Made by a program: the position numbers and the translations under genes. Of a stretch of 64,000 nt of DNA, positions 1-64,000 are shown in pieces. Source of the stretch: Fibrisoma limi BUZ 3 (lineage in GTDB: Bacteria; Bacteroidota; Bacteroidia; Cytophagales; Spirosomataceae). The notes beneath the pieces were generated by a model that did not search any database, was not told the origin of the DNA, and saw only the letters and a program-made list of their open reading frames with translations. The stretch's first letter is position 1. Each line of letters opens with the position of its first letter. Location: assembly GCF_000296815.2 (NCBI RefSeq), contig NZ_CAIT01000006.1, positions 874,777 to 938,776 of the forward strand, read 5' to 3'.

Positions 1-75
1 CATTACAACCGTAAAGTGAGTAAGTTGTTGGACAAATGGGGTCTACTTTATTCTGTAACATATGCTCCTGCTACC

Positions 76-1314
76 TTACGCCACTCGTTCTATGGCTCGT
101 TTTGGGCTACCAACCACCTGAGCGTTAAGCAGGCACCGGATCAGCAGCATCAGCCCGAACAGCGTATCGGCCCCACCCGGCACGTTCGATAAAATCAGCC
201 CGACCAGAATCAGCACGGCCGTGACCAGGAAGTACGTCCGACGCCGAGCGGTTGTTGATGTCGGGCCGGTTGCCCAGTAGATCAGGGGCAGGTGGAGGGG
301 CATCAGCCAGAGTAGTGTGGGGTTCCAGGCCGTTACGCCGTGGTCGGTGCCGACCCATAGCAGGAACAGAAACCAGCCCAGGAAGCCCGAAACACCGAAC
401 AGCAGCCGGTCAAGCCAGCGGTCGACCTTACCGTCGCGGTACCGCCGGATGCTGAATACGCTCACGGCAATGGTGAGCAGGGCAAACACGACATTCGGAT
501 CGAAGAAAAACGGCAGTTCTTTTTTGAACGTTCTGGCGGCCTGGAACACAACCCGATCCTGTGCAACAGCCGGTGCCACGCGGCCATCAGCCTGGCGGAT
601 GGTCGCGTGCGCAAACTGATCATGTACGTTGTTGGGCAGATACATAGCCTGCCAGCCGGTCGTTATCACATCGGCGGGGCGACCGATGGCCAGATTCATA
701 CCCAGTTGGGCCCAGGGTTGTTCGCCCAGGTAATCGTTCATCCAGTCCCGGTATGATTTACCAGTACTGACCGACCTGGACGGGATAGTGAGGCTGTCGC
801 CACAGGCCTGCGAAATGACATCGCGCGGACGGGTAGCACAGTTGTCGTAGAAGAATTTATACTGGTACGTACGGTTCTCGGGCCGCATGTTTGTTTCCAG
901 CACCTGGAGCAGCTGTTGCGTCTGCCTGGGCGACAGGTTCAGGATTTGCTCCCGGATGGTGCGGTTTTCGCTTTGATACGCATACACCATCAAATTCATC
1001 TCGTAAGCGTCGATGTAATACGGCAGGGTTCCGCGCAGAAACTTCACGTAGAAGTTGTTCTCGGAAAAGCGGAATCCCCCCCAGCCGTAGGTCATGTCGA
1101 GCCCACGCATGGGGTCATACACCCGGATGGCGGTATGCCCAAATGACGAGTATAACTCTTCCCCCGGGCCAAATGTGAGCAGACTTATCTGAGGGTACGT
1201 TTGAGCCAGGGATACCGGGGGGCGGGTAGTCACTAAACCAATGGTCAGCCCCAGCACGACTAGAAACCGTCCGACCAACTGTTGTTTACTCGTCTTCGTC
1301 GTCTGATTTTCCAC
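76..1314 (-). CDS. DUF4105 (Lnb N-terminal periplasmic domain-like) membrane protein
   Basis: The product is an exported membrane protein of unknown biochemical role. A hydrophobic N-terminal segment ending in VSLAQ looks like a signal peptide. It is followed by a DUF4105-type domain: SLLTFGPGEELYSSFGHTAI, then YGWGGFRF, and later FFYDNCATRPRD, with the His and Cys/Asn residues conserved in that family. The last third has about four membrane segments. The open frame can be read back to 1443, but that would lie almost wholly inside rsmI. A GTG at 1314 (MENQTTKTSK...) or a TTG at 1278 gives a normal signal peptide and a short overlap, so I chose 1314. It is probably translated after rsmI in the same transcript. 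The family assignment is good; the function is unknown. Confidence 0.82.
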   Translation of the reverse strand: MENQTTKTSKQQLVGRFLVVLGLTIGLVTTRPPVSLAQTYPQISLLTFGPGEELYSSFGHTAIRVYDPMRGLDMTYGWGGFRFSENNFYVKFLRGTLPYYIDAYEMNLMVYAYQSENRTIREQILNLSPRQTQQLLQVLETNMRPENRTYQYKFFYDNCATRPRDVISQACGDSLTIPSRSVSTGKSYRDWMNDYLGEQPWAQLGMNLAIGRPADVITTGWQAMYLPNNVHDQFAHATIRQADGRVAPAVAQDRVVFQAARTFKKELPFFFDPNVVFALLTIAVSVFSIRRYRDGKVDRWLDRLLFGVSGFLGWFLFLLWVGTDHGVTAWNPTLLWLMPLHLPLIYWATGPTSTTARRRTYFLVTAVLILVGLILSNVPGGADTLFGLMLLIRCLLNAQVVGSPKRAIERVA

Positions 1315-2011
1315 CCCGATCCTTGCGGCCCTTCCCCTTTTCGGGCTCTTTCCCCTGAACACAGATAACCAATTCACCTTTTGGCGTTTTTTCTGCAAAA
1401 TAAGCAATAAGTTCGGACAATGGCCCGCGTACGTTTTCCTCAAAAAGCTTGGTCAGTTCGCGGGAAACGCTGGCCGGGCGGTCGGGACTGAGAAATTCGG
1501 CCAGTTGTTGCAGCGTTTTGAGCAGACGGTGGGGCGATTCATAGAGAATCATGGTCCGCTCTTCGTTTGCGAGTTCGGTCAGCCGGGTTTGCCGCCCCTT
1601 CTTGTGTGGCAGAAATCCCTCAAACGTGAAGCGATCGGCCGGAAGACCGGAGTTGATTAAGGCCGGTACGAACGCCGTTGGGCCGGGCAGGCATTCGACG
1701 GGGATGTCGTGCCGGATGCATTCACGTACCAGCAGGAAGCCGGGGTCCGAAATACCGGGGGTTCCGGCATCAGATACCAGCGCAAGGGTTTTGCCGCTTT
1801 TGAGTTGATCGACCAGCCGCTGCACCGTCTGGTGTTCGTTGAAGATATGGTAACTGTGCAGCGGTTTACTAATATTCAGGTGCCGTAGAAGTATGCCCGA
1901 GGTGCGGGTATCTTCGGCCAGAATGGCATCTGCCTGCCGAAGTACGTTAATAGCCCGGAGCGTAATATCGTCGAGATTCCCGATGGGCGTCGGGACGAGG
2001 AATAATTTCAT
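1286..2011 (-). CDS. rsmI: 16S rRNA (cytidine1402-2'-O)-methyltransferase RsmI
   Basis: RsmI uses S-adenosylmethionine to methylate the 2'-OH of C1402 in 16S rRNA and tunes decoding at the P site. The tetrapyrrole-methylase fold is recognisable from VPTPIGNLDDITLRA at the N-terminus, the EDTRTS motif near residue 34, and SDAGTPGISDPG near residue 80. The length of 241 aa is near the family norm, slightly short at the C-terminus, which ends in a charged low-complexity tail (KGKGRKDRGGKSDDEDE). The ATG at 2011 is the natural start. The 3' end overlaps the start of the DUF4105 gene by about 29 bp, so the two are likely co-transcribed. Confidence 0.96.
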   Translation of the reverse strand: MKLFLVPTPIGNLDDITLRAINVLRQADAILAEDTRTSGILLRHLNISKPLHSYHIFNEHQTVQRLVDQLKSGKTLALVSDAGTPGISDPGFLLVRECIRHDIPVECLPGPTAFVPALINSGLPADRFTFEGFLPHKKGRQTRLTELANEERTMILYESPHRLLKTLQQLAEFLSPDRPASVSRELTKLFEENVRGPLSELIAYFAEKTPKGELVICVQGKEPEKGKGRKDRGGKSDDEDE

Positions 2012-2046
2012 ACGGCAAGTTTACGGGTTTACAGGTTACGGTGGCC

Positions 2047-2126
2047 GGGTTTCGGTTTACAGTTTTCGGTATACGGTTGTGAGCCTTGCCCTATACACCG
2101 ACATCTGAAAATGTAAACCGAAACCC
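2047..2126. repeat. intergenic inverted repeat (rsmI / ferritin-like spacer)
   Basis: A perfect 14-bp inverted repeat, GGGTTTCGGTTTAC at 2047-2060 and its complement at 2113-2126, fills the spacer between two co-directional genes. Positions 2053-2076 recur, inverted and with one mismatch, at 3030-3053 on the other side of the downstream-transcribed ferritin-like gene. There is no U-tract, so this is not a standard intrinsic terminator. Confidence 0.75.
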
Positions 2127-2138
2127 TTTCCCTACCCT

Positions 2139-2954
2139 CTACGCCCCGATAAACGGCGTAGCGATAGCCAGCACCTGCGCCCGCGTCAGGGGTTCATCGA
2201 AGGCATCGCCGGCGGCTGAAGCACCCAGTGTAATACCAGACACCTGAAGGCTGCTCACGTTCACCCCGCCCTGGGTTACGTTGCCTTCACCCTCGTACAC
2301 GGCCGCAATGGCAGCCGGATTATCCGTCGACGTAGCCCAGGGTTTCTGCCCACGAATCCGGCGTACTTCAGCCGCGTGACGGGCCTCCACCGAGTGAATT
2401 TGCAGAGCCGCCTGCAGTACGTCGTCGTTGCTGATGAGGTTAGCCGCCTGCCCTTTGTAGGCCCGAACGCCCGTATCTTCCAATGCCTGCGCTACGGTCA
2501 GAAACGTCTGGTAGTTAGACAGTACGTTCGGATAAGCGCCTTTGGCCGTTGGGTCCAGCCGGGGGCGTGTTACGGTTGTGCCACCCGCCGTCCGGATTGC
2601 GTTTTCGATGAAACCAACGTGCCGTTCCTCATGCGTGCTGATCTGCTGGAAAACGGCCCGGTCGCCGGCCGGAATCAGCCCGGGAGCCGCCAGCGCAGCT
2701 TTGTAAAACGAATCCTCGAGGTATTCGAGGGTGAGGGCAAAGTTCAGAATTTCCAGAATGGCAGCCGCGTTGCTGGTTTGTCCATAGGCCGTTTTGAGGC
2801 TAGCCCCAAACGCCAGGGGTACAGCCACAGCAGCCGCTTTGGTTCCAAGCCGGAACAGGTTTCGGCGCGAGGTCCGGCCAGCGGCATGGTTCAGCCGCTC
2901 GTATGCTTCCGGATCAACAGTTTCAATATCGGAGAGAATTGCGTTCAGATTCAT
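2139..2954 (-). CDS. ferritin-like domain-containing exported protein
   Basis: A 271-aa exported protein of the ferritin-like/DUF4439-type family found in pairs in Bacteroidota. Residues 28-60 carry a twin-arginine-like leader (TSRRNLFRLGTKAAAVAVPL then a hydrophobic stretch ending in AYG). The mature part is a helical bundle with the repeated E..H pattern expected of a di-iron carboxylate site: LEYLEDSFY, STHEERHVGFIE, and HSVEARHAAEVRRI. It lies immediately downstream of the second ferritin-like gene (3059-3751), separated by a spacer holding part of an inverted repeat. Activity (iron storage, oxidase, stress protection) cannot be deduced. Confidence 0.85.
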   Translation of the reverse strand: MNLNAILSDIETVDPEAYERLNHAAGRTSRRNLFRLGTKAAAVAVPLAFGASLKTAYGQTSNAAAILEILNFALTLEYLEDSFYKAALAAPGLIPAGDRAVFQQISTHEERHVGFIENAIRTAGGTTVTRPRLDPTAKGAYPNVLSNYQTFLTVAQALEDTGVRAYKGQAANLISNDDVLQAALQIHSVEARHAAEVRRIRGQKPWATSTDNPAAIAAVYEGEGNVTQGGVNVSSLQVSGITLGASAAGDAFDEPLTRAQVLAIATPFIGA

Positions 2955-3029
2955 GGTTTCCAGATTTTTGATGGTTTACAGTTTTTGGTTTTCGGAGATG
3001 AGCAGGGTACGAAAGGCAGAACCTTCCCA

Positions 3030-3053
3030 CCGTATACCGAAAACAGTAAACCG
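3030..3053. repeat. 24-bp inverted copy of the repeat at 2053-2076
   Basis: Positions 3030-3053 are the reverse complement of 2053-2076 with a single mismatch, so the ferritin-like gene 2139-2954 is bracketed by a 24-bp inverted repeat. A degenerate third copy sits at about 2973-2995, in the orientation of the 2053 copy. Confidence 0.8.
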
Positions 3054-3058
3054 AATAC

Positions 3059-3751
3059 TTACGTAGTAGGTAAGAGATCGCCGTTGACAACCGTACCCGT
3101 GTATGGCCGAACTGCCGACAGCACCTGCTCGGGTGTCTGTACGTTCTCGAGCCCGTTGAAGGCCACTACTTCGTCGGACGCGAAATAGGCCGTCCGGGGC
3201 TGCAATAAATCAGCAATGAGGGCTGCATGACGCGCTTCCACAGACACGATTTTACCGGCCAGCGTCAGGAAATCCGGGTTTTTCAACAGCTTACCGGCAC
3301 CGTTGTAAGCCGCTACGCCGGTATTTTCGAACTGCCGGGCAGCCGCCAGAATAGCAGCACGGTCGGCGAAATTCAGCGAGCCGAAGTTCAGTTCCAGGCT
3401 TTCGATCGCATCGCCCCCCAAAGCCGTCCGCAGAAACTCCCGGTGAATAATTTCATGATCCCGGATGTCAGTGAGCAGTTGCGTTTCTTCCGGCGTAATG
3501 CCCGCATAAGGGGTAGTCAGCATCTGGGTATAGAAGGCTGCTTCCAGTTGTTCGAGGGCGTACGCATAATTCAGAACCCCCACGTCGTCGCGGCCCAGTT
3601 GCACCCCACCTACGTAGGGATTTTCGTCATCGAGCAGGTTGCTGCAGGCGGTCAGGCCCGTAGCCGCCGACGTAACGCCCAGCACCTGCATGAACCAACG
3701 CCGGCCCACCTTACCATTGCAGGCGACGGAGTCAATCATTACGTTGAACAT
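3059..3751 (-). CDS. ferritin-like domain-containing lipoprotein
   Basis: A 230-aa paralogue of the next gene. The leader has paired arginines (GRRWFMQVLGVTSAA) and ends in LTAC at about residue 36, a lipobox, so the protein is probably lipid-anchored. The body has YALEQLEAAFYTQML, RDHEIIHREFL and VSVEARHAALIADLL, the same E/H helical motifs as its neighbour. The pair are expected to act together in the envelope. The ATG at 3751 is used; MIDS five codons later is an alternative start. Confidence 0.84.
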   Translation of the reverse strand: MFNVMIDSVACNGKVGRRWFMQVLGVTSAATGLTACSNLLDDENPYVGGVQLGRDDVGVLNYAYALEQLEAAFYTQMLTTPYAGITPEETQLLTDIRDHEIIHREFLRTALGGDAIESLELNFGSLNFADRAAILAAARQFENTGVAAYNGAGKLLKNPDFLTLAGKIVSVEARHAALIADLLQPRTAYFASDEVVAFNGLENVQTPEQVLSAVRPYTGTVVNGDLLPTT

Positions 3752-3790
3752 AGTTGAATAATCGTTAAATAGTTACTGAAACTGAATCTG

Positions 3791-4021
3791 TTATACTAAC
3801 TTATCAATGGCCGCGGCCAGCTCCCGGTCTTTTTCGGTCACTACATTGCCGGCGTCGTGGGTTGAGAGCCGGATGGTAACCTGGTTATACACATTGGACC
3901 ACCACGGGTGGTGATCCAGTTTCTCCGCAATGAGGGCCACGCGGCAAATGAACCCAAAAGCCTCATTAAAATCGGAAAACATAAAACTTCGGGTGAGCTG
4001 GTTGTCCTGTTCCTGCCACAT
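3791..4021 (-). CDS. 4a-hydroxytetrahydrobiopterin dehydratase (PCD/DCoH family)
   Basis: A compact 76-aa pterin-4a-carbinolamine dehydratase that would dehydrate 4a-hydroxytetrahydropterin and recycle the cofactor of aromatic amino-acid hydroxylases. The family signature is clear: [20 protein letters not shown] followed by [11 protein letters not shown] and [13 protein letters not shown]-like residues (here [11 protein letters not shown]). The paired His of the DHHPWW segment and the His of STHD are the known catalytic residues. It is short, starting directly at the first strand. No phenylalanine hydroxylase lies in the window. It is transcribed on the same strand as the membrane protein gene on its other side. 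Confidence 0.94.
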
Positions 4022-4148
4022 AGGGCGCTATCAATTGAGTTGTCAGGGGTACAACCCCCTGATGGCCGGAAGTGTTTAACACAGTCAGGTTATTCCCCCG
4101 ACGGGTGGGGGGATGAAAGCACGCCAATGGCGTAATAAGTTAGATGCT

Positions 4149-5882
4149 TTACCGACGAGCAGCCTGATTGGCCGACGCGCTGAGTTTAAACAGGCGACTG
4201 GGATCATCTTCGGGCCGAAGCTGCCACACCGTCCGGTCGGGGTAATAGCGGAGCAGCGCCTGGTTCTGAATGGCCCCTTTATCGACGGCCCAGATAACAG
4301 GCTGCGAATCGATCAGCGCCTGGTTGAATACCCATTCGCTGGCGACCGGATGATTCGGCCCGTATTTGACCAGCACGATGTGTCGGCCACCCGCATCGGC
4401 CAGTTGGGTTTCGTGGGCGAGCCGCTGCCGAATGGCCTGTCGCGGTTGACTGAACGCCTGCCGCCCCGTTTCGATCAACAACACCGGCACCGACGCCAGC
4501 AGTATAGCCAGCACCAGTCGGCGGCTCCAGAGTTGCCAGCCATGAAAAGCGGGGCGCTGCCAGAACGGGTAATCCCAGAGCGGGTGGCCGTAGGTTTGCC
4601 AGAGAATCAGCAGCCCCTGCCCAACGGCCACTGCCAGCGGGCCGGTAGCAGCCGCCAGGTGCTGCGGCTGTTCGGATGATCGAAGCAGATTAGCCCCGAA
4701 CAGAAGCAGTATGCTCCAGTAGCATAATCGATCCGAAAGCGACCGGGAGCCCGTTAGAAACAGTAAAAACGGAAGCAGGAAAAGCACGCCCAGGTAGAAT
4801 GTTTCGAACAGGTTTATTTTCAGGACGGCTCCAATAAAGAAGCCTTCAATCGAATGCCGGTAAAAAAACTGTGCGCTCTCCCGTTTGTGTACCTTTTTCA
4901 TTTCGGGTCGGTTATAGACCGGCTCCCGACGGGGTTTCTGAAGCAGCGTAGGCCGGGCCTGTTCATACCGGGCGTTGTAATAGGCATAGGGCATCTTGGT
5001 CGGATTACCCGTCGTTTGGTAGTCATACGCCGGCAAAGCGGCAATAGCTAGAAACAGCCCCAGCAAACCAAGCATCCACCGCAGCATCGGCCGGAACCCC
5101 TGCCAATACAATGTTTGCTGGGCTACGTAGAGCAGCATGACCAGCGGAATCACCGAGAAAACCACGCCTTCGTACGGCTGGCTGGTCCAGAGAGCCAGTA
5201 CACCAACGGCCATCAGCAGCACGTATCGGCCCCGCGACTGCTGCTGCAGGGCAATGGCGCCCCCCAGCAGTAGGGCTCCCCCCAGCATCGGTACGCCCCC
5301 GTCCCAGAAGGCCAGTCCCCAGCTAAGCACAAACGTCGAGTGAGACGCGACCAGCCAGCCCCCCAGCAAGGCCTGAACGGGAGGCAGACAGAGCGTCAGT
5401 AACCAGTACACGGCCAGTACCGCCAGCACGTAGGTCAGCCAGACGCCCACTACGGATGAGCCAAACACGACCTGCCCAAAAGCCATAATCATGCCCTGCG
5501 CCGGGGGTAGGCTGGACGCGTAGAACGGCTGCGAAATGATCTGGTGCGTTTCAAAAAATGTCCAGAGCGGATGCGACGGGTTCGTCAGGCGGCCGTGGGC
5601 AAACGTATCAGCGGCCAGTTGGTGACTGAATTCAGCGCTGGCGATGGGATGCGGCCAGGCCACCACCGACAGCAGCAACAGGACGCTCAGCGTATAACCG
5701 GCCAGGTAACCGTAAGCGCGGACCGGTCGATAGGCTGTCCGCAGCAGAAAGTCGTTTACCCGGTAATATAGAGAGGTGTCGGTAAGAGAAAACGGGCGGT
5801 TACGGCGTTCGAACCAAAGGATAACGAAAAACGCCAGAACCAGAACAATGAATTCAATGGAGCGATGTTGCGGAATGAGCAT
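4149..5882 (-). CDS. large polytopic membrane protein, GT-C-like
   Basis: A 577-aa membrane protein with about ten hydrophobic segments spread between residues 8 and 475 and a soluble C-terminal part of about 100 residues. The first external loop (HPLWTFFETHQIISQPFYAS then SLPPAQGMIMAFGQ) resembles the first loop of GT-C-type glycosyltransferases that use polyprenyl-phosphate sugars, but I see no clean catalytic DE/DD motif. The C-terminal region contains HIVLVKYGPNHPVASEWVFN, a phrase seen in putative membrane proteins of this class. It is best called a putative membrane-bound glycosyltransferase or hypothetical protein. Start is ATG at 5882. Confidence 0.75.
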   Translation of the reverse strand: MLIPQHRSIEFIVLVLAFFVILWFERRNRPFSLTDTSLYYRVNDFLLRTAYRPVRAYGYLAGYTLSVLLLLSVVAWPHPIASAEFSHQLAADTFAHGRLTNPSHPLWTFFETHQIISQPFYASSLPPAQGMIMAFGQVVFGSSVVGVWLTYVLAVLAVYWLLTLCLPPVQALLGGWLVASHSTFVLSWGLAFWDGGVPMLGGALLLGGAIALQQQSRGRYVLLMAVGVLALWTSQPYEGVVFSVIPLVMLLYVAQQTLYWQGFRPMLRWMLGLLGLFLAIAALPAYDYQTTGNPTKMPYAYYNARYEQARPTLLQKPRREPVYNRPEMKKVHKRESAQFFYRHSIEGFFIGAVLKINLFETFYLGVLFLLPFLLFLTGSRSLSDRLCYWSILLLFGANLLRSSEQPQHLAAATGPLAVAVGQGLLILWQTYGHPLWDYPFWQRPAFHGWQLWSRRLVLAILLASVPVLLIETGRQAFSQPRQAIRQRLAHETQLADAGGRHIVLVKYGPNHPVASEWVFNQALIDSQPVIWAVDKGAIQNQALLRYYPDRTVWQLRPEDDPSRLFKLSASANQAARR

Positions 5883-5984
5883 GTGACCAGCGAAGGGAAC
5901 AGCAAGCTACCCTTCAAATGGCGAAAGTAGCCAAAGATACCTGTCGTTGACATGCCGTGTAGTAAATGCCGCCCCGTCTGATTG

Positions 5985-6030
5985 GCCAATTGATAAAAAA
6001 AGCAGCGCGATGACCAGATCATCGCGCTGC
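5985..6030 (-). terminator. rho-independent terminator of the 6054-7082 gene
   Basis: GCAGCGCGATGA (6002-6013) pairs perfectly with 6019-6030 across a 5-nt loop. Read on the minus strand, the 12-bp stem is followed by seven T residues (plus-strand A-run 5995-6001). It lies 24 bp after the stop of the stress-protein gene. Confidence 0.93.
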
Positions 6031-6053
6031 CGCTTATCTACCCGACTACCGAT

Positions 6054-7082
6054 CTACCGGTTCGTCGTCGTGTTCAGGTCGTCGTCCAGGTCAGTAGTTG
6101 TACGACCTGTTGTACCCATGCCGCGGTTCATGTCGGTCGAGTTGATGTTCTCAACGTCAACCTCCGTTTTGCGAACCGTATCGCGCACGGTTTCTTCCCG
6201 TTCGTCAACATCCTTGCCCAGCGAAACCTCTTCCACTACACGGGCCTCTTTGCCGACTACGGGCACTTCTGAGCGCTCAGTTACTTCGATATCCCCTTCG
6301 CGGAAGGTATTGAAGTCGGCATCCGTGGCAGGACGGTCAACCGGTGTCCGAACAACCCGTACGTGCTCCTGACGCAGCCGGACAATTTCCTCAACCGGAC
6401 GCTCTACGATACGGCTCCGCAACCGGACACCGCCCGTCTGCACTTCCCGCTTGCCGATGTTCAGGTTTTCTTCCATAACCTTCATCGTCGTGTCATCGTC
6501 GGTCGATACCGGGCGGTCACGATCCGTCCTGTAAGCATCAGACGTCGTATCTATATCGGAGGTCGTGTACGCACCCGATGCCATACCGGCGTTCGTATTG
6601 CCGGTCATGCCGCCGTATTGCGAGGCCCGCTCATTAACGTCAACAGCACCCGCGTCATCAAGAATATCGGCTGCCTGCTCGGCTTCGTCCGACGTTTGGG
6701 TGTACACCGAAACAACGGTTCCCCGGTTGGCAACGTCCGTGTACCGACGGCTGGTCGTGTACTCATCGTCGTCATCGCCCCCAAACAGTGACCGGAAAAA
6801 TCCACCGATGCCACCGCCGTTGTCGTCACGGTCCCGGTCGCGATCCCGATCAACGTCGATGTCGCGGGTTGCTCCCAGGCTAATCGTGTCGTTGGTCGCG
6901 CTGCCCGAATAACCCGTCTCGCTTGAGTAGCCGGTGGTTCCCTGCGAATAACCAGTGGTATTCTGGCTGCTCTGGTCCATGATGTCAATTGAGTCGCGCG
7001 TAAATCCGTTGTCCACCAGCCGATCTACGGCATCCTGCGCGTCTGTTGCGCTGTCGAAAATTCCAATCACAGTCTGTGCCAT
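6054..7082 (-). CDS. YsnF/AvaK (DUF2382) stress-response protein with GSP17M-like N-terminus
   Basis: A 342-aa soluble protein. Residues 1-40 (MAQTVIGIFDSATDAQDAVD then LVDNGFTRDSIDIM) match the general stress protein 17M-type fold, with its second half around residues 115-150. The middle is very hydrophilic, including a DIDVDRDRDRDRDD tract. Residues 205-320 are a DUF2382 domain: EENLNIGKREVQTGGVRLR, IVERPVEEIVRLRQEHV, FREGDIEVTERSEVPVVGKE, ARVVEEVSLGK. Such proteins are common in desiccation- and radiation-tolerant bacteria; the molecular role is unknown. It is followed by a strong terminator and preceded by a second DUF2382 gene 45 bp upstream. Confidence 0.88.
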   Translation of the reverse strand: MAQTVIGIFDSATDAQDAVDRLVDNGFTRDSIDIMDQSSQNTTGYSQGTTGYSSETGYSGSATNDTISLGATRDIDVDRDRDRDRDDNGGGIGGFFRSLFGGDDDDEYTTSRRYTDVANRGTVVSVYTQTSDEAEQAADILDDAGAVDVNERASQYGGMTGNTNAGMASGAYTTSDIDTTSDAYRTDRDRPVSTDDDTTMKVMEENLNIGKREVQTGGVRLRSRIVERPVEEIVRLRQEHVRVVRTPVDRPATDADFNTFREGDIEVTERSEVPVVGKEARVVEEVSLGKDVDEREETVRDTVRKTEVDVENINSTDMNRGMGTTGRTTTDLDDDLNTTTNR

Positions 7083-7127
7083 TGTACTAGGGGTTTTGAA
7101 TTAAGTGTTAGTAATAAGCTGATTGAT

Positions 7128-7547
7128 TCAAAGCTGATGCGCGTCGGCATCAGTGGGGGAATCCCGCTGCACGACAACTTCCTCCCGGCGGAGGGTCACC
7201 TGCTGGGGTTTATGCGTTTCGGTTCGTCGCTTCGTAACGTGTACCTCCTCGACCAGTACCAGTCGTTTTTCGACCACCACAACCTCCCGGAGAATGGGAA
7301 TGATCATCGTGTCACCTTCATACCGGATCGGCGGTGGAGGAACATCAACGTATTGATTGATCGTCACTCGCTGCACGTTCACCTCCTCCTGCGTTGTCGG
7401 TACGTCTACCGTTTCCTCTTCTTCCCGAACGAGCTTGGAGAGTCGTATCCGACCTGTTTCCACTACTTCCCTGTCAATTCGTACCTGCTCTTCAATCACC
7501 GGAATGGTGATGGGCGGTTGTTGGTCCTGGTTGTCCTGAGGATGCAT
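7128..7547 (-). CDS. small DUF2382 (YsnF/AvaK) protein
   Basis: A 139-aa protein consisting of little more than one DUF2382 domain: VIEEQVRIDREVVETGRIRL, EEEETVDVPTTQEEVNVQRV and IPILREVVVVEKRLVLVEEV. It lies 45 bp upstream of the larger paralogue and is almost certainly in the same transcript. The 218-bp spacer before it (7548-7765) is the likely promoter region. No partner is evident; the role is inferred only from the general-stress association of the family. Confidence 0.85.
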   Translation of the reverse strand: MHPQDNQDQQPPITIPVIEEQVRIDREVVETGRIRLSKLVREEEETVDVPTTQEEVNVQRVTINQYVDVPPPPIRYEGDTMIIPILREVVVVEKRLVLVEEVHVTKRRTETHKPQQVTLRREEVVVQRDSPTDADAHQL

Positions 7548-7765
7548 AGTGAGTCGGGTTTGCTGATGATCAATTACGTGCCTGACTGGTCAAAAGCTAT
7601 GCCATATGTTGATTATGTGGTAGTTAACAGAATAACCACCGACGCATTGTCCCATTTATTCTACATAAAATATAGAATTTTATTCTACACTTGCCGTGCC
7701 AGCACCCGCCGGGGTGGTAGATTACATTTTCGTGAAGTTGAGGAAACGACTCGTTGGCGTTATGT

Positions 7766-9514
7766 TCAGGCGGCCGGCAACCGGAAGTAAAAGGCAGCCC
7801 CATCCGTTACGTCGGGTTTCAGGCCAATCTCTCCCTGCATGGCCGTAATGAATTCCTTAGAGATGGCCAGCCCCAGCCCCGTACCGCTTACCTGACCGTT
7901 GTTGCCGGGGGCGCGAAAGTAGCGGTCAAACACCCGGTCGCGGTGTTCGGGGCGAATACCCGCCCCATAATCGCGCACAAGAAATTCAACGAACCCCTGC
8001 ACGGGCCTGACCTGAATATCGATACGGTTATCTTCGGGACTGTGCCGTACGGCATTCGACAGAAAGTTGACCAGTACCCACGAGGCTTTGTCGGGGTCGG
8101 CCTGAACCGGCGGCAGATTGGGTGCCATGTTTACGTTGAACCGAATGTGTTTCTGCTCAACCTGGGTACGTAGCGCGTTCATGGCTACGTCGATGATAGC
8201 ACCGGGCGCTACGTTAGCGATCTGCAATTGAATCTGTCCCGACTCTACCTGAGCCATATTGAGCAGTTCTCCCGTAATGTTGAGCAGCCGATCGGAATCG
8301 TTGCGGACGTGGTCCAGCAGTTGTTTTTGTTCATCGTTCAACAGACCGATGCGCTGGTCTTCGAGCAGTTTCAGGCTCATTTTGATACCGGAAATGGGCG
8401 TTTTCAGCTCATGCGACACGGTAGCGATGAAGTTGGTCTTGGCCAGGTCGCGCTCCTGGTAGGGCGTAATGTTCTTCAGCACGATCACGTAGCCGGCCTG
8501 CTGCGCCTGCTCTTCGCCCGTACGGGTCACTTCCACTACGTGAATCTGCTTATTGAAGTAACTTTCCTTCCCTTTGCCGTCGGTGTCTACGTCATAAATC
8601 TTGAGCAGCCGACCTTCACGGCTCATGGGCTCATCGGTCATCAGTTCCTGAATCAGCGTCCGCATCAGGTCATTGACGGAAGCTACATCGGGGGCGTATT
8701 TACCAACCAGTTGCGCTTCGGTCAGCCCCAGCAGCCGACAGGCCACGGGATTGGCGAACAGAATCCGCCGTTTTTCGTCCAGCCCGATGATGCCGTCGGA
8801 CATGATCTGAATGAGGGTATCGATGCGTTTCTTTTCGAACAGCACCCGCGCCAGGCTGCTGTGCTCATACTCATCGAGTTTCTGAGCCATCGAATTGAAC
8901 GACCGGGCCAGTTCGCCAAACTCGTCGCTGGACTGAAAATGGAGTCGTTCTTCAAAATTCCGGCTGGCAACCTGTTTAATACCACGCGTTAGCTCCCGCA
9001 GCGGATTGGCGATATAACCCGGAAAATTGATAATGAACGAGAAAACCACCAGGAAACACAGCGTCCCGATAAACGCCAGCCAGACCAGCGCATCATTGGC
9101 GGTCTGCTCGGCGGTTCGGTTCTTCCGAACCATGGCCTGGCGGTTTACGTCGTCAAGCAGCAAAAGGGAATTACGCAGCCGATTGATGGTCAGCGAGTCG
9201 CGGGCACCGGCCTTTACCCGGTTAAAGTCCCGCCGAAGCGCATCCGTAAGGCTCTGCTCACCGACCTCCGTCACATTACGTTCCTGAAGACGAAGGTTCT
9301 GCTCAAAAACAGCTTTTGCATCAGGATCGACAGCCAGGTTCATGAGCGCCTTCTGCATGTCGCTGGTGTATTCCAGCGAAATGTAGTTATCCTTCAGAAT
9401 CGCCTGGGCGTCGTTGGAAAGCTGATTCAGGTAGTACGCTCCTAATCCCCCCAGCGCCAGAATGATGGCGAACATAAAGGTCAGTCCCAGGGATATTTTG
9501 GCTTTTAGAGTCAT
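7766..9514 (-). CDS. HAMP/PAS sensor histidine kinase, probable Kdp-system kinase
   Basis: A 582-aa membrane histidine kinase. TM1 is at residues 8-28, followed by a periplasmic helical region (30-140), TM2 at 144-165, HAMP at about 165-220, a PAS domain at 228-350, HisKA with phospho-acceptor His368 in TVSHELKTPISG, and HATPase_c with the N box NFLSNAVRHSPED, G1 box RDYGAGIRPEH and G2 box GTGLGLAIS. It lies directly downstream of the KdpD sensor module that lacks a kinase, in the kdp operon, so it very likely supplies the transmitter part for that module. The nearest response regulator is the sigma-54 type at 19132-20472. Potassium signalling is inferred from context. Confidence 0.92.
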   Translation of the reverse strand: MTLKAKISLGLTFMFAIILALGGLGAYYLNQLSNDAQAILKDNYISLEYTSDMQKALMNLAVDPDAKAVFEQNLRLQERNVTEVGEQSLTDALRRDFNRVKAGARDSLTINRLRNSLLLLDDVNRQAMVRKNRTAEQTANDALVWLAFIGTLCFLVVFSFIINFPGYIANPLRELTRGIKQVASRNFEERLHFQSSDEFGELARSFNSMAQKLDEYEHSSLARVLFEKKRIDTLIQIMSDGIIGLDEKRRILFANPVACRLLGLTEAQLVGKYAPDVASVNDLMRTLIQELMTDEPMSREGRLLKIYDVDTDGKGKESYFNKQIHVVEVTRTGEEQAQQAGYVIVLKNITPYQERDLAKTNFIATVSHELKTPISGIKMSLKLLEDQRIGLLNDEQKQLLDHVRNDSDRLLNITGELLNMAQVESGQIQLQIANVAPGAIIDVAMNALRTQVEQKHIRFNVNMAPNLPPVQADPDKASWVLVNFLSNAVRHSPEDNRIDIQVRPVQGFVEFLVRDYGAGIRPEHRDRVFDRYFRAPGNNGQVSGTGLGLAISKEFITAMQGEIGLKPDVTDGAAFYFRLPAA

Positions 9515-9517
9515 GAT

Positions 9518-9621
9518 GGAGGGGGAGAAAGGGAGGAGGGAGAAAAGGGAGAAAGGAGAAAACCGCTACTTCATGTGTTTATTCCTTTCCTCCCTTTCTT
9601 CTCCTTCCTCCCCTTTCTCCT
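9518..9621. repeat. polypurine/polypyrimidine inverted repeat in the kinase-kdpD spacer
   Basis: Plus-strand 9518-9562 is nearly all G/A (GGAGAAAGGGAGGAGG-like words) and 9584-9621 nearly all C/T, with the two blocks complementary apart from small indels and separated by about 20 nt. This could fold as a long hairpin in the mRNA. It is one of a series of unrelated inverted repeats in spacers of this window. Confidence 0.7.
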
Positions 9622-9622
9622 A

Positions 9623-10756
9623 TTAAGACAATATAATCAGGTCCGTATCGGATTGCGACAATTTATTGAGCATCTCGTTGAACAGGTTTGTCCGTAAAAT
9701 AATCCGGATCAAATTTATATGTGGTTTGCCAATGCAGATGGTTGTTATTTTTCGTTCCTCGGCCGTTTCAACAATGCAGCGGGGAATGTTGGCTCCTTTC
9801 ACCTGGATCACCTCCGCTCCCAGTTCCGTGGCCAGCTTCAGGTTGTTGATCAGGTGCCGCTGCACATCCAGTTTGATTCGGTCGGGGCCTTCGGCGGGCG
9901 TCTGCACGTAGAGCACAAACCACCGCGACTGGTAAAACGACGCCAGACGAGCCGTTTTGCGAATGATCATCCGGGCGGTCTGGTGGTTGGTGCTGATGCA
10001 GGCCAGAAATCGCTCGGGGCGGCTCTGCACACCCGGCGACAGCGTCGTTTCGATTTTCCGCTCCACCTGCCCGGCCACTTCCTTCAGTGCCAGTTCGCGA
10101 AGCTGTAGAATCTTCTCCGGCTGAAAAAAATTACGCAGCGCCGTCTCGACCTTCGCTTTGTCGTAAATCTTGCCCTCCTTTAACCGGGTGATCAGCTCAT
10201 CGGCGGGCAGGTCAATGTTAACGACCTCGTCGGCCATGTGCAGCACCTTGTCCGGCACGCGTTCCGTTACGTCGACGCCCGTTATGGCATGCACTTCGTC
10301 GTAGAGGCTCTCGATGTGCTGAATGTTGACGGCGCTGATTACGTTGATGCCTGCGTCCAGAATCTCGATGACATCCTGCCAGCGTTTTTCGTTTTTCGAC
10401 CCGGGTATGTTGGTATGGGCCAGTTCGTCTACGATCACCAGTTCAGGGTGCACGTTCAGGATGACCTGTACGTCCATCTCTTCGAGTTCACGACCGCGAT
10501 AAAACAACCGGCGCCGGGGAATGATCGGCAGACCCTCCACCAGCGCCTGCGTTTCGGCCCGGTTGTGTGTTTCGATAAACCCAATCCGCACCTCAATACC
10601 GCTCCGCAGCAACGCGTGCGCTTCCTGCAGCATTCGATACGACTTCCCCACGCCCGCACTCATCCCGATATAAATTTTAAATTTCCCCCGGCGCGACTGT
10701 TGAATTAGCCGGAGGAATTGTTCGGCGGACTGGTCGCGGTTGTCTTCTGTCGTCAT
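9623..10756 (-). CDS. KdpD N-terminal sensor module without kinase domains
   Basis: A 377-aa protein equal to the N-terminal cytoplasmic half of KdpD. It has the KdpD domain with Walker A (IYIGMSAGVGKSYRM, residues 28-42), the ETHNRAET and VDELAHTNIPGS motifs, followed by a universal-stress-protein-like domain (RFLACISTNHQTARMIIRKT to the C-terminus). The four-TM DUF4118 region and the HisKA/HATPase part of E. coli KdpD are absent. ATG at 10756 (MTTEDNRD) is chosen; the frame extends 15 codons further, but only MTTEDN... resembles an N-terminus. With the adjacent kinase it forms a split KdpD, common in Bacteroidota. It probably senses K+ or c-di-AMP/ATP status and controls kdpFABC. Confidence 0.93.
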   Translation of the reverse strand: MTTEDNRDQSAEQFLRLIQQSRRGKFKIYIGMSAGVGKSYRMLQEAHALLRSGIEVRIGFIETHNRAETQALVEGLPIIPRRRLFYRGRELEEMDVQVILNVHPELVIVDELAHTNIPGSKNEKRWQDVIEILDAGINVISAVNIQHIESLYDEVHAITGVDVTERVPDKVLHMADEVVNIDLPADELITRLKEGKIYDKAKVETALRNFFQPEKILQLRELALKEVAGQVERKIETTLSPGVQSRPERFLACISTNHQTARMIIRKTARLASFYQSRWFVLYVQTPAEGPDRIKLDVQRHLINNLKLATELGAEVIQVKGANIPRCIVETAEERKITTICIGKPHINLIRIILRTNLFNEMLNKLSQSDTDLIILS

Positions 10757-10817
10757 TCGTCGATGTATTGCAATGCCGATAGCCCACGTAGCGTGAGCCA
10801 CCGGTATTAAAGTAAAG

Positions 10818-11981
10818 CTAGAAGCTTACGGCCAAACTCGTTGTCAACGCGGTGTTATACCGCCCGAATCCGTTGCTTGTCTGGAAGATGGCATCCTTGC
10901 TGTTGAATGTACGGGCTTCAATGCGAAACAGCGCCTGCTGCGAAATAACGTAGTCGACATTCGCCGAATAGCCCCAGGTCTGGAAGCCGTTGGGGCGGTC
11001 AGGCGTTCCGGTGTTGGTGGGAATAATCACCCCGTTTTTGTCATCGTAGTATTCAACGCGTCCGGCCAGCCGTACTTTGTCGCCGGGGCTATAGCGTAGA
11101 ATGGCCACGGGTGTATACCAAACGTAACTTCCGTCGCCCACCCGACGCCCTTCTATCCTCGGCTTGCGGTCCGCCCCAATGTCGAAGCCCAGGGTTACGC
11201 CTACTTTGCCCGGCTGAATGATGGCGTACAGATTATGGTACATCCGTCGCTGGCTCAGCGAATCGGGCCGGTCGGAGCCGAAGAACGTACTCCAGTTCAA
11301 GGTCACGGCAGACGACGGGCGGTATTGAATCTGGGTACTTAGCGATGGCCCCGAGTACCCATCGAGCCGTTTTACGCGCTGCCAGCCGTTGACGACCGCC
11401 AGCAAAAACGTCCACTTGCCGTTTGGTCGGTCCGGCGTTCCGGTATTGTACGTTAGCTTCGCCCCCGCCAGGTAATAGGGCGAGTTTTCGGCCACGATGC
11501 TGCGCGTCAGCGTCCAGCAGTCTTTGCCAATCGCACTTTCAAAGCCAATGTGCGACGAAAAGATGCCTGCATCCAACCACAAGTCACGGTTCCGGCTCAG
11601 CTTCACTCCGGCATTGGCCTCAAAGATGTTTTTGATCAGCTCCTGTTCGGCTGCATAGTTATACTGCGGATACGTACCGGCCTGAATAGCCAGATTTGCC
11701 CGCACCCGATCCCCTACGTAGGCCCCCTTCAGAAATGCCAGATTCACGTTCACTTCGCGGTTTCGCTTGAAGTTATACAGAAAGCCCGGCCGTTCCTGAA
11801 TGGTTTTGGGCGTCGTAAAATCATGGACATAGTATGCTTCTACGTAGCCCGATACAGTCAGGCCGCTGGCTGATGTGGCCGAAGTCTGCGCCGGGGCTGA
11901 CGTGGTTGTTGAATCCGTAACCTGGGCCATGGCTGCTACATAGAAGGTCGACAGAGCCACGGTCATTCCTATTGATTTCAT
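10818..11981 (-). CDS. outer-membrane beta-barrel porin (BBP2/OmpL-like) in the kdp operon
   Basis: A 387-aa exported protein with a signal peptide ending in AAMAQ and a mature part of alternating amphipathic strands finishing in ..TTSLAVSF, an aromatic C-terminus typical of barrels. The motif order TVSGYVEAYYVHDF, LAFLKGAYVGDRVRANLAIQ, WLDAGIFSSHIGFESAI and ENSPYYLAGAKLTY is that of the putative beta-barrel porin-2 family. Sitting between kdpC and kdpD, it probably admits K+ or another ion through the outer membrane when the Kdp pump is induced. That role is inference from the operon. Confidence 0.85.
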   Translation of the reverse strand: MKSIGMTVALSTFYVAAMAQVTDSTTTSAPAQTSATSASGLTVSGYVEAYYVHDFTTPKTIQERPGFLYNFKRNREVNVNLAFLKGAYVGDRVRANLAIQAGTYPQYNYAAEQELIKNIFEANAGVKLSRNRDLWLDAGIFSSHIGFESAIGKDCWTLTRSIVAENSPYYLAGAKLTYNTGTPDRPNGKWTFLLAVVNGWQRVKRLDGYSGPSLSTQIQYRPSSAVTLNWSTFFGSDRPDSLSQRRMYHNLYAIIQPGKVGVTLGFDIGADRKPRIEGRRVGDGSYVWYTPVAILRYSPGDKVRLAGRVEYYDDKNGVIIPTNTGTPDRPNGFQTWGYSANVDYVISQQALFRIEARTFNSKDAIFQTSNGFGRYNTALTTSLAVSF

Positions 11982-11991
11982 GCTATTGTCT

Positions 11992-12050
11992 GGGCCAGCC
12001 TCCCGGTTGGCCCGTTGATTAATTGATAGGGCCGACCAGGAGGCTGGCCC
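11992..12050. repeat. long inverted repeat / hairpin between kdpC and the porin gene
   Basis: Positions 11992-12013 and 12029-12050 are reverse complements over 22 bp with two mismatches and a 15-nt loop. The hairpin begins 5 bp after the kdpC stop. No U-run follows, so it may protect or process the polycistronic mRNA instead of ending it. Confidence 0.85.
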
Positions 12051-12055
12051 GGACT

Positions 12056-12619
12056 CTATTTCAGCGCATCCAGCGCTGTATTCAGTGCTAAGACATTAAC
12101 CGTCGCGGGACCAAACAGGCCCAGCAAAGGTCCTTGCGTATGTTCGTCGACGAGCTGATTCAACCGATCGGCGCTGATGCCACGTACTTTGGCAATGCGG
12201 GCAACCTGAATTTTAGCCCCGGCTGGTGATAGATCCGGGTCCAGGCCACTGCCCGAGGCCGTCACCAGTTCGGCCGGAATCTGCGCTTTTGTTACGCCCG
12301 GATTATGCACCAGAAACGTATCAATACGCGCCTGAACCGTTTTCAGATAATCGGGATTGCTGGGCCCTTTGTTCGATCCAGCCGAACCTGCGGCATTGTA
12401 ATCCACCGCCGACGGACGGCTGTTGAAATAGCGGTCTTCCGTAAACGCCTGGCCAACGTTTTTGTAGCCAACTACTTTACCGTTTACCGTAACGGTCTCG
12501 CCTTTACCCCCGCCGGGCGCCAACGTTGCAATACCAGCTACGACGAGTGGATAGATGAAAGAAAGCAATACCAGCATGACAATCGTGAGTCGAATGGCTG
12601 GTCCGATGTGTGTTTTCAT
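12056..12619 (-). CDS. kdpC: potassium-transporting ATPase subunit KdpC
   Basis: KdpC is the single-span accessory subunit that stabilises the KdpFABC complex. The sequence has one N-terminal TM (residues 10-32, TIVMLVLLSFIYPLVVAGIA), then FTEDRYFNSRPSAVDYNAAG (the KdpC signature YFxxRPS), GSNKGPSNPDYL, and a C-terminal AGAKIQVARIAKVRGIS with DEHTQGPLLGLFG. Length 187 aa is normal. It is third in the kdpABC order and separated from kdpB by a 137-bp spacer with an inverted repeat. Confidence 0.97.
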   Translation of the reverse strand: MKTHIGPAIRLTIVMLVLLSFIYPLVVAGIATLAPGGGKGETVTVNGKVVGYKNVGQAFTEDRYFNSRPSAVDYNAAGSAGSNKGPSNPDYLKTVQARIDTFLVHNPGVTKAQIPAELVTASGSGLDPDLSPAGAKIQVARIAKVRGISADRLNQLVDEHTQGPLLGLFGPATVNVLALNTALDALK

Positions 12620-12625
12620 GTTATT

Positions 12626-12749
12626 AAAGAGTGAAAGAGCGCAAGAGTTAATGAGTGAAGAAACGGTATTAGCTTTTTTTCAAGGTTTCGCTAGAAAAGC
12701 TCACTGTAAGGATTAGCTTTTGTGATAGACTATCGCTCATTCACTCTTT
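12626..12749. repeat. inverted repeat in the kdpB-kdpC spacer
   Basis: AAAGAGTGAAAGAGCG (12626-12641) is complementary to 12734-12749 with one mismatch. A second pair of words (AATGAGTGAA near 12649 and TTCACTC) lies inside it, and ATTAGCTTTT occurs twice as a direct repeat at about 12669 and 12712. The repeat fills almost the whole kdpB-kdpC gap. Confidence 0.75.
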
Positions 12750-12756
12750 TACTCAT

Positions 12757-14925
12757 TTAAAAGATTAATCCAATTACCAAATCAATAATTTTGATGCCGA
12801 TGAACGGAGCGACAATGCCGCCAACGCCGTAGATCAGCAGGTTCCGGCGCAGCAGCGCGCTGGCCCCAATTGGTTTGTATTCAACCCCGCGCAGGGCCAG
12901 CGGAATCAGCATCGGAATGATGATCGCGTTAAAGATCACCGCCGACAGGATGGCCGACTCGGGGCTGTTCAGCCGCATGATGTTCAGCGCCTGTAGCGCC
13001 GGAATCGAGCTGATGAACAAGGCCGGGACAATGGCGAAATACTTCGCTACGTCGTTGGCGATGGAGAAGGTTGTTAGCGTACCGCGCGTAATGAGCAACT
13101 GCTTACCGATCTCAACCACCTCAATCAGTTTGGTCGGGTCGTTGTCGAGGTCGACCATGTTCCCCGCTTCCTTAGCCGCCTGCGTACCGCTGTTCATCGC
13201 TACGCCCACATCGGCCTGCGCCAGCGCCGGGGCGTCGTTCGTACCGTCGCCCATCATGGCTACGAGCTTGCCGCCGGTTTGCTCATGACGGATGTAGTTC
13301 ATTTTGTCTTCCGGCTTGGCTTCGGCGATGAAGTCATCAACCCCCGCCTTTTCAGCAATAAACTTGGCGGTTAAGGGGTTATCACCCGTTACCATCACCG
13401 TTTTCACGCCCATCCGGCGCAGTCGCTGGAATCGTTCCTGAATGCCGGGTTTGATAATGTCCTGCAATTCCACTACGCCCTTGACAACCTCGTTTTCAGC
13501 AACCACCAGGGGCGTCCCCCCGTTGGCCGCAATCTCCTTCGCTTTCCTGTCGGTTTCGGCGGGGAACGTATTACCCGCCCGTTCCACCATTGCCCGGATG
13601 GAGTCAACGGCTCCTTTTCGGATGCGGATTACGTCGGTAGTCTGGTCACTGATAACGGCTTCGTCCTTAACACGGCCGTCGGTTCCCCGCGCTACGTTGC
13701 TTCGGGTCGGCATGTCAATGCCACTCGACCGCGTTTCGGCCGTGAATTTGATCAGCGTCGCGCCTTCGATGGACAGCGACCGTGTTACGTCGGCTCCCCA
13801 GTTGCCATTACGGGCTAGTTCGACAATCGACTTACCTTCTGGTGTTTCGTCGGCCAGCGAACTGAGCGTACTGGCCCGCACCATGTCAACCTGACTCACA
13901 CCGGGTGCCGGGTAGAAATTGGTTGCCTTTCGGTTACCAATCGTGATCGTACCGGTTTTATCGAGCAGCAACGTATCGACATCGCCCGCCGTTTCCACCG
14001 CCCGTCCGGATTTGGCGATGACGTTCGCCCGCAGGGCCCGATCCATACCCGCAATACCAATGGCCGATAACAGCCCACCGATGGTCGTCGGAATCAGACA
14101 GACGAACAGGGAAATCAGCGCGGCAATGGTGATCGGCGTATTGGCGTACTCGGCGAAGGGTTTCAGCGCCACGCAGACGATGACGAAGATCAGCGTAAAC
14201 CCTGCCAGCAGAATCGTCAGGGCAATTTCATTGGGAGTTTTCTGGCGGCTCGCGCCTTCAACCAGTGCGATCATCTTGTCCAGAAACGACTCCCCCGGCT
14301 GGGTCGTCACCAGCACTTTAATCCTGTCCGACAACACCTTCGTCCCACCCGTCACCGACGACCGGTCACCGCCCGCTTCTCGGATAACGGGCGCTGATTC
14401 ACCCGTAATGGCCGACTCGTCGATGGTAGCTAACCCTTCGATAATCTCGCCGTCGGAGGGAATGATGTCGCCGTTTTCGCAGACAAATACATCGCCTTTT
14501 TTGAGTTGCGACGACGGAATGATCTCGATTTCATCGAGCTTCATCTGTCCCACTGGCGGAGTGCCGCCCAGCCGAATCACCCTGGCCGGGGTTTCTTCCC
14601 GCGTTTTGCGGAGCGACTCAGCCTGAGCTTTCCCCCGCGCTTCGGCGATGGCCTCGGCGAAATTGGCAAAGAGGACCGTTGCGAACAGAATGCCCGTAAT
14701 GGCAATGTTGTACCCGAGTGATCCCTGCGACGTATCGCCCGACAGGGCGATGTAAATCGTAACCAGCAGCATGATGAGCGTTCCGACTTCAACGGTGAAC
14801 ATCACCGGATTCTTGATCAGAATTGCTGGATTCAGTTTTATAAATGATTCCCGAATCGCCGTTCCAACGAGGTCACGCTGGAACAAGCCGGGCCGCGTAC
14901 GGCCGGGGGATGATTGCTTTGCCAT
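12757..14925 (-). CDS. kdpB: potassium-transporting P-type ATPase subunit KdpB
   Basis: The ATP-hydrolysing subunit of the Kdp K+ pump, in the inner membrane. Visible motifs are the actuator TGES (174-177), phosphorylation site DKTGT with Asp322, P-domain TGDNPLTA (513-520) and [17 protein letters not shown] (558-574), the KdpB-specific [15 protein letters not shown] (272-286) in the membrane, and [19 protein letters not shown]. At 722 aa it is longer than the roughly 680 aa of E. coli KdpB. The extra length is an N-terminal tail of a few residues and about 25 residues inserted in the nucleotide-binding domain (about 405-433) between SGID and RIRKGAVD. All catalytic motifs are intact. Confidence 0.97.
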
Positions 14926-14944
14926 GTTAGGTTATATCATTAGG

Positions 14945-14968
14945 ACAGCCGATTGAGTGGCCGGCTGT
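14945..14968. repeat. short hairpin in the kdpA-kdpB spacer
   Basis: ACAGCCG (14945-14951) pairs with CGGCTGT (14962-14968) over a 10-nt loop within the 47-bp gap between kdpA and kdpB. It is a small intercistronic stem-loop without a useful U-tract. Confidence 0.5.
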
Positions 14969-14972
14969 TTTG

Positions 14973-16688
14973 TTATTTCAATGTAAAGTATTCCGCCAGT
15001 GGCCCCAGCGTCAGGGCCGGGAAGAACGACAGAGCCGTAATGATGAAGATGACGGCGAAAATCATCAGGCCAAACGTGGGCGTATCCACCGGCAGCGTTC
15101 CCGACGACTCCGGCACGTACTTTTTCCGGGCCAGCAAGCCGGCAATCGCCACCGGACCGATAATAGGAATGTACCGCCCCAGCATCAGCACAATACCGGT
15201 CGAGAAGTTCCAGAAGAAGTTGTTGTCGCCCAGTCCTTCGAAACCCGAACCGTTGTTGGCGTTAGCCGATGTAAATTCGTAGAGCATCTCCGAGAAACCG
15301 TGGAAAGCCGGGTTGTTCAGCCAGGCCGACGGCTTCACCGCCCAGGTGGCATCACCATAATTAATGAATAACCAGGCAGCCAGTGCTGTACCTCCTTTGA
15401 CAAGCAGCGTACTCAACAGCGCTACGATGGAGGCAATCTTGATCTCGCGTGCCTCGACTTTCCGGCCGAACAATTCCGGTGTCCGGCCTACCATCAAGCC
15501 AGCCACGAAGACGGAAATGATCAGGAAGTAGTAGAAGTTGAGTAAGCCTGCGCCGACGCCACCGTAGAAGGCGTTCACCATCATACCCAGTAGTTCCATT
15601 GCCCCCGAGAGCGCCATTGAACTATCGTGCATGGCGTTAACCGAGCCCGTCGAGATGATGGTCGTCACAATGCTCCAGTACGCCGAAGCGACCGGCCCGA
15701 ATCGAACCTCTTTGCCTTCCATCGCCCCCGTTGGTTGGGAAATACCCATTTGCGCAATAGCCGGATTCCCTCCCAGTTCGCTGATAAGTGTGGGCACCAG
15801 CAACACCAGCATCCCGACCGTCATAACCCCGTAGATGACCCAGGCAAACCGCCTGCGGTTGACGAAAAAGCCCAGCGCGAAAATCATGGCGATGGGAATC
15901 AGCACCTGGGTCACCATCTCAACCATGTTGGTCAGGTAATTCGGGTTCTCCAGCGGATGTGCCGAGTTAGCCCCAAAATACCCCCCACCGTTGGTGCCGA
16001 GGTGTTTGATGGCAATGAAGCCGGCCGCGGGCCCGCGCGAAACCCCGACGGTGTCGCCCTGCATGGTCGTGATGGTGTCCTTTCCGTCGAAGCTGGCCGG
16101 TATCCCGTTGAACGCCAAAACAAGGGCAACGACCAACGATCCCGGCAGCAACAACCGCGTAATGGATTTGGTAAACAGCACGTAGAAATTACCAACCGTT
16201 TCTGTGCTTTTGGGTATAAACGAGCGGAACAGCAATACGGCCGCTGCGATCCCGGTAGCTGCCGACACGAACTGAAGAAACATCAGCACCCCCAGTTGCG
16301 TCAGGTACGTTACGCCGGTCTCGCCGGAGTAGTGTTGCAGGTTACAGTTGACCAGAAAGCTAATTGCCGTATTAAACGCCAGATCGGGTGTCTGCGACGG
16401 GTTTCCATCCGGGTTCAGCGGCAGGCTTCCCTGCGTGACCAGCAGGACGAAGGCATACACCAGCCAGAGGGCGTTGATGGTCAGCAGGGCCACCAGGTTT
16501 CCTTTCCAGTTCATATCCCGGTTGGGATCAACCCCACCCAGGCGGTAAATCAGTCGCTCCAGCGGAGCCATAAAATCAAAGGCATTCGGTTCTCCTTTGA
16601 AAACTTTAGCAAGAAACTTGCCCAGCGGGATTGCCAGCAGGACCGTAAGGCCGTACATGACAATCACGCCCATCCATTCCGTGAACAT
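14973..16688 (-). CDS. kdpA: potassium-transporting ATPase subunit KdpA
   Basis: KdpA is the channel-like K+-binding subunit related to the TrkH/KtrB superfamily. The 571-aa sequence is polytopic and has the pore-loop phrases NCNLQHYSGE, KHLGTNGGGYFGANSAHPLE, SVNAMHDSSMALSGAMELLG and TSANANNGSGFEGL, which match the four selectivity loops, including the NGGGYFG of loop II. It starts at ATG 16688, 12 bp after kdpF. It is intact and of normal length. Confidence 0.97.
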   Translation of the reverse strand: MFTEWMGVIVMYGLTVLLAIPLGKFLAKVFKGEPNAFDFMAPLERLIYRLGGVDPNRDMNWKGNLVALLTINALWLVYAFVLLVTQGSLPLNPDGNPSQTPDLAFNTAISFLVNCNLQHYSGETGVTYLTQLGVLMFLQFVSAATGIAAAVLLFRSFIPKSTETVGNFYVLFTKSITRLLLPGSLVVALVLAFNGIPASFDGKDTITTMQGDTVGVSRGPAAGFIAIKHLGTNGGGYFGANSAHPLENPNYLTNMVEMVTQVLIPIAMIFALGFFVNRRRFAWVIYGVMTVGMLVLLVPTLISELGGNPAIAQMGISQPTGAMEGKEVRFGPVASAYWSIVTTIISTGSVNAMHDSSMALSGAMELLGMMVNAFYGGVGAGLLNFYYFLIISVFVAGLMVGRTPELFGRKVEAREIKIASIVALLSTLLVKGGTALAAWLFINYGDATWAVKPSAWLNNPAFHGFSEMLYEFTSANANNGSGFEGLGDNNFFWNFSTGIVLMLGRYIPIIGPVAIAGLLARKKYVPESSGTLPVDTPTFGLMIFAVIFIITALSFFPALTLGPLAEYFTLK

Positions 16689-16700
16689 GAGTTAGGTGAG

Positions 16701-16781
16701 TTAAAACCTTTCGGGTTTGATGAGTACGTACAGCATGTACGCGAATACGAGCAATGCAGCAATAAAAACTAAGGTGATCAT
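16701..16781 (-). CDS. kdpF: KdpF small membrane subunit
   Basis: A 26-aa hydrophobic peptide starting MITLVFIAALLVFAYMLY and ending VLIKPERF. It is a single TM followed by the short polar ..KPERF end typical of Bacteroidota KdpF and comparable to the ..INAEAF end of the E. coli protein. It lies 12 bp upstream of kdpA, the canonical kdpF position. KdpF stabilises the KdpABC complex in the membrane. Confidence 0.9.
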   Translation of the reverse strand: MITLVFIAALLVFAYMLYVLIKPERF

Positions 16782-16793
16782 GAGCGTAGTTGG

Positions 16794-16880
16794 TTAGATT
16801 TTCTCGAACCACTCAATGCAGCCGTAAAAAAACGCGAAGCAGATCAGCGCCGAGAGTAATAGCAACAGGAGCGTTCCCAT
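16794..16880 (-). CDS. 28-aa single-span membrane peptide, first gene of the kdp operon
   Basis: An open frame of 28 codons starts at ATG 16880: MGTLLLLLLSALICFAFFYG, then CIEWFEKI, then TAA. It is one hydrophobic helix with an acidic-aromatic C-terminus. It lies 12 bp upstream of kdpF and about 24 bp after the predicted sigma-54 transcription start, so it would be the first cistron of the kdp mRNA. It is not kdpF, which follows. It could be a second regulatory or structural subunit of the pump, or a leader peptide. No characterised homologue is known to me, and translation is unproven. Confidence 0.6.
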   Translation of the reverse strand: MGTLLLLLLSALICFAFFYGCIEWFEKI

Positions 16881-16914
16881 TTGACATTTTCTTAATTGGT
16901 ACGATCAGCCAGGT

Positions 16915-16930
16915 TGCCAATGGAATGCCA
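16915..16930 (-). promoter_or_regulatory. predicted sigma-54 (-24/-12) promoter of the kdp operon
   Basis: On the minus strand the sequence is TGGCATTCCATTGGCA, against the RpoN consensus TGGCAC-N5-TTGC. The invariant GG and GC dinucleotides are present with exactly 10 nt between them (GG at 16929-16928, GC at 16917-16916). The predicted start is near 16904, 24 bp before the first small ORF. Two palindromes lie 100-135 bp further upstream, the usual distance for enhancer sites of NtrC-type activators, and such an activator gene lies at 19132-20472. Confidence 0.7.
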
Positions 16931-17022
16931 AACAGACCTCCCCTTCCCCACTTTATAAATTTGCTACTGACAAACAGCCTGTTACAAAAAAGACCTCATC
17001 ACGAGCGCCAATTCAACCGAAT

Positions 17023-17065
17023 TCTTTTTCTCAAAATGAGAAGAGTCTTTTTCTCAAAATGAGAA
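17023..17065. promoter_or_regulatory. tandem palindromic enhancer-like sites between kdp and kup
   Basis: The 20-bp word at 17023-17042 is repeated exactly at 17046-17065. Each copy contains the perfect palindrome TTCTCA-AAA-TGAGAA (17028-17042 and 17051-17065). The centres are 23 bp apart, close to two helical turns, so two dimers would bind the same face. They are centred about 130 and 153 bp upstream of the predicted kdp start and 62-99 bp upstream of the kup start codon. I infer that they are the operators of the sigma-54-type regulator encoded beyond kup. Confidence 0.75.
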
Positions 17066-17126
17066 AGACCGCTTGTCAAACCGGCTGCGAAAGAAGCCAA
17101 AATGCTGTTTACCTTTAAGGCCACGT

Positions 17127-19115
17127 ATGTCTGCAACCGAATCATCTCATCACAACCTGGATAAGCTCACTGCGGGTGGCTTATTGGTAGCGGTAGGTAT
17201 CGTCTTTGGCGATATTGGTACGTCCCCCCTGTACACCTACCGGGCCATTATTGAAGACCATGTCGTTGACGAAACTCTGGCCCTTGGTGGAGCTTCTGCC
17301 ATTTTCTGGACACTAACATTTCAGACTACACTAAAATATGTGCTGCTCACCCTACGGGCCGACAATAAGGGTGAAGGTGGTATTTTTTCACTCTACACCC
17401 TGATCCGGCGGTATGCTAAATGGCTTTTGTTTCCGGCCATTGCGGGCGGCAGCTTTCTCATTGCCGACAGTATCATTACGCCCCCAATCTCGGTTTCCTC
17501 CGCCATTGAAGGTCTGCGGCCGCTGTATCCCGATCTGCCTACGGTTCCGATCGTACTGGCCATTCTGGTCGTCTTGTTTACTGTGCAGCAAATCGGAACC
17601 GACCGGCTGGGCACGGCCTTCGGACCGATCATGATGGTGTGGTTCACGATGATTGGCGTCGTTGGTATCGCGCAGGTGCTCAAGGATACTTCGGTTATCC
17701 GGGCGCTGAATCCGGTGTACGCGTATCGGATGATTTCGGAGCATGACCACGGATTCTGGCTGCTTGGAGGGGTCTTCCTCTGTTCGACCGGGGCCGAAGC
17801 GCTCTATTCGGATATGGGGCACGTCGGTCGACGGAACGTGCAGGTTTCCTGGATATACGTTAAGCTGTGCCTGATTCTGTGCTACTTAGGCCAGGCTGCC
17901 TGGCTGCTGGATCACCAGGGCCGACCGCTGGGGGAATCTAACTCATTTTTCGGGCTGATTCCCGACTGGTTCATGCTGCCGGCTATCGGCATTGCTACGC
18001 TGGCCACGATCATCGCCAGTCAGGCGCTCATCAGCGGTACGTTCACGCTCGTCTCGGAAGCGTTCCGGCTGACGCTGCTGCCTAAATTGCGGATTGTATT
18101 TCCGTCGGATGCGCGCGGGCAGGTGTACATTCCAGCGTTCAACTGGTTGCTCATGGCCGGCTGTATCGGGGTAGTCCTCTATTTCAAAGAGTCGAAGAAC
18201 ATGGAAGCGGCCTTTGGTCTGTCGGTGAATTTGACCATGCTGATGACCACCATATTGCTGGCCTATTACCTTTATACACGGCACGTAAACCTGTTCGTTG
18301 TGTTTGGCCTGCTCGCTCTCTACCTGACGATTGAGAGTGCGTTTCTGGCGGCCAACCTACGTAAGTTTGCTAATGGTGGCTGGGTAACACTGATGCTGGG
18401 GCTGGTTATCATCACCATTATGTACGTCTGGTATCGGGGCAGCCGGATTAAGCGCCGGTTGACCTCCTACGTCAGTCTTAAAGATCACCTGCCTATTCTG
18501 AAGGAACTCAGCAATGATCCGGATGTACCAAAGTACGCGACCAATTTAGTCTTTTTAACGTCTTCGGACAATCCGTTGCTGGTCGAAGATCACATCATCA
18601 ATTCCATTCTCGAGCGCCAGCCCAAGCGGGCAGACCTGTACTGGCTGATTCACGTCGATCTGGTTGATGAGCCGTACACCGCACAATATTCCGTTGATAT
18701 TCTCGAACCGGAAGAAGTAGTTCGTATTACGTTCCAGCTTGGTTTCCGGGTGCAGCCCCGGATCAATCTGCTCTTCAAGCGAGTGGTCGAAGAAATGGTA
18801 CGTTGCTGCGAAGTGACCATCCTCAGCCGATATCGTTCGTTGCAGCGGCACGATATTGTCGGTGATTTTCGGTTCATCATCATCAATCGCTTCCTCTCGT
18901 ACGAGAACGATCTGGATGCCATCGATACGTTTATCATGAACGCCTATTTCGCGCTCAAACGGCTCAGCATCTCCGACGAAAAAGCGTATGGGCTGGATTA
19001 CCAGAACGTAACGACCGAGCAGGTGCCGCTGGTGGTTCGCCCGGCCGAGGAACTCCCGTTGAAACGAGTCAGCCGACCAACCTCATCACCGAAAACCGAC
19101 AAGGCGGTTGGATGA
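17127..19115 (+). CDS. kup: KUP/HAK/KT-family potassium uptake permease
   Basis: A constitutive-type K+:H+ symporter of 662 aa. About twelve TM segments occupy residues 1-430. The N-terminal signature VGIVFGDIGTSPLYTYRAI, the GGIFSLYTLIRRYAKWL segment and CSTGAEALYSDMGHVGRRNV match the KUP family. The C-terminal cytoplasmic domain of about 200 residues follows. The frame can be read from a TTG at 17073, but MSATESSHHN at 17127 gives the normal N-terminus. It is divergent from kdp and convergent with the regulator gene, 16 bp apart. The palindromes at 17028-17065 could act on it too. Confidence 0.95.
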   Translation: MSATESSHHNLDKLTAGGLLVAVGIVFGDIGTSPLYTYRAIIEDHVVDETLALGGASAIFWTLTFQTTLKYVLLTLRADNKGEGGIFSLYTLIRRYAKWLLFPAIAGGSFLIADSIITPPISVSSAIEGLRPLYPDLPTVPIVLAILVVLFTVQQIGTDRLGTAFGPIMMVWFTMIGVVGIAQVLKDTSVIRALNPVYAYRMISEHDHGFWLLGGVFLCSTGAEALYSDMGHVGRRNVQVSWIYVKLCLILCYLGQAAWLLDHQGRPLGESNSFFGLIPDWFMLPAIGIATLATIIASQALISGTFTLVSEAFRLTLLPKLRIVFPSDARGQVYIPAFNWLLMAGCIGVVLYFKESKNMEAAFGLSVNLTMLMTTILLAYYLYTRHVNLFVVFGLLALYLTIESAFLAANLRKFANGGWVTLMLGLVIITIMYVWYRGSRIKRRLTSYVSLKDHLPILKELSNDPDVPKYATNLVFLTSSDNPLLVEDHIINSILERQPKRADLYWLIHVDLVDEPYTAQYSVDILEPEEVVRITFQLGFRVQPRINLLFKRVVEEMVRCCEVTILSRYRSLQRHDIVGDFRFIIINRFLSYENDLDAIDTFIMNAYFALKRLSISDEKAYGLDYQNVTTEQVPLVVRPAEELPLKRVSRPTSSPKTDKAVG

Positions 19116-19131
19116 GCCCGTCGGTTTTGAT

Positions 19132-20472
19132 TTACTTTTTGAGCCCGTATTCATCCAGCTTCCGGTAGAGCGTTGCCAGGGAAATGCCCAGCAGTCGGGC
19201 GGCTTCGGCCTTCTGATTGCTGGTCATGGCTAAAACCCGCCCGATGTGCTGGCGTTCCAGCGCCGACAGCGACAAATCATCGCTGGTGTTCGTTGCGTAG
19301 CCTTCCCTGATGTCGAACGGCAGGTAGTCGGGCAGCAGTTCTGGTCCATCGGCCAGGATAACGGTTCGCTCAATGACATTCTTCAGTTCACGGATATTGC
19401 CTTTCCAGGAATGTTGCTGCAACATCTGCACGAACTCAGGGGTCATTCGCACGTCGCGTTTGCCGATCTTGGCCGCATCCCGCCTGGCAAAAAATTCGGC
19501 AAGGGCCGGAATGTCGTCGGGACGGTCGCGGAGTGGAGGTAATTCGATCGAAAACACCGACAGCCGGTAATACAAATCCAGCCGGAAGTGTCCTGAACCG
19601 GCTTCCTGTTCCAGATTCCGGTTTGTGGCCGCCACCACGCGCACATCGGTTTTGGTCGGTTTAGTGTCGCCTACGCGCAGAAACTCGTGGGTTTCGAGCA
19701 CCCGCAGCAGTTTGGCCTGCAAATCGAGCGGCATCTCGCCGATCTCGTCGAGGAAAATGGTTCCTTTGTTCGCTTCGGCAAACAACCCTTTCTGGTCGCG
19801 GGTGGCCCCGGTAAACGCCCCCGCCCGGTGTCCGAACAGTTCACTTTCCAAAATCTCCTTGCTCAAGGCCCCGCAGTTGATGGCCACAAACGGCCCGCTA
19901 TGGCGCGGACTGGCGTAGTGAATGGCCTGCGCGAACACTTCCTTGCCGGTGCCCGTTTCGCCGGTCAGCAATACGGTCGTATCCGTTACGGCCACTTTCC
20001 GGGCGAGGTTGATGGCCTGCCGGATGGCCGCCGACTGTCCGATAATGCTATCGAAGCCATACCGCTTGCTCACCTGCTGTTCCAACTGGCGGATGCGAAA
20101 CTGCAACTCCGCCTTCTCGACAGCCCGGCTAACCAACGGAATGATCCGGTCGTTGTCGTCGCCTTTCGTGATGTAGTCGAATGCGCCGTTTTTGATGGCC
20201 GTTACGCCATCGGCGATGGTACCGTACGCCGTCAGGACGATGATCTCCGTGGCGGGGTATGCCTGTTTGATCTGGGCCGTTAACTCAATCCCATTTTTAT
20301 CGGGCAGTTTGACATCACTGATCACGAGTTGCACGTCTTCCCGCTCCAGCACCTTCAGCCCGCTGCGGGCGTCACTTGCTTCCAGGATGGTGTACCCTTC
20401 GAGGCTCAACAGCCTTGCCAGCAGTTGGCGAAGCCGGTCTTCGTCGTCGATCAGGAGAATAGTAGCGGCCAA
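19132..20472 (-). CDS. sigma-54-dependent NtrC-family response regulator
   Basis: A three-domain activator. The receiver domain (ATILLIDDEDRLRQLL; phospho-acceptor Asp in VISDVKLPD; LTAYGTI; the usual YITK lysine) is followed by an AAA+ domain with Walker A GETGTGKE, the sigma-54 contact loop GAFTGA, Walker B GTIFLDEIGE and the R-finger region LYYRLSVFSIELPPLRDR. A Fis-type helix-turn-helix lies at the C-terminus (KAEAARLLGISLATLYRKLD). I chose the TTG at 20472 because it begins exactly at the receiver domain. An ATG at 20535 and a GTG at 20574 are alternative starts. Its position beside kup and kdp, and the RpoN promoter with enhancer-like sites before kdp, suggest it replaces KdpE. The kinase at 7766-9514 is the probable partner. 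Confidence 0.93.
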   Translation of the reverse strand: MAATILLIDDEDRLRQLLARLLSLEGYTILEASDARSGLKVLEREDVQLVISDVKLPDKNGIELTAQIKQAYPATEIIVLTAYGTIADGVTAIKNGAFDYITKGDDNDRIIPLVSRAVEKAELQFRIRQLEQQVSKRYGFDSIIGQSAAIRQAINLARKVAVTDTTVLLTGETGTGKEVFAQAIHYASPRHSGPFVAINCGALSKEILESELFGHRAGAFTGATRDQKGLFAEANKGTIFLDEIGEMPLDLQAKLLRVLETHEFLRVGDTKPTKTDVRVVAATNRNLEQEAGSGHFRLDLYYRLSVFSIELPPLRDRPDDIPALAEFFARRDAAKIGKRDVRMTPEFVQMLQQHSWKGNIRELKNVIERTVILADGPELLPDYLPFDIREGYATNTSDDLSLSALERQHIGRVLAMTSNQKAEAARLLGISLATLYRKLDEYGLKK

Positions 20473-20689
20473 TGGTATAAACGATAATGAACTGCAAAAG
20501 TAAACGATACCCTGGCTTAACGCTGAGTCGGGCATCAGGTATTCCCTGTCAGAAGGACTATAGCCGCTATCCACTCATCCTAAAAACGACATTTCGTAAT
20601 CATAACCCGTTAAATTTGGTTTAGTATACACCGGGGTATTCTGCTGACTCACGTTGTCCGTTGGCACTATCCTCCCTAACAACGGCACC

Positions 20690-20953
20690 ATGAAAGCACC
20701 GATAAAAGCCCTCTGGATTACGCAGGAGCAGTATGATACGGCTTTTGACAGCCTGAAACGGTTTGCTACGTTGCTGGATGTAGCTCAGATCGCCATCCAG
20801 CCGCTGCTTGAGCCCTTAAGCGTGCTGGCTTCCGAGTTTCCAACATCCAAACCGATGAAGCTACGTTTCGGCCGGGCACACACCCACGCACCCTGGCGGC
20901 TGGAAACCCCGGTCGTAATTGTTGACGAGTGGCTGGCGCGGGAGATGCAGTAG
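20690..20953 (+). CDS. hypothetical protein, 87 aa
   Basis: An 87-codon frame starting at ATG 20690 (MKAPIKALWITQEQYDTAFD) and ending AREMQ. Codon use resembles the neighbours. It is predicted soluble and mostly helical, with no recognised motif. The frame extends 12 codons upstream, but the ATG in CACCATGAAA is the better start. It is divergent from the response regulator and convergent with the lipoprotein gene. No function can be proposed. Confidence 0.55.
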   Translation: MKAPIKALWITQEQYDTAFDSLKRFATLLDVAQIAIQPLLEPLSVLASEFPTSKPMKLRFGRAHTHAPWRLETPVVIVDEWLAREMQ

Positions 20954-20987
20954 GAAGCCAACCGGCAGGCTGTTCGTAGCGGGACGG

Positions 20988-22151
20988 TTATTTCCAGTTG
21001 AACACCCGGATGAAATAAGGCCGGTACAGATCCGCACTGCCGGGCACACCGAAATTGTCACCGAAATTATTGGCGTTCACGCAGTACGAAATCATCAGTT
21101 CGCCATTCCTGGACAGCTCCGGATGAACCAGCGCGTTGTAGGTAAACACCTTGCCGGTACCGTGCTCCTCCGGAATGGTGTACAACAGTCGTTTGTTAGT
21201 CCAGGGGCCAATCGGGCTGGTTGACTCCGACAAATACAGCCCCCGGCCAAATATGATTTCCTGTGTGAACAGGTAATACTTATCGCCCGACCGAAATACA
21301 CTGAACTGATCGGACGCATCCTTGTAAATCGCGTATTTATTCGGCTGGCTCCCCCACTTCGATCCGTTCCAGTACGTCCAGGTTGCTGTCAGATCGCCTT
21401 TGGGAACCCGGGCTACCACCACGTTGGTCGTTAACGTCCCGTGGTCGACACCATAGAGGTACGTATACCCGTCGGCAGCTTCACACAAGGCCCCACCGTA
21501 GCCCCATTCGCCCCGGTATTTGTTGGTAATCAGCTTTTCGATAGCGCCGGTCGTTGGGGAACAAATGGCCAGATCAACCGAGGAGTTTTTAAAATCCCAC
21601 GATCCAGAACCGGTTTTCCGGATATGGCTCAATACCACCTGAAGTTTACCACCATAAACGGTCGCGTCGAGGGGCCAGTACCAGTCCTTACCGTTTTTCT
21701 CGAGTGAATGGACAAAATACGTTTTTCCACCAGTGTCTGTCGTAGCCCCCTGATTCAGCGTCCGGAATCCATCAAATGTTTCGCCCTGCTGCACCATCAC
21801 GGCATTCCGGACAAAGACATTCTGTGCGGCATTGCGGCTGCGATCCGGCTGAACCCGGCCGATGAAACTATCGCCGAACGTCCAGAAAATTCGTCCGTCG
21901 GGCAGCGGCACCGAATAGACCCCATCCCCCCCGTTCCAGGCCGAATAGCGGGTAAAGAATTGATTATACTGCGCATCGACCTGAACGGTCATAGCAGCGC
22001 CCTGCCGAAGGTTTCCGGCCGGGTTACTATCGGTAACGGCTGGTAATGTATCTACTGGCTGGCAGGCCACGAGGCAGGCAAAAAGAGCGACGAATAGCAC
22101 GGAGAGGTTGCTGGTCACGGTGTCTTTGGTTTTGGAAGGTTTGAACTGCAC
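20988..22151 (-). CDS. secreted lipoprotein, DUF5005/DUF4185-like predicted five-bladed propeller
   Basis: A 387-aa lipoprotein with a leader ending LFACLVACQPV (lipobox Cys near residue 30). The mature protein has the phrases GDGVYSVPLPDGRIFWTFGD, then RNAVMVQQGE, GEWGYGGALCEAADGYTYLY, YYLFTQEIIFGRGLYLSES and GTGKVFTYNALVHPELS. These resemble DUF4185/DUF5005 proteins, related to GH43/GH117-like propellers thought to bind or cleave glycans. No catalytic triad is assigned. It lies next to the AraC regulator on the same strand, so both may belong to a sugar-use unit with the dioxygenase-like gene. Confidence 0.75.
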   Translation of the reverse strand: MQFKPSKTKDTVTSNLSVLFVALFACLVACQPVDTLPAVTDSNPAGNLRQGAAMTVQVDAQYNQFFTRYSAWNGGDGVYSVPLPDGRIFWTFGDSFIGRVQPDRSRNAAQNVFVRNAVMVQQGETFDGFRTLNQGATTDTGGKTYFVHSLEKNGKDWYWPLDATVYGGKLQVVLSHIRKTGSGSWDFKNSSVDLAICSPTTGAIEKLITNKYRGEWGYGGALCEAADGYTYLYGVDHGTLTTNVVVARVPKGDLTATWTYWNGSKWGSQPNKYAIYKDASDQFSVFRSGDKYYLFTQEIIFGRGLYLSESTSPIGPWTNKRLLYTIPEEHGTGKVFTYNALVHPELSRNGELMISYCVNANNFGDNFGVPGSADLYRPYFIRVFNWK

Positions 22152-22211
22152 ATAGAAGTTACCTCCTGTTCATTTATACCGCTCACCGACGTCTGTTTAT
22201 TCATTTATTCC

Positions 22212-23057
22212 TTAAAGTCCATGTCGCTTCTTGAATTGAAGCGGGTTTTCGCCCGTTACGCGCCGGAAAATCCGGTTGAAGTACGACAAACTTTCGAAGC
22301 CGCAGGCAAAACAGGCCTCCGATACGGTATGATCGGTCAGCAATAATTTCTGCGCCTGATTGACGCGGTACTGATTCAGAAACTGCGTGAACGTCAGCCG
22401 GGTCATGCGCTTGAAATACCGGCAAAAAGCCGATTCAGTTAGATTAGCGAGTTCGGCCACTTCAGGAATGTCAATTTTTCGGGCGTATTGCTCGGCCACG
22501 AACTGATGCACACGTTTGAGCCGCTGCTGTTCCTTCAGGTTGTAGGCACCGGCTACGGGTTTGCCGTGCAGCGGGGTACATTCGTCGCTGGTGGCTAACT
22601 GCTGGAAGATAGTCAGCAGGGCCATGATCCGTTCGAATGGGGTTAAATCCGCCAATTGGTGCAACTTCGCCCCTACTTCGGCCTTTGTCCGGCCATGAAA
22701 CGAAACGCCGGACCGCGCCCGCTCGAACAACTGCGTAATAGCTGTAAACTCGGGGGCCTGCCAGAACACTTCCCCCAGAAAGTTTTCCTTTAACTGCACC
22801 ACTACTTTCCGGTAGTCGGTTTTCACCCCGTAATCGAAATTGAGGTGCGGAATGTTCGGACCAATAAAGACCAGATCGCTGCCGTCGTAGCGTGAAATGT
22901 GATCGCCTACGTGCCGCGTACCGCTAGCTCCTTCGATATACACGATCTCGTATTCGGGATGGTAGTGCCACAGAAAAACGTCGCTCAGATGGGGCGTCAG
23001 CAACAGGTGAAATGAGCTGCCGATGTCCGGGCTTATTTGCTCCAGCGCTAGTTTCAT
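22212..23057 (-). CDS. AraC-family transcriptional regulator with cupin sensor domain
   Basis: A 281-aa regulator. The N-terminal cupin domain (residues 1-120) has HYHPEYEIVYIEGASGTRHVG and GSDLVFIGPNIPHLN. The C-terminal double helix-turn-helix (180-280) has IPEVAELANLTESAFCRYFK, LTFTQFLNQYRVNQAQKLLL and VSEACFACGFESLSYFNRIF, with the AraC signature ending in FRRVTGENPLQFKKR. It is divergent from the gene at 23212, and the 154-bp gap is the expected operator region. It likely responds to a sugar or small metabolite. Confidence 0.94.
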   Translation of the reverse strand: MKLALEQISPDIGSSFHLLLTPHLSDVFLWHYHPEYEIVYIEGASGTRHVGDHISRYDGSDLVFIGPNIPHLNFDYGVKTDYRKVVVQLKENFLGEVFWQAPEFTAITQLFERARSGVSFHGRTKAEVGAKLHQLADLTPFERIMALLTIFQQLATSDECTPLHGKPVAGAYNLKEQQRLKRVHQFVAEQYARKIDIPEVAELANLTESAFCRYFKRMTRLTFTQFLNQYRVNQAQKLLLTDHTVSEACFACGFESLSYFNRIFRRVTGENPLQFKKRHGL

Positions 23058-23211
23058 ACGGTCTGTTTTTGCTTCAAAATGCTGTCTGCCAGCTCTTCAA
23101 ATCCTTCCAGGAGCAAAATAGTACAAATACTGGCTATTTCCGTAATAACACCTGTGGTTTCATGCAGACTACCTTTGATTCAACAAAATCACCAGTAAAT
23201 ACAAACTCGTT

Positions 23212-24201
23212 ATGGAGGCAACAAAAACAATGGCACCGGTCATGATTCCTGAGAATGCTCACAAAGACATTCCGGGAAATCCCTCAACGGCCACCAGCAG
23301 CAAAATCAAACTCAACGATCGATCCTCGCAGTCCGCCAAAGCGGAAAAGCCTCTGCGCGTGTTGTCGGAGGAAGACTGGCAGTTCTGGCAACACAACGGC
23401 TACGTTATTATCAAACAGGCCGTGCCCAAAGAAAACGCCGAGCGACTGGCCAACCTCCTGTGGGAGTTTGAGGAAAAAGACGCCAACGACCCCAGCACCT
23501 GGTACACCCCTCCGAGGGCCGAGATGAAAATGAAGGAGCTGACCAACAGCGGCATGGTTGAGCTATACAACCACCAGTACGAGTGGGACAACCGGCAGTA
23601 CCCGCGCGTGTACGACGCCTTCGTCGATATCTGGGGCACTGAAAAGCTCTGGGTGACCATCGACCGGGCAAACCTCAACCTGCCCGTACAGCCCGGCTTT
23701 GAATTCAAAGGCTTTATTCACTGGGACTACGACCCGGAAACCAGGCCGCAGAACGTACAGGGTGTGTTGGCCCTGGCCGATCAGACCGACGAAAACATGG
23801 GCGGTTTTCAATGCATTCCGGAACTGTACCGTACCTATGACACCTGGAAACTGACCCAGCCCGCCGATCGCGACCATTTCAAGCCCGACATCACTGGCTT
23901 TGAACTGGTTAAGGTAAAGATGGAAGCGGGTGACCTGCTGATCTTCAACAGTACGTTGGCGCACGGTATCCGTCCCAACCTGTCGAAAGATAAAGTGCGG
24001 ATGGCACAATACATCTCGATGATGCCCGCCGAAGAAGACAACGAAGCCCTGCGGCAGTGGCGCATTACGTCGTGGCGCGAACGCCAGGCGCCCGAAGGTT
24101 ACGCGTTTCCCGGCGACCCGCGCAACTGGGAAAAGACCCGCTACGAACGGGCACAGTTGACGGAGCTGGGCGAGAAACTGCTGGGACTGAAGCGGTGGTA
24201 A
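23212..24201 (+). CDS. phytanoyl-CoA dioxygenase-family (Fe(II)/2-oxoglutarate) protein
   Basis: A 329-aa protein of the PhyH superfamily. The 2-His-1-carboxylate iron triad is visible as His170-Trp-Asp172 (GFIHWDYDPE) and His251 (STLAHGIRPNLS). Arg263 lies 12 residues later as the likely 2-oxoglutarate ligand. NMGGFQCIPELYRTYDTWK and MEAGDLLIFNSTLAHG are typical PhyH phrases. The first ~45 residues are low-complexity and probably disordered; no signal peptide is seen. The substrate is unknown. Control by the divergent AraC gene is likely. Confidence 0.88.
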   Translation: MEATKTMAPVMIPENAHKDIPGNPSTATSSKIKLNDRSSQSAKAEKPLRVLSEEDWQFWQHNGYVIIKQAVPKENAERLANLLWEFEEKDANDPSTWYTPPRAEMKMKELTNSGMVELYNHQYEWDNRQYPRVYDAFVDIWGTEKLWVTIDRANLNLPVQPGFEFKGFIHWDYDPETRPQNVQGVLALADQTDENMGGFQCIPELYRTYDTWKLTQPADRDHFKPDITGFELVKVKMEAGDLLIFNSTLAHGIRPNLSKDKVRMAQYISMMPAEEDNEALRQWRITSWRERQAPEGYAFPGDPRNWEKTRYERAQLTELGEKLLGLKRW

Positions 24202-24224
24202 CGGCCTGATCAGCTAAAGTCAAT

Positions 24225-24258
24225 GGCGCGTAGTCGGGCGTTGGGCTGGCTACGCGCC
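24225..24258 (+). terminator. hairpin after the dioxygenase-like gene
   Basis: GGCGCGTAG (24225-24233) pairs perfectly with CTACGCGCC (24250-24258) across 16 nt, 23 bp after the stop at 24201. Only a weak CTTTAG follows, so termination is plausible but not certain. Confidence 0.5.
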
Positions 24259-24314
24259 TTTAGCGCTGACGGCTGACACACCTGATAGCAGCGAATGAGT
24301 TGCTGCCGTATTCA

Positions 24315-26537
24315 TCACTGAGCACGTAACTCCAGCCGCGCCGTATCGTCCTCGCCGGTTGCCAGGCCATTGCCCGGGGTCGAGTCCGGGTCCAGAGGAT
24401 CGGCGGCACTGACCTGGGCTTGATTCAGTAACCGACCACTAGCCGTCACGCGTGCCTGAAAGGTAAGAAAAGCCGTTCCGCCAACCGGAATGGTGGTCAA
24501 CTGCCCCGTCAATACAGTGCCAGTGGGTGTCCAGCCCCCACCCGAGACAAAAACCATCTGGCTGGGCAGGGTGTACTGAACCGTTATCGCAGTCGTCGAT
24601 AGGCCACCCCGGTTTGTTACAACGACGGTAATCGAAACGAGATTATTTACCCTGGGGATTAGCGTACTCGCGGCCAACTGAATACTCACATCCGATTTTG
24701 TCGGGTCGGCAGCCGGCTGGTTCGACGCCGGTACAGGCAATGGCCGCTGGGTAGGGTTTGGCGACTCATAGACCGCCGGTCCAGCGTCGAGGGTACGTAA
24801 GGTCAACAGCGCAGCATCGTCCTCGCCGTCGGCTGTTCCGCTACCGGCCTGCGAGTCAGGGTCGGGTGTAGTGGTAGTAGTGATCTGTGCTGCGTTCCGG
24901 AACGTACCCGGCTGCTGGGCAGTGACCTGATACACCAGACCGGCCTGCTCCCCCGTCGCAATTGAGGGTACTGTCGCTTTAAGCACGCCCCCATCGTTCG
25001 TTAAATCACCACCAGTGTAGGCTAGAAAAGACGGCAGTCGATTTTCCAGTTGAACATTCCGGGCTTCGGACGGACCATCGTTCCGGATCGTTACCGTAAC
25101 GGACACAGGTCGGTTAACCGCAACCACCCTGTCCGACGACTGAATGCTCAGGCTCAGGTCTGCTTTTGCCGTAGCATCGTATGGACGAAACGTTAGTTTC
25201 CAGATGCATTGCCGTCCTTCCTCGATGACATACATGACATTTCCCACGCGCTCGGCGTCCGTTGGGGCTATAAACCCATCAACTACTTTGGTTGTCTGCG
25301 CCGTAAAGTTATCGGCAGCCGGATCGTATTGTAGCCGGACATGGAGCAGGTCTTCGCCGGGGTCCTCGGCAAACAGATAGCCGCCCCGTATACCCCCGCC
25401 CGCCGAGTAGCTTAACACAAAGGCATCTCCGGTAAAGTCGGCCAGCGCATTGTCCGTATCGAAGATCAACCCTAACGGAGAGCGGTGCGACGTAAACGTA
25501 GCAATCGAGTTTACGCGCTGCACCTGACCGGTAGCCGGATCACGAACAAAGCTGGCATCGGGACCCAGGCTTCGGATGGGCTGCGTGATCACCAGGTTGC
25601 CGGGTTTGGGCGGAAACGCCGGATCATTGTAAAACTTCTGCTGCTGATCAGGCGACAACGTTGCCGGCAGTAGTTTATCCTGCGATGGGATATAGCCAGG
25701 AAACTGCTGGGGCGTCTGATTACCACCCATTTCCCACGGAAATCCGTAATGCCGCCCTGGCCGGAGCCAGTTCATTTCTTCGGGATCGTCGCGGTCGCCG
25801 GAGTTCTCAACACCAAAGAGTCGACCCTGCTGGTCCAGGGCCAGGTCAAACTCATTGCGAACACCCCGACAGAATACGTAGCCCGACTGATCGAGGGCCG
25901 CCTGATCGTTCGGTAGCAGGATCGTTGTTGGCGGGTTAATCGGCAGCTTAAAAATCGTGGCGGTTAAAGGCACTTCGCGGGTGTCAGGGTAAAGTCCGCC
26001 CGTATCTTCTACCTCACCATGGTCCGTCCGCGACCCACTGTTGACGTACACGGAGTCCCCACGTGGCGTTACGCATACCGCATTAAATGCGTGGTCATAG
26101 AGGGTGGCTGATGACGGGTACGGGGCGGTTTGCATGATCCGCTCCCAGCGCCACGTACCATTCGGCTGCGAAATTCCCTTGACGACCAGCCCGTAGCCCC
26201 GCTGCCCTGTCTCTTTGAAATTACCTACCAGTACGACAACACCGTTAGCAAACGCCATGCCCTGCAGGTAGTTGATGCCGTGATCAGCCGCTGACGCAAT
26301 GGGCACTTCATACGGTTGACCATTGGCCGGCTGTTCAATCCGATACACATCGCCCGGAAACGAATGGTAATACAACTTCCTGGTTTGCGCGTCATAGGCC
26401 ACCCGAACGCCCCTGACCTGGGTTGCCATCAGCTTTTCGACCGTGATGTTGGGATGCAGCGATCGGGGAAGCTGAGCCTGAACCGTATTTACCAGACTGA
26501 GTGTAAGAAGTAAACAGTTTAACCAATAATATAACAT
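24315..26537 (-). CDS. secreted sorbosone-dehydrogenase-like propeller with two DUF11 repeats
   Basis: A 740-aa secreted protein with a signal peptide ending VQAQ. Residues 30-450 look like a glucose/sorbosone-dehydrogenase-type propeller: GVRVAYDAQTRKLYYHSFPG, YDHAFNAVCVTPRGDSVYVN, GVRNEFDLALDQQGRLFGVE, then NSGDRDDPEEMNWLRPGRHY. Two DUF11/CARDB-type repeats follow (about 465-580 and 625-740), each with the phrase ADLSLSIQSSDRVVAVNRPV or its equivalent and ending in the pattern PDS..G.(G)xAxGEDDxA. The repeats are probable cell-surface beta-sandwiches. Cofactor use (PQQ) cannot be confirmed. A spacer with nothing recognisable separates it from the peptidase terminator. Confidence 0.8.
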   Translation of the reverse strand: MLYYWLNCLLLTLSLVNTVQAQLPRSLHPNITVEKLMATQVRGVRVAYDAQTRKLYYHSFPGDVYRIEQPANGQPYEVPIASAADHGINYLQGMAFANGVVVLVGNFKETGQRGYGLVVKGISQPNGTWRWERIMQTAPYPSSATLYDHAFNAVCVTPRGDSVYVNSGSRTDHGEVEDTGGLYPDTREVPLTATIFKLPINPPTTILLPNDQAALDQSGYVFCRGVRNEFDLALDQQGRLFGVENSGDRDDPEEMNWLRPGRHYGFPWEMGGNQTPQQFPGYIPSQDKLLPATLSPDQQQKFYNDPAFPPKPGNLVITQPIRSLGPDASFVRDPATGQVQRVNSIATFTSHRSPLGLIFDTDNALADFTGDAFVLSYSAGGGIRGGYLFAEDPGEDLLHVRLQYDPAADNFTAQTTKVVDGFIAPTDAERVGNVMYVIEEGRQCIWKLTFRPYDATAKADLSLSIQSSDRVVAVNRPVSVTVTIRNDGPSEARNVQLENRLPSFLAYTGGDLTNDGGVLKATVPSIATGEQAGLVYQVTAQQPGTFRNAAQITTTTTPDPDSQAGSGTADGEDDAALLTLRTLDAGPAVYESPNPTQRPLPVPASNQPAADPTKSDVSIQLAASTLIPRVNNLVSITVVVTNRGGLSTTAITVQYTLPSQMVFVSGGGWTPTGTVLTGQLTTIPVGGTAFLTFQARVTASGRLLNQAQVSAADPLDPDSTPGNGLATGEDDTARLELRAQ

Positions 26538-26761
26538 ATAAATCTCTCATAAACAATACCGTAAGCACCAGCTCAGCAGTGGTTGCTGTTTCTTTTGCCG
26601 GATCAACTAATGATTTGACTGGATTAACGCCTGTGAGTAGAGGAGGCTTAGCGAAAAAGTGTCGTGCAAAAAATATGCTGAAGTGTATTTACAGCGTATT
26701 TTTTATAGAGAGATTTGTTCTGAAGGATTGGGAGACAATGGACTGAATACCTCCGGTTTAA

Positions 26762-26794
26762 CTCATAAAAAAGCCCGGCGGATCGGCCGGGCTT
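26762..26794 (-). terminator. rho-independent terminator of the M61 peptidase gene
   Basis: AAGCCCGGC (26771-26779) pairs with 26786-26794 over a 6-nt loop. On the minus strand it is followed by a run of six T residues before ATGAG. It lies 6 bp beyond the peptidase stop codon. Confidence 0.92.
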
Positions 26795-26799
26795 GTATC

Positions 26800-28644
26800 T
26801 TATTTAATGAACAACCACTTATTAAACAGCGCTCGTTGCTGCTCGGTTGGATTGGCGACCGGTTCGAGCCGGTAGCTCACCAGCGGATTCTGCGTTAAGG
26901 TAACCGGCATCCGGCGTACAATTCCCTGCCGGTTCACCAGCAGGTTCAGCGTTTCGCCCACGCGCCGACCGGCCAGCAACCGGAGCAGATCCTCACCGAC
27001 CCGAACGCTGTCGACGGAGATAATTTCATCGCCTACGTTCAGACCATCTGCATAAGCCGCCGAACCCCGCCGAACCCCGGCCACCACAACCTTCCCGTTG
27101 GATACGGTAGTGGCTACACCAAGATACCCATCCTGCGTGCGGGCCGCTACGTTGGTCAGGCGCAGACCTACCGGTTCAAAATACGCGTTATAGTTGATCG
27201 GTTCGGCACTGTACACGCCGATATTGAAAAAATCGTCGAGCTTCCGACCGGCGATCTGCTCGGCGGCCTGCCGGAACTCCTCGTCGGTGAAGCCGCGCTG
27301 CCGCTTTTTATAGTACTCGTTATACAAATACCGCATCAGGTCGTCCATGTTCCGGGCACCGTTGCTACCAGCCAGAATCGCCAGGTTCAGCAGCGACCCC
27401 AGCACGCTGCCTTTGCTGTAATACGATACGGTACTGTTGTTTGAGTTCTCGTTCGGGCGGTAGTATTTAATCCAGGCATCAAAACTCGACTCGGCCACCG
27501 ACTGCACCCGGTTACCCGGCTGGTTTTCAATGCCCGTAATGTCGTTGGCCACAATGGTCAGGTACTGCTCCGGTGTATGGAAGCCCGCCCGGCGCAGGAT
27601 GTAATCCTCGTAGAACGACGTACATCCCTCCGACAGCCACAGCATTCGGGTGTAGTTCTCATTCTCGTAATCGAACGGGCCAAGCGCGATTGGCCGGATA
27701 CGCTTCACGTTCCAGAGGTGAAAATATTCATGCGCCACCAGCGTCAAAAAGCCTTTGTAGCCGGCTTCGGTAGCGTAGGCGTTGCGCGACGTTTGGAGCG
27801 TAGTCGAGTTCAGGTGTTCGAGTCCACCGCCGGCCATCGGAATGTGGTGCACAATGAACGTATAGTTCTCGCAGGGATGCTCCCCCACAACCGAAGCGGC
27901 CGCTTCACATACCCGTTTATAGTCGGTCGCCAGCCGCTGCTCGTTGTAGTCGACCTCGCCGAATTGAGCAACCGTATGCGGAATGTTGGAGGCCGTAAAC
28001 GTAAAGGTCCGGTGGTTTCCAATTTCCATTGGTGAGTCCACCAGCAGGTCGTAGTTCGGCGCTTCGAAGGTGTGGTTTGATCCGCCCCCGTTTTCGTCAC
28101 CAACGGACTTAAGGGCCGTCGTTACGCTTTTCCAATCCTTGTACGGCTGCACAATCACCCGCAGGGGCTGGTTTTTCAACGCATCATGGTACATGAAGAT
28201 ACTGGCCCCATTCAGGTACCCGTGGTTTGCATCAACGAAGCTGGTCCGTACGGTCAGTTCGTTGGCGTATACCCGGTAGCGGATTGTCAGATTGTCCTCG
28301 TCTGAAAACACCCTCCAGGCGTTCTTTCGAATTTTTTGGGACCGCACCGGCCGGTTGCCCGCCAATGCCGTAAATCCCTCCACATTTTTGGCGTATTCCC
28401 GGATCAGATATGACCCCGGCGTCCAGACCGGCATTTTGATATCCACGTACCCGTTTTTGCGGGCATTAGTCGCGGCTGCGCTGTTGGCAAGCTGCATTTC
28501 AACCTCAAAATAATGGGTCTGCGGCTCCGGCATCGACAACACATACGTAATGGCAGGTACTGGAGCCGGGGCCGTTGAATTCACAGCGGTCGTATCAGCG
28601 GCCAGCGCCAGTGGACCGTACCCTAGGAGCAACCAGGCTGTCAA
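26800..28644 (-). CDS. M61-family aminopeptidase with PDZ domain (signal peptide out of frame)
   Basis: A zinc peptidase of the M61 glycyl-aminopeptidase family, 614 aa as read. The N-terminal beta domain (residues 30-215) is followed by the catalytic domain with GGGLEH (272-277), HEYFHLWN (His305, Glu306, His309) and Glu339 in WLSEGCTSFYEDY as third zinc ligand. A PDZ domain at about 490-585 (GYLGVATTV, AYADGLNVGDEIISVDSVRV) follows. The open frame begins with TTG at 28644 and has only half a signal peptide. Directly upstream, ATG at 28673 plus an A8 run would encode a complete lipid-free signal peptide if the run had nine A. See findings. Intended location is the periplasm. Confidence 0.9.
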   Translation of the reverse strand: MTAWLLLGYGPLALAADTTAVNSTAPAPVPAITYVLSMPEPQTHYFEVEMQLANSAAATNARKNGYVDIKMPVWTPGSYLIREYAKNVEGFTALAGNRPVRSQKIRKNAWRVFSDEDNLTIRYRVYANELTVRTSFVDANHGYLNGASIFMYHDALKNQPLRVIVQPYKDWKSVTTALKSVGDENGGGSNHTFEAPNYDLLVDSPMEIGNHRTFTFTASNIPHTVAQFGEVDYNEQRLATDYKRVCEAAASVVGEHPCENYTFIVHHIPMAGGGLEHLNSTTLQTSRNAYATEAGYKGFLTLVAHEYFHLWNVKRIRPIALGPFDYENENYTRMLWLSEGCTSFYEDYILRRAGFHTPEQYLTIVANDITGIENQPGNRVQSVAESSFDAWIKYYRPNENSNNSTVSYYSKGSVLGSLLNLAILAGSNGARNMDDLMRYLYNEYYKKRQRGFTDEEFRQAAEQIAGRKLDDFFNIGVYSAEPINYNAYFEPVGLRLTNVAARTQDGYLGVATTVSNGKVVVAGVRRGSAAYADGLNVGDEIISVDSVRVGEDLLRLLAGRRVGETLNLLVNRQGIVRRMPVTLTQNPLVSYRLEPVANPTEQQRALFNKWLFIK

Positions 28645-28781
28645 TAAAAACAGGAGCCGGGATTTTTTTTCATACGGAAAAGATAATACTTTCGTTTTTT
28701 GACCAGGACTTCGTCGTTTTTCAGAAAAGAAACAGCGAAACTACGACGCAATTCAAGCATTCACAACCGTTGATCCAATTT

Positions 28782-31700
28782 ATGCCCCTACCCGATCCCC
28801 AACCGATTCAGCAACGACCACCCATGCGCCCTCTGGCCGGTCTGCTTTGCCTGCTGATCTTTGGGCTTTTCCTTCCGCTGTCGGTTTCCGCCCAGCGAAC
28901 CCTGAGTTACTCAGAACCTGATTATCATTACCGCAACGGCCTCGAACTGTTCGAGAAAAATAATTTCGCGGCCGCCCGCAACGAGTTTCAGCAGTACCTC
29001 ACTCCCCGGCGGAGCGACGGCTCCCGGAAGCTGCTCAACACGAGCGATCAGAACGCCGTCGAAGCCGAGTACTACATCGCCCTCACGAGTCTGTACATCG
29101 ACGAACCCGGCGCGGAGGTCCTGGTCGATCGATTTGTTAAAAACCACAGCGAACACCCGAAAGCCGGACAGTTGTACGGCGATCTGGGTACGTATTATTA
29201 TAACCAGGGCGACTTTGCGAAATCGATCGATTTTCTCGAAAAAGCTGTCGCTCAGGGAGGCAGCAGCGCCCGCCAGCTCGACTACAAATACAAACTGGCG
29301 ACTGCGTATTATAACACCCAGGATCTGCGCCGGGCCCTGCCTCTTTATAATGAGGTAAAAGCCAGCTCGTCAACGGACGCACCGGCTGCGTCGTACTATG
29401 CGGGGGTGATCAACTTCCGGCAAAACAACCTGAACGAAGCTGTCAGAGATTTTCGGCGGATCGAAAACAACCCGACGTATCAGAACGAGGTACCCAACTG
29501 GATTGCCCAGGCCTTATACCGTCAGCGCCGGTTTGACGAACTGCTGGCCTACACCGAACCCCTGCTCAAGCGCGGCTCCAACCGTGATCTGAGCGAGGTG
29601 GCCCTTTTTACGGCGGAAGTGTATTACCAGCAGAATCAGTTCGCCAAAGCACTGCCGTACTACCGGCAGTATATGTCGACGGTTGGCGCGAAGGTGCCGA
29701 ACGCCATTAAGTTCCGCTACGGTCAGTCGCTGTTCCGGACGGGTGCCTATAACGACGCCATTACCCAACTCAAACCCGTTGCCGCCGGTAAAGACACCAC
29801 CGCTCAATATGCCGCTTATACGTTAGGCGTGAGTTACCTGCAAACCCAGAACCCGGCCTACGCCATGACGGCTTTTGACCAGGCTGGCCGGTTGTCGTTC
29901 AATAAGGAGATCCAGGAAGAAGCTATATTCAACCACGCCAAGCTGCAGCTTGATCAGAACAACGGTGCCGACGCCGTAAAGGAACTGACGGCTTTCCTGA
30001 AACGCTACCCCAGCAGCCGCTTCGAAAACGAAGCCAACGAACTGCTCGGCGAGGGCTATTTTGCTTCGAATAATTACCCGGCCGCCATCGCCTACATTGA
30101 AGGGCTGAAACGCCGGACACCCAAGATTAACGCCACATACCAGCGCCTGACCTTCAACCAGGCCGTTAACGACTTCAACGCTGAGCGGTACCGTCAGTCG
30201 GTTGAAAACCTCGACAAGTCGTTGAAGTATCCTGTCGATAACGAATTGCAGCAGGCCGCTCAGTTCTGGAAAGCGGAGGCCTACTCCGCCGGTCGGCAGT
30301 ACGACACGGCTATTCCGCTCTACACGGCCGTAACTCGGTCGGGAGCCAGCCCGTACGCCAGCAAAAGCCTGTATGGGTTGGGTTACGCCTATTACAACAA
30401 AAAAGATTACGCCCGCGCCCTGACCTACTTCCGCGATTTCGTCAGTCGGGGGGGCGACAAAGCTGATCGCAGCACACTCGATGATGCGGTAGTCCGGCTG
30501 GCCGATTCATACTTTGCCAACAAGCAGTATAACGAAGCCATTCGGTACTACGACCAGGCCATTGCCCAGAACCAGGGCGACAAGGACTACGCCGTGTATC
30601 AGAAAGGAGTGATTCTCAGCTATGTTGGTCGCGACGCGGAAGCCAAGGCCCAGTTCGATCAACTCCAGAAGCAGTATCCGGCGTCACGCTTTGCCGACAA
30701 CGCGCTGCTTCAGGCCGCCAACGTTGACTTTGAAAAAGGCAATTACCAGGCCGCTATCCGTGGCTTTACTCGGTTGCTTCAGGAAAAGCCCCAGAGCTAC
30801 CTCGTTCCCTCGGCGTTGCTCCGGCGGGCAGTTGCATACGGAAACATCCAGCAGTACGAACCGGCCATTGCCGACTACCGCCGGATTCTGGACGAATTTG
30901 GCAATACCGAACAGGCGCAGAGTGCCTTGCTTGGTCTGCAAAACGCCCTGACTGATGCCGGTCGGCCGGAAGAGTTTTCGCAGGTGCTCAGCAAGTACAA
31001 ACGTACCAACCCTGGCAGCACGGACGTGGAGCGGGCCGAGTTTGAGAACGCCAAGAACATATACTTTAGCGAAAAATACGCTCAGGCTATTCAATCGTTG
31101 CTGGCTTTCATTCAGGAGTACCCGGCCAGCCCGAGCCTCAACGAAGCCCGGTATTACGTAGCCGAATCATACCGGCAAACCAACGACGTGGCCAACGCAC
31201 TCAAGTATTACAACCAGGTCTTGACCGATAATAAATCGGGGTTTGTTGTGCGGGCAGCAACTCGGGCGGCCGAACTGGAAACCCAGCAGAAAAACTACCC
31301 GCGTGCCGTACTGAACTACCGCTACATCCTGAACCAGGCCGACAGCCGTAGTGAACAGGTAACGGCGCAGCTCGGCCTGATGGATACGTACTATGCAGCC
31401 AGCAAGACCGATTCGGCCGCTTATTTCGCCCGCGAGGTCATCACGGCAGGTAGTGTTGTGCCGGGGGCGCAGAACCGGGCGCAGCTTATGCTCGGCAAGA
31501 TTGCGCTGGACAAAGGCGATTATAAAACGGCCCAGACGGAGTTTGAAAAGACCGTGGCGCTGGCCAAGGATGTAAACGGTGCCGAAGCGAACTACCTCCT
31601 CGGCGACATCCTGTACCGGCAGAAGAAGTACAAAGAGTCGATTGCGCTGCTGCTTAAATTCAATGAACAGTTCAGCGAATTTGAATACTGGAAGGGGAAA

Positions 31701-31850
31701 GCGTTCATGCTCGTTGCCGACAACAACGTAGGGCTGAACGAAATGGCCCAGGCCCGCGCCGTCCTCAACTCCATTATCGAAAACTCAACGAACGAAACGA
31801 TCGTGGCCGAAGCCAAACAAAAGCTGGCCGCGCTGGAGAGTAAAAATTAA
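28782..31850 (+). CDS. large exported tetratricopeptide-repeat protein
   Basis: About 1020 aa. A signal peptide (MRPLAGLLCLLIFGLFLPLS then VSAQ) is followed by about twenty TPR units through the rest of the chain, for example YYNQGDFAKSIDFLEKAVAQ, YGLGYAYYNKKDYARALTYF and LGDILYRQKKYKESIALLLK. The open frame runs back to 28575 into the divergent peptidase gene. ATG at 28782 (MPLPDP) or 28824 (MRPLAG) is the real start. It belongs to the family of giant periplasmic TPR proteins near barrel proteins in Bacteroidota and may scaffold an envelope complex with the next genes on the same strand. Confidence 0.9.
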   Translation: MPLPDPQPIQQRPPMRPLAGLLCLLIFGLFLPLSVSAQRTLSYSEPDYHYRNGLELFEKNNFAAARNEFQQYLTPRRSDGSRKLLNTSDQNAVEAEYYIALTSLYIDEPGAEVLVDRFVKNHSEHPKAGQLYGDLGTYYYNQGDFAKSIDFLEKAVAQGGSSARQLDYKYKLATAYYNTQDLRRALPLYNEVKASSSTDAPAASYYAGVINFRQNNLNEAVRDFRRIENNPTYQNEVPNWIAQALYRQRRFDELLAYTEPLLKRGSNRDLSEVALFTAEVYYQQNQFAKALPYYRQYMSTVGAKVPNAIKFRYGQSLFRTGAYNDAITQLKPVAAGKDTTAQYAAYTLGVSYLQTQNPAYAMTAFDQAGRLSFNKEIQEEAIFNHAKLQLDQNNGADAVKELTAFLKRYPSSRFENEANELLGEGYFASNNYPAAIAYIEGLKRRTPKINATYQRLTFNQAVNDFNAERYRQSVENLDKSLKYPVDNELQQAAQFWKAEAYSAGRQYDTAIPLYTAVTRSGASPYASKSLYGLGYAYYNKKDYARALTYFRDFVSRGGDKADRSTLDDAVVRLADSYFANKQYNEAIRYYDQAIAQNQGDKDYAVYQKGVILSYVGRDAEAKAQFDQLQKQYPASRFADNALLQAANVDFEKGNYQAAIRGFTRLLQEKPQSYLVPSALLRRAVAYGNIQQYEPAIADYRRILDEFGNTEQAQSALLGLQNALTDAGRPEEFSQVLSKYKRTNPGSTDVERAEFENAKNIYFSEKYAQAIQSLLAFIQEYPASPSLNEARYYVAESYRQTNDVANALKYYNQVLTDNKSGFVVRAATRAAELETQQKNYPRAVLNYRYILNQADSRSEQVTAQLGLMDTYYAASKTDSAAYFAREVITAGSVVPGAQNRAQLMLGKIALDKGDYKTAQTEFEKTVALAKDVNGAEANYLLGDILYRQKKYKESIALLLKFNEQFSEFEYWKGKAFMLVADNNVGLNEMAQARAVLNSIIENSTNETIVAEAKQKLAALESKN

Positions 31851-31854
31851 ACTC

Positions 31855-31920
31855 GGTTTTTGGTTTGTCGTTCGTAGTTTGTCATTACAGTGCTAAACAA
31901 TGAACCACAAACCAAAAACC
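31855..31920. repeat. inverted repeat in the TPR / barrel spacer
   Basis: GGTTTTTGGTTTGT (31855-31868) is a perfect 14-bp inverted repeat with 31907-31920. Related words GTAGTTTGTC and CACTACAAAC lie around and between. The repeat lies just after the TPR stop codon. Confidence 0.75.
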
Positions 31921-31946
31921 ACGCACTACAAACACGAAATCATCGA

Positions 31947-33635
31947 ATGCCCCGCATCCCCTCCCTATACCTCACCCTGACAGCAAGCGTTGTGTCTCTG
32001 ACGTTGTACGCCCAGGAACAACCACGCCCAACGCGGCCATCCGTTCGCGAAGGTGAAATTGAAAACCAAGAAATCACGGTCGAGAAAAGTCGAAAAATTG
32101 AACTTCCCCCGGCTACCCGTATTATTAATAAAATTCCGTCAATCAAACCCTCGGCCGAGCAGCGCAAGCTGACCTACGAGTTTGAAGACCGTAAGCTGAC
32201 GGTCGGCGATCCGCGCATTACCCCCGGTGTTCTGCCCCCGACGACTACGCAGACCGAACAGGCCCCATCGTATAACAACTACGTTAAGGTAGGCGCTGGT
32301 AACTACGGCTCGTTTCTGGGCGAAGGCTTCGTGGGCGTGAACAACCTATCGAACCTGGCGCTGGAAGGCTCGTTCAGACACCTGTCGTCGAGCATCGGTC
32401 CGGTGGATGGCCGGAATTCGGGCCAAAGCGATACCCGCGTGAACGTAACGGGTAAGTACATGACCGAATCCTTCAAGTTTCAGGGCGACGTCGGTTACGA
32501 ACGGAACGGTTATTTCTTCTACGGCTACGGTCCATTGCCTGAAAATGTCACTATCAGCCGGGACGCCATCCGGCAGCGCCTGAACACGGTGAACGTTAAG
32601 CTGGGCATCGAAAACACGAACCAGGAAAGCGCCATCGATTATTCGCTGCGAACCGGCATCACCTCGCTGAAGGATCTGTACAGCGCATCGGAAACCGACT
32701 GGGGCACCAACTTTAATGGGTCGATCGGGATTACCAATCAGGTGTTTGCCCTGGTTGCGGCTGATGCGTACGTAACGCAACGGTCCGACGGCCCGGTCGA
32801 CAACCGGAATCTGTTCCGGGTCAAACCGACGTTCAAGTACACGACTCCGCGCTTTACCATTGTGGCCGGTCTGACGGCTGCCAACGAAACCGACAAGCGG
32901 CAGAACATCAACCGGACACAAGCCTTCCCGGTGGTGGATATTGATGTGGTACCAGTTGGAAATATCCACTTTTTCGGGGGTGTCGACGGTGATATCGTCC
33001 GGAATACCCTACGCTCGTTTCTAACTGAGAATAAGTGGCTTGCGCCACAAGTCCTTTTATCTAACACTGTTAAGTCGCTGGATTTTTACGGTGGCTCGAA
33101 GGGAGAGCTTGGCGGAGGGTTTGCGTACGAGGGTAAAGTCTCTTACGCCCGGTATCGCAACTTCTACGTCTTTAACAATTCGCTGACCGATACTACAAAA
33201 TTCTTCGCTCTATATGATGGCGGCACCTCCGAGGTACTGACCATATCGGGGCAGTTGGGCTACACGCAGAAGGATAAATTCCGGTCGACCCTTAAAGCCG
33301 ACTTTTATCGCTACGGTCTCGACCGGCTGGAAGAAGCCTGGGGCCGCCCGCAGGTAGCTGCGTCCTGGACGAATTCGTACATACTCAACAAAAAATTATT
33401 CGTCACGGCCGACTTGTACTTTTACCAGGGGATTAAAGGGAAGAACTTCGTGACAAACGCGGTCTACACCTTGAAACCCATCTACGACGCTAACGTGAAA
33501 ATTGACTATTTCCTAGGCAAGCAGTTTGCCGCTTTTGTGTCATTAAATAATATCATCGGGCAGAATTACCAGCGGTATTTGTATTACCCGGTTCAAGGCC
33601 TTAACTTTCTCGGAGGAATCAGTTATTCCTTTTAA
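31947..33635 (+). CDS. outer-membrane TonB-receptor-like beta-barrel without plug
   Basis: 562 aa from ATG 31947 (MPRIPSLYLTLTASVVSLTL). A signal peptide ends at LYAQ. A proline-rich periplasmic segment follows (residues 20-95). The rest is a long series of amphipathic strands ending in GGISYSF, a barrel C-terminus. It resembles plug-less TonB-dependent-receptor-type barrels near TPR genes, but no TonB box or plug is visible. The frame can be read from 31890, but those 19 codons come from the repeat-rich spacer. It is likely partnered with the TPR protein. Confidence 0.82.
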   Translation: MPRIPSLYLTLTASVVSLTLYAQEQPRPTRPSVREGEIENQEITVEKSRKIELPPATRIINKIPSIKPSAEQRKLTYEFEDRKLTVGDPRITPGVLPPTTTQTEQAPSYNNYVKVGAGNYGSFLGEGFVGVNNLSNLALEGSFRHLSSSIGPVDGRNSGQSDTRVNVTGKYMTESFKFQGDVGYERNGYFFYGYGPLPENVTISRDAIRQRLNTVNVKLGIENTNQESAIDYSLRTGITSLKDLYSASETDWGTNFNGSIGITNQVFALVAADAYVTQRSDGPVDNRNLFRVKPTFKYTTPRFTIVAGLTAANETDKRQNINRTQAFPVVDIDVVPVGNIHFFGGVDGDIVRNTLRSFLTENKWLAPQVLLSNTVKSLDFYGGSKGELGGGFAYEGKVSYARYRNFYVFNNSLTDTTKFFALYDGGTSEVLTISGQLGYTQKDKFRSTLKADFYRYGLDRLEEAWGRPQVAASWTNSYILNKKLFVTADLYFYQGIKGKNFVTNAVYTLKPIYDANVKIDYFLGKQFAAFVSLNNIIGQNYQRYLYYPVQGLNFLGGISYSF

Positions 33636-33660
33636 CACAACGCGTGCAAACAATCGCACT

Positions 33661-34788
33661 ATGGCAACCGTGAACGAGTACCTGAAAAAACTCCTTTACC
33701 AGTACGACTGCATTGTAGTACCCGAACTGGGGGCTTTTCTGACCCATTACCAATCGGCTTCGTTCACGGAGTCACAAGGCGTATACCTGCCGCCACGCAA
33801 ACGACTGGCGTTCAACGAAGCCCTACGGCTGGATGACGGCATTCTGATGAACTACCTGATGCTGCACGAGCAGCTCAACCGTGAGGATGCCCAGCGCCGT
33901 ATCAGTTCCTTTGTGGCCGACCTACGCCGGGAGGTGCAGCAAACCGGCCGTTTTGAAATCGAGGGTGTAGGTACGTTTACCCGTAATGAAGAGGACCGGC
34001 TGCAGTTTGACCCGAATCTTCGGCACAATTTTCACGGAGAATCCTATGGTCTAACTTCTGTATCCGCTCAGGTAATCGGTCATCAGGCAGAACCGGCAGC
34101 TATTGAAGCCGTTCCTGTAACAGCCCTGGGCCCTGTTCTGCACGAAGACGTAGTCGAAGAAACCGCGTTGATGCCACTTCAGCGGCCCCGGTCTTACTGG
34201 CGCGTGGCAGCGGCCGTTCTACTGGTCGGTTCGCTGGGTGCTGTAAGTTATTTATCAGTACTGAAGCCAGGTCAGCCGCTACAAAGTAGCCTGAACCCGG
34301 CCAACCTGCTGACCTCTGTGCCGGCCGTTTTCCAGTCTGCGGAAGAAACCGCCAAACCGGCCTCTGCGGCTCCCCGCTACGTAGCTAAACCAGTTGAGAC
34401 TGCGCCGACCACTACGGTTGAAACACCGGCTCCTCCCGTAGCAGAGCCAGTACCAGCACCGGTTGCACCGACAAAAACGAACGTTGTAGAAACGCCGGTC
34501 ACTCCGGCCGAACCCGTTGCCGTTGCTGCGCCGGTTGCCAAGCCGAAGCGCATCGGTCCTCATTTCACCGTCATTGCGGGCAGCTTCTCCAGTAAGCGCA
34601 ATGCCCAGCGTTTCCAGCGTTGGTTACGCCGGAAAGGATATGAGGACGCTTACATTATTGTTCCTGCTCAAAAAGGTCAGTTGTACAAGGTAGCAGCCGC
34701 CGGTTCCGAAATCCGGTCGGAAGCCGTAGCCAGTCTTGGTGTCATCAGTGATCTGACGGGAGCTCAGGCCTGGATTCTGAAAAATTAA
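33661..34788 (+). CDS. HU-CCDC81 domain protein with SPOR domain
   Basis: A 375-aa inner-membrane protein. Residues 1-60 are an HU-CCDC81-like domain (MATVNEYLKKLLYQYDCIVV then PELGAFLTHY), and 60-140 a second HU-like domain (QQTGRFEIEGVGTFTRNEED). One TM at about 180-200 (WRVAAAVLLVGSLGAVSYL) follows. After it come a Pro/Ala/Val-rich linker and a C-terminal SPOR domain (HFTVIAGSFSSKRNAQRFQR, 300-375) that binds denuded septal peptidoglycan. The organisation HU-TM-SPOR is typical of Bacteroidota proteins linked to cell division or envelope maintenance. It lies 25 bp after the barrel gene, probably in one operon. Confidence 0.93.
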   Translation: MATVNEYLKKLLYQYDCIVVPELGAFLTHYQSASFTESQGVYLPPRKRLAFNEALRLDDGILMNYLMLHEQLNREDAQRRISSFVADLRREVQQTGRFEIEGVGTFTRNEEDRLQFDPNLRHNFHGESYGLTSVSAQVIGHQAEPAAIEAVPVTALGPVLHEDVVEETALMPLQRPRSYWRVAAAVLLVGSLGAVSYLSVLKPGQPLQSSLNPANLLTSVPAVFQSAEETAKPASAAPRYVAKPVETAPTTTVETPAPPVAEPVPAPVAPTKTNVVETPVTPAEPVAVAAPVAKPKRIGPHFTVIAGSFSSKRNAQRFQRWLRRKGYEDAYIIVPAQKGQLYKVAAAGSEIRSEAVASLGVISDLTGAQAWILKN

Positions 34789-34808
34789 TTCATACAAATT
34801 AAAAATAT

Positions 34809-34840
34809 ACAAAAGGCAGCCCGACCGGGTTGCCTTTTGT
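34809..34840 (+). terminator. terminator after the HU-SPOR gene
   Basis: ACAAAAGGCAGCCC (34809-34822) pairs with 34827-34840 (one G-U pair, 4-nt loop), followed by ATTATAACC. The A/T-rich flanks on both sides make it a probable bidirectional terminator, 20 bp after the stop. Confidence 0.75.
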
Positions 34841-34970
34841 ATTATAACCTAACCAGCAGGTAGAGCCTGTACTGACAAAGGAGTGAAATAGGCGATACGT
34901 TTTAATTATTTAGTTACCGATTTAAGGTTTTGATAAATATTTATTTACTTTACTATCAAAGCCTTTTCTT

Positions 34971-35675
34971 ATGCGTTTGGTCTACCTACTATTTCTGCTA
35001 AGCCTGACAGTACATCCACTATGGGCTCAATCTGATGCCACACGTGAACCGCGTCAAACTCCTCAATACCGGGTTGGTGCTCAGTTTGGTACCATGGGAA
35101 TCGGGGTCTATGGCGAGCGGCTACTTTCTCAGACACATCAGTTGGCTATTCGGGTGGGGGTCAATTACCTGGCCTACCGCCAACCTATTCGTCTTAAAAC
35201 AGCCGACGATTCGTACGTAGTGATCGACCCTGATTTTGTAATCAGTCTGGCTCATGCGGGCCTGCGGTGGAATCCCTTCCAACGGCGCTCGTTTTTCGTT
35301 GCAGCCGGGGCCGGTTATACCTGGCATCCAGCCCTGCGGTTTGTGCTGACGGCTGAAAATACAGTTAACTTTGGCGGACTGGTTATGACAGCCGAAGATG
35401 TCGGTACAATTCGGGCGGGGCTACGCTGGAAACCGGTCGTAGCGTATCTCGGTACAGGTTTCGGACGCATTATACCTCACAAACGGCTGAACGTTGGCGT
35501 CGAGCTTGGGGTTTACTACCTTGGTAAACCGTCCGTCGAGCTTGATTATGAAGGATTTCTGGAAACCACAACGATTGATGAGCAGGTACCCATTGTTGAA
35601 CGCAACATGGCGGGCTATCGCTACCTGCCTGTATTGAACGTAAACGTATCGTATGCATTAGGTCGTTTACGGTGA
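34971..35675 (+). CDS. small exported outer-membrane barrel protein
   Basis: 234 aa. A signal peptide ends at PLWAQ. The remainder is strand-rich: GAQFGTMGIGVYGERLL, HQLAIRVGVNYLAYR, FFVAAGAGYTWHPALRFVLT, and a final ..YLPVLNVNVSYALGRLR. It resembles OmpA/OprF-like eight-stranded barrels, but no named family is recognised. It lies 22 bp before the glycosyltransferase-like gene and could be co-transcribed with it. Confidence 0.72.
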   Translation: MRLVYLLFLLSLTVHPLWAQSDATREPRQTPQYRVGAQFGTMGIGVYGERLLSQTHQLAIRVGVNYLAYRQPIRLKTADDSYVVIDPDFVISLAHAGLRWNPFQRRSFFVAAGAGYTWHPALRFVLTAENTVNFGGLVMTAEDVGTIRAGLRWKPVVAYLGTGFGRIIPHKRLNVGVELGVYYLGKPSVELDYEGFLETTTIDEQVPIVERNMAGYRYLPVLNVNVSYALGRLR

Positions 35676-35697
35676 GCTTTACACGCTGCAAACTATT

Positions 35698-37443
35698 GTG
35701 AAATCAGAAATCGATGCGCCTGCATTTACCTCCACCGTTCGGCAACCGCTACTGCTTCGCTGGCGGTATGGTGCCTGGGTGCTGGCTACGTTGGCTATCG
35801 TCGCCCTGTTTTCCCATCTGGGTGCGTTACCGATGGATACCCATTCCGACGAAGCACGGCGCGCCCTCGTATCGCTGGAAATGATTTTGTCCGGCGACTA
35901 CCTCACGCCTACCGTCAACGGTATTCGTTATTTCAACAAACCTCCGCTCTACAACTGGCTCATTATTGGCTCGTACTGGCTGTTTGGAAATTACTCGTCG
36001 CTGGCGTTGCGGTTCCCCATGGCGTTGTCGCTGGTACTGTTCGGGCTTACCATTTTCTTTTTTGTCCGCCGGTACGTACCGGCTCAGGCCAGTTCCCTGC
36101 GGGGGAAATCGACGCCCCCCCTATCGGCCGGTTTGGTAACGCCTTCGGTCATAGCTTTTGCTGTTGCAATGATGCTGGTGACCAACGCCCGGATGTGGCT
36201 CTATGATTCGCTACTGGGGTTAATCGACATTACGTTTTCCTGGGTAACGTATACAGCTTTTCTGCTCGTTTACCACTTCGAACGGCGACGGAATTATTGG
36301 GCTTTGTACCTGTCAACCTACGCGCTGACTGCCATTGGTTTCATGTTAAAAGGGCTTCCATCGCTCGTTTTTGAGGGGTTAACACTGTTAACCTGGTTCA
36401 GCTACACCCGGCAGTTCAGGCGATTGCTGCACCCGGCTCACTGGGCGGGTATTATTCTTTTCGCCTTGCTCGTCGGCACCTATTACGTTGCCTATTTTAC
36501 GCGCAATCAAATCCCGTTTCGCGATCTGGCGTCCGTATTGGTCGATCAAAGTGCCCGCCGAACGGTAGTTAACTATGGGCTTGGGCAGACGCTCCGGCAC
36601 ATGCTTACGTACCCGTTCGAGATGATGCACCTGTTTGCTCCCTATACCGCATTGGTGGTCTTATTATTCCGGTCGAAGCTATGGTGCGTGCTACGGACGG
36701 AACCATTCATCGCCTTCAACACGCTGACATTTCTCGTCAACTTTATCGTATACTGGGCGTCACCCGAAGTGTTCGCGCGGTATCTGTTCCCCCTGCTTCC
36801 GCTGCTGTTTACGGTCCTGGCCTATCTTTACTATGTACAAACGGCCCCGACCGACCCTCGCCGAATCTGGCCGGAACGCATCTGGCAGGTCATAGGAGTC
36901 ATTCTGACCGTTGGTTGCTGGACGGCCGTGTGGTATCCCGAAACGCGTTCTTTGCCCGGTATCGTCTGGAAAACAGCTATTGTTTGTTGCCTGCTGGGCC
37001 TTGTTACGTGGTCCATGTTCCGGCCGTCCATTAACCGGCTCGGTCTTATGCTGGCCCTGATGGTGGTGGTTCGTGTCGGCTACAACTGGCTGGTCCTCCC
37101 TCCCCGTTTTGAGCAGCGGGACTTTCACCGAAAAACAGCGGAGCGGGTAGCCAGCCGAACACGCGGTGCCCCTCTGTTTGGCTTCCGGCAGACGATTGGC
37201 TCCGACCGCTCCAACGATGTATCGACATATCAGGCTACGGATATCAACTCGTTTTACATCGCTGCCTACCGCAACGACATTTTACGGATAACGGACCAGA
37301 AAATAGACGGAGCTTACTACATCGCCGACTCAATTAGTCTGCCTGGTGAGTGGTACACCGTAGTAGATACTCTGACCCTATTTAATCACCACCCGGCATA
37401 CATAGTCCGGTTCAAGCCTGCCGGAACGGCCGTCCTACAGTAA
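35698..37443 (+). CDS. ArnT-like GT39/GT-C membrane glycosyltransferase
   Basis: A 581-aa polytopic protein with a GTG start at 35698. The first periplasmic loop has DTHSDEARRALVSLEMILSG, then DYLTPTVNGIRYFNKPPLYN, which is the ArnT/PMT signature (DE..R.A...EM, GD...P, YF.KPPL). About 11-12 TM segments and a C-terminal soluble part follow. The family transfers sugars from polyprenyl phosphate to lipid A, glycans or proteins at the periplasmic face. The substrate here is unknown. The last 9 bp overlap the convergent phosphatase gene. Confidence 0.9.
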   Translation: MKSEIDAPAFTSTVRQPLLLRWRYGAWVLATLAIVALFSHLGALPMDTHSDEARRALVSLEMILSGDYLTPTVNGIRYFNKPPLYNWLIIGSYWLFGNYSSLALRFPMALSLVLFGLTIFFFVRRYVPAQASSLRGKSTPPLSAGLVTPSVIAFAVAMMLVTNARMWLYDSLLGLIDITFSWVTYTAFLLVYHFERRRNYWALYLSTYALTAIGFMLKGLPSLVFEGLTLLTWFSYTRQFRRLLHPAHWAGIILFALLVGTYYVAYFTRNQIPFRDLASVLVDQSARRTVVNYGLGQTLRHMLTYPFEMMHLFAPYTALVVLLFRSKLWCVLRTEPFIAFNTLTFLVNFIVYWASPEVFARYLFPLLPLLFTVLAYLYYVQTAPTDPRRIWPERIWQVIGVILTVGCWTAVWYPETRSLPGIVWKTAIVCCLLGLVTWSMFRPSINRLGLMLALMVVVRVGYNWLVLPPRFEQRDFHRKTAERVASRTRGAPLFGFRQTIGSDRSNDVSTYQATDINSFYIAAYRNDILRITDQKIDGAYYIADSISLPGEWYTVVDTLTLFNHHPAYIVRFKPAGTAVLQ

Positions 37444-38202
37444 GGACTGGTTTAGCAGGGGCTGTTTCTGAAGCAACTGATAATCAGGTGATGAGAATAG
37501 GGAAGCCAGGGTTGTCAGGCTGGAGGGCCGGTGTAAGTCGCTCCCGACAAAATCGACCCAACCGTGTTTCAGGAGCCAGCGGGCCTGCGCCAGCACCCGA
37601 TCACCGTAGCGCCCGGTAAGCGAAGGCCAGTTTAACTGAAACAGACACCCGGTTTCGTGCAGGTGAGCCAGAAAATTCTGATTGTCAAAAAAATAGGTAT
37701 ATCGTTCGGGGTGGGCCAGCACGGGCGTATATCCACGCGTTTTCATACGGAACAGCAGATCGTCCAATTGCTGGGGGGCACTGGCCCAGCCGGTCTCGAT
37801 CAGTACGTAGCGCTCGGCACCGAAGGTAAGCAGATCGTCGTTCTCAACGAGTTCCGGAAAAAACTCATCAAGCATGTACTCAGCCGCGACCTCAATGGTT
37901 ATTGGCAACTGGTGCTCAGCAGCCAGCGCCCGTAGCGTATTCTGTTCTTCCCGGAGCGCAGCCGACGAGTTAGGAAACCAATCGCGGCTGACATGTGGCG
38001 TTGTGATAACCTTACGAATACCCCAGGCGGCAAATTGCTGCAGGCATTCCAGCGCTTGCTCTGGACTGGATACTCCATCGTCGACCCCCGGCACCAGGTG
38101 TGAGTGCATATCCACCAGCCAAAAACAGGGCTCAGCCAGTTCAGTAGTAGATACTACCTCACTGGAGGTGAACGTTTGCCGGAGCTTTTCCCAAAAATTC
38201 AT
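37435..38202 (-). CDS. CpsB/YwqE-type PHP tyrosine-protein phosphatase
   Basis: 255 aa from ATG 38202 (MNFWEKLRQTF). The PHP metal-binding motifs are WLVDMHSHLVPGVDDG, ITTPHVSRDW, EVAAEYMLDE, PVLAHPERYTYF and DFVGSDLHRP. Enzymes of this class dephosphorylate the tyrosine tail of Wzc-type kinases and set capsule polymerisation. The cluster has a Wzc kinase at 55088-57430 and no Wzb-type phosphatase, so this gene is the likely partner even though 17 kb away. The frame extends upstream to 38265, but that start is not supported. Confidence 0.9.
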   Translation of the reverse strand: MNFWEKLRQTFTSSEVVSTTELAEPCFWLVDMHSHLVPGVDDGVSSPEQALECLQQFAAWGIRKVITTPHVSRDWFPNSSAALREEQNTLRALAAEHQLPITIEVAAEYMLDEFFPELVENDDLLTFGAERYVLIETGWASAPQQLDDLLFRMKTRGYTPVLAHPERYTYFFDNQNFLAHLHETGCLFQLNWPSLTGRYGDRVLAQARWLLKHGWVDFVGSDLHRPSSLTTLASLFSSPDYQLLQKQPLLNQSLL

Positions 38203-38273
38203 GTAAAAATTGCTGTCAACTACCTTACTCAACGGCATGTTAGCTATACCGATCGCAGATAACAACTATAATA

Positions 38274-38305
38274 AAGGTAGCATATTTACGCAAATGTGCT
38301 ACCTT
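38274..38305. promoter_or_regulatory. 32-bp imperfect palindrome upstream of the 27-aa peptide
   Basis: AAGGTAGCATATTT (38274-38287) and its near complement at 38292-38305 form a 14-bp inverted repeat with one T-G pair and a 4-nt centre. It is 22 bp before the small peptide's ATG, so it is either an operator or a leader hairpin. Confidence 0.7.
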
Positions 38306-38326
38306 AAAGTAAAGAAACTTATTTAT

Positions 38327-38410
38327 ATGCAACGTTTCTGGCCTACACTTATCCGTATCGCGATCACCCAAGCGATTCTTTCTGTGGTTATTTCCCTCAC
38401 TTATGCATAA
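38327..38410 (+). CDS. 27-aa hydrophobic leader-like peptide
   Basis: Frame ATG 38327 to TAA 38410 encodes MQRFWPTLIRIAITQAILSV then VISLTYA. It has a basic N-terminus, a single hydrophobic segment and an A-rich end, like the signal peptides at the start of SusC/TonB receptors of this group, but it stops at the expected cleavage site. It has its own upstream palindrome and downstream terminator. It may be a short membrane peptide, a leader peptide, or the remnant of a lost receptor gene. Confidence 0.5.
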   Translation: MQRFWPTLIRIAITQAILSVVISLTYA

Positions 38411-38429
38411 GCTTAGGAAGGCAAAATTT

Positions 38430-38473
38430 AAAACGAAGCAAGTCCGCCAAAACTAGCGGACTTGCTTCGTTTT
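38430..38473. terminator. bidirectional intrinsic terminator
   Basis: AAAACGAAGCAAGTCCGC (38430-38447) pairs perfectly with 38456-38473 over an 8-nt loop, an 18-bp stem. It ends in TTTTAT on the plus strand and in TTTTAAATTTT on the minus strand, so it can serve both the small peptide and the large secreted protein gene ending at 38499. Confidence 0.93.
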
Positions 38474-38498
38474 ATGCCACTATGAAGGTGGTTTTTAT

Positions 38499-40835
38499 TT
38501 ATCGACTCGTTAATCGTTTGACGACTACCGGCGTACAAACCGTCGTACAGGTACATGCTTCCGGTGCCGGACCTGCGATGGTCGTCTGCAACGAACAGCC
38601 CGTCTGGCTGTCGGTAATTACAACCGCTACCGTACTGCCGGCCGATACGGCGAAGTTACCCAGGGGCTGTGTTTCAACGCCGTAGGTAAATGTTCCCGTA
38701 ACAGCCTGTCCATTTAACGTAACGGTATAGGTCTGCCCTACCCCTCCACTTGGATTAAGCGTTACAGCGTAGAAACCATCGCTGGTGCATCGGGCGATGC
38801 CGCCAGCCGTAGCAGGACCGCTGTTGACATTGACCACTACCGTATCGACCGAGAAACAAGCTGCACTTCCTACTATGGCTGTCACGGTGTACGCAGTCGT
38901 TATGGTCGGACTAACCTGAATGGAAGCCGTTACATCGCCGGTACTCCAGCGGTAACTTACACCCGTGGACAAGGTAGTGCTCGCCGTCAGGGTTGTCGTT
39001 GTGCCGGCGCAGATCGTCACATCCTGGCCCGCACTAACTGTTGGAATCGGTGTCAGGTCTAAAATGACCGGACAACAGTTCCCGGACGGACAATTGAGCG
39101 TACCAGTAGGCGCCCCGCTCGCAATGGCCGTGTAAGAATAACTACCGGACGTACTGGCTTCGTAGGTCTGCCCGGTGGCACCCGAGATCGCAACGTTATT
39201 ACGGAACCACTGGTAGCTGGTATACCCGCCTGGCGCACTCAATTCCGTAACGTCGCCTTCACATCCGGTTATCGGTACGCTGACACAGGCACTACCACCC
39301 GTTATCGACGACGCGTTTGATTGGTCCATTCTGGTAATTTTGGCCGTATTGGACAACACCCCAACGCTATCAACCTGCGCACTAATGACCAGCGAGAGCG
39401 CCTGTACGGCCGTTCCGCTCAACGCACTACCAATTGTCCAGGAACCTGTAGCGGGATCGTAGAGAGTGCCCGTCGGCGCTGTGTACGACACCGACGACAA
39501 ACCTGTTGTCAGCGTGTTGGAAATGATCAGACCCGTTGGCGAAGCATACAGATTGTTGATGTTCCCATTTTTTGTAGCCGTCACCGTAAAGGAAACCACC
39601 GAGCCAACAGTGGCCGTTGTCGTTGATCCGGCCGTAACCGTTACTCTCACGTCGCCAATGTTCTGATCACAACCATCGGGGATACCATCGCTGTCTGAGT
39701 CGAGCGTGCCGTCCACCCCGGTGCACTTATCCAGACAGTCGGGCACACCATCATTATCCGTATCTGATCGGGTAAAAGCATAGTACACCCGCGTATCTGA
39801 GCCAATGGCCACCGGGCTATTGATCGTGAGTCGAACCCGATTAAATGGCTGAGTAGCTTTAAAGCTAAGCAAGGTAGCTTCGGTACCGCCAATCAAATCA
39901 CCCCGCACGAGACTGGTTCCACTTACAGACTGGAGCAGCGTATTATCGGAATAGGTTGAAATGGTCAATCGACTCAGGAGGTTAACATCCAGTAGACCAG
40001 CCCCGCTACCAATCGCAAAACCAACATCTTCTGGGCTTGACACACTGGCCGGGATAGTCGTATTAGAACGTACTTCGGCAAACACCCCGCAGTTCCCCCC
40101 GATTGATACACCGGTGATTTCCATCGTCGCAAAATTCGTCAGGCTCGCATCGGTCAGGTTATTCAGGTTGTTTACCCCAACGGCACAAACCCCAATACCT
40201 CCTGACGACGAATTACCACTCTGCGACGTCACGCCGGTTGTCAAAGGCTGCACACAGTCGGTTGGGCAACTGCCTGGCCCCTCATACGCGTAGTACACAC
40301 GTAGTGTCGAAATGGCCCCAATTGCCTGCAAAACCTCTAACTGTATTTCGTCAAATGGTTGGGTTGTTGCAAAACTGATTAGTTGCTTTCCATTGCTGCC
40401 AGCCAACAGCGATGCTTCCAACGCTCCTGCTCCGCTTGTGGTACTTTGCTGAACGAGCGTACCATTACGATAGGTTGACAAACGAATTCCGCCATTCAGC
40501 AAAGAAGCTGTCAGCAGACCTCCTACAGGTTCTACGACAAAGCCGGCGACGTTCCCGCCCGGATAGTATTGCGCCTGATCTCTTAGTGAAATTTTGGAGC
40601 CAAGTATCGTTGCCAGACTCCCACCGAGTGTCGCAAAATTGCTTAAATCCGCATCCGTAACGTTAGCGCCATTGGAAACGGCTTGTGAGCGAGCCGGATT
40701 CACCGATACGGCAGTACCCGAAATAGGGTCGCGGCAAATTCCGTTGTTCTCAATCGTTTGCTGCTGAGCCATTGATGGGGTTACAGCCAATAACAAACCC
40801 ACAACCAAGTACAAGCATTGGTAGATCTTCTTCAT
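38499..40835 (-). CDS. secreted multidomain surface protein (duplicated module, TSP3-like, DUF11, Ig-like)
   Basis: 778 aa from ATG 40835 (MKKIYQCLYLVVGLLLAVTP then SMAQ signal peptide). Two copies of one roughly 130-residue module follow (DADLSNFATL... to TLRVYYAYEG; DASLTNFATM... to DTRVYYAFTR). A thrombospondin type-3-like calcium-binding stretch comes next (DTDNDGVPDCLDKC, DSDSDGIPDGCDQN), then a DUF11 domain (VTVTAGSTTTATVGSVVSFT), an Ig-like Cys domain with SYQWFRNNVAISGATGQTYE, and a PKD-like repeat. No sorting-signal domain is evident at the C-terminus. It is probably an adhesin or matrix protein; calcium would stabilise the TSP3 part. Confidence 0.85.
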   Translation of the reverse strand: MKKIYQCLYLVVGLLLAVTPSMAQQQTIENNGICRDPISGTAVSVNPARSQAVSNGANVTDADLSNFATLGGSLATILGSKISLRDQAQYYPGGNVAGFVVEPVGGLLTASLLNGGIRLSTYRNGTLVQQSTTSGAGALEASLLAGSNGKQLISFATTQPFDEIQLEVLQAIGAISTLRVYYAYEGPGSCPTDCVQPLTTGVTSQSGNSSSGGIGVCAVGVNNLNNLTDASLTNFATMEITGVSIGGNCGVFAEVRSNTTIPASVSSPEDVGFAIGSGAGLLDVNLLSRLTISTYSDNTLLQSVSGTSLVRGDLIGGTEATLLSFKATQPFNRVRLTINSPVAIGSDTRVYYAFTRSDTDNDGVPDCLDKCTGVDGTLDSDSDGIPDGCDQNIGDVRVTVTAGSTTTATVGSVVSFTVTATKNGNINNLYASPTGLIISNTLTTGLSSVSYTAPTGTLYDPATGSWTIGSALSGTAVQALSLVISAQVDSVGVLSNTAKITRMDQSNASSITGGSACVSVPITGCEGDVTELSAPGGYTSYQWFRNNVAISGATGQTYEASTSGSYSYTAIASGAPTGTLNCPSGNCCPVILDLTPIPTVSAGQDVTICAGTTTTLTASTTLSTGVSYRWSTGDVTASIQVSPTITTAYTVTAIVGSAACFSVDTVVVNVNSGPATAGGIARCTSDGFYAVTLNPSGGVGQTYTVTLNGQAVTGTFTYGVETQPLGNFAVSAGSTVAVVITDSQTGCSLQTTIAGPAPEACTCTTVCTPVVVKRLTSR

Positions 40836-41374
40836 AAGATGATTGAATTGAAGGAGGAGGAAGAAAAACAAAAAGGCAACCATTAATTAGCCTTTATCCT
40901 TATTAAGTAACTTATTGATGGTTTAACAAGCTCTCTCTGACAAATAGTATACCATGCTACCTGCGTTGTGTAGCACCCAACATCAGACTAATCGAAGAAA
41001 AAATGGAATAGGAATAAAGTAGATAAGCAGACGATGTGAAACTTTCAATCCAGCCTCCCTTGCTCACCATGCGCTATAAACAGTTGATTTTCAATATAAA
41101 ATAATATAACTATTAACTGATTTTATATAAAATAAACTCTTTACCGATAAAATTTTTTAGGTAATACGAGGCTCAGAAACACATAACTTTTCCTTTATAG
41201 TGTTATACATTTTGGCTATAAAATTTTTTTTATCACAAAAATCCAGCAAAAATCATATGAAGTGGAATACTATTTGTAAAGGGCACGTGCCAAAGCTTTG
41301 CCATGTCATCAACGTCGGAATTATGTTTTGGCTTTGCATTTGTGCGCCAGGTCAGCGACGTGCTGTCTAAGAAA
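40836..41374. other. 539-bp intergenic region
   Basis: No gene is seen. It is AT-rich in the middle (41080-41260) with several A- and T-runs, and should hold the promoter of the surface-protein gene (minus). A short hairpin from AAAGGC/GCCTTT lies near 40873-40896, and the 10-bp palindrome GGCACGTGCC is at 41282-41291. I found no convincing promoter. Confidence 0.6.
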
Positions 41375-42340
41375 TTAACCAAAGGGTTGTCGAACTACGG
41401 ACTGCCTGTACCAGTTCACAAATCGCGGAATACCTTCTTCAATTGACACAGAAGGCGCATAAGCGATCTGATCATAAGCACGATTCAGGTCTGCGGAGGT
41501 TTGGATAACATCGCCGGGCTGCATGGGCTGCCAGTCAATCAGTGCTTTCTCCCCCGTTGACTGTTCGATTAACTGCACCAGTTTCAATAGGCTCACGGTT
41601 TCAAGTCCACCAATATTCAGTACGTCGAAGCCACGTGAGGTGTTCAGTACCTGAACGATCCCGCTTATTGTGTCATCAATATACGTATACTCCCGCACCG
41701 TACTACCATCGCCATAGAGCGTAATAGGCAGACGATTAAGTATTCGTTCTGTAAACTGACTGATTGCCATATTGGGCCGCTGACGGGGACCGTATACGGT
41801 AAAAAAGCGCAGGCAGGCTACCTGGAAGCCATACAAGTGATGATACGTATGGCTTAACAACTCGGCCGACCGTTTTGAAGCTGCGTAGGGTGACAATGGC
41901 CGGTCGGCGCAGTCGTCTTCCCGAAACGGCACTCGTATTGAATCGCCATATACAGAGGAAGATGAGGCCATTACCAACCGACGAACGCCTGTTTTGCGCA
42001 TTGCTTCCAGCAACGACAACGTACCGGTTACGTTCACATCAAAATACAGCGCCGGGTCGATGACCGAGGGCCGCACACCTGTCTGTGCAGCCAGGTGAAT
42101 GACTGTATCGCACTCGTATTGCTGCAAAACAGCCTCCACAACCGACTGATCCCGAATGTCCCCCCGCAAAAACTGGTAGTTCGGCTGGTGTTGAAACAAC
42201 CGCACATTCCGGCGTTTCAGTGCCGGATCATACTGATTATCCAGATTATCCAGCCCGATCACGAAAGCTTCTTTCTGTAGTAAGTGCTCGGTCAGGTGAG
42301 AGCCAATAAACCCAGCGGCTCCTGTCAGCAGTATGCGCAT
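41375..42340 (-). CDS. NAD-dependent UDP-glucuronate 4-epimerase-type enzyme
   Basis: 321 aa from ATG 42340 (MRILLTGAAGFIGSHLTEHL). It is a short-chain-dehydrogenase-fold epimerase with the NAD-binding GAAGFIGSH, the catalytic SSSSVYG and YAASK (Tyr/Lys), RFFTVYGPRQRPNMAI, and REYTYIDD. The order of motifs and the phrase LDNLDNQYDPALKRRNVRLF are those of UDP-glucuronate 4-epimerases (WbpP/CapI/LspL-like) that make UDP-galacturonate for capsules. A 14-codon upstream extension is unlikely. It supplies a precursor for the exopolysaccharide genes that follow. Confidence 0.9.
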   Translation of the reverse strand: MRILLTGAAGFIGSHLTEHLLQKEAFVIGLDNLDNQYDPALKRRNVRLFQHQPNYQFLRGDIRDQSVVEAVLQQYECDTVIHLAAQTGVRPSVIDPALYFDVNVTGTLSLLEAMRKTGVRRLVMASSSSVYGDSIRVPFREDDCADRPLSPYAASKRSAELLSHTYHHLYGFQVACLRFFTVYGPRQRPNMAISQFTERILNRLPITLYGDGSTVREYTYIDDTISGIVQVLNTSRGFDVLNIGGLETVSLLKLVQLIEQSTGEKALIDWQPMQPGDVIQTSADLNRAYDQIAYAPSVSIEEGIPRFVNWYRQSVVRQPFG

Positions 42341-42660
42341 TATTTCAGGCAATGTTAAATAAGCCCTTCCCCAATCGGTCAAGTCAGGAAATCAAAGATA
42401 GGTAAAGTAGAATATACTTACCTTAAAGGCTAAACTAAGATATTTAAAAATAAAAATTATTCCTAACAGTTAAATAATTTGCTTATTTCGACTCTATAAA
42501 TTTATTTTGATCAAGATTCGGTAACATTAATACTTATTTATACTTCCTTTACTCTATATACCGCTGATGATAGTACGTGTTCCAACTGGCCTTTTACATG
42601 TTCAGCTTTCAGAACGCTACTAAGGGCCTGATTCATTTGAATTAACTCAGCTTAATTATA
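42341..42660. other. 320-bp divergent promoter region of the epimerase and wzi genes
   Basis: AT-rich sequence between two divergently transcribed genes. TTTG (42478-42481) followed 21 bp later by TATTTTG (42503-42509) is a near match to the Bacteroidota -33/-7 promoter facing wzi. No further feature is recognised. Confidence 0.55.
42478..42509 (+). promoter_or_regulatory. possible Bacteroidota-type promoter of wzi
   Basis: TTTG (42478-42481), a 21-bp spacer and TATTTTG (42503-42509), one base short of TAnnTTTG. It would give a leader of about 145 nt before the wzi ATG at 42661. The match is imperfect. Confidence 0.35.
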
Positions 42661-44157
42661 ATGCAACTGACTGTACTGTTTTCAATTAGCCTTTTGACTG
42701 TCACCACGCTACATGCGCAGGTTGACACTCTATCTGCTGGTCGTCATCAGGCACAGTACCGGATCGAAGTTGGTGGCCTGGCTGCTTCTACAACTCGCAC
42801 GCCTTTCTGGCTGAGAGCGAATCAGTATGGTATTGTTCCGGCCAATAGTCCAGGCGGTCTTTTTATTGTCGGTGCTAATGGACGTATAGGCCGGGAGATA
42901 CCAACCCGGAAGTTGCAGTTAACGTATGGGCTCGAAGCGGTAGGGGTTTTCAGTAAGTCCAGCAAAGTATTACTGCCCGAAGCATACGTATCGGCGCAAT
43001 TGGGCAAGTTCTACGTATACGGTGGCCGGCGGAAAGAAATTATTGGTCTTGGCGATTCAACCTTATCCTCAGGATTTTACTCCTGGTCGCAGAACGCATT
43101 ACCGATGACCAAAATACAGATAGGTACGAATGGTTTTGTGCCGCTTGGTTTCACGAATGGGCTCATCGCAATAAACGCCTTCTATTCGCACGGCTGGTTT
43201 CCTGACACAGATTCAATAAGAAACTCTTACCTCCATCAAAAAGTATTGTTTGGCCGAATAGGAAAACCCACCTGGAAGGTAAAACTCTATGGAGGAATGG
43301 TATACAACGCCCAGTGGGGTGGTGAGTCCAGATATCTAGGTAATGGAGCGTCTAAAAACGGCAAACTGCCTTCTTCTTTTGACGATTATCTGAGCGTTGT
43401 TATCGGTCGTCAACCAACGCAACAGGCCGATAATGATATTACGACACATGATGCTCTTAATCGGGTAGGTAATCATGTAGGCTCAATAGATATAGGAGCA
43501 GAATTTGAGCTAAAAAAATGGACGCTTCTGCTTTACGATCAGCATCCATTCGAAGACAAATCGGGCTTAACGCTATATAACCTTACAGATGGATTGTATG
43601 GTGCGCGGTTAAAACGGCAACCAACCAGTGAGATCGAATCCTTTCAGATTACTCAAATTTTGTTCGAGTATCTGACAACTCTTAATCAAAGTGGTGCTCG
43701 TTTACCTACCGGCCAGGATGATTACTTTAATAATTTTCAATACATCGATGGCTGGACCCGCTCAAGACAGGTAATAGGTAATCCATTCATCAGCCCCCGA
43801 ATGGATGTTCGGCCTGAGGTGCTGCCAACGCAAAGTCGCTACAAACTGTTTGTTGCCAACAATCGAGTTCAGGTAGTGCATATGGGACTGGCAGGTGTCT
43901 CTGCCTCAGGCGTAAGCGCTCAGATTAAACTTTCGTACAGTCGTAATTACGGCATTTACCGCGCTCCATTTGAGAAGGCAGTCAATCAGTTTTCGGGCTT
44001 ATTAGCAGCCACCTGGCCACTCCGATGGCTTGGTGACACCGAGTTAAACTCAGCCATTGCCATTGACTACGGGAACCTTTATTCCAACACATCTGGCGTC
44101 TGGATAAGTATACGAAAGCGATTCATGAATGGTTCTTCATCAACAACTCGTCATTAA
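42661..44157 (+). CDS. Wzi-type capsule assembly outer-membrane protein
   Basis: 498 aa with a signal peptide ending LHAQ and a barrel-like remainder. The phrases STTRTPFWLRANQYGIVP, SAQLGKFYVYGGRRKEIIGL, NAFYSHGWFPDTD and LHQKVLFGRIGKP match the Bacteroidota capsule-assembly Wzi family. Such proteins anchor or organise capsule at the cell surface. It heads the plus-strand group of exopolysaccharide genes, though codon use turns AT-richer here than in the housekeeping genes. Confidence 0.88.
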   Translation: MQLTVLFSISLLTVTTLHAQVDTLSAGRHQAQYRIEVGGLAASTTRTPFWLRANQYGIVPANSPGGLFIVGANGRIGREIPTRKLQLTYGLEAVGVFSKSSKVLLPEAYVSAQLGKFYVYGGRRKEIIGLGDSTLSSGFYSWSQNALPMTKIQIGTNGFVPLGFTNGLIAINAFYSHGWFPDTDSIRNSYLHQKVLFGRIGKPTWKVKLYGGMVYNAQWGGESRYLGNGASKNGKLPSSFDDYLSVVIGRQPTQQADNDITTHDALNRVGNHVGSIDIGAEFELKKWTLLLYDQHPFEDKSGLTLYNLTDGLYGARLKRQPTSEIESFQITQILFEYLTTLNQSGARLPTGQDDYFNNFQYIDGWTRSRQVIGNPFISPRMDVRPEVLPTQSRYKLFVANNRVQVVHMGLAGVSASGVSAQIKLSYSRNYGIYRAPFEKAVNQFSGLLAATWPLRWLGDTELNSAIAIDYGNLYSNTSGVWISIRKRFMNGSSSTTRH

Positions 44158-44222
44158 TAGGATTGAAAAGCAACTAATTACAATCAATAACCATCAATAA
44201 CCATCTATTAACTCTAAGTTTT

Positions 44223-45212
44223 ATGAAGAAAGCACTTGTTTGCGGAGCTGGCGGATTTATCGGCGGACACCTGGTCAATCGTCTGAAGTCAGAAGGCTAT
44301 TGGGTACGGGGAGTCGACATCAAGGAGAATGAATACGACAATAATAATGCGGATGAATTCATCCTTGGCGACTTGAGAGATCCATCAGTGGCAGCCGATG
44401 TAGTAACCAGTGATTTAGATGAAATCTATCAGCTCGCGGCTGACATGGGAGGTGCCGGGTTCGTTTTCACGGGTGACAACGACGCCAGCATTATGCACAA
44501 TTCTGTTCTTTGCAACCTGAACATTCTTGAAGAAGCCAAACACAAAGGAGTGAAGCGGATTTTCTATTCGTCTTCGGCTTGTATGTACCCTGAATACAAC
44601 CAGTTAGACCCCGATAATCCGAAGTGTTCAGAAGACTCAGCATATCCGGCGGCCCCTGACAGCGAATATGGCTGGGAAAAGCTGTTCTCTGAGCGCCTGT
44701 ACCTCACCTATCAGCGCAACCATGGTATTGAAGCACGAATTGCTCGCTTCCATAACATTTTTGGTCCGCAGGGAACCTGGGAAGGTGGTCGTGAAAAAGC
44801 ACCGGCTGCAGTATGCCGCAAAGTGTCTATGGCTGAAGACGGTGGTTTCATTGAAATCTGGGGGGATGGAAAACAAACTCGTTCGTTCCTGATCGTAGAC
44901 GAATGTGTAGAAGGTATCCGTCGTCTGATGCAATCAGACTTCTCGGGTCCCGTTAACATTGGCTCAGAAGAGATGATCTCCCTGAATGATTTTGCCCGCA
45001 TGGTAATCGATATATCTGGCAAAAACATTACCATTAAAAACATTGCCGGTCCAACCGGCGTGCGTGGTCGTAATTCCGACAACCGACTCATTCAGGAAAA
45101 GTTAGGCTGGGCTCCTTCTACGCCATTACGTGTAGGCGTTGAAAAAACGTATAACTGGATCACCGAACAGATTCAGAAGAAAGTCAACGTTGAGGAAGCT
45201 GTTGAGGTTTAA
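44223..45212 (+). CDS. GDP-mannose 3,5-epimerase-like NAD-dependent epimerase
   Basis: 329 aa. NAD-binding CGAGGFIGGHLVNRL at the N-terminus, QLAADMGGAGFVFTGDND, SSSACMYPEYNQ, EYGWEKLFSERLYL (catalytic Tyr and Lys) and IFGPQGTWEGGREKAPAAVC are the hallmarks of GDP-D-mannose 3,5-epimerases (plant GME-like), which make GDP-L-galactose or GDP-L-gulose. It overlaps the cupin gene by one base (TAATG), so the two are translationally coupled. The probable job is supply of a rare sugar to the polysaccharide; specificity for GDP-mannose is inferred. Confidence 0.86.
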   Translation: MKKALVCGAGGFIGGHLVNRLKSEGYWVRGVDIKENEYDNNNADEFILGDLRDPSVAADVVTSDLDEIYQLAADMGGAGFVFTGDNDASIMHNSVLCNLNILEEAKHKGVKRIFYSSSACMYPEYNQLDPDNPKCSEDSAYPAAPDSEYGWEKLFSERLYLTYQRNHGIEARIARFHNIFGPQGTWEGGREKAPAAVCRKVSMAEDGGFIEIWGDGKQTRSFLIVDECVEGIRRLMQSDFSGPVNIGSEEMISLNDFARMVIDISGKNITIKNIAGPTGVRGRNSDNRLIQEKLGWAPSTPLRVGVEKTYNWITEQIQKKVNVEEAVEV

Positions 45213-45556
45213 TGGAAAAAATTACAGCGACAATTGCCAACCTTGTAAGTGAGTCAACGGCTCACTTACAAGGTTCAAAAAAGGTGTTCCTGCGTAATGC
45301 TGACACTCCTACCAATATTACGCAGGTAGCTTACGGCAGCTTCAAGGCATCCGACTTCTGCGAGATGCACACGCACCCGACCATGGAAGAATGCTTTTAC
45401 TTCCTGAGCGGAAATGGAATATATACAGTTGGTGATCAAAAAATTACGCTTCAAAACGGCGTTTTTGTCCGGATCCCTGCCGGGATTCCCCATCGTTTGG
45501 AAGCCGTGGGTGATCAGCCCTTAGAATACGTATACTTTGGCGTAGCTACCGAGTAA
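45212..45556 (+). CDS. cupin-domain protein coupled to the sugar epimerase
   Basis: A 114-aa single-domain cupin: EMHTHPTMEECFYFLSGNGI, GDQKITLQNGVFVRIPAGIP and HRLEAVGDQPLEYVYFGV, with the conserved metal-binding His, His, Glu and second His. It starts within the stop codon of the epimerase (TAATG). It might be a sugar isomerase or epimerase of the cupin fold or a binding protein. The first codons contain a perfect 13-bp stem-loop (45241-45273). Confidence 0.85.
   Translation: MEKITATIANLVSESTAHLQGSKKVFLRNADTPTNITQVAYGSFKASDFCEMHTHPTMEECFYFLSGNGIYTVGDQKITLQNGVFVRIPAGIPHRLEAVGDQPLEYVYFGVATE
45241..45273. promoter_or_regulatory. perfect 13-bp stem-loop inside the cupin 5' coding region
   Basis: CCTTGTAAGTGAG (45241-45253) pairs exactly with 45261-45273 with a 7-nt loop. 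It is inside codons 10-21 of the cupin gene, just after the overlapped start. It could slow ribosomes, act as an mRNA processing site, or be chance in coding DNA. Confidence 0.6.
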
Positions 45557-45567
45557 AATAGCACATT

Positions 45568-46341
45568 ATGGTAAGGGTATTGAAGACTCAGTTATATGAT
45601 GCTGGCCTTAATTCGGCCGTACAAGAAATTATTGATCAATGCGCCCCTGCGAGCCAACGATCCAATAAATGCGTTAGCGCTACAGGTGCCCACGGTATGA
45701 TCACTGCCATGAAGGAACCTGATTTCGGGCAAATTCTGGATTCATTCTACTGGAACTTGCCTGATGGAATGCCAGGTGTTTGGGTCGGGCGGCTAAAAGG
45801 TGCCACGAACATGGACCGTTGCTATGGCCCTGAATTTTTCAAAAGGGTATTCCAGGAAAGTGCAGATAAGTCCGTAAAGCATTTTCTATGTGGGGGCAAA
45901 GAAGGCGTAGCCGACGAGCTACGCCAGGCAGTGGCCTCAAAATTTGCCAATCATAACGTAGTTGGCACCTATTGTCCGCCATTTCGTGCCTTATCCGATG
46001 ACGAATTCAAAGCACTGGGGAATCAAATTAATCAATCAGGAGCTGACATCGTCTGGATTGGTCTCAGCACTCCTAAACAGGAGCGTTTTGCTCAACAACT
46101 GAAGAAATATACTTCGGTTCACTTCATCGTAACGGTCGGGGCTGCGTTTGATTTTCATACTGACAAGGTGCAGCAAGCCCCTGCCTGGATGCAGCAATTA
46201 TCGCTGGAATGGTTCTTCCGATTATTGATGGAGCCTAAACGACTGTATAAACGATACCTTGAGATTGTACCATTATTTATTTACTACAACCTGAAAGATT
46301 TTATTTCTGACAATCACCCTAAGGTTGTTCAGAATTCGTAA
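45568..46341 (+). CDS. WecG/TagA/CpsF-family glycosyltransferase
   Basis: 257 aa. The GT26 signature is visible: NLPDGMPGVWVGRLKGA, FLCGGKEGVADELRQAVAS, GADIVWIGLSTPKQERFAQQ, and VTVGAAFDFHTDKVQQAPAW. These enzymes transfer N-acetylmannosaminuronic acid, mannosamine or glucose-type residues to a lipid-linked acceptor during polysaccharide assembly. It is the last gene of the plus-strand group and is followed by a long bidirectional terminator. Confidence 0.92.
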   Translation: MVRVLKTQLYDAGLNSAVQEIIDQCAPASQRSNKCVSATGAHGMITAMKEPDFGQILDSFYWNLPDGMPGVWVGRLKGATNMDRCYGPEFFKRVFQESADKSVKHFLCGGKEGVADELRQAVASKFANHNVVGTYCPPFRALSDDEFKALGNQINQSGADIVWIGLSTPKQERFAQQLKKYTSVHFIVTVGAAFDFHTDKVQQAPAWMQQLSLEWFFRLLMEPKRLYKRYLEIVPLFIYYNLKDFISDNHPKVVQNS

Positions 46342-46354
46342 TGATTGTCTAGCA

Positions 46355-46408
46355 ATCCCACAAAACAAAAGAAGCCGTTAAATAACGGTTTCTTTTGTTT
46401 TGTGGGAT
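46355..46408. terminator. long bidirectional terminator between convergent exopolysaccharide genes
   Basis: The arms 46355-46380 and 46383-46408 are complementary over 26 bp with one mismatch (a G-U pair) and almost no loop. A-runs and T-runs within the stem let it terminate both the WecG gene (plus) and the GT4 gene (minus). Confidence 0.92.
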
Positions 46409-46420
46409 ATAAGTTTAAGC

Positions 46421-47593
46421 TTACGCTACATGTTGCTGTAAAGCAAAGTCATAAGCATTTTTATGCACTTTTGAACATACTACGGTATCAAACTTCTCTT
46501 TAGCATCACGCACGTTGTTGTCAGCAAGACGATTTCTTAACACTGGATCATTAATTAGCGTAATCAGGTAATCTACCGCCCTGCTGTTTTGACCGGGGCG
46601 GTACAAAAAGCCATTCTTACCTTCTTTAATTATTTCTGGGATTGCACCGACATCGGTAGATACTACCGGCACACCGACCGACATCGCTTCTAATAATACG
46701 GTAGGTACCCCCTCTGCCATCGACGACAACAGAAACACGTCAAAACCAGACAAAATAGTGTCAACCGGTATCGTTGATTCAAATAATTTGATTCGTTGCG
46801 ATAACCCATTTGTCTGAATGAATTGCTCGACCAGGCTTTGATACGTAGATTGGTACGACGGCGTGATAGCCCCAACGATTACGAAATAAACGTCTTTTTC
46901 AGTGTTCGACAGTACCTGCTGTGCAATGCGTACAAACTGATCGTGGGATTTTTGTCGATTCCGGTTACCTACCGTACCTATAACGATAGCGTCCTCTGGA
47001 ATTCCGAAAAATTGCCGGGCTTCCCTCCTCTTTTCATTAGCCCCAACGAAACGTGATGTATCAACCGGCGGATAAAACGGAAAGATTCGGCCCTGAACAT
47101 TACCATTCAAGTAATGCTTGCGGGAGACTAGCATACCGGTACTCATAATTGAATCCGCCCAGCGTTTGACCAGCTGGCCATAGAGAAAACGCATCGGCGG
47201 TGGGGAAAACGTACTGAGCAATTGCCAAACTACTGGAATGTTTAACCGCTTAGCCGCCAGTACCGCCTGAACATTCAGCAACCCGCAGACCTGGACAACG
47301 TCCGGCTTAACTTCCTCGATTAACTTCTCAATCTCCCGAACATCCTTAGAAAAAGAGGATACGTATTGAAGATTGTTTTTTAGGAACGAATTGAATCGTA
47401 ACCGCTTAAAATCGTATTTCAGTATACGAACACCCAATTTATTAAAGTGTTCCTCCCATTTCGATTCAAAATCTTTATGAACGCATAAGACCGTTTCATA
47501 GTCCTGATCCCGCAGTGGAAGGAACAGCCGATTCACCTGGTTGTGGGGCCCGCCGTACGTTGGCGTGAACACGAATGTTAACACTCTCTTCAT
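46421..47593 (-). CDS. family 4 glycosyltransferase
   Basis: 390 aa from ATG 47593 (MKRVLTFVFTPTYGGPHNQV). The GT-B fold is indicated by the N-terminal GGPHNQVNRLFLPLR, and in the second half by IVIGTVGNRNRQKSHDQFVR, VFLLSSMAEGVPTVLLEAMS and GVPVVSTDVGAIPEIIKEGK (the E-x7-E region). It is a retaining transferase of the assembly pathway; donor unknown. The first 98 bp overlap the 3' end of the pyruvyl transferase gene in another frame. Confidence 0.92.
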   Translation of the reverse strand: MKRVLTFVFTPTYGGPHNQVNRLFLPLRDQDYETVLCVHKDFESKWEEHFNKLGVRILKYDFKRLRFNSFLKNNLQYVSSFSKDVREIEKLIEEVKPDVVQVCGLLNVQAVLAAKRLNIPVVWQLLSTFSPPPMRFLYGQLVKRWADSIMSTGMLVSRKHYLNGNVQGRIFPFYPPVDTSRFVGANEKRREARQFFGIPEDAIVIGTVGNRNRQKSHDQFVRIAQQVLSNTEKDVYFVIVGAITPSYQSTYQSLVEQFIQTNGLSQRIKLFESTIPVDTILSGFDVFLLSSMAEGVPTVLLEAMSVGVPVVSTDVGAIPEIIKEGKNGFLYRPGQNSRAVDYLITLINDPVLRNRLADNNVRDAKEKFDTVVCSKVHKNAYDFALQQHVA

Positions 47594-48686
47594 AAATAGC
47601 ACGTATTTGCTTATCTAATTGTCGAATATCGGCTTCAGGGAAATTGTAATTGAGTTGATTAGAAGTATATAATCTAGAAATTACCTTTGATAGTCCAGCC
47701 AACTGCTGCACCGCATCCGTACGTTGCAGATCAACTACGAAACGCTTATCCATTTTCACCTCCTCGGCGAAAGAAACCAGCTTGTTATGGTACGACAGTA
47801 TAATGAGCCGATTCTGAGTCACTGCTCCCAAAACGGCACTGTGGAAACGCGATGCCAGCAACACTTGACAAGCCTGCATCTGATGAATCAGCGCGTTCAG
47901 GTCATTATTAAAGGCATATATTTCTGATCGCACGTTAGATTGCTGTAAACGTTGATGCAATAGATTCATAATCGGTGCATCGCTCTCCCGCTCACCAGAC
48001 CGAATTACGAATAACCGGATCAGAACATTACCATTATTTGCTTTCGAAAAAGTGATGAGCTCATCGGCAACAGCTTTTGTCAACTCCTCATCCGATACAG
48101 CTCTTTCGCTTTGAGAGCTTAGAGAAGTAAGCGAAACGCCGACTATATCCTGCTTTGACACACGCTCATGAGGGTTGTATAGTAGCATTGCCAAGTCAGG
48201 ATGAACTAGATTGACTTTACAGCCAAGCGCATCCATAACCCGAAGTGAGCTTTTGTCGCGTACCGTTATCGCATCACATAGTCCGGCAAACTGCTTAATT
48301 AATAGTTTGGTTACAGGGTGCTTTACAGGTCCGAATCCATTACCTATACAAAGCGTTCGCGCCCCCTGACGTTTTGCCTTAACAAACAAATAGTTGATCC
48401 GGAGCAAATAGAGCCAATGACGTAGCAGCCGGACTGGGCTGTAATCATCATGAAAATGAGTTCCTCCACAAAGAACTAATGTATCTTCAGTGCCTATTGG
48501 CTTAACAAAATCTGTGTAGCTGCCATGAAAGAGGTTTACATGCTCACCCCAGTCAACATCCACCTCATTTTTGTATTTGATTAGCACATTGCTACCTGAA
48601 GGAAGTGATTTTAAGAAACCACCGAGCATTGCTTCATCGCCAGTGTTAAACCCGCCGAAATGGCCTAAAATAAAGTTCTTTCCCAT
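47496..48686 (-). CDS. polysaccharide pyruvyl transferase-family protein
   Basis: 396 aa. It has the pyruvyl-transferase/CsaB pattern: ILGHFGGFNTGDEAMLGGFL, TLVLCGGTHFHDDYSPVRLL, GNGFGPVKHPVTKLL, VRDKSSLRVMDALGC and SRFHSAVLGAVTQNRLIILS. It would add pyruvate ketals to sugars, making the polymer acidic. The last 30 or so residues (NIRVHANVRRAPQPGESAVP...) run into the GT4 gene and do not look like part of the fold. Either the stop codon has been lost or the overlap is genuine. Confidence 0.88.
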   Translation of the reverse strand: MGKNFILGHFGGFNTGDEAMLGGFLKSLPSGSNVLIKYKNEVDVDWGEHVNLFHGSYTDFVKPIGTEDTLVLCGGTHFHDDYSPVRLLRHWLYLLRINYLFVKAKRQGARTLCIGNGFGPVKHPVTKLLIKQFAGLCDAITVRDKSSLRVMDALGCKVNLVHPDLAMLLYNPHERVSKQDIVGVSLTSLSSQSERAVSDEELTKAVADELITFSKANNGNVLIRLFVIRSGERESDAPIMNLLHQRLQQSNVRSEIYAFNNDLNALIHQMQACQVLLASRFHSAVLGAVTQNRLIILSYHNKLVSFAEEVKMDKRFVVDLQRTDAVQQLAGLSKVISRLYTSNQLNYNFPEADIRQLDKQIRAIYEESVNIRVHANVRRAPQPGESAVPSTAGSGL

Positions 48687-49775
48687 TTATTTTGTTTCTT
48701 AAACACCATAAATATAAACAATATATATATGCAAAATAAAAACTATACAATAATTTAAAGTCACTCATAAGCTATAACTCACTGTAAGTCAATAAGGTGC
48801 CTAACATGTGCTGGCCGATTAAGTGACAATTTTTTGTGATAGCTAATGAATGGATTAAAACAAACTTCTGCTGAGTATTTCGCGACTTGCACAATCGCAT
48901 GTATAATATATATTATCCCAATACCTCCGTCTATACGCTATACCTTCTTTTTATTGAAGCCATGTCTGGCCTACAGTCTTTCGCTATAATTTCTACTTAA
49001 AAGACTTATTAGTATGATAATTTATTTTTTTCCAATTAATTTTTTAATTTTTATGATACAGTTATAGCTATTTAGCCTTGCATACTTGGATTATCGAGCG
49101 TAACAGCGTATTAAGCATTTTGACTTCCATAGACTCTTGTTGTGTGTCTTATCTGACCCAAATTACATCACCCCTAATCCTGCCTAGCAGAAGAGTTGAC
49201 AAAAGATCAAGACCACATACTTCTGGGCTCAAACTCACCCGAAACAATTATATAGTAATCAAAGGTTAAACCTTAAATCCCATAAACTCACCCCAGCTCT
49301 AAACCAAATATTATTCTGCCAAAATCAATAATTTTATATTTATACATAATGAAATTGATTAACAACTAATGAAATAGGCATAGTCACTTCATAAATATTC
49401 TTTTTTCTAATAATTTGACTAATGATTAATTGCATTTTAACCAGCCAGCTTCAAATGAGAGTTTCTCAACTTATTTGACTTAATCGCAGCATAAGTATAA
49501 ATAATTAGATATATATAAATTAAAAAAACTTATAAATAGTATGTCTTATACGATTGGTCATATATTTTTTACTATAAATGACAGGTGAGATATATTATTT
49601 TATCAAATTTAATACGTTTGATTTTAAGGTATCTTTAATACACCAAACTATTTTAATTACTGGTTAATTCGCTGTTAATTAGTTTATAATTTATGTTTAA
49701 GAGCTTGTTAACCAGCGTTTAAGGTTAATTTTATGTAGGTACATCAATTTTGTCTCAACGAAAACGGACAAAAAA
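48687..49775. other. 1.1-kb AT-rich intergenic region
   Basis: No gene is recognised; the only ORF of size (49078-49269) has no sign of coding. The whole stretch is strikingly AT-rich, with many TTAA/TATA words, unlike the GC-rich core. It must contain the promoters of the pyruvyl transferase (minus) and xylanase (plus). No convincing match was found before the xylanase gene. Confidence 0.6.
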
Positions 49776-50909
49776 ATGTACCTCATAAGCACCACTTCTA
49801 CGCATCTCGCAAAGTTTTTACCAATGCTGACTCTGATTGTTATTACAGGCCTAATGACTGCTTGTGATCAGCAGATTGATCCAATCAAAGAATCGACAGA
49901 AACTAATATAGCTTCGGCTGCTCGTACTGCTGATACAAATGCAACGTTAAAATCGACAGCCACTTTCCCAATAGGTGCTACCCCTGGTTCTTGGATTTCT
50001 AAAAAGACGAAAGGTTATCAAATGTTTGAAAGCAATTTCAGCTCAAAAACTGTGCATGCTTACATGAGTATTGAAAGTGCCGAAAATAAGTTTAACTTTC
50101 AAGAGATTGATTATTGGGTCAAATGGGCTGAATCGAACCCCATTCGGTTACATGGGCATTGCTTGGTATTTCACACGGGTGCACCAGATTGGATGCTTCA
50201 ATATAAAGGAACTACAGCTCAATTTGAACAAATGATTAAAAATCACATCCAAACAATAGTATCACGTCATAAAGGAAAAATTAAAAGCTGGGATGTTTAT
50301 AATGAAGTATTTACTAGCAAAGGTGGTATTGATCAAACAGCGTTTCGTAAAATGTATTCAAGTGATGAAGATTATATGAAATTCATCAAACGTTGTTTCC
50401 AGTGGGCACATGAAGCCGATCCTAAAGCTCAACTGTTTTATAATGATTATTCGCTTGAAAATTCTCAAGCAAAATTAGATGCAGTTATCAAAATGGTTGA
50501 AGACTTTAAACGTAGTGGTGTACAAATTGACGGCATTGGCTCACAAATGCACATTAATTTAAATACGTCTGAGGCTGGAATTAGGAATTCTTTTTTAAAA
50601 TTAGCAGCTACAGGCCTGCTAGTTCATGTCTCAGAGCTTGATGTGGCATTGAACCCCAGTAATGATGCTAACTTAGAGATAAATCAACAGTTATTAAACG
50701 CACAACGTTCTAAATACCAATCTGTCGCATCTTTATATAAGCAAATAATACCAGGCCGTTTACAACATGGAATTACTGTTTGGGATTTTAGTGATGCAGA
50801 TAGCTGGATTGTAGCTCAAAAGAAGAAGAAAGACGCTCCTTGCATTTTTGACGCCAATTATAACAAGAAACCAGCTTTTTACGGAATTCTTGATGGGCTT
50901 AAAAACTAA
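49776..50909 (+). CDS. GH10 endo-1,4-beta-xylanase lipoprotein
   Basis: 377 aa. A signal peptide with lipobox LMTAC (Cys30) precedes a GH10 domain at about 60-377. Acid/base Glu177 is in SWDVYNEVF, nucleophile Glu287 in HVSELDVAL, and RLHGHCLVFHTGAPDW corresponds to the family H(G)HTLVWH region. It would cut internal beta-1,4-xylosyl bonds. It is compact but complete. The gene is AT-rich with simple codon use and stands alone among exopolysaccharide genes, so it may degrade or tailor the polymer or be a horizontally gained plant-biomass enzyme. Confidence 0.93.
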   Translation: MYLISTTSTHLAKFLPMLTLIVITGLMTACDQQIDPIKESTETNIASAARTADTNATLKSTATFPIGATPGSWISKKTKGYQMFESNFSSKTVHAYMSIESAENKFNFQEIDYWVKWAESNPIRLHGHCLVFHTGAPDWMLQYKGTTAQFEQMIKNHIQTIVSRHKGKIKSWDVYNEVFTSKGGIDQTAFRKMYSSDEDYMKFIKRCFQWAHEADPKAQLFYNDYSLENSQAKLDAVIKMVEDFKRSGVQIDGIGSQMHINLNTSEAGIRNSFLKLAATGLLVHVSELDVALNPSNDANLEINQQLLNAQRSKYQSVASLYKQIIPGRLQHGITVWDFSDADSWIVAQKKKKDAPCIFDANYNKKPAFYGILDGLKN

Positions 50910-50940
50910 TATTCAAATACGTATCTTATCTATTCTTAAA

Positions 50941-50982
50941 TGCAAATAACCAGAGCAAGAATGTTCTGGTTATTTGCATTTT
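50941..50982 (+). terminator. rho-independent terminator of the xylanase gene
   Basis: TGCAAATAACCAGA (50941-50954) pairs perfectly with 50965-50978 over a 10-nt loop, followed by TTTT. It lies 32 bp after the stop codon. Confidence 0.92.
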
Positions 50983-51595
50983 AAAAGGCGTTGGTGGGTT
51001 AAAAAAAGTTAAGAGTCATATCATCTCTTTAGTCGACAAACTACAAAATGATGCACTGACAGTAGAATGCGCTGACTATGACCCAATCGGCTACAATTGC
51101 TCTGGTGATCCAATTTGCGAATCTTTCAAATTATGAATACCATCGTATCGCAACTTCGTACAAACTGCTACAGGGCCGCCAGCGCGGTAGAGCAACTCAC
51201 CACAAGAGTGGCCCCATTGGCAGAACTTCTATGAGTATTTTAACAAATAAAAACATAGGTCCTTTAGAACAGACTAATCTGTTGCTTAATAAAGCTCCAG
51301 AAAAGCTGAACCCTCGATACTCTATCTAATAGCAGAGCGGGTGCTAAATGCACCTATATTTTATCTTCTAAATATCAAGAGCTATGCTTAATGCACGTCA
51401 ATGTACGCAAACAGCAACTCTCGGCTGAGACTTATGGACGGTATTGGAAAGTTATGGAAGGTTTGAATATACCGAGCTGACGAGGCTAATAGTCGAACTG
51501 TGCCAACTTCGGTGGCCGAAAGTATCAGCTCACTGGTTCGCCACTGAGGCTATAACAGATTAAAGCCGATCTCTCTATAAGTAATTGACACTTTC
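50983..51595. other. 613-bp region without a recognised gene
   Basis: No gene could be confirmed. Around 51000-51135 one frame is open for about 45 codons (with LKKVKSHIISLVDKLQNDAL) but has no good start codon. The frame at 51078-51329 (MTQSATIALVIQFANL...) resembles no family. GC content is mixed. This may be the scar of a decayed element. Confidence 0.45.
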
Positions 51596-53005
51596 TTAGT
51601 TCTTATATACACTCGTAATTTTATTATAAAAAATTTTCATCAGTATAAAACAGCTAAGTGTCGCCTGGATCATCTCCAAGTAATTTTCAAAAAATGAAAT
51701 AAAAACAAAAAAAAGTATTGAACACGATAACATAATAGCAATATCTCTCTCTTGTATTGAATTAAGGCTTTTAAAAACTTCATACTTTCTCCTAATGAAT
51801 ATTAAGCCTTTAATTATAAAGTATATGACAATTGAAAATAAAATGATACCTAACTCAATACAGAGAGACATTAATGAAAAAAATGTTCTACTTGCAGCTC
51901 CATGTACTGTACTTTTATCAGTCTTCATAGAATAATAAACTTCAAAAGCATAATTTTTAAAGTAGGATGATTTTTCTATTGAAAAGAAAGGAATCGTTCG
52001 ATTTTCGTCTAATCCTCCTAAGTATGTACCCGATGCTATAAGTCCAGCTCTGCTAGAAAATTGACCTGGACCTGTACCAATAAGACTTATATCAAAATGA
52101 TCCTCATATAAATCTACAAAAGCCATTTTCATAGCAATAGTCTTAAATGATTCACCGGTAGAATAGAGATTGAAATAATGCGAGTATAAATATACATTGT
52201 TAGGGTTTAATAAATAAAAAGCGGTAAGCGTTATGGCAACAACTGGAATAATGACAAAAGAATATTTAATAGCTTTTTTCAAATCGATTATTACTAGTGA
52301 AATTAAAAAAGCTAAAAAAAGTGACACTAATGCATGGTGAACTCCTGCTAGTACTGCAGCAATACTTCCTATCAATACTACTCCATATGTTTTCTTTGTT
52401 TTATTGGGATCTGTCATGATGAATAACATCATAATAAGAATATTTATTACAAAATATGCATTACCTATGCCCCTATCTCCTTCTAAATTGAATGAAAGAG
52501 GAACGATAGTACCTTGAATGAAATCACCCATATCAACCGAATAACTACCAAATTTTACATAAGCTATTAAGAACTGAATAATTCCAAAAACACTTTGAAA
52601 GATTACGACTATGCGTAAAATTTTATAGATTTTATATTCATAAGTTAGCGACAGTTTTCTATTAGGCATTGCAAACAAAAACAAAAATGATCCATATGTG
52701 ATAATAGCGAGTATACCATTAGAAAATATAAAATCTTCTCTTAGAAAAAAATTTATACCAATAAAAATAGTACACGCTAAAATGCATTTAATAAGATTTA
52801 AGGTCAAATTGTAATAATTGTAAACAATAAATGTATACAAAACTAAAATATAAGGGGCAGCATATGCAAAAGCTTTAAATGGAAGCCAAGTTAAAATTAG
52901 TGATAATATAAATACTTCATATATCATTTTACTATAACTATCATTTATAACAATCCTTTTTTCTAAAGGCATTGCTCGATACATGTTAGTTGCAAAAGTT
53001 TCCAT
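51596..53005 (-). CDS. O-antigen ligase/polymerase-like membrane protein (probable Wzy)
   Basis: 469 aa with about eleven predicted TM segments and a large external loop (about 270-370) that includes ISLIGTGPGQFSSRAGLIAS. Position next to wzx and the typical Wzy/WaaL topology make it the likely polymerase that joins repeat units. The gene is very AT-rich. There is no strict sequence signature, so the assignment rests on topology and place. Confidence 0.78.
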   Translation of the reverse strand: METFATNMYRAMPLEKRIVINDSYSKMIYEVFILSLILTWLPFKAFAYAAPYILVLYTFIVYNYYNLTLNLIKCILACTIFIGINFFLREDFIFSNGILAIITYGSFLFLFAMPNRKLSLTYEYKIYKILRIVVIFQSVFGIIQFLIAYVKFGSYSVDMGDFIQGTIVPLSFNLEGDRGIGNAYFVINILIMMLFIMTDPNKTKKTYGVVLIGSIAAVLAGVHHALVSLFLAFLISLVIIDLKKAIKYSFVIIPVVAITLTAFYLLNPNNVYLYSHYFNLYSTGESFKTIAMKMAFVDLYEDHFDISLIGTGPGQFSSRAGLIASGTYLGGLDENRTIPFFSIEKSSYFKNYAFEVYYSMKTDKSTVHGAASRTFFSLMSLCIELGIILFSIVIYFIIKGLIFIRRKYEVFKSLNSIQERDIAIMLSCSILFFVFISFFENYLEMIQATLSCFILMKIFYNKITSVYKN

Positions 53006-53050
53006 TTCTTTAAAATTTTATGAATTAAAAAGCTGAGTCTTCCTTTGATT

Positions 53051-53587
53051 CTAAGCTACTTTGTAATAATTTTTTCTATTCATTCTCACCCCTGACATAA
53101 AGAAATAAATTGAACACATCATATTTAAGCAATTAATTGTAAAGTAAGAAAATACTACCCCTTTTAATCCAAAATGATAAACAAAATATACGCAGAATAT
53201 TGATAAAATTGCATTGAATAGGTTAATCTTAGTAACGTATTCTGGCTTTTCTACAGATCGAAAAAAAGCCTTAAATACGTTAGATATTATTTCCGGAATT
53301 ATACCAATTAATAAACCAGAGATTAAAAACGAATCAATTAAATATTTATTATTATATATATATAATTCAATGTAACCTGAAAAAATTATCACAAAAAATA
53401 AATACAATAGAGGTAACACTATGAATAATAATGAAATTTGTTTTATGAGTTTAAACGGATTCAAAGCATTTATAAACACTGGTACAAGTAAACTAACGAT
53501 TGCAATGTTTAGATGTGTAATGGGCAATGCAATATTCTGTAATGCTTTTAATTCCGCATTCAATTCTTTTGAATAAAATATTGGCAA
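53051..53587 (-). pseudogene. Wzx flippase, C-terminal fragment (frameshifted)
   Basis: 178 aa open from ATG 53587 (MPIFYSKELNAELKALQNIA), about the last third of a polysaccharide flippase. The region just upstream in this frame reads ITSGVLSWIPSNIYFVLLPI, continuous with the protein, so the true N-terminus lies in the neighbouring fragment. The frame change maps to the A7 run at 53654-53660 (plus-strand T7). One extra A would join the two. Several TM segments are visible. It is either a real mutation, phase variation, or an assembly/sequencing error. Confidence 0.75.
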
Positions 53588-54294
53588 AAGTACAAAGTAT
53601 ATATTGCTTGGAATCCATGATAATACCCCTGAAGTGATACAATGAAAAGCGTATTTTTTTGTTTATATAAAACACTAAGAAATTCTTTGCATTCATCAAC
53701 TTTATACAATAATGTTCTGAAGTTTGGGTTAAAAAATATTACAGGGCTTATGCATATAAAACTAGAAATATTCAAAACTAAAAAAGAATTTAATAAATTT
53801 TTATCAAAAAATTTCTCTAACATGTATAAACCTAATATTAGAAAAAAGCAATAACTCATGCTTATTTTCAATGAATATTTTGGAGATAAAATTGCTAAAA
53901 AATGTCTTTTATAAAAGTAAATTACACAAGTTATAATTATAAATGAAAAATATATTAATATATAACTAGTTAATAGTAAACCTACCGCTGTTATAAAAAT
54001 TGAAAAAAGTAGCAGAAGGTTATAATAACTTGAATATAATTTAGTGTAGTTATGAGTATCATCCATAGTGTTCTTGTAATAAATATATGGCTCTAAAAAT
54101 ATAGATGTAAAAACAATACAAATTAAGATATATATTGAATAGAGCGTTCCGAACAAACCATAATCTGCCGGGATAAGTAGCTTGACAAGATATATATTTA
54201 GTAAGAAGTTACTACCTGAAAATAACACTTGATCAAGAATAGCGACTCCACCTTTCTTTAATAAAGAACTCATTATATAATTGTTAATGCTCAT
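53560..54294 (-). pseudogene. Wzx flippase, N-terminal fragment (frameshifted)
   Basis: 244 aa from ATG 54294, or from the second ATG at 54273 (MSSLLKKGGVAILDQVLFSG). The order of about seven TM segments is that of the Wzx/polysaccharide-biosynthesis flippase family, and the phrase GVAILDQVLFSGSNFLLNIY is typical of its start. The reading frame goes off after the A7 run near residue 213 and ends in a short spurious tail. With one added A the full protein would be about 415 aa. Flippases move lipid-linked repeat units across the inner membrane. Confidence 0.75.
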
Positions 54295-54330
54295 AATAAC
54301 CCTTATTACTATACAATAAGGGTTATTATG
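54292..54330 (-). promoter_or_regulatory. hairpin sequestering the wzx start codon
   Basis: Minus-strand CATAATAACCCTTATT (54330-54315) pairs with 54307-54292 over 16 bp with a 7-nt loop, and the final ATG of that arm is the wzx start codon (54294-54292). The fold would hide the translation start and can also act as a weak intergenic terminator. The alternative ATG at 54273 would be outside the stem. Confidence 0.6.
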
Positions 54331-54368
54331 GTATTGACGTTTAAAATTCGGTACTAGCCAGATAAAAA

Positions 54369-55034
54369 TTAAAACGCATTTTTATCACCTTGAACCATTT
54401 TCGCAGCAGTCCACCAGCAAATTTTCATATCCATCCAAAACGTACGTTTTTGAATATAGAAATGATCGTATTTTACACGATGCTGCATTTGTATTAGTTT
54501 TGATGTTTCTCCACGGCAACCACGAGATTGAGCTAATCCAGTTATACCCGGCTTTACTGCATATCGTTCTGGATAACCAGGCATAGTGTCCCAGTGCTGA
54601 GCATCAAGTTGTATAGGATGAGGTCGCGGTCCAACAATACTCATATCTCCTAACAGGACATTTATAACCTGCGGAAACTCATCAAGATTAGTTTTGCGCA
54701 AAAATGCACCAAAGCGAGTGATACGTGCATCATTTTTAGTAGCCTGCTTGAAAGTTGCCTTAGGATCATAAGTCATTGTTCTGAACTTAAAGCACCGAAA
54801 TGGCCGACCATTTCGTCCAGTTCGTAACTGCATAAAAAATACTGGTCCGGGAGAAGTTATCTTAATAATCAATCCTATTATCAGACTTACCCAAGACATT
54901 ACGAATAGTATTACACAAAACGAAATGAAGATGTCAAACAGACGTTTATCCCATCCTTCTTTTTGGCTTGAGACTACGCTTTTGCCAGTTACATCAGATA
55001 CCGGCTCTACGATGAGTGTAGTAAGGCTGAGCAT
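54369..55034 (-). CDS. initiating undecaprenyl-phosphate sugar-phosphotransferase (WcaJ/EpsL type)
   Basis: 221 aa. One TM at about 33-57, then the polyprenyl-phosphate hexose-1-phosphate transferase catalytic domain: [50 protein letters not shown] and SIVGPRPHP, ending [20 protein letters not shown]. It transfers a sugar-1-phosphate to undecaprenyl phosphate and starts repeat-unit synthesis. It has only the catalytic part, without the long N-terminal CoA-binding-like region of WbaP/WcaJ. Confidence 0.94.
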
Positions 55035-55087
55035 ACTTACGATTGAAAAAGTACAATGAGTTACAATTCTGCCTGGTGAATTAATAC

Positions 55088-57430
55088 TTATTGGGACTTA
55101 TTCGATTTGTAGAGGATCTTTTTAGAACCGGTAGAATCTTCTTCGTAATAGCCACCATAGCTATATCCATAGTGGTAAGTCTCGCCACCATCAACAGCGT
55201 TTAAAATCAAGTTTAATCGCTGGAATCGCTGTTCCTTATACAGTATATCCACCATTTTCAAATAATTCTTTGGCGTATGATCATGGCGCACCATAAATAG
55301 TGTTGCATCTGCGTAAGGAGCAATTAACTGTGCATCTGTAACGAGGCCGATTGGTGGCGAATCTACTATTATGTGTCTGAATCGCTCCCGTAACTCTTTG
55401 AAAAGTTGTTCTAAGCGTGGGCCGCTAAGTAATTCTGCCGGATTAGGAGGAATAGGTCCACAGGTTATTATATAGTAGTTATCATGACCAGGTACTAATT
55501 GTAAAACATCATCTAGTGATGCCTCTCCAATAAGGTAATTACTTAGCCCTATCCCCTTAAGAATGTTTATTGAAGCATGGAGCTTAGGCTTACGAAGGTC
55601 CATTTCTAATATCACTGTAGGTTGCCCTACAATGGCCAGGCTGGCACCTAAGTTCAGCGAGACAAACGACTTCCCTTCTCCACTTATACTGGAAGTAAAT
55701 AGCAATACCTGACTTGCCGTTTGATCATTACGCAGGAATTGCAGGTTAGTACGAATCGTTCGAATTTGTTCAGCAATAACCGATTTGCTTCTCGACAAGA
55801 CAACAATCGGTTCGGTGTGCTTATTCTGAACGACTTCCCCTAAAATAGGCACTTGTGTTGCCTCTTCTACATCTGAACGACGATTAACTCTGTTATTAAG
55901 TACATCTTTTGCACTGATAACACCAACTGGAAATAACAAGCCTAATAAACCAAAAAGAAAAAATACTGTGCTTTTTACAGGTTTGATTGGCAATGCTCCA
56001 CTACGTGGTAGATCAATGGTACGACTATCAGCAACAGTTGATGCGTATGATAAAGCAGTCTCTTCACGCTTTTGTAACAAATACGTGTATAGATTATTTT
56101 TTATGGCCTGTTGCCGAGTAATATTCAGTAATGCTCTTTCTTTACTCGGTACTGTCCGGATCTGGCTCTCCAGCCGACGATTTGTAGCTTCGAGTTTACG
56201 CTTCGTACTGACTAAAACCCTCTTCAACCCTTGAATATTCTCTCTTATGCTTTTTTTCGTAGCATTGATCTGAGAATCTAACGATTGAAGTAGAACGTTT
56301 TTTTCAGTTGTCGTTTGCGCTAATTGATCACGCTTCAATTCAAGTTCTGTCAAGTTACTTAATAAGCCAATTAGAACAGGATCTTCCAGACCAACAATGG
56401 CTGGTGCAGCTCCCCGCTCAGTAACCTTGCTTTCAATGTATCGTTCGACATCTTCTATTGCTGCTAATTGAATTGAAGACTCATTCAGATCAGTATCATT
56501 TTGTTTAACTGTTTCCAGAAAAACCTGTGCCTGTGTTCCTAAGTCGGTAATCCCTTCACTGGCTTTATATATTTCAACATCTTTTTCAACAGATGTTAAT
56601 TCCCCTGAAATCAATTGGAGCCGATCTTCAATAAATTTTAGCGTGTTAGCTGCTACCTGATTTTTATCAAAAATTGCAGCTTTATTATATTCCTCAACCA
56701 GTTCATTTAACATTGCCTCTCCTTTTTCAGGCACGGCATCTTCAAGTGTAATTACAATAACAGTAGACGCTTTACTACTTGCTTCTGCTTTTAACTTCTT
56801 TAAGTAGTCTTCAACTGCTTCTTCTTTTGGCGAAACTTCTACCAACAAATCATCCGACAGGGTGCTCGACGTTGGTTGAGTCACAACCCGAAGCTTTCCA
56901 TACGGAGTCTGAACACTTTGATTAAGTACGTACTGCTGATCATTAATATGAACTTTTTGCTTATCGAGCTGAATCTTTAAGTCTGTTTCGTACAAAGACG
57001 GATCAGCTTTTTCAACAATAAGTCTAAATGGGGATTCTCTGAAAATTTCTCTTTTACCTGTTGAAGTTAACTGATAGTACTTTACATCAAGCCCTAAGCC
57101 ATCTACTACCTTTTCCATCAATGAATATGATTTCAACACTTCAACCTCATTTTCAATGACTTTTTTGGGAGTGAAAATGTCTAGCTCTTTCAAGATATTA
57201 TCTTCGCTGAGCCCCTTCTTTTCATCTTTAATAAGTAAGCTGGTTGAAATCTTGTAGATAGGCTGCTGATATTGTAAGTACATGTATGCCCCTGCCAGTG
57301 CTAGCACCACAGAGAGAATAAACCATTTCCAATGTCTTAAATACCGCATCAGCACCACTCGTAAGCTTGGCGAATTGTCCGATTCGTAGACCTGATACGG
57401 CGTATAGGTGTAATTGTTCGACGTTGTCAT
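55088..57430 (-). CDS. Wzc-type polysaccharide copolymerase and tyrosine autokinase
   Basis: 780 aa. N-terminal Wzz domain with TM1 at about 36-52, a long periplasmic coiled-coil region, TM2 at about 485-505, and a C-terminal BY-kinase domain with Walker A SSISGEGKSFVSLNLG, Walker A' VILEMDLRKPK and Walker B HIIVDSPPIGLVTDAQL. The tail near 755-765 is tyrosine-rich (YHYGYSYGGYYEED), the autophosphorylation cluster. Dephosphorylation would be by the YwqE-type phosphatase at 37435-38202. It regulates polymer length and export with Wza. Confidence 0.95.
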   Translation of the reverse strand: MTTSNNYTYTPYQVYESDNSPSLRVVLMRYLRHWKWFILSVVLALAGAYMYLQYQQPIYKISTSLLIKDEKKGLSEDNILKELDIFTPKKVIENEVEVLKSYSLMEKVVDGLGLDVKYYQLTSTGKREIFRESPFRLIVEKADPSLYETDLKIQLDKQKVHINDQQYVLNQSVQTPYGKLRVVTQPTSSTLSDDLLVEVSPKEEAVEDYLKKLKAEASSKASTVIVITLEDAVPEKGEAMLNELVEEYNKAAIFDKNQVAANTLKFIEDRLQLISGELTSVEKDVEIYKASEGITDLGTQAQVFLETVKQNDTDLNESSIQLAAIEDVERYIESKVTERGAAPAIVGLEDPVLIGLLSNLTELELKRDQLAQTTTEKNVLLQSLDSQINATKKSIRENIQGLKRVLVSTKRKLEATNRRLESQIRTVPSKERALLNITRQQAIKNNLYTYLLQKREETALSYASTVADSRTIDLPRSGALPIKPVKSTVFFLFGLLGLLFPVGVISAKDVLNNRVNRRSDVEEATQVPILGEVVQNKHTEPIVVLSRSKSVIAEQIRTIRTNLQFLRNDQTASQVLLFTSSISGEGKSFVSLNLGASLAIVGQPTVILEMDLRKPKLHASINILKGIGLSNYLIGEASLDDVLQLVPGHDNYYIITCGPIPPNPAELLSGPRLEQLFKELRERFRHIIVDSPPIGLVTDAQLIAPYADATLFMVRHDHTPKNYLKMVDILYKEQRFQRLNLILNAVDGGETYHYGYSYGGYYEEDSTGSKKILYKSNKSQ

Positions 57431-57461
57431 AAATCTTCTGAATTGAGTTGGACGAGAGTTT

Positions 57462-58292
57462 CTAAAAGCGGGATGCGATGATTGCCAGAAAGGAAAGAGC
57501 GCTCAGGACGATTGGCAGTAGCTGGTTGGTACGGTCGGCGGTGGCAGCTTTCGCTTTACCCGGCTCTACATACACTACATCATTAGGATGTAAGTAGTAA
57601 TAGGGCGACTTGAAAACATCCCGCTTTGTCAGATCAAGGCGAGAAAAGGTTCGCTGGCCATTTTCTTCGCGAATAACCAGTACGTTATCCCGGCGGCCGT
57701 AGATAGTAACGTCGCCTGACAGGCTTAGAGCTTCCAGCAGCGTAATCTGTTCGTTCGGGATAGTGAACAATGCAGGACGCATGACCTCGCCCATCACCGA
57801 AATGCGAAAGTTGAGATTACGCACATTTACGGTTGGCTCCTTAAGGTAATCCTTAACCTTATCGCGGATAACATCTTTAATCTGGCTGGTCGTTTGATCT
57901 TTTACGTGAAGCTTTCCAATAACGGGTAATTCAATATCACCTGCGTTGTCGACCAGGTAACCTGTCGATGGTGGCAGTGGAGTCGTACTACCCGGTGTAT
58001 TCATTTGGTTACCCCGTTCAGCAGCTAGTGCGACGGTCGAATACGGATTAAAAAATGATGAGGCCTCGGGATTAAGGCTGCTGATCTGAATAGAAAGTAC
58101 ATCCCCAGCCTGAACGGTGGGTGTATACTTACTGGCAACGGATGTTTTATCCCCTTCTCCCGTACCGTCTTGAAAATAAACTAACTCACGCGTTGACACA
58201 CAGCTAGTGAGTGATTGACTGCTTAGTATCAGCAAACCCAGTATAGCCGTCAGAAAAATCCTTCTTTTACTGATTGTTGGTCTTATTTGCAT
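57462..58292 (-). CDS. Wza-type polysaccharide export lipoprotein
   Basis: 276 aa. A signal peptide with lipobox LTSC (Cys31) is followed by a Poly_export domain (SKYTPTVQAGDVLSIQISSL, DNAGDIELPVIGKLHVKDQT) and an SLBB domain (RISVMGEVMRPALFTIPNEQ, ITLLEALSLSGDVTIYG, YLHPNDVVYVEPGK), with a C-terminal TM helix (LLPIVLSALSFLAIIASRF). It forms the outer-membrane export channel and is the first gene of the minus-strand assembly operon wza-wzc-transferase-wzx-wzy. Confidence 0.95.
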   Translation of the reverse strand: MQIRPTISKRRIFLTAILGLLILSSQSLTSCVSTRELVYFQDGTGEGDKTSVASKYTPTVQAGDVLSIQISSLNPEASSFFNPYSTVALAAERGNQMNTPGSTTPLPPSTGYLVDNAGDIELPVIGKLHVKDQTTSQIKDVIRDKVKDYLKEPTVNVRNLNFRISVMGEVMRPALFTIPNEQITLLEALSLSGDVTIYGRRDNVLVIREENGQRTFSRLDLTKRDVFKSPYYYLHPNDVVYVEPGKAKAATADRTNQLLPIVLSALSFLAIIASRF

Positions 58293-58883
58293 GTCAATGT
58301 TTTGTTATACGCAAAGGATTTGTAGAGCCGCTCCAGCAGCATTACCACTTTAACATAAAGAGTCTATCGAATTTTCAGCACCTCAAATTTTTCTTCTCAC
58401 TATCTGTTATACGAAACATACTAGTTATCATTTGCACAGTTGAAGTAAACAACAGTTCAAACTTACAAATTTTTTATATCGAATAACAACAAATATTTAG
58501 TTTACACTTTTAAATTTTCGTAAATAAATGCGTAACTATCTGTATACTAGGGGGTAGATTGCGAAAGTGCATAGATTATTATAAGAAATTTATTAAACAT
58601 TTAAATATGTTTATTCTATTTTATTGTATTATTACAAGTATTTACGTTCAAATTACTAGGTAATTTTATCACATACTTATCTATTTGTTAGGCAAGGTCT
58701 TTTAATTAATTTACTGTTATCTCTAATTACTAAATTTATATGCTGCCTATTGATACTTTTCTCTATTTTCAATAAATATTAGGCGTTAGTTAGCCATTAT
58801 ACCTTTAACTTGCCGCCCTTAAGATCTATATCTATAGTAGAGTGTGGTGGTTATTTTACTCAATCGGTATTATTGGTAAGGTT
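58293..58883. other. 591-bp region upstream of the assembly operon and TonB receptor
   Basis: AT-rich, no gene. It is the divergent control region for wza (minus) and the TonB receptor (plus). The best signal is the promoter at 58458-58493 facing wza. Nothing else is convincing. Confidence 0.6.
58458..58493 (-). promoter_or_regulatory. Bacteroidota-type promoter of the wza operon
   Basis: On the minus strand the -7 element TAAGTTTG (58465-58458) is an exact TAnnTTTG match, with TTG (58489-58487) 21 bp upstream and an overlapping TTTG (58493-58490). The predicted start near 58451 gives a leader of about 160 nt before wza. Confidence 0.5.
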
Positions 58884-61298
58884 ATGAGACAACGAATCGC
58901 TGGTATCATACTCCTTTGCTATTTCCTTTCTCTCTCTCTTTTTGCTCAGACCAGTCGGATTGTTACTGGTCATGTTCTCGAAAAAGGGACCGGCTTTCCC
59001 TTGTCAGGCGCAAGCGTTGTTGTCGCCCAGACCGGTCTGGGAACCCGAACCGATGCAACAGGTTTCTTTTCAATAAAGGTGTCTCGGTCCGACAGTATAA
59101 CTCTGGCAATCTCGCACGTTGGGTATATGAACACCGTTGTTCCCCTCACCGACCACTCCATGGCGGAGCCTGTGACTATCGTGCTGTCGTCAGGCCGTAC
59201 GCTGTCTGAAGTAACCGTCAGGCCAACTACAGCCGATACAAGGCTAAGCGAGAATTTGTCGTTGAGCCAAATGTCCATTTCTCTCGACCAACTGAAGAAG
59301 GTACCGGCTTTGCTGGGCGAAAAGGACGTATTGAAAATAATTCAATTGCTCCCTGGTGTTCAAAAAGGAACAGAAGGGGGCACGGGGGTGTACGTACGGG
59401 GAGGTGGGCCAGACCAGAACCTGATCTTACTGGACGATGCGACTATTTATAACCCTAACCACCTTTTTGGCTTCTTTTCGGCATTTAACGGCGACGTTCT
59501 GCAAAGCGTTGAACTGACCAAAGGTGGCTTCCCTGCCCAATACGGGGGACGGCTTTCATCGGTCATCGATATGAAGTCGAAGGTAGGCGATATGCATAGG
59601 CTTCATGGCGGGGGAAGTCTTGGCCTGATTGCCTCCCGGTTTATGCTGGAAGGCCCTCTGCTCAAACGACGGGTTTCTTTTCTGATCGCCGGCCGACGCA
59701 GCTACTACGGCCTGCTGACCCAGTGGCTGACCCAGCGCGATCAGGCCGATCAGCTACCAAACCGCACTTGGTTTCATGATTTTAACGCAAAGGTCGATGC
59801 TGACTTAAGCCCGAGGGACCACCTAACATTTAGTGGTTATACGGGGTACGATATGTTCAGGGGGCAACGTACCGACGCGTCGCGGACGTTTCTGCAATCG
59901 GGACTGGATTGGGGTAATACAACAGCTTCACTGCGGTGGCAACATCGGTTTTCAAACCGAATGAGTAGTAATTCTGCGCTGATCTACAGTCGATATCAAT
60001 TGAAAGTTAATACGCAGGAAGCTAATGTTACTTCGGATAGTACCACCCAGTTATACCAGCTTAAGTATCAGTCAGGCATCAGGGACCTGACCTTCAAATA
60101 CGACTGGCAACTGCAACTGGGCAGTAAACACCAGATCCGCACTGGTCTGCGCAGTACGTACCACCAGTTTACGCCCAGTGCTATTGTCGAAACAACCCTG
60201 AATGCCCCGGTAACCTCCGACTCAAACGAGCCCATTGATGTGCTTGAATCGGGGCTTTACGCAGAACACGACTGGTTTCTGGGGCAACGGTTACACCTGA
60301 ACAGCGGCCTTCGCCTTAGTCACTACCTCCACAAAGCAGTGCAGTTCATACGGCCCGAACCAAGATTTTCAGTAGACTATCGATTCTTGACAGGGTATTC
60401 GGCGAAGGGGTCATTCACCATGATGAATCAATACGTCCACATGCTCTCCAACACCGGTACGGGCTTATCTACCGATTTATGGGTTCCCACAACCGATCGG
60501 GTTAAACCTGAACAGGCCTGGCAGATAGCCGCGGGAATGAGCAAAACGTTTGGGCGATCGGCCACCTCGTCACGTAACGTGACTGTGTCAGTCGAGGGAT
60601 ACTATAAAACCATGAATCACCTTATCAGCTATAGGGAGGGATCCAGTTTTCTGCTCCCGGGCAACGCCACTAAAAGCCAGAAGGCCCGCTGGGAAGACAA
60701 TGTCACGGCGGGACGGGGCTGGTCGTCCGGCCTTGAACTGCTGCTACAGAAAAAAGAAGGCTCTTTCTCGGGCTGGATTGGGTATACCCTATCACTCACC
60801 CGCTGGCAATTTCCGCAATTGAACAGTGGGCGCCCTTTCTTTCCACGCTATGACCGCCGACATGACGTTGCGCTTGTCGGCATCTATGAAATAAGCAACC
60901 GGGTCCGCCTGTCGGGTACGTGGGTATATGGCACTGGCCAGGCACTCACGATTCCCCTGGCCCGGTACACGCTTCACATCAATAATCCGGAGCGGAGCCT
61001 GAATTCAGGCCAGCCCCTATTCGGTGATAGCCAGCCCACCAAAGAATATAGTGGCAAGAATAAATTTCGAGCCGAGCCGTATCACCGGCTCGACGTCAGT
61101 CTGCAGATTGGCAGCCGAAAAAATGACCAGCGTAGTACGTGGGAGTTTACGGTGTACAACGCCTATAATCGGCGCAATCCTTTCTTTTATTCGATGGAAG
61201 GCAAAGTAGACGCGCAAAACAAGCCTTCCCGTACGGTCCTCTACCGGTACTCTCTCTTTCCAGTTATCCCCACCATTAATTATTCATTCAAATTTTAA
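58884..61298 (+). CDS. TonB-dependent receptor with carboxypeptidase-regulatory-like N-domain
   Basis: 804 aa from ATG 58884 (MRQRIAGIILLCYFLSLSLF then AQ). The CarboxypepD_reg-like domain spans 25-110 (VTGHVLEKGTGFPLSGASVV), the plug domain about 115-230 (VLKIIQLLPGVQKGTEGGTG, VYVRGGGPDQNLILLDDATI), and the barrel continues to ..TINYSFKF. It imports a siderophore or glycan-type ligand. It is immediately upstream of a DUF4249 lipoprotein, a common pairing in Bacteroidota. An earlier GTG at 58842 is not needed. Confidence 0.94.
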   Translation: MRQRIAGIILLCYFLSLSLFAQTSRIVTGHVLEKGTGFPLSGASVVVAQTGLGTRTDATGFFSIKVSRSDSITLAISHVGYMNTVVPLTDHSMAEPVTIVLSSGRTLSEVTVRPTTADTRLSENLSLSQMSISLDQLKKVPALLGEKDVLKIIQLLPGVQKGTEGGTGVYVRGGGPDQNLILLDDATIYNPNHLFGFFSAFNGDVLQSVELTKGGFPAQYGGRLSSVIDMKSKVGDMHRLHGGGSLGLIASRFMLEGPLLKRRVSFLIAGRRSYYGLLTQWLTQRDQADQLPNRTWFHDFNAKVDADLSPRDHLTFSGYTGYDMFRGQRTDASRTFLQSGLDWGNTTASLRWQHRFSNRMSSNSALIYSRYQLKVNTQEANVTSDSTTQLYQLKYQSGIRDLTFKYDWQLQLGSKHQIRTGLRSTYHQFTPSAIVETTLNAPVTSDSNEPIDVLESGLYAEHDWFLGQRLHLNSGLRLSHYLHKAVQFIRPEPRFSVDYRFLTGYSAKGSFTMMNQYVHMLSNTGTGLSTDLWVPTTDRVKPEQAWQIAAGMSKTFGRSATSSRNVTVSVEGYYKTMNHLISYREGSSFLLPGNATKSQKARWEDNVTAGRGWSSGLELLLQKKEGSFSGWIGYTLSLTRWQFPQLNSGRPFFPRYDRRHDVALVGIYEISNRVRLSGTWVYGTGQALTIPLARYTLHINNPERSLNSGQPLFGDSQPTKEYSGKNKFRAEPYHRLDVSLQIGSRKNDQRSTWEFTVYNAYNRRNPFFYSMEGKVDAQNKPSRTVLYRYSLFPVIPTINYSFKF

Positions 61299-61327
61299 CG
61301 CCTTATGTAACGTCTTCTGAAGTTTTT

Positions 61328-62263
61328 ATGAATGTGTCTGTATGGTGCGGCATTAGTCTTCTTGTTCTAACTGGCTGCCAGAATCTCCGTCAGGAGGTTG
61401 ATCTGGATGGGCTTACCCAACAACCTAACAAACTGGTTGTGTCGGCCTTTATCTCTCCGCAGGATACTGTTTTGACGGTGAAAGTTAATCGTACCCGCCC
61501 AATTGGGGACCCATATAGTGCAACCAGTGGACTCGTCACCGACGCCAACGTTACGCTGACAAACGCAGGGCGTTCTCTCTCGCTGCTGTATAATGACGAT
61601 CAGCAACAGTACCAGGCTAGTCCGGCCCGCCTACCAATACGTAGTGGACAGACGTACACCCTGACGGTTCAAACGCCCGACGGTCTGCGGGTCAGTAGCA
61701 GTTGCACCGTTCCCCCTACGGTTCCGGTTCAAAAAATTGTGCTCGATTCAGTCCAGGAAACCAATGGTAACAAACAATATGTAGTTCAACTCGCCTGGCG
61801 GGATCCGTCGCGCACAAAAAATTACTACCAGACAATCGGTGCGTTTACGTACCTGCGCAGTTGTGTAACCTGTTCACCCGCCGAAAAAGCCAGTCAACGC
61901 CCCGTCAGGGCACCGATTGCGTTCAGCGCCCCTGCCAACCTGGGTGGCCTGGTCAGTGATAACCTGCGAGATGGTTCCGTTCTTACGTCTGAGTGGGGAC
62001 AGCTCCAGGCCGACTCAACCGACAAAGCGACCAGTACGTCAAAAACCATCTTTCGTGATTACTATGCTAGAGCCACGGTCATGGCCGTACTCCTTCACGT
62101 TGATGAAGCCTACTACCGGTACCATGCTGCGGCCGAGTTGGCGGCCCGCTATGATGGTAATCCTTTCGCCGAACCTGTCATGATTCCGAGCAACATCAAA
62201 AATGGACTTGGTTGCTTTGCCGCCTATAATAAATCTACGCTGCTTGTTACCCTGAAACGCTGA
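61328..62263 (+). CDS. DUF4249 family lipoprotein paired with the TonB receptor
   Basis: 311 aa with a lipobox LTGC (Cys16). The DUF4249 features are seen in NKLVVSAFISPQDTVLTVKV, VTLTNAGRSLSLLYNDD, LPIRSGQTYTLTVQTPDGLR and the C-terminal KNGLGCFAAYNKSTLLVTL. Such proteins are encoded right after TonB receptors and may sit on the receptor surface as a ligand-binding lid, by analogy with SusD-like pairs. Function is inference. Confidence 0.9.
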   Translation: MNVSVWCGISLLVLTGCQNLRQEVDLDGLTQQPNKLVVSAFISPQDTVLTVKVNRTRPIGDPYSATSGLVTDANVTLTNAGRSLSLLYNDDQQQYQASPARLPIRSGQTYTLTVQTPDGLRVSSSCTVPPTVPVQKIVLDSVQETNGNKQYVVQLAWRDPSRTKNYYQTIGAFTYLRSCVTCSPAEKASQRPVRAPIAFSAPANLGGLVSDNLRDGSVLTSEWGQLQADSTDKATSTSKTIFRDYYARATVMAVLLHVDEAYYRYHAAAELAARYDGNPFAEPVMIPSNIKNGLGCFAAYNKSTLLVTLKR

Positions 62264-62288
62264 TAATCAGAACCGTAAGCCGGTAAAA

Positions 62289-62319
62289 ACAAAAACCCGC
62301 TGATGGAGCGGGTTTTTGT
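62289..62319. terminator. bidirectional terminator between DUF4249 and rpoD
   Basis: ACAAAAACCCGCT (62289-62301) pairs perfectly with 62307-62319 over a 5-nt loop. The T-run in each arm lets it act on both the DUF4249 gene and the convergent rpoD gene. Confidence 0.93.
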
Positions 62320-62335
62320 ATCACAATTGGTTTTG

Positions 62336-63199
62336 TTAACCAAGATATGTCTTCAGCGCTTTTGAGCGTGATGTATGACGGAGCCGACGAATGGCTTTCT
62401 CTTTAATCTGCCGAACGCGTTCGCGGGTCAGGTTAAACTTCTCACCGATTTCTTCGAGCGTCATGGCGTGTTCACCATTCAGACCAAAGTACAGCGTAAT
62501 CACATCGGCCTCACGCTGGGTAAGCGTCGACAGCGCCCGTTGTACTTCTTTACGTAACGAATCATTGATCAGACCCGAATCCGGTTTGTCTTCCCCATCG
62601 TTTTCCAGGACATCGAGCAGGCTGTTTTCTTCACCCTGCACGAACGGCGCATCCATTGATACGTGACGACCGGAAATTTTCAGGGTGTCTACAACTTCAG
62701 CGGCCGAGATCTCCAGCACAGCGGCCAGTTCTTCCGGCGACGGCTCCCGTTCAAACTTTTGCTCCAGGTCGGAGAACGTCTTCGAAATCTTGTTCAGTGA
62801 ACCAACCCGGTTGAGCGGCAGACGGACAATCCGTGATTGCTCGGCCAGTGCCTGCAAAATCGACTGACGGATCCACCAAACGGCGTAGGAAATGAACTTA
62901 AATCCGCGTGTTTCGTCGAACCGCTGAGCAGCTTTAATCAGACCCAGGTTGCCCTCGTTGATCAGGTCACCCAGCGACAACCCCTGGTTTTGATACTGCT
63001 TAGCCACCGATACCACGAAGCGCAGGTTGGCTTTGGTCAACCGCTCCAGCGACAATTGGTCGCCTTCGCGAATCTTTTGGGCCAGCGTCACTTCCTCATC
63101 GGGCGTGAGCAGGTCCACCTTACCAATTTCCTGCAAGTACTTGTCTAACGACTGACTCTCGCGGTTGGTAATCTGTTTGGAAATTTTTAGCTGTCTCAT
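62336..63199 (-). CDS. rpoD: primary RNA polymerase sigma factor RpoD/SigA (Bacteroidota type)
   Basis: 287 aa, the short primary sigma of Bacteroidota (no long region 1.1). Region 1.2 [20 protein letters not shown], region 2 [20 protein letters not shown] and [20 protein letters not shown] (2.3-2.4), region 3 [13 protein letters not shown], and region 4 [20 protein letters not shown] with [20 protein letters not shown] as the -35-type helix-turn-helix. It recognises the TTG/TAnnTTTG promoters. ATG at 63199 is the natural start. Confidence 0.97.
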
Positions 63200-63271
63200 A
63201 TTACTTTGTCCCCGTGCGGGTGGCTATATAACGCTTTGTTATGACGATGCATTACACAAAAAAGTAACAAA

Positions 63272-64000
63272 TCACTCTGCTTTTTTGTTCTCTGGCTTCG
63301 GCAGCAATGCTTTACGCGACAGACGGTATTTTCCAGTCTTTTTATCAATGTCAATTAGTTTTACCCGTACTTCTTCACCGACTTCTAATACCCCATCCAT
63401 ACTCTCCAACCGCTCCCACTTGATCTCGGAAATGTGCAATAGCCCATCCTTGCCTGGCATGAATTCAATGAAGGCACCGAACGGCTGAATGGTCTTCACA
63501 ACGCCATCATAAACCTCACCTACTTCCGGTACGGCAACGATGCCTTTTACCCGACGGACGGCCTTATCCATGCTGTCCTTGTTGGTCGCGAAGATGCTCA
63601 CCCAACCGGCATTATCATGCTCGTCGATGACCACCGTAGCCCCAGAATCCTTCTGGATGTCCTGAACCACTTTACCACCCGGTCCGATCACGGCGCCAAT
63701 CTGGCTCTGGTCAATCTTAATCACCACCGCCCGAGGTGCATGCGGCTTCAGATCCGAGCGGACTTCCGAAATGGCTTTCTTCATTTCGCCCAGAATATGC
63801 AGACGACCGGCACGAGCCTGCTCCAGCGCCTGAGTCAATACCTCGTACGATAAGCCATTGACTTTCATGTCCATCTGGCAGGCCGTAATCCCGTTCTCAG
63901 TGCCCGTCACCTTGAAGTCCATGTCGCCAAGGTGATCTTCATCACCGAGAATGTCAGACAGAACGGCGTATTTATCCGAACCGGGTTCCGTATCGGTGAT
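63272..64000 (-). CDS. pnp: polyribonucleotide nucleotidyltransferase, C-terminal part (gene runs off the window)
   Basis: About 242 residues are visible. They start in the second RNase PH domain ([40 protein letters not shown]), then the KH domain ([20 protein letters not shown]) and the S1 domain ([40 protein letters not shown]), ending in a basic tail. PNPase degrades RNA 3' to 5' using phosphate. The start lies beyond 64000. It is 72 bp upstream of rpoD on the same strand. Confidence 0.96.

Follow-up and report, generated by a model that had tools for sequence, protein, structure and literature searches.

A proposed NtrC-type regulatory circuit with paired upstream palindromes and a sigma-54-like promoter at the kdp operon of Fibrisoma limi and related Bacteroidota

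The kdp locus and its upstream region

The window analysed here, meaning the whole 64-kb stretch of Fibrisoma limi BUZ 3 DNA, carries a minus-strand kdp operon and, downstream of the pump genes, a porin, a stand-alone KdpD sensor domain and a membrane histidine kinase, with a divergent potassium transporter gene (kup) on the other side and the gene of an NtrC-type response regulator beyond it (Table 1). In Escherichia coli, kdpFABC is controlled by KdpD and the OmpR-type regulator KdpE, and Kdp is the textbook case of two-component control by this pair, acting with the housekeeping sigma factor. The listed kup reading frame starts at a TTG (17073), and the later in-frame ATG was taken as its start.

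Table 1 Features of the kdp region, in coordinates of the window
Feature	Position	Strand	Remarks
Membrane histidine kinase (HAMP-PAS-HisKA-HATPase_c), proposed partner kinase	7766..9514	-	
Stand-alone KdpD sensor domain without kinase	9623..10801	-	PF02702 only
BBP2 outer-membrane beta-barrel porin in kdp operon	10818..11981	-	PF07642; same place in most family loci
kdpC	12056..12619	-	PF02669
kdpB	12757..14925	-	E1-E2 ATPase and hydrolase domains; between kdpA and kdpC
kdpA	14973..16688	-	PF03814
kdpF, 28 aa, MGTLLLLLLSALICFAFFYGCIEWFEKI	16794..16880	-	similar small peptides in relatives
Predicted transcription start	16904	-	inferred from the box, 12 nt past the C of its -12 GC
-24/-12-like promoter box, GG-N10-GC	16915..16930	-	TGGCATTCCATTGGCA
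Promoter-proximal palindrome, proposed enhancer site 2	17028..17042	-	TTCTCATTTTGAGAA
Promoter-distal palindrome, proposed enhancer site 1 of the NtrC-type regulator	17051..17065	-	TTCTCATTTTGAGAA
kup K+ transporter, divergent from kdp	17127..19115	+	PF02705; in-frame ATG taken as start
NtrC-type response regulator, GAFTGA, Fis-type HTH, helix triplet SLA	19132..20574	-	

The porin may be an outer-membrane entry path for K+ that is made alongside the pump, and in three loci (L094, L107, L108) a second, diverged kdpA copy, 47–50% identical to the KdpA of the window, lies between kdpC and the porin gene. In the one congener examined (L080) only a short kup remnant is found beside the kdp promoter (8870-9055), which suggests that kup has been lost or moved there.

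An earlier note, made from the letters of the window, had predicted that kdp is controlled by sigma-54 and had described a minus-strand box, two palindromes and a nearby activator, and this description proved accurate. Read from 16930 to 16915, the box has exactly the GG-N10-GC spacing, and 34 bases separate it from the kdpF ATG (16880). The two palindromes are identical (both TTCTCAAAATGAGAA on the plus strand), their centres (17035 and 17058) are 23 bp apart and lie 131 and 154 bp upstream of the predicted start, and from the centre of the promoter-proximal palindrome it is 106 bp to the GG of the -24 element, with the box downstream. The regulator, whose gene lies ~2.07 kb from the palindromes, has an intact GAFTGA loop and three domains over the cut-off (Response_reg PF00072, Sigma54_activat PF00158 and HTH_8 PF02954); its true start is uncertain, since alignments with most homologues begin only at about residue 23–38.

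Across the whole genome (7,626,970 bases in 14 contigs), TTCTCANNNTGAGAA occurs only as the kdp pair. The shorter TCTCANNNTGAGA, which has one base less per arm, occurs in eight places, namely the kdp pair, three single sites with G or C in the spacer, and a triple with 21 bp spacing on contig C8 (~94140-94194; L297 1480-1534). The triple mimics enhancer spacing yet is coding sequence, being made of repeats (ISQNE-like) inside a reading frame of 354 codons, and it was rejected as a second target of the regulator.

Conservation of the palindromes and their regulator

Our family sample comprised 150 genomes, the genome of the window included, of which 88 had kdpA. We retrieved 86 kdp regions in addition to the window and dropped one (L116, from genome G059) in which kdpA is cut by the contig end, leaving 86 loci; a 71-residue kdpA match in G137 and second kdpA matches in G054, G068, G142, G139 and G148 fall outside this set. 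A phylum-wide sample of 296 genomes contained 86 with a kdpA match, and 40 of these were retrieved as wider loci. Upstream of kdpA we searched for a 15-base palindrome with the core YCA-WWW-TGR, using as controls 50 rounds of dinucleotide shuffles and windows of the same length elsewhere in the loci. Of the 86 family loci, 78 had the palindrome, compared with a mean of 5.9 and a maximum of 10 in the shuffles and with 117 of 2304 control windows, and the eight loci that lack it by this criterion include four with one-base variants of the core. Tandem pairs, defined as palindromes 17–25 bp apart, occurred in 42 of the 86, as the earlier note had expected of related genomes, and in none of the shuffles or the 2304 control windows; the spacing was 19 bp in 5 loci, 20 in 7, 21 in 18, 22 in 11 and 23 in one, the window itself. 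These family numbers are partly built in, because the palindrome patterns, like the helix classes used below, were defined after the loci had been inspected.

The wider loci serve as a partly independent check. Here the palindrome was found in 18 of 40 loci (shuffles: mean 2.7, maximum 6; windows: 73 of 1106) and tandem pairs in 5 of 40, with none in shuffles or windows. Twenty-seven of the wider loci had a regulator orthologue (≥49% identity) in the retrieved stretch, and a stricter pattern applied over 800 bp matched in 22 of them; it matched in none of the 13 wider loci where the retrieved stretch contained no such orthologue. The same regulator recurs in named genomes: among the best 80 loci at least 42 matched at ≥50% identity, nearly all of them Bacteroidota (L256 is a Kapaibacterium MAG), and the genera among the matches listed include Spirosoma, Chitinophaga, Mucilaginibacter, Dyadobacter, Pedobacter, Flavobacterium, Chryseobacterium, Elizabethkingia, Paraprevotella, Phocaeicola and others. 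Of these 42 loci, 31 had kdpA in the retrieved stretch, compared with none of the 38 named loci at ≤45% identity among the same 80. With a loose pattern, 21 of the 31 loci with kdpA had a palindrome match within 700 bp, some of them weak, and 10 had none, among them several Flavobacterium loci including that of F. psychrophilum (L232), where the regulator is near kdp.

The regulator follows kdp closely through the family. At E 1e-125 or better, 85 of the 150 genomes had both the regulator and kdpA, 60 had neither, three had kdpA alone (G059, G109, G137) and two the regulator alone (G029, G128). An orthologue (≥48% identity) was encoded upstream of kdpA in the retrieved stretch in 64 of 86 family loci, for example ~2.5 kb from kdpA in G053, whilst among the remaining 22 loci 21 genomes had an orthologue elsewhere (56–80% identical) and one, G109, had none. 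A separate orthologue search of 25 genomes gave a match in 22 and none in G109, G059 and G080, the last of which has no kdpA. The gene order that recurs in the family is regulator, kdpA-B-C, porin, KdpD domain, kinase. The GAFTGA motif was read in 130 of 151 regulator rows, some of which are redundant, with GSFTGA in 11, GAFSGA in one and nine unmatched by the pattern.

The closest link between the regulator and the palindromes is in the recognition helix. Over 103 loci (one genome, represented by both L093 and L215, was counted twice), the helix triplet and the two variable letters of the palindrome half-site go together: GIA occurs with TATCA (65 of 72 half-sites), GLT with TTCCA, TTTCA or TACCA, ALT with TTTCA (12 of 14, L074 being the exception), and SLA and GLA with TCTCA (11 of 12). 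After collapsing by genus to 60 pairs, the association was equalled in 0 of 10,000 permutations, with the caveat that the helix classes were grouped by hand after the table had been viewed. A tree of 101 regulators, from which the DNA-binding part and L215 were left out, implies nine changes in the helix and 24 in the half-site, and seven of the nine helix changes fell on the same branch as a half-site change; when nine changes were placed at random among 200 branches, 0 of 10,000 trials did as well. One of the seven is the branch leading to the window and its congener (helix GLT to SLA, half-site letters AC to CT), and another, in Spirosoma, a genus of the same family (g5; L105, L109, L111), is a separate move to LS with TCTCA/TCCCA. 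We regard this joint change of helix and half-site as the strongest evidence that the palindromes would be bound by this regulator rather than by another protein.

The promoter element and the sigma factor that would read it

The box of the window scored 18.2 of a possible 19.9 under a scheme built from the sigma-54 consensus. Across 87 upstream regions of 450 bases, no GG-N10-GC site on the opposite strand exceeded 16.7, and 16 regions reached 17.2 on the kdp strand; eleven of these sixteen sites are the conserved element described below (ten loci of genus g31 and the window) and the other five are at different positions, including three where kdpF begins. Over the whole window a loose -24/-12 consensus was not in excess (68 found, 96 expected), so that the box by itself is weak evidence, and this line was dropped; a scan of the flanks of the genome's other activators for a lineage consensus also gave nothing clear.

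We turn from the single box to its position relative to the palindromes, using 98 loci with a strict palindrome (L060 omitted) and a pattern of GG-N7/8-TTGG or GG-N8-TxGC starting 60–150 bp after the palindrome centre. A TGG-N-TTGGCA-like element was present in 78 of 98 loci, against a mean of 2.6 in shuffled segments, and 20 loci had no element by this pattern; relatives thus keep a promoter-like element as well as the palindromes, both of which the earlier note had expected close relatives to share. The distances cluster at 85–87, 96, 105–108 and 126–129 bp, with single or few cases at 65, 73, 79, 84, 94, 102, 110 and 124. Taking one value per genus and distance, and counting each phylum locus singly, the fit to a 10.5-bp period was R 0.705 (n = 47), compared with 0.653 at 10 bp and 0.655 at 11 bp, a fit that is not specific for 10.5 bp and that arises in part because one or the other palindrome was chosen from pairs lying ~21 bp, or two turns, apart. 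Measured from the promoter-proximal palindrome, loci with a strict pair also fall at ~86 or ~107 bp, the exceptions being L032 (96) and L179 (110); additional elements stand at 65 bp in L113 and L114, at 94 bp in the window and at 124 bp in L077.

The spacing within the element varies more than the box of the window would suggest. Among the 78 elements, 21 have GG-N10-GC, 49 have GG-N11-GC (equivalent to GG-N10-GG) and eight a GG-N9-GG form, and GG-N10-GC as a fixed rule for relatives, which fails in most genera, was replaced by TGG-N-TTGG(C). In the congener L080 the -24 half (TTTGGCAT) is identical to that of the window and lies at the same 106-bp distance, but the -12 half differs, giving GG-N10-GT. 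Two loci of other Bacteroidota families have a canonical-looking box (TGGCATTGCTTTTGCA in L206 and TGGCACGCTTTTAGCA in L208) that follows the palindrome, at 79 and 73 bp respectively, which is off the main phase.

Taken together, these comparisons make it very probable, in our judgement, that the kdp operon is switched on by the regulator encoded at 19132-20574, acting through the palindromes and the sigma-54-like promoter in place of KdpD/KdpE. Sequence comparisons support three steps of such a circuit: the recognition helix would read the paired palindromes, the regulator appears dedicated to kdp, and the palindromes tend to lie on one face of the DNA relative to the -24/-12-like promoter. 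The remaining steps would run as follows. At low K+ the histidine kinase, together with the KdpD sensor domain, would phosphorylate the regulator. Two regulator dimers would then occupy the palindromes, 131 and 154 bp upstream of the start, and assemble an AAA+ ring, which would use its GAFTGA loop, across a short loop of DNA, to make RpoN polymerase open the promoter at 16915-16930. The NtrC-type circuit would then stand in for KdpD/KdpE acting with the housekeeping sigma factor.

Sigma-54 itself is the less secure part of this proposal, because GG-N10-GC is found in only 21 of the 78 elements of relatives and because L080 has GT at -12. The prediction of the earlier note is supported, with the correction that its exact box spacing is a minority form among relatives; sigma-54 use at the kdp promoter is likely, and we are less sure of it than of the regulator and its sites. 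The main competing explanation, which we consider improbable, is that the regulator binds the palindromes and controls kdp whilst the promoter is read by another sigma factor, TGG-N-TTGGCA being no strict sigma-54 box. The variation of about one base in half-to-half spacing among genera, the -12 half of the congener and the off-phase position of the two most canonical boxes (L206, L208) would all fit such a reading. Against it, the regulators keep the GAFTGA motif, with GSFTGA in most of the others, the element is phased as enhancer action would predict, and canonical-looking boxes do occur in L206 and L208. A single rpoN match is present in the genome of the window, and rpoN is found in 148 of 150 family genomes, the two that lack it (G131 and G143) having no kdpA. 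A Bacteroidota-type -7 box also makes a poor candidate on the kdp strand of the window, where we found only three one-mismatch TAnnTTTG sites, two of them parts of the palindromes and one of these two with a TTG 15 bp before it.

Other explanations, known circuits and an apparent natural replacement

The kup ATG follows the palindromes at distances of 69 and 92 bp, and they could instead serve mainly to control the divergent kup and not kdp. We think this very unlikely, as in 65 of the 78 palindrome-bearing family loci the retrieved stretch upstream of kdpA contains no kup homologue and as the distance to the element on the kdp side is conserved; the regulator might nevertheless affect kup alongside kdp.

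Slightly more remote again is the possibility that an OmpR-type KdpE from another part of the genome controls kdp, or that an RNA switch does so, as happens in bacteria without kdpDE. The genome does contain 15 OmpR-type DNA-binding domains outside the window, and a c-di-AMP riboswitch is reported to control kdp in Bacillus thuringiensis (PMC6488665). The earlier note had stated that no OmpR-type KdpE is present, and this was borne out: the 64-kb window has no OmpR-type DNA-binding domain, and with the KdpE of a relative as query the 14 genome matches listed at E 1e-15 or better include none above 36% identity, compared with 54–62% among four KdpE-like proteins of relatives. No full-length KdpD, with sensor, membrane part and kinase, was found in the genome, its sole KdpD-domain match being the 392-aa protein of the operon without a kinase domain. 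A comparison of 14000-18000 with Rfam, taken up to E 1, gave no match, and a riboswitch was rejected. Finally, coincidence or a functionless local repeat as the source of the palindromes and box, at which the lack of excess of the loose consensus in the window and the coding triple on C8 might hint, is close to untenable given their conservation, pairing, distance and change in step with the helix.

The circuit proposed here, with the NtrC-type regulator acting on kdp, can be set beside several known systems. It shares with the KdpD/KdpE system of the E. coli type the transporter and a KdpD sensor domain, and differs in having an NtrC-type regulator, a sigma-54-like promoter and no full-length KdpD or KdpE-like protein that we could find. 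It has the receiver, AAA+ domain with GAFTGA, Fis-type HTH and paired upstream palindromes of the NtrC family of enhancer-binding regulators, but its target is a potassium transporter and its enhancer lies near the promoter at preferred distances. The closest published case that we found is DVU3334 of Desulfovibrio vulgaris Hildenborough, a sigma-54-type response regulator with GAFTGA that controls kdpFABC, in an operon (DVU3334-3339) where KdpD is divided between two proteins, a K+ sensor/Usp protein and a kinase (PMC3333781, PMC4641369). The alternative to KdpE control that the earlier note called coherent has in this regulator a precedent in print (PMC3333781). By these published descriptions the two are alike in a sigma-54-type regulator linked to kdp and in the split KdpD; they differ in that DVU3334 is within the kdp operon, two other regulators also targeting that operon, whereas in most of the Bacteroidota loci examined the regulator is encoded ahead of kdp or at another place and the operon includes a porin gene. 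Orthologues of DVU3334 are reported only from D. vulgaris Miyazaki and S. fumaroxidans in PMC3333781, whereas the Bacteroidota system is found in many members of its phylum. Promoters of the -24/-12 type have been mapped in the Bacteroidota in Flavobacterium psychrophilum, one of them tested by promoter mutagenesis, and neither kdp nor potassium appears in the main text of that study (PMC9723704); the main text of a 2025 survey of sigma-54 regulons likewise has no kdp or potassium (PMC12316311). We found no report of a sigma-54 kdp circuit in Bacteroidota in the open-licence literature, subscription papers being outside the scope of the search.

The one family genome in which kdpA is intact and the regulator orthologue was not found, G109, has another system in its place. 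At this locus (L060) no palindrome was found either, and directly upstream of kdpA lie a DUF4118 histidine kinase and an OmpR-type regulator, the latter 54–62% identical to the regulators that follow KdpD-type reading frames of 886–901 aa in three other Bacteroidota (L197, L200, L205). The older kinase reading frame of L060 is 410 aa long and has no HATPase_c match. Taking the locus together (L060 7385-9195 and 16082-17314), a DUF4118 kinase and a KdpE-like regulator appear to have naturally replaced the NtrC-type circuit in G109. Set beside the system of the window, it implies that two unlike circuits serve kdp in this phylum.

On balance, and with less assurance than for the locus itself, we favour the broader view that Bacteroidota have a widespread, dedicated sigma-54 kdp circuit with phased sites, in which helices and half-sites (TATCA, TTYCA/TACCA, TTTCA, TCTCA) have repeatedly diversified together, and whose place KdpD/KdpE can take entirely, as seems to have happened in one genome. 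Because each regulator seemingly reads essentially one operon, the ~100 loci would form a natural experiment in the joint evolution of a Fis-type helix and its palindrome. If this view is right, one and the same transporter has come under two unlike transcription machineries, and these loci show where one has replaced the other.
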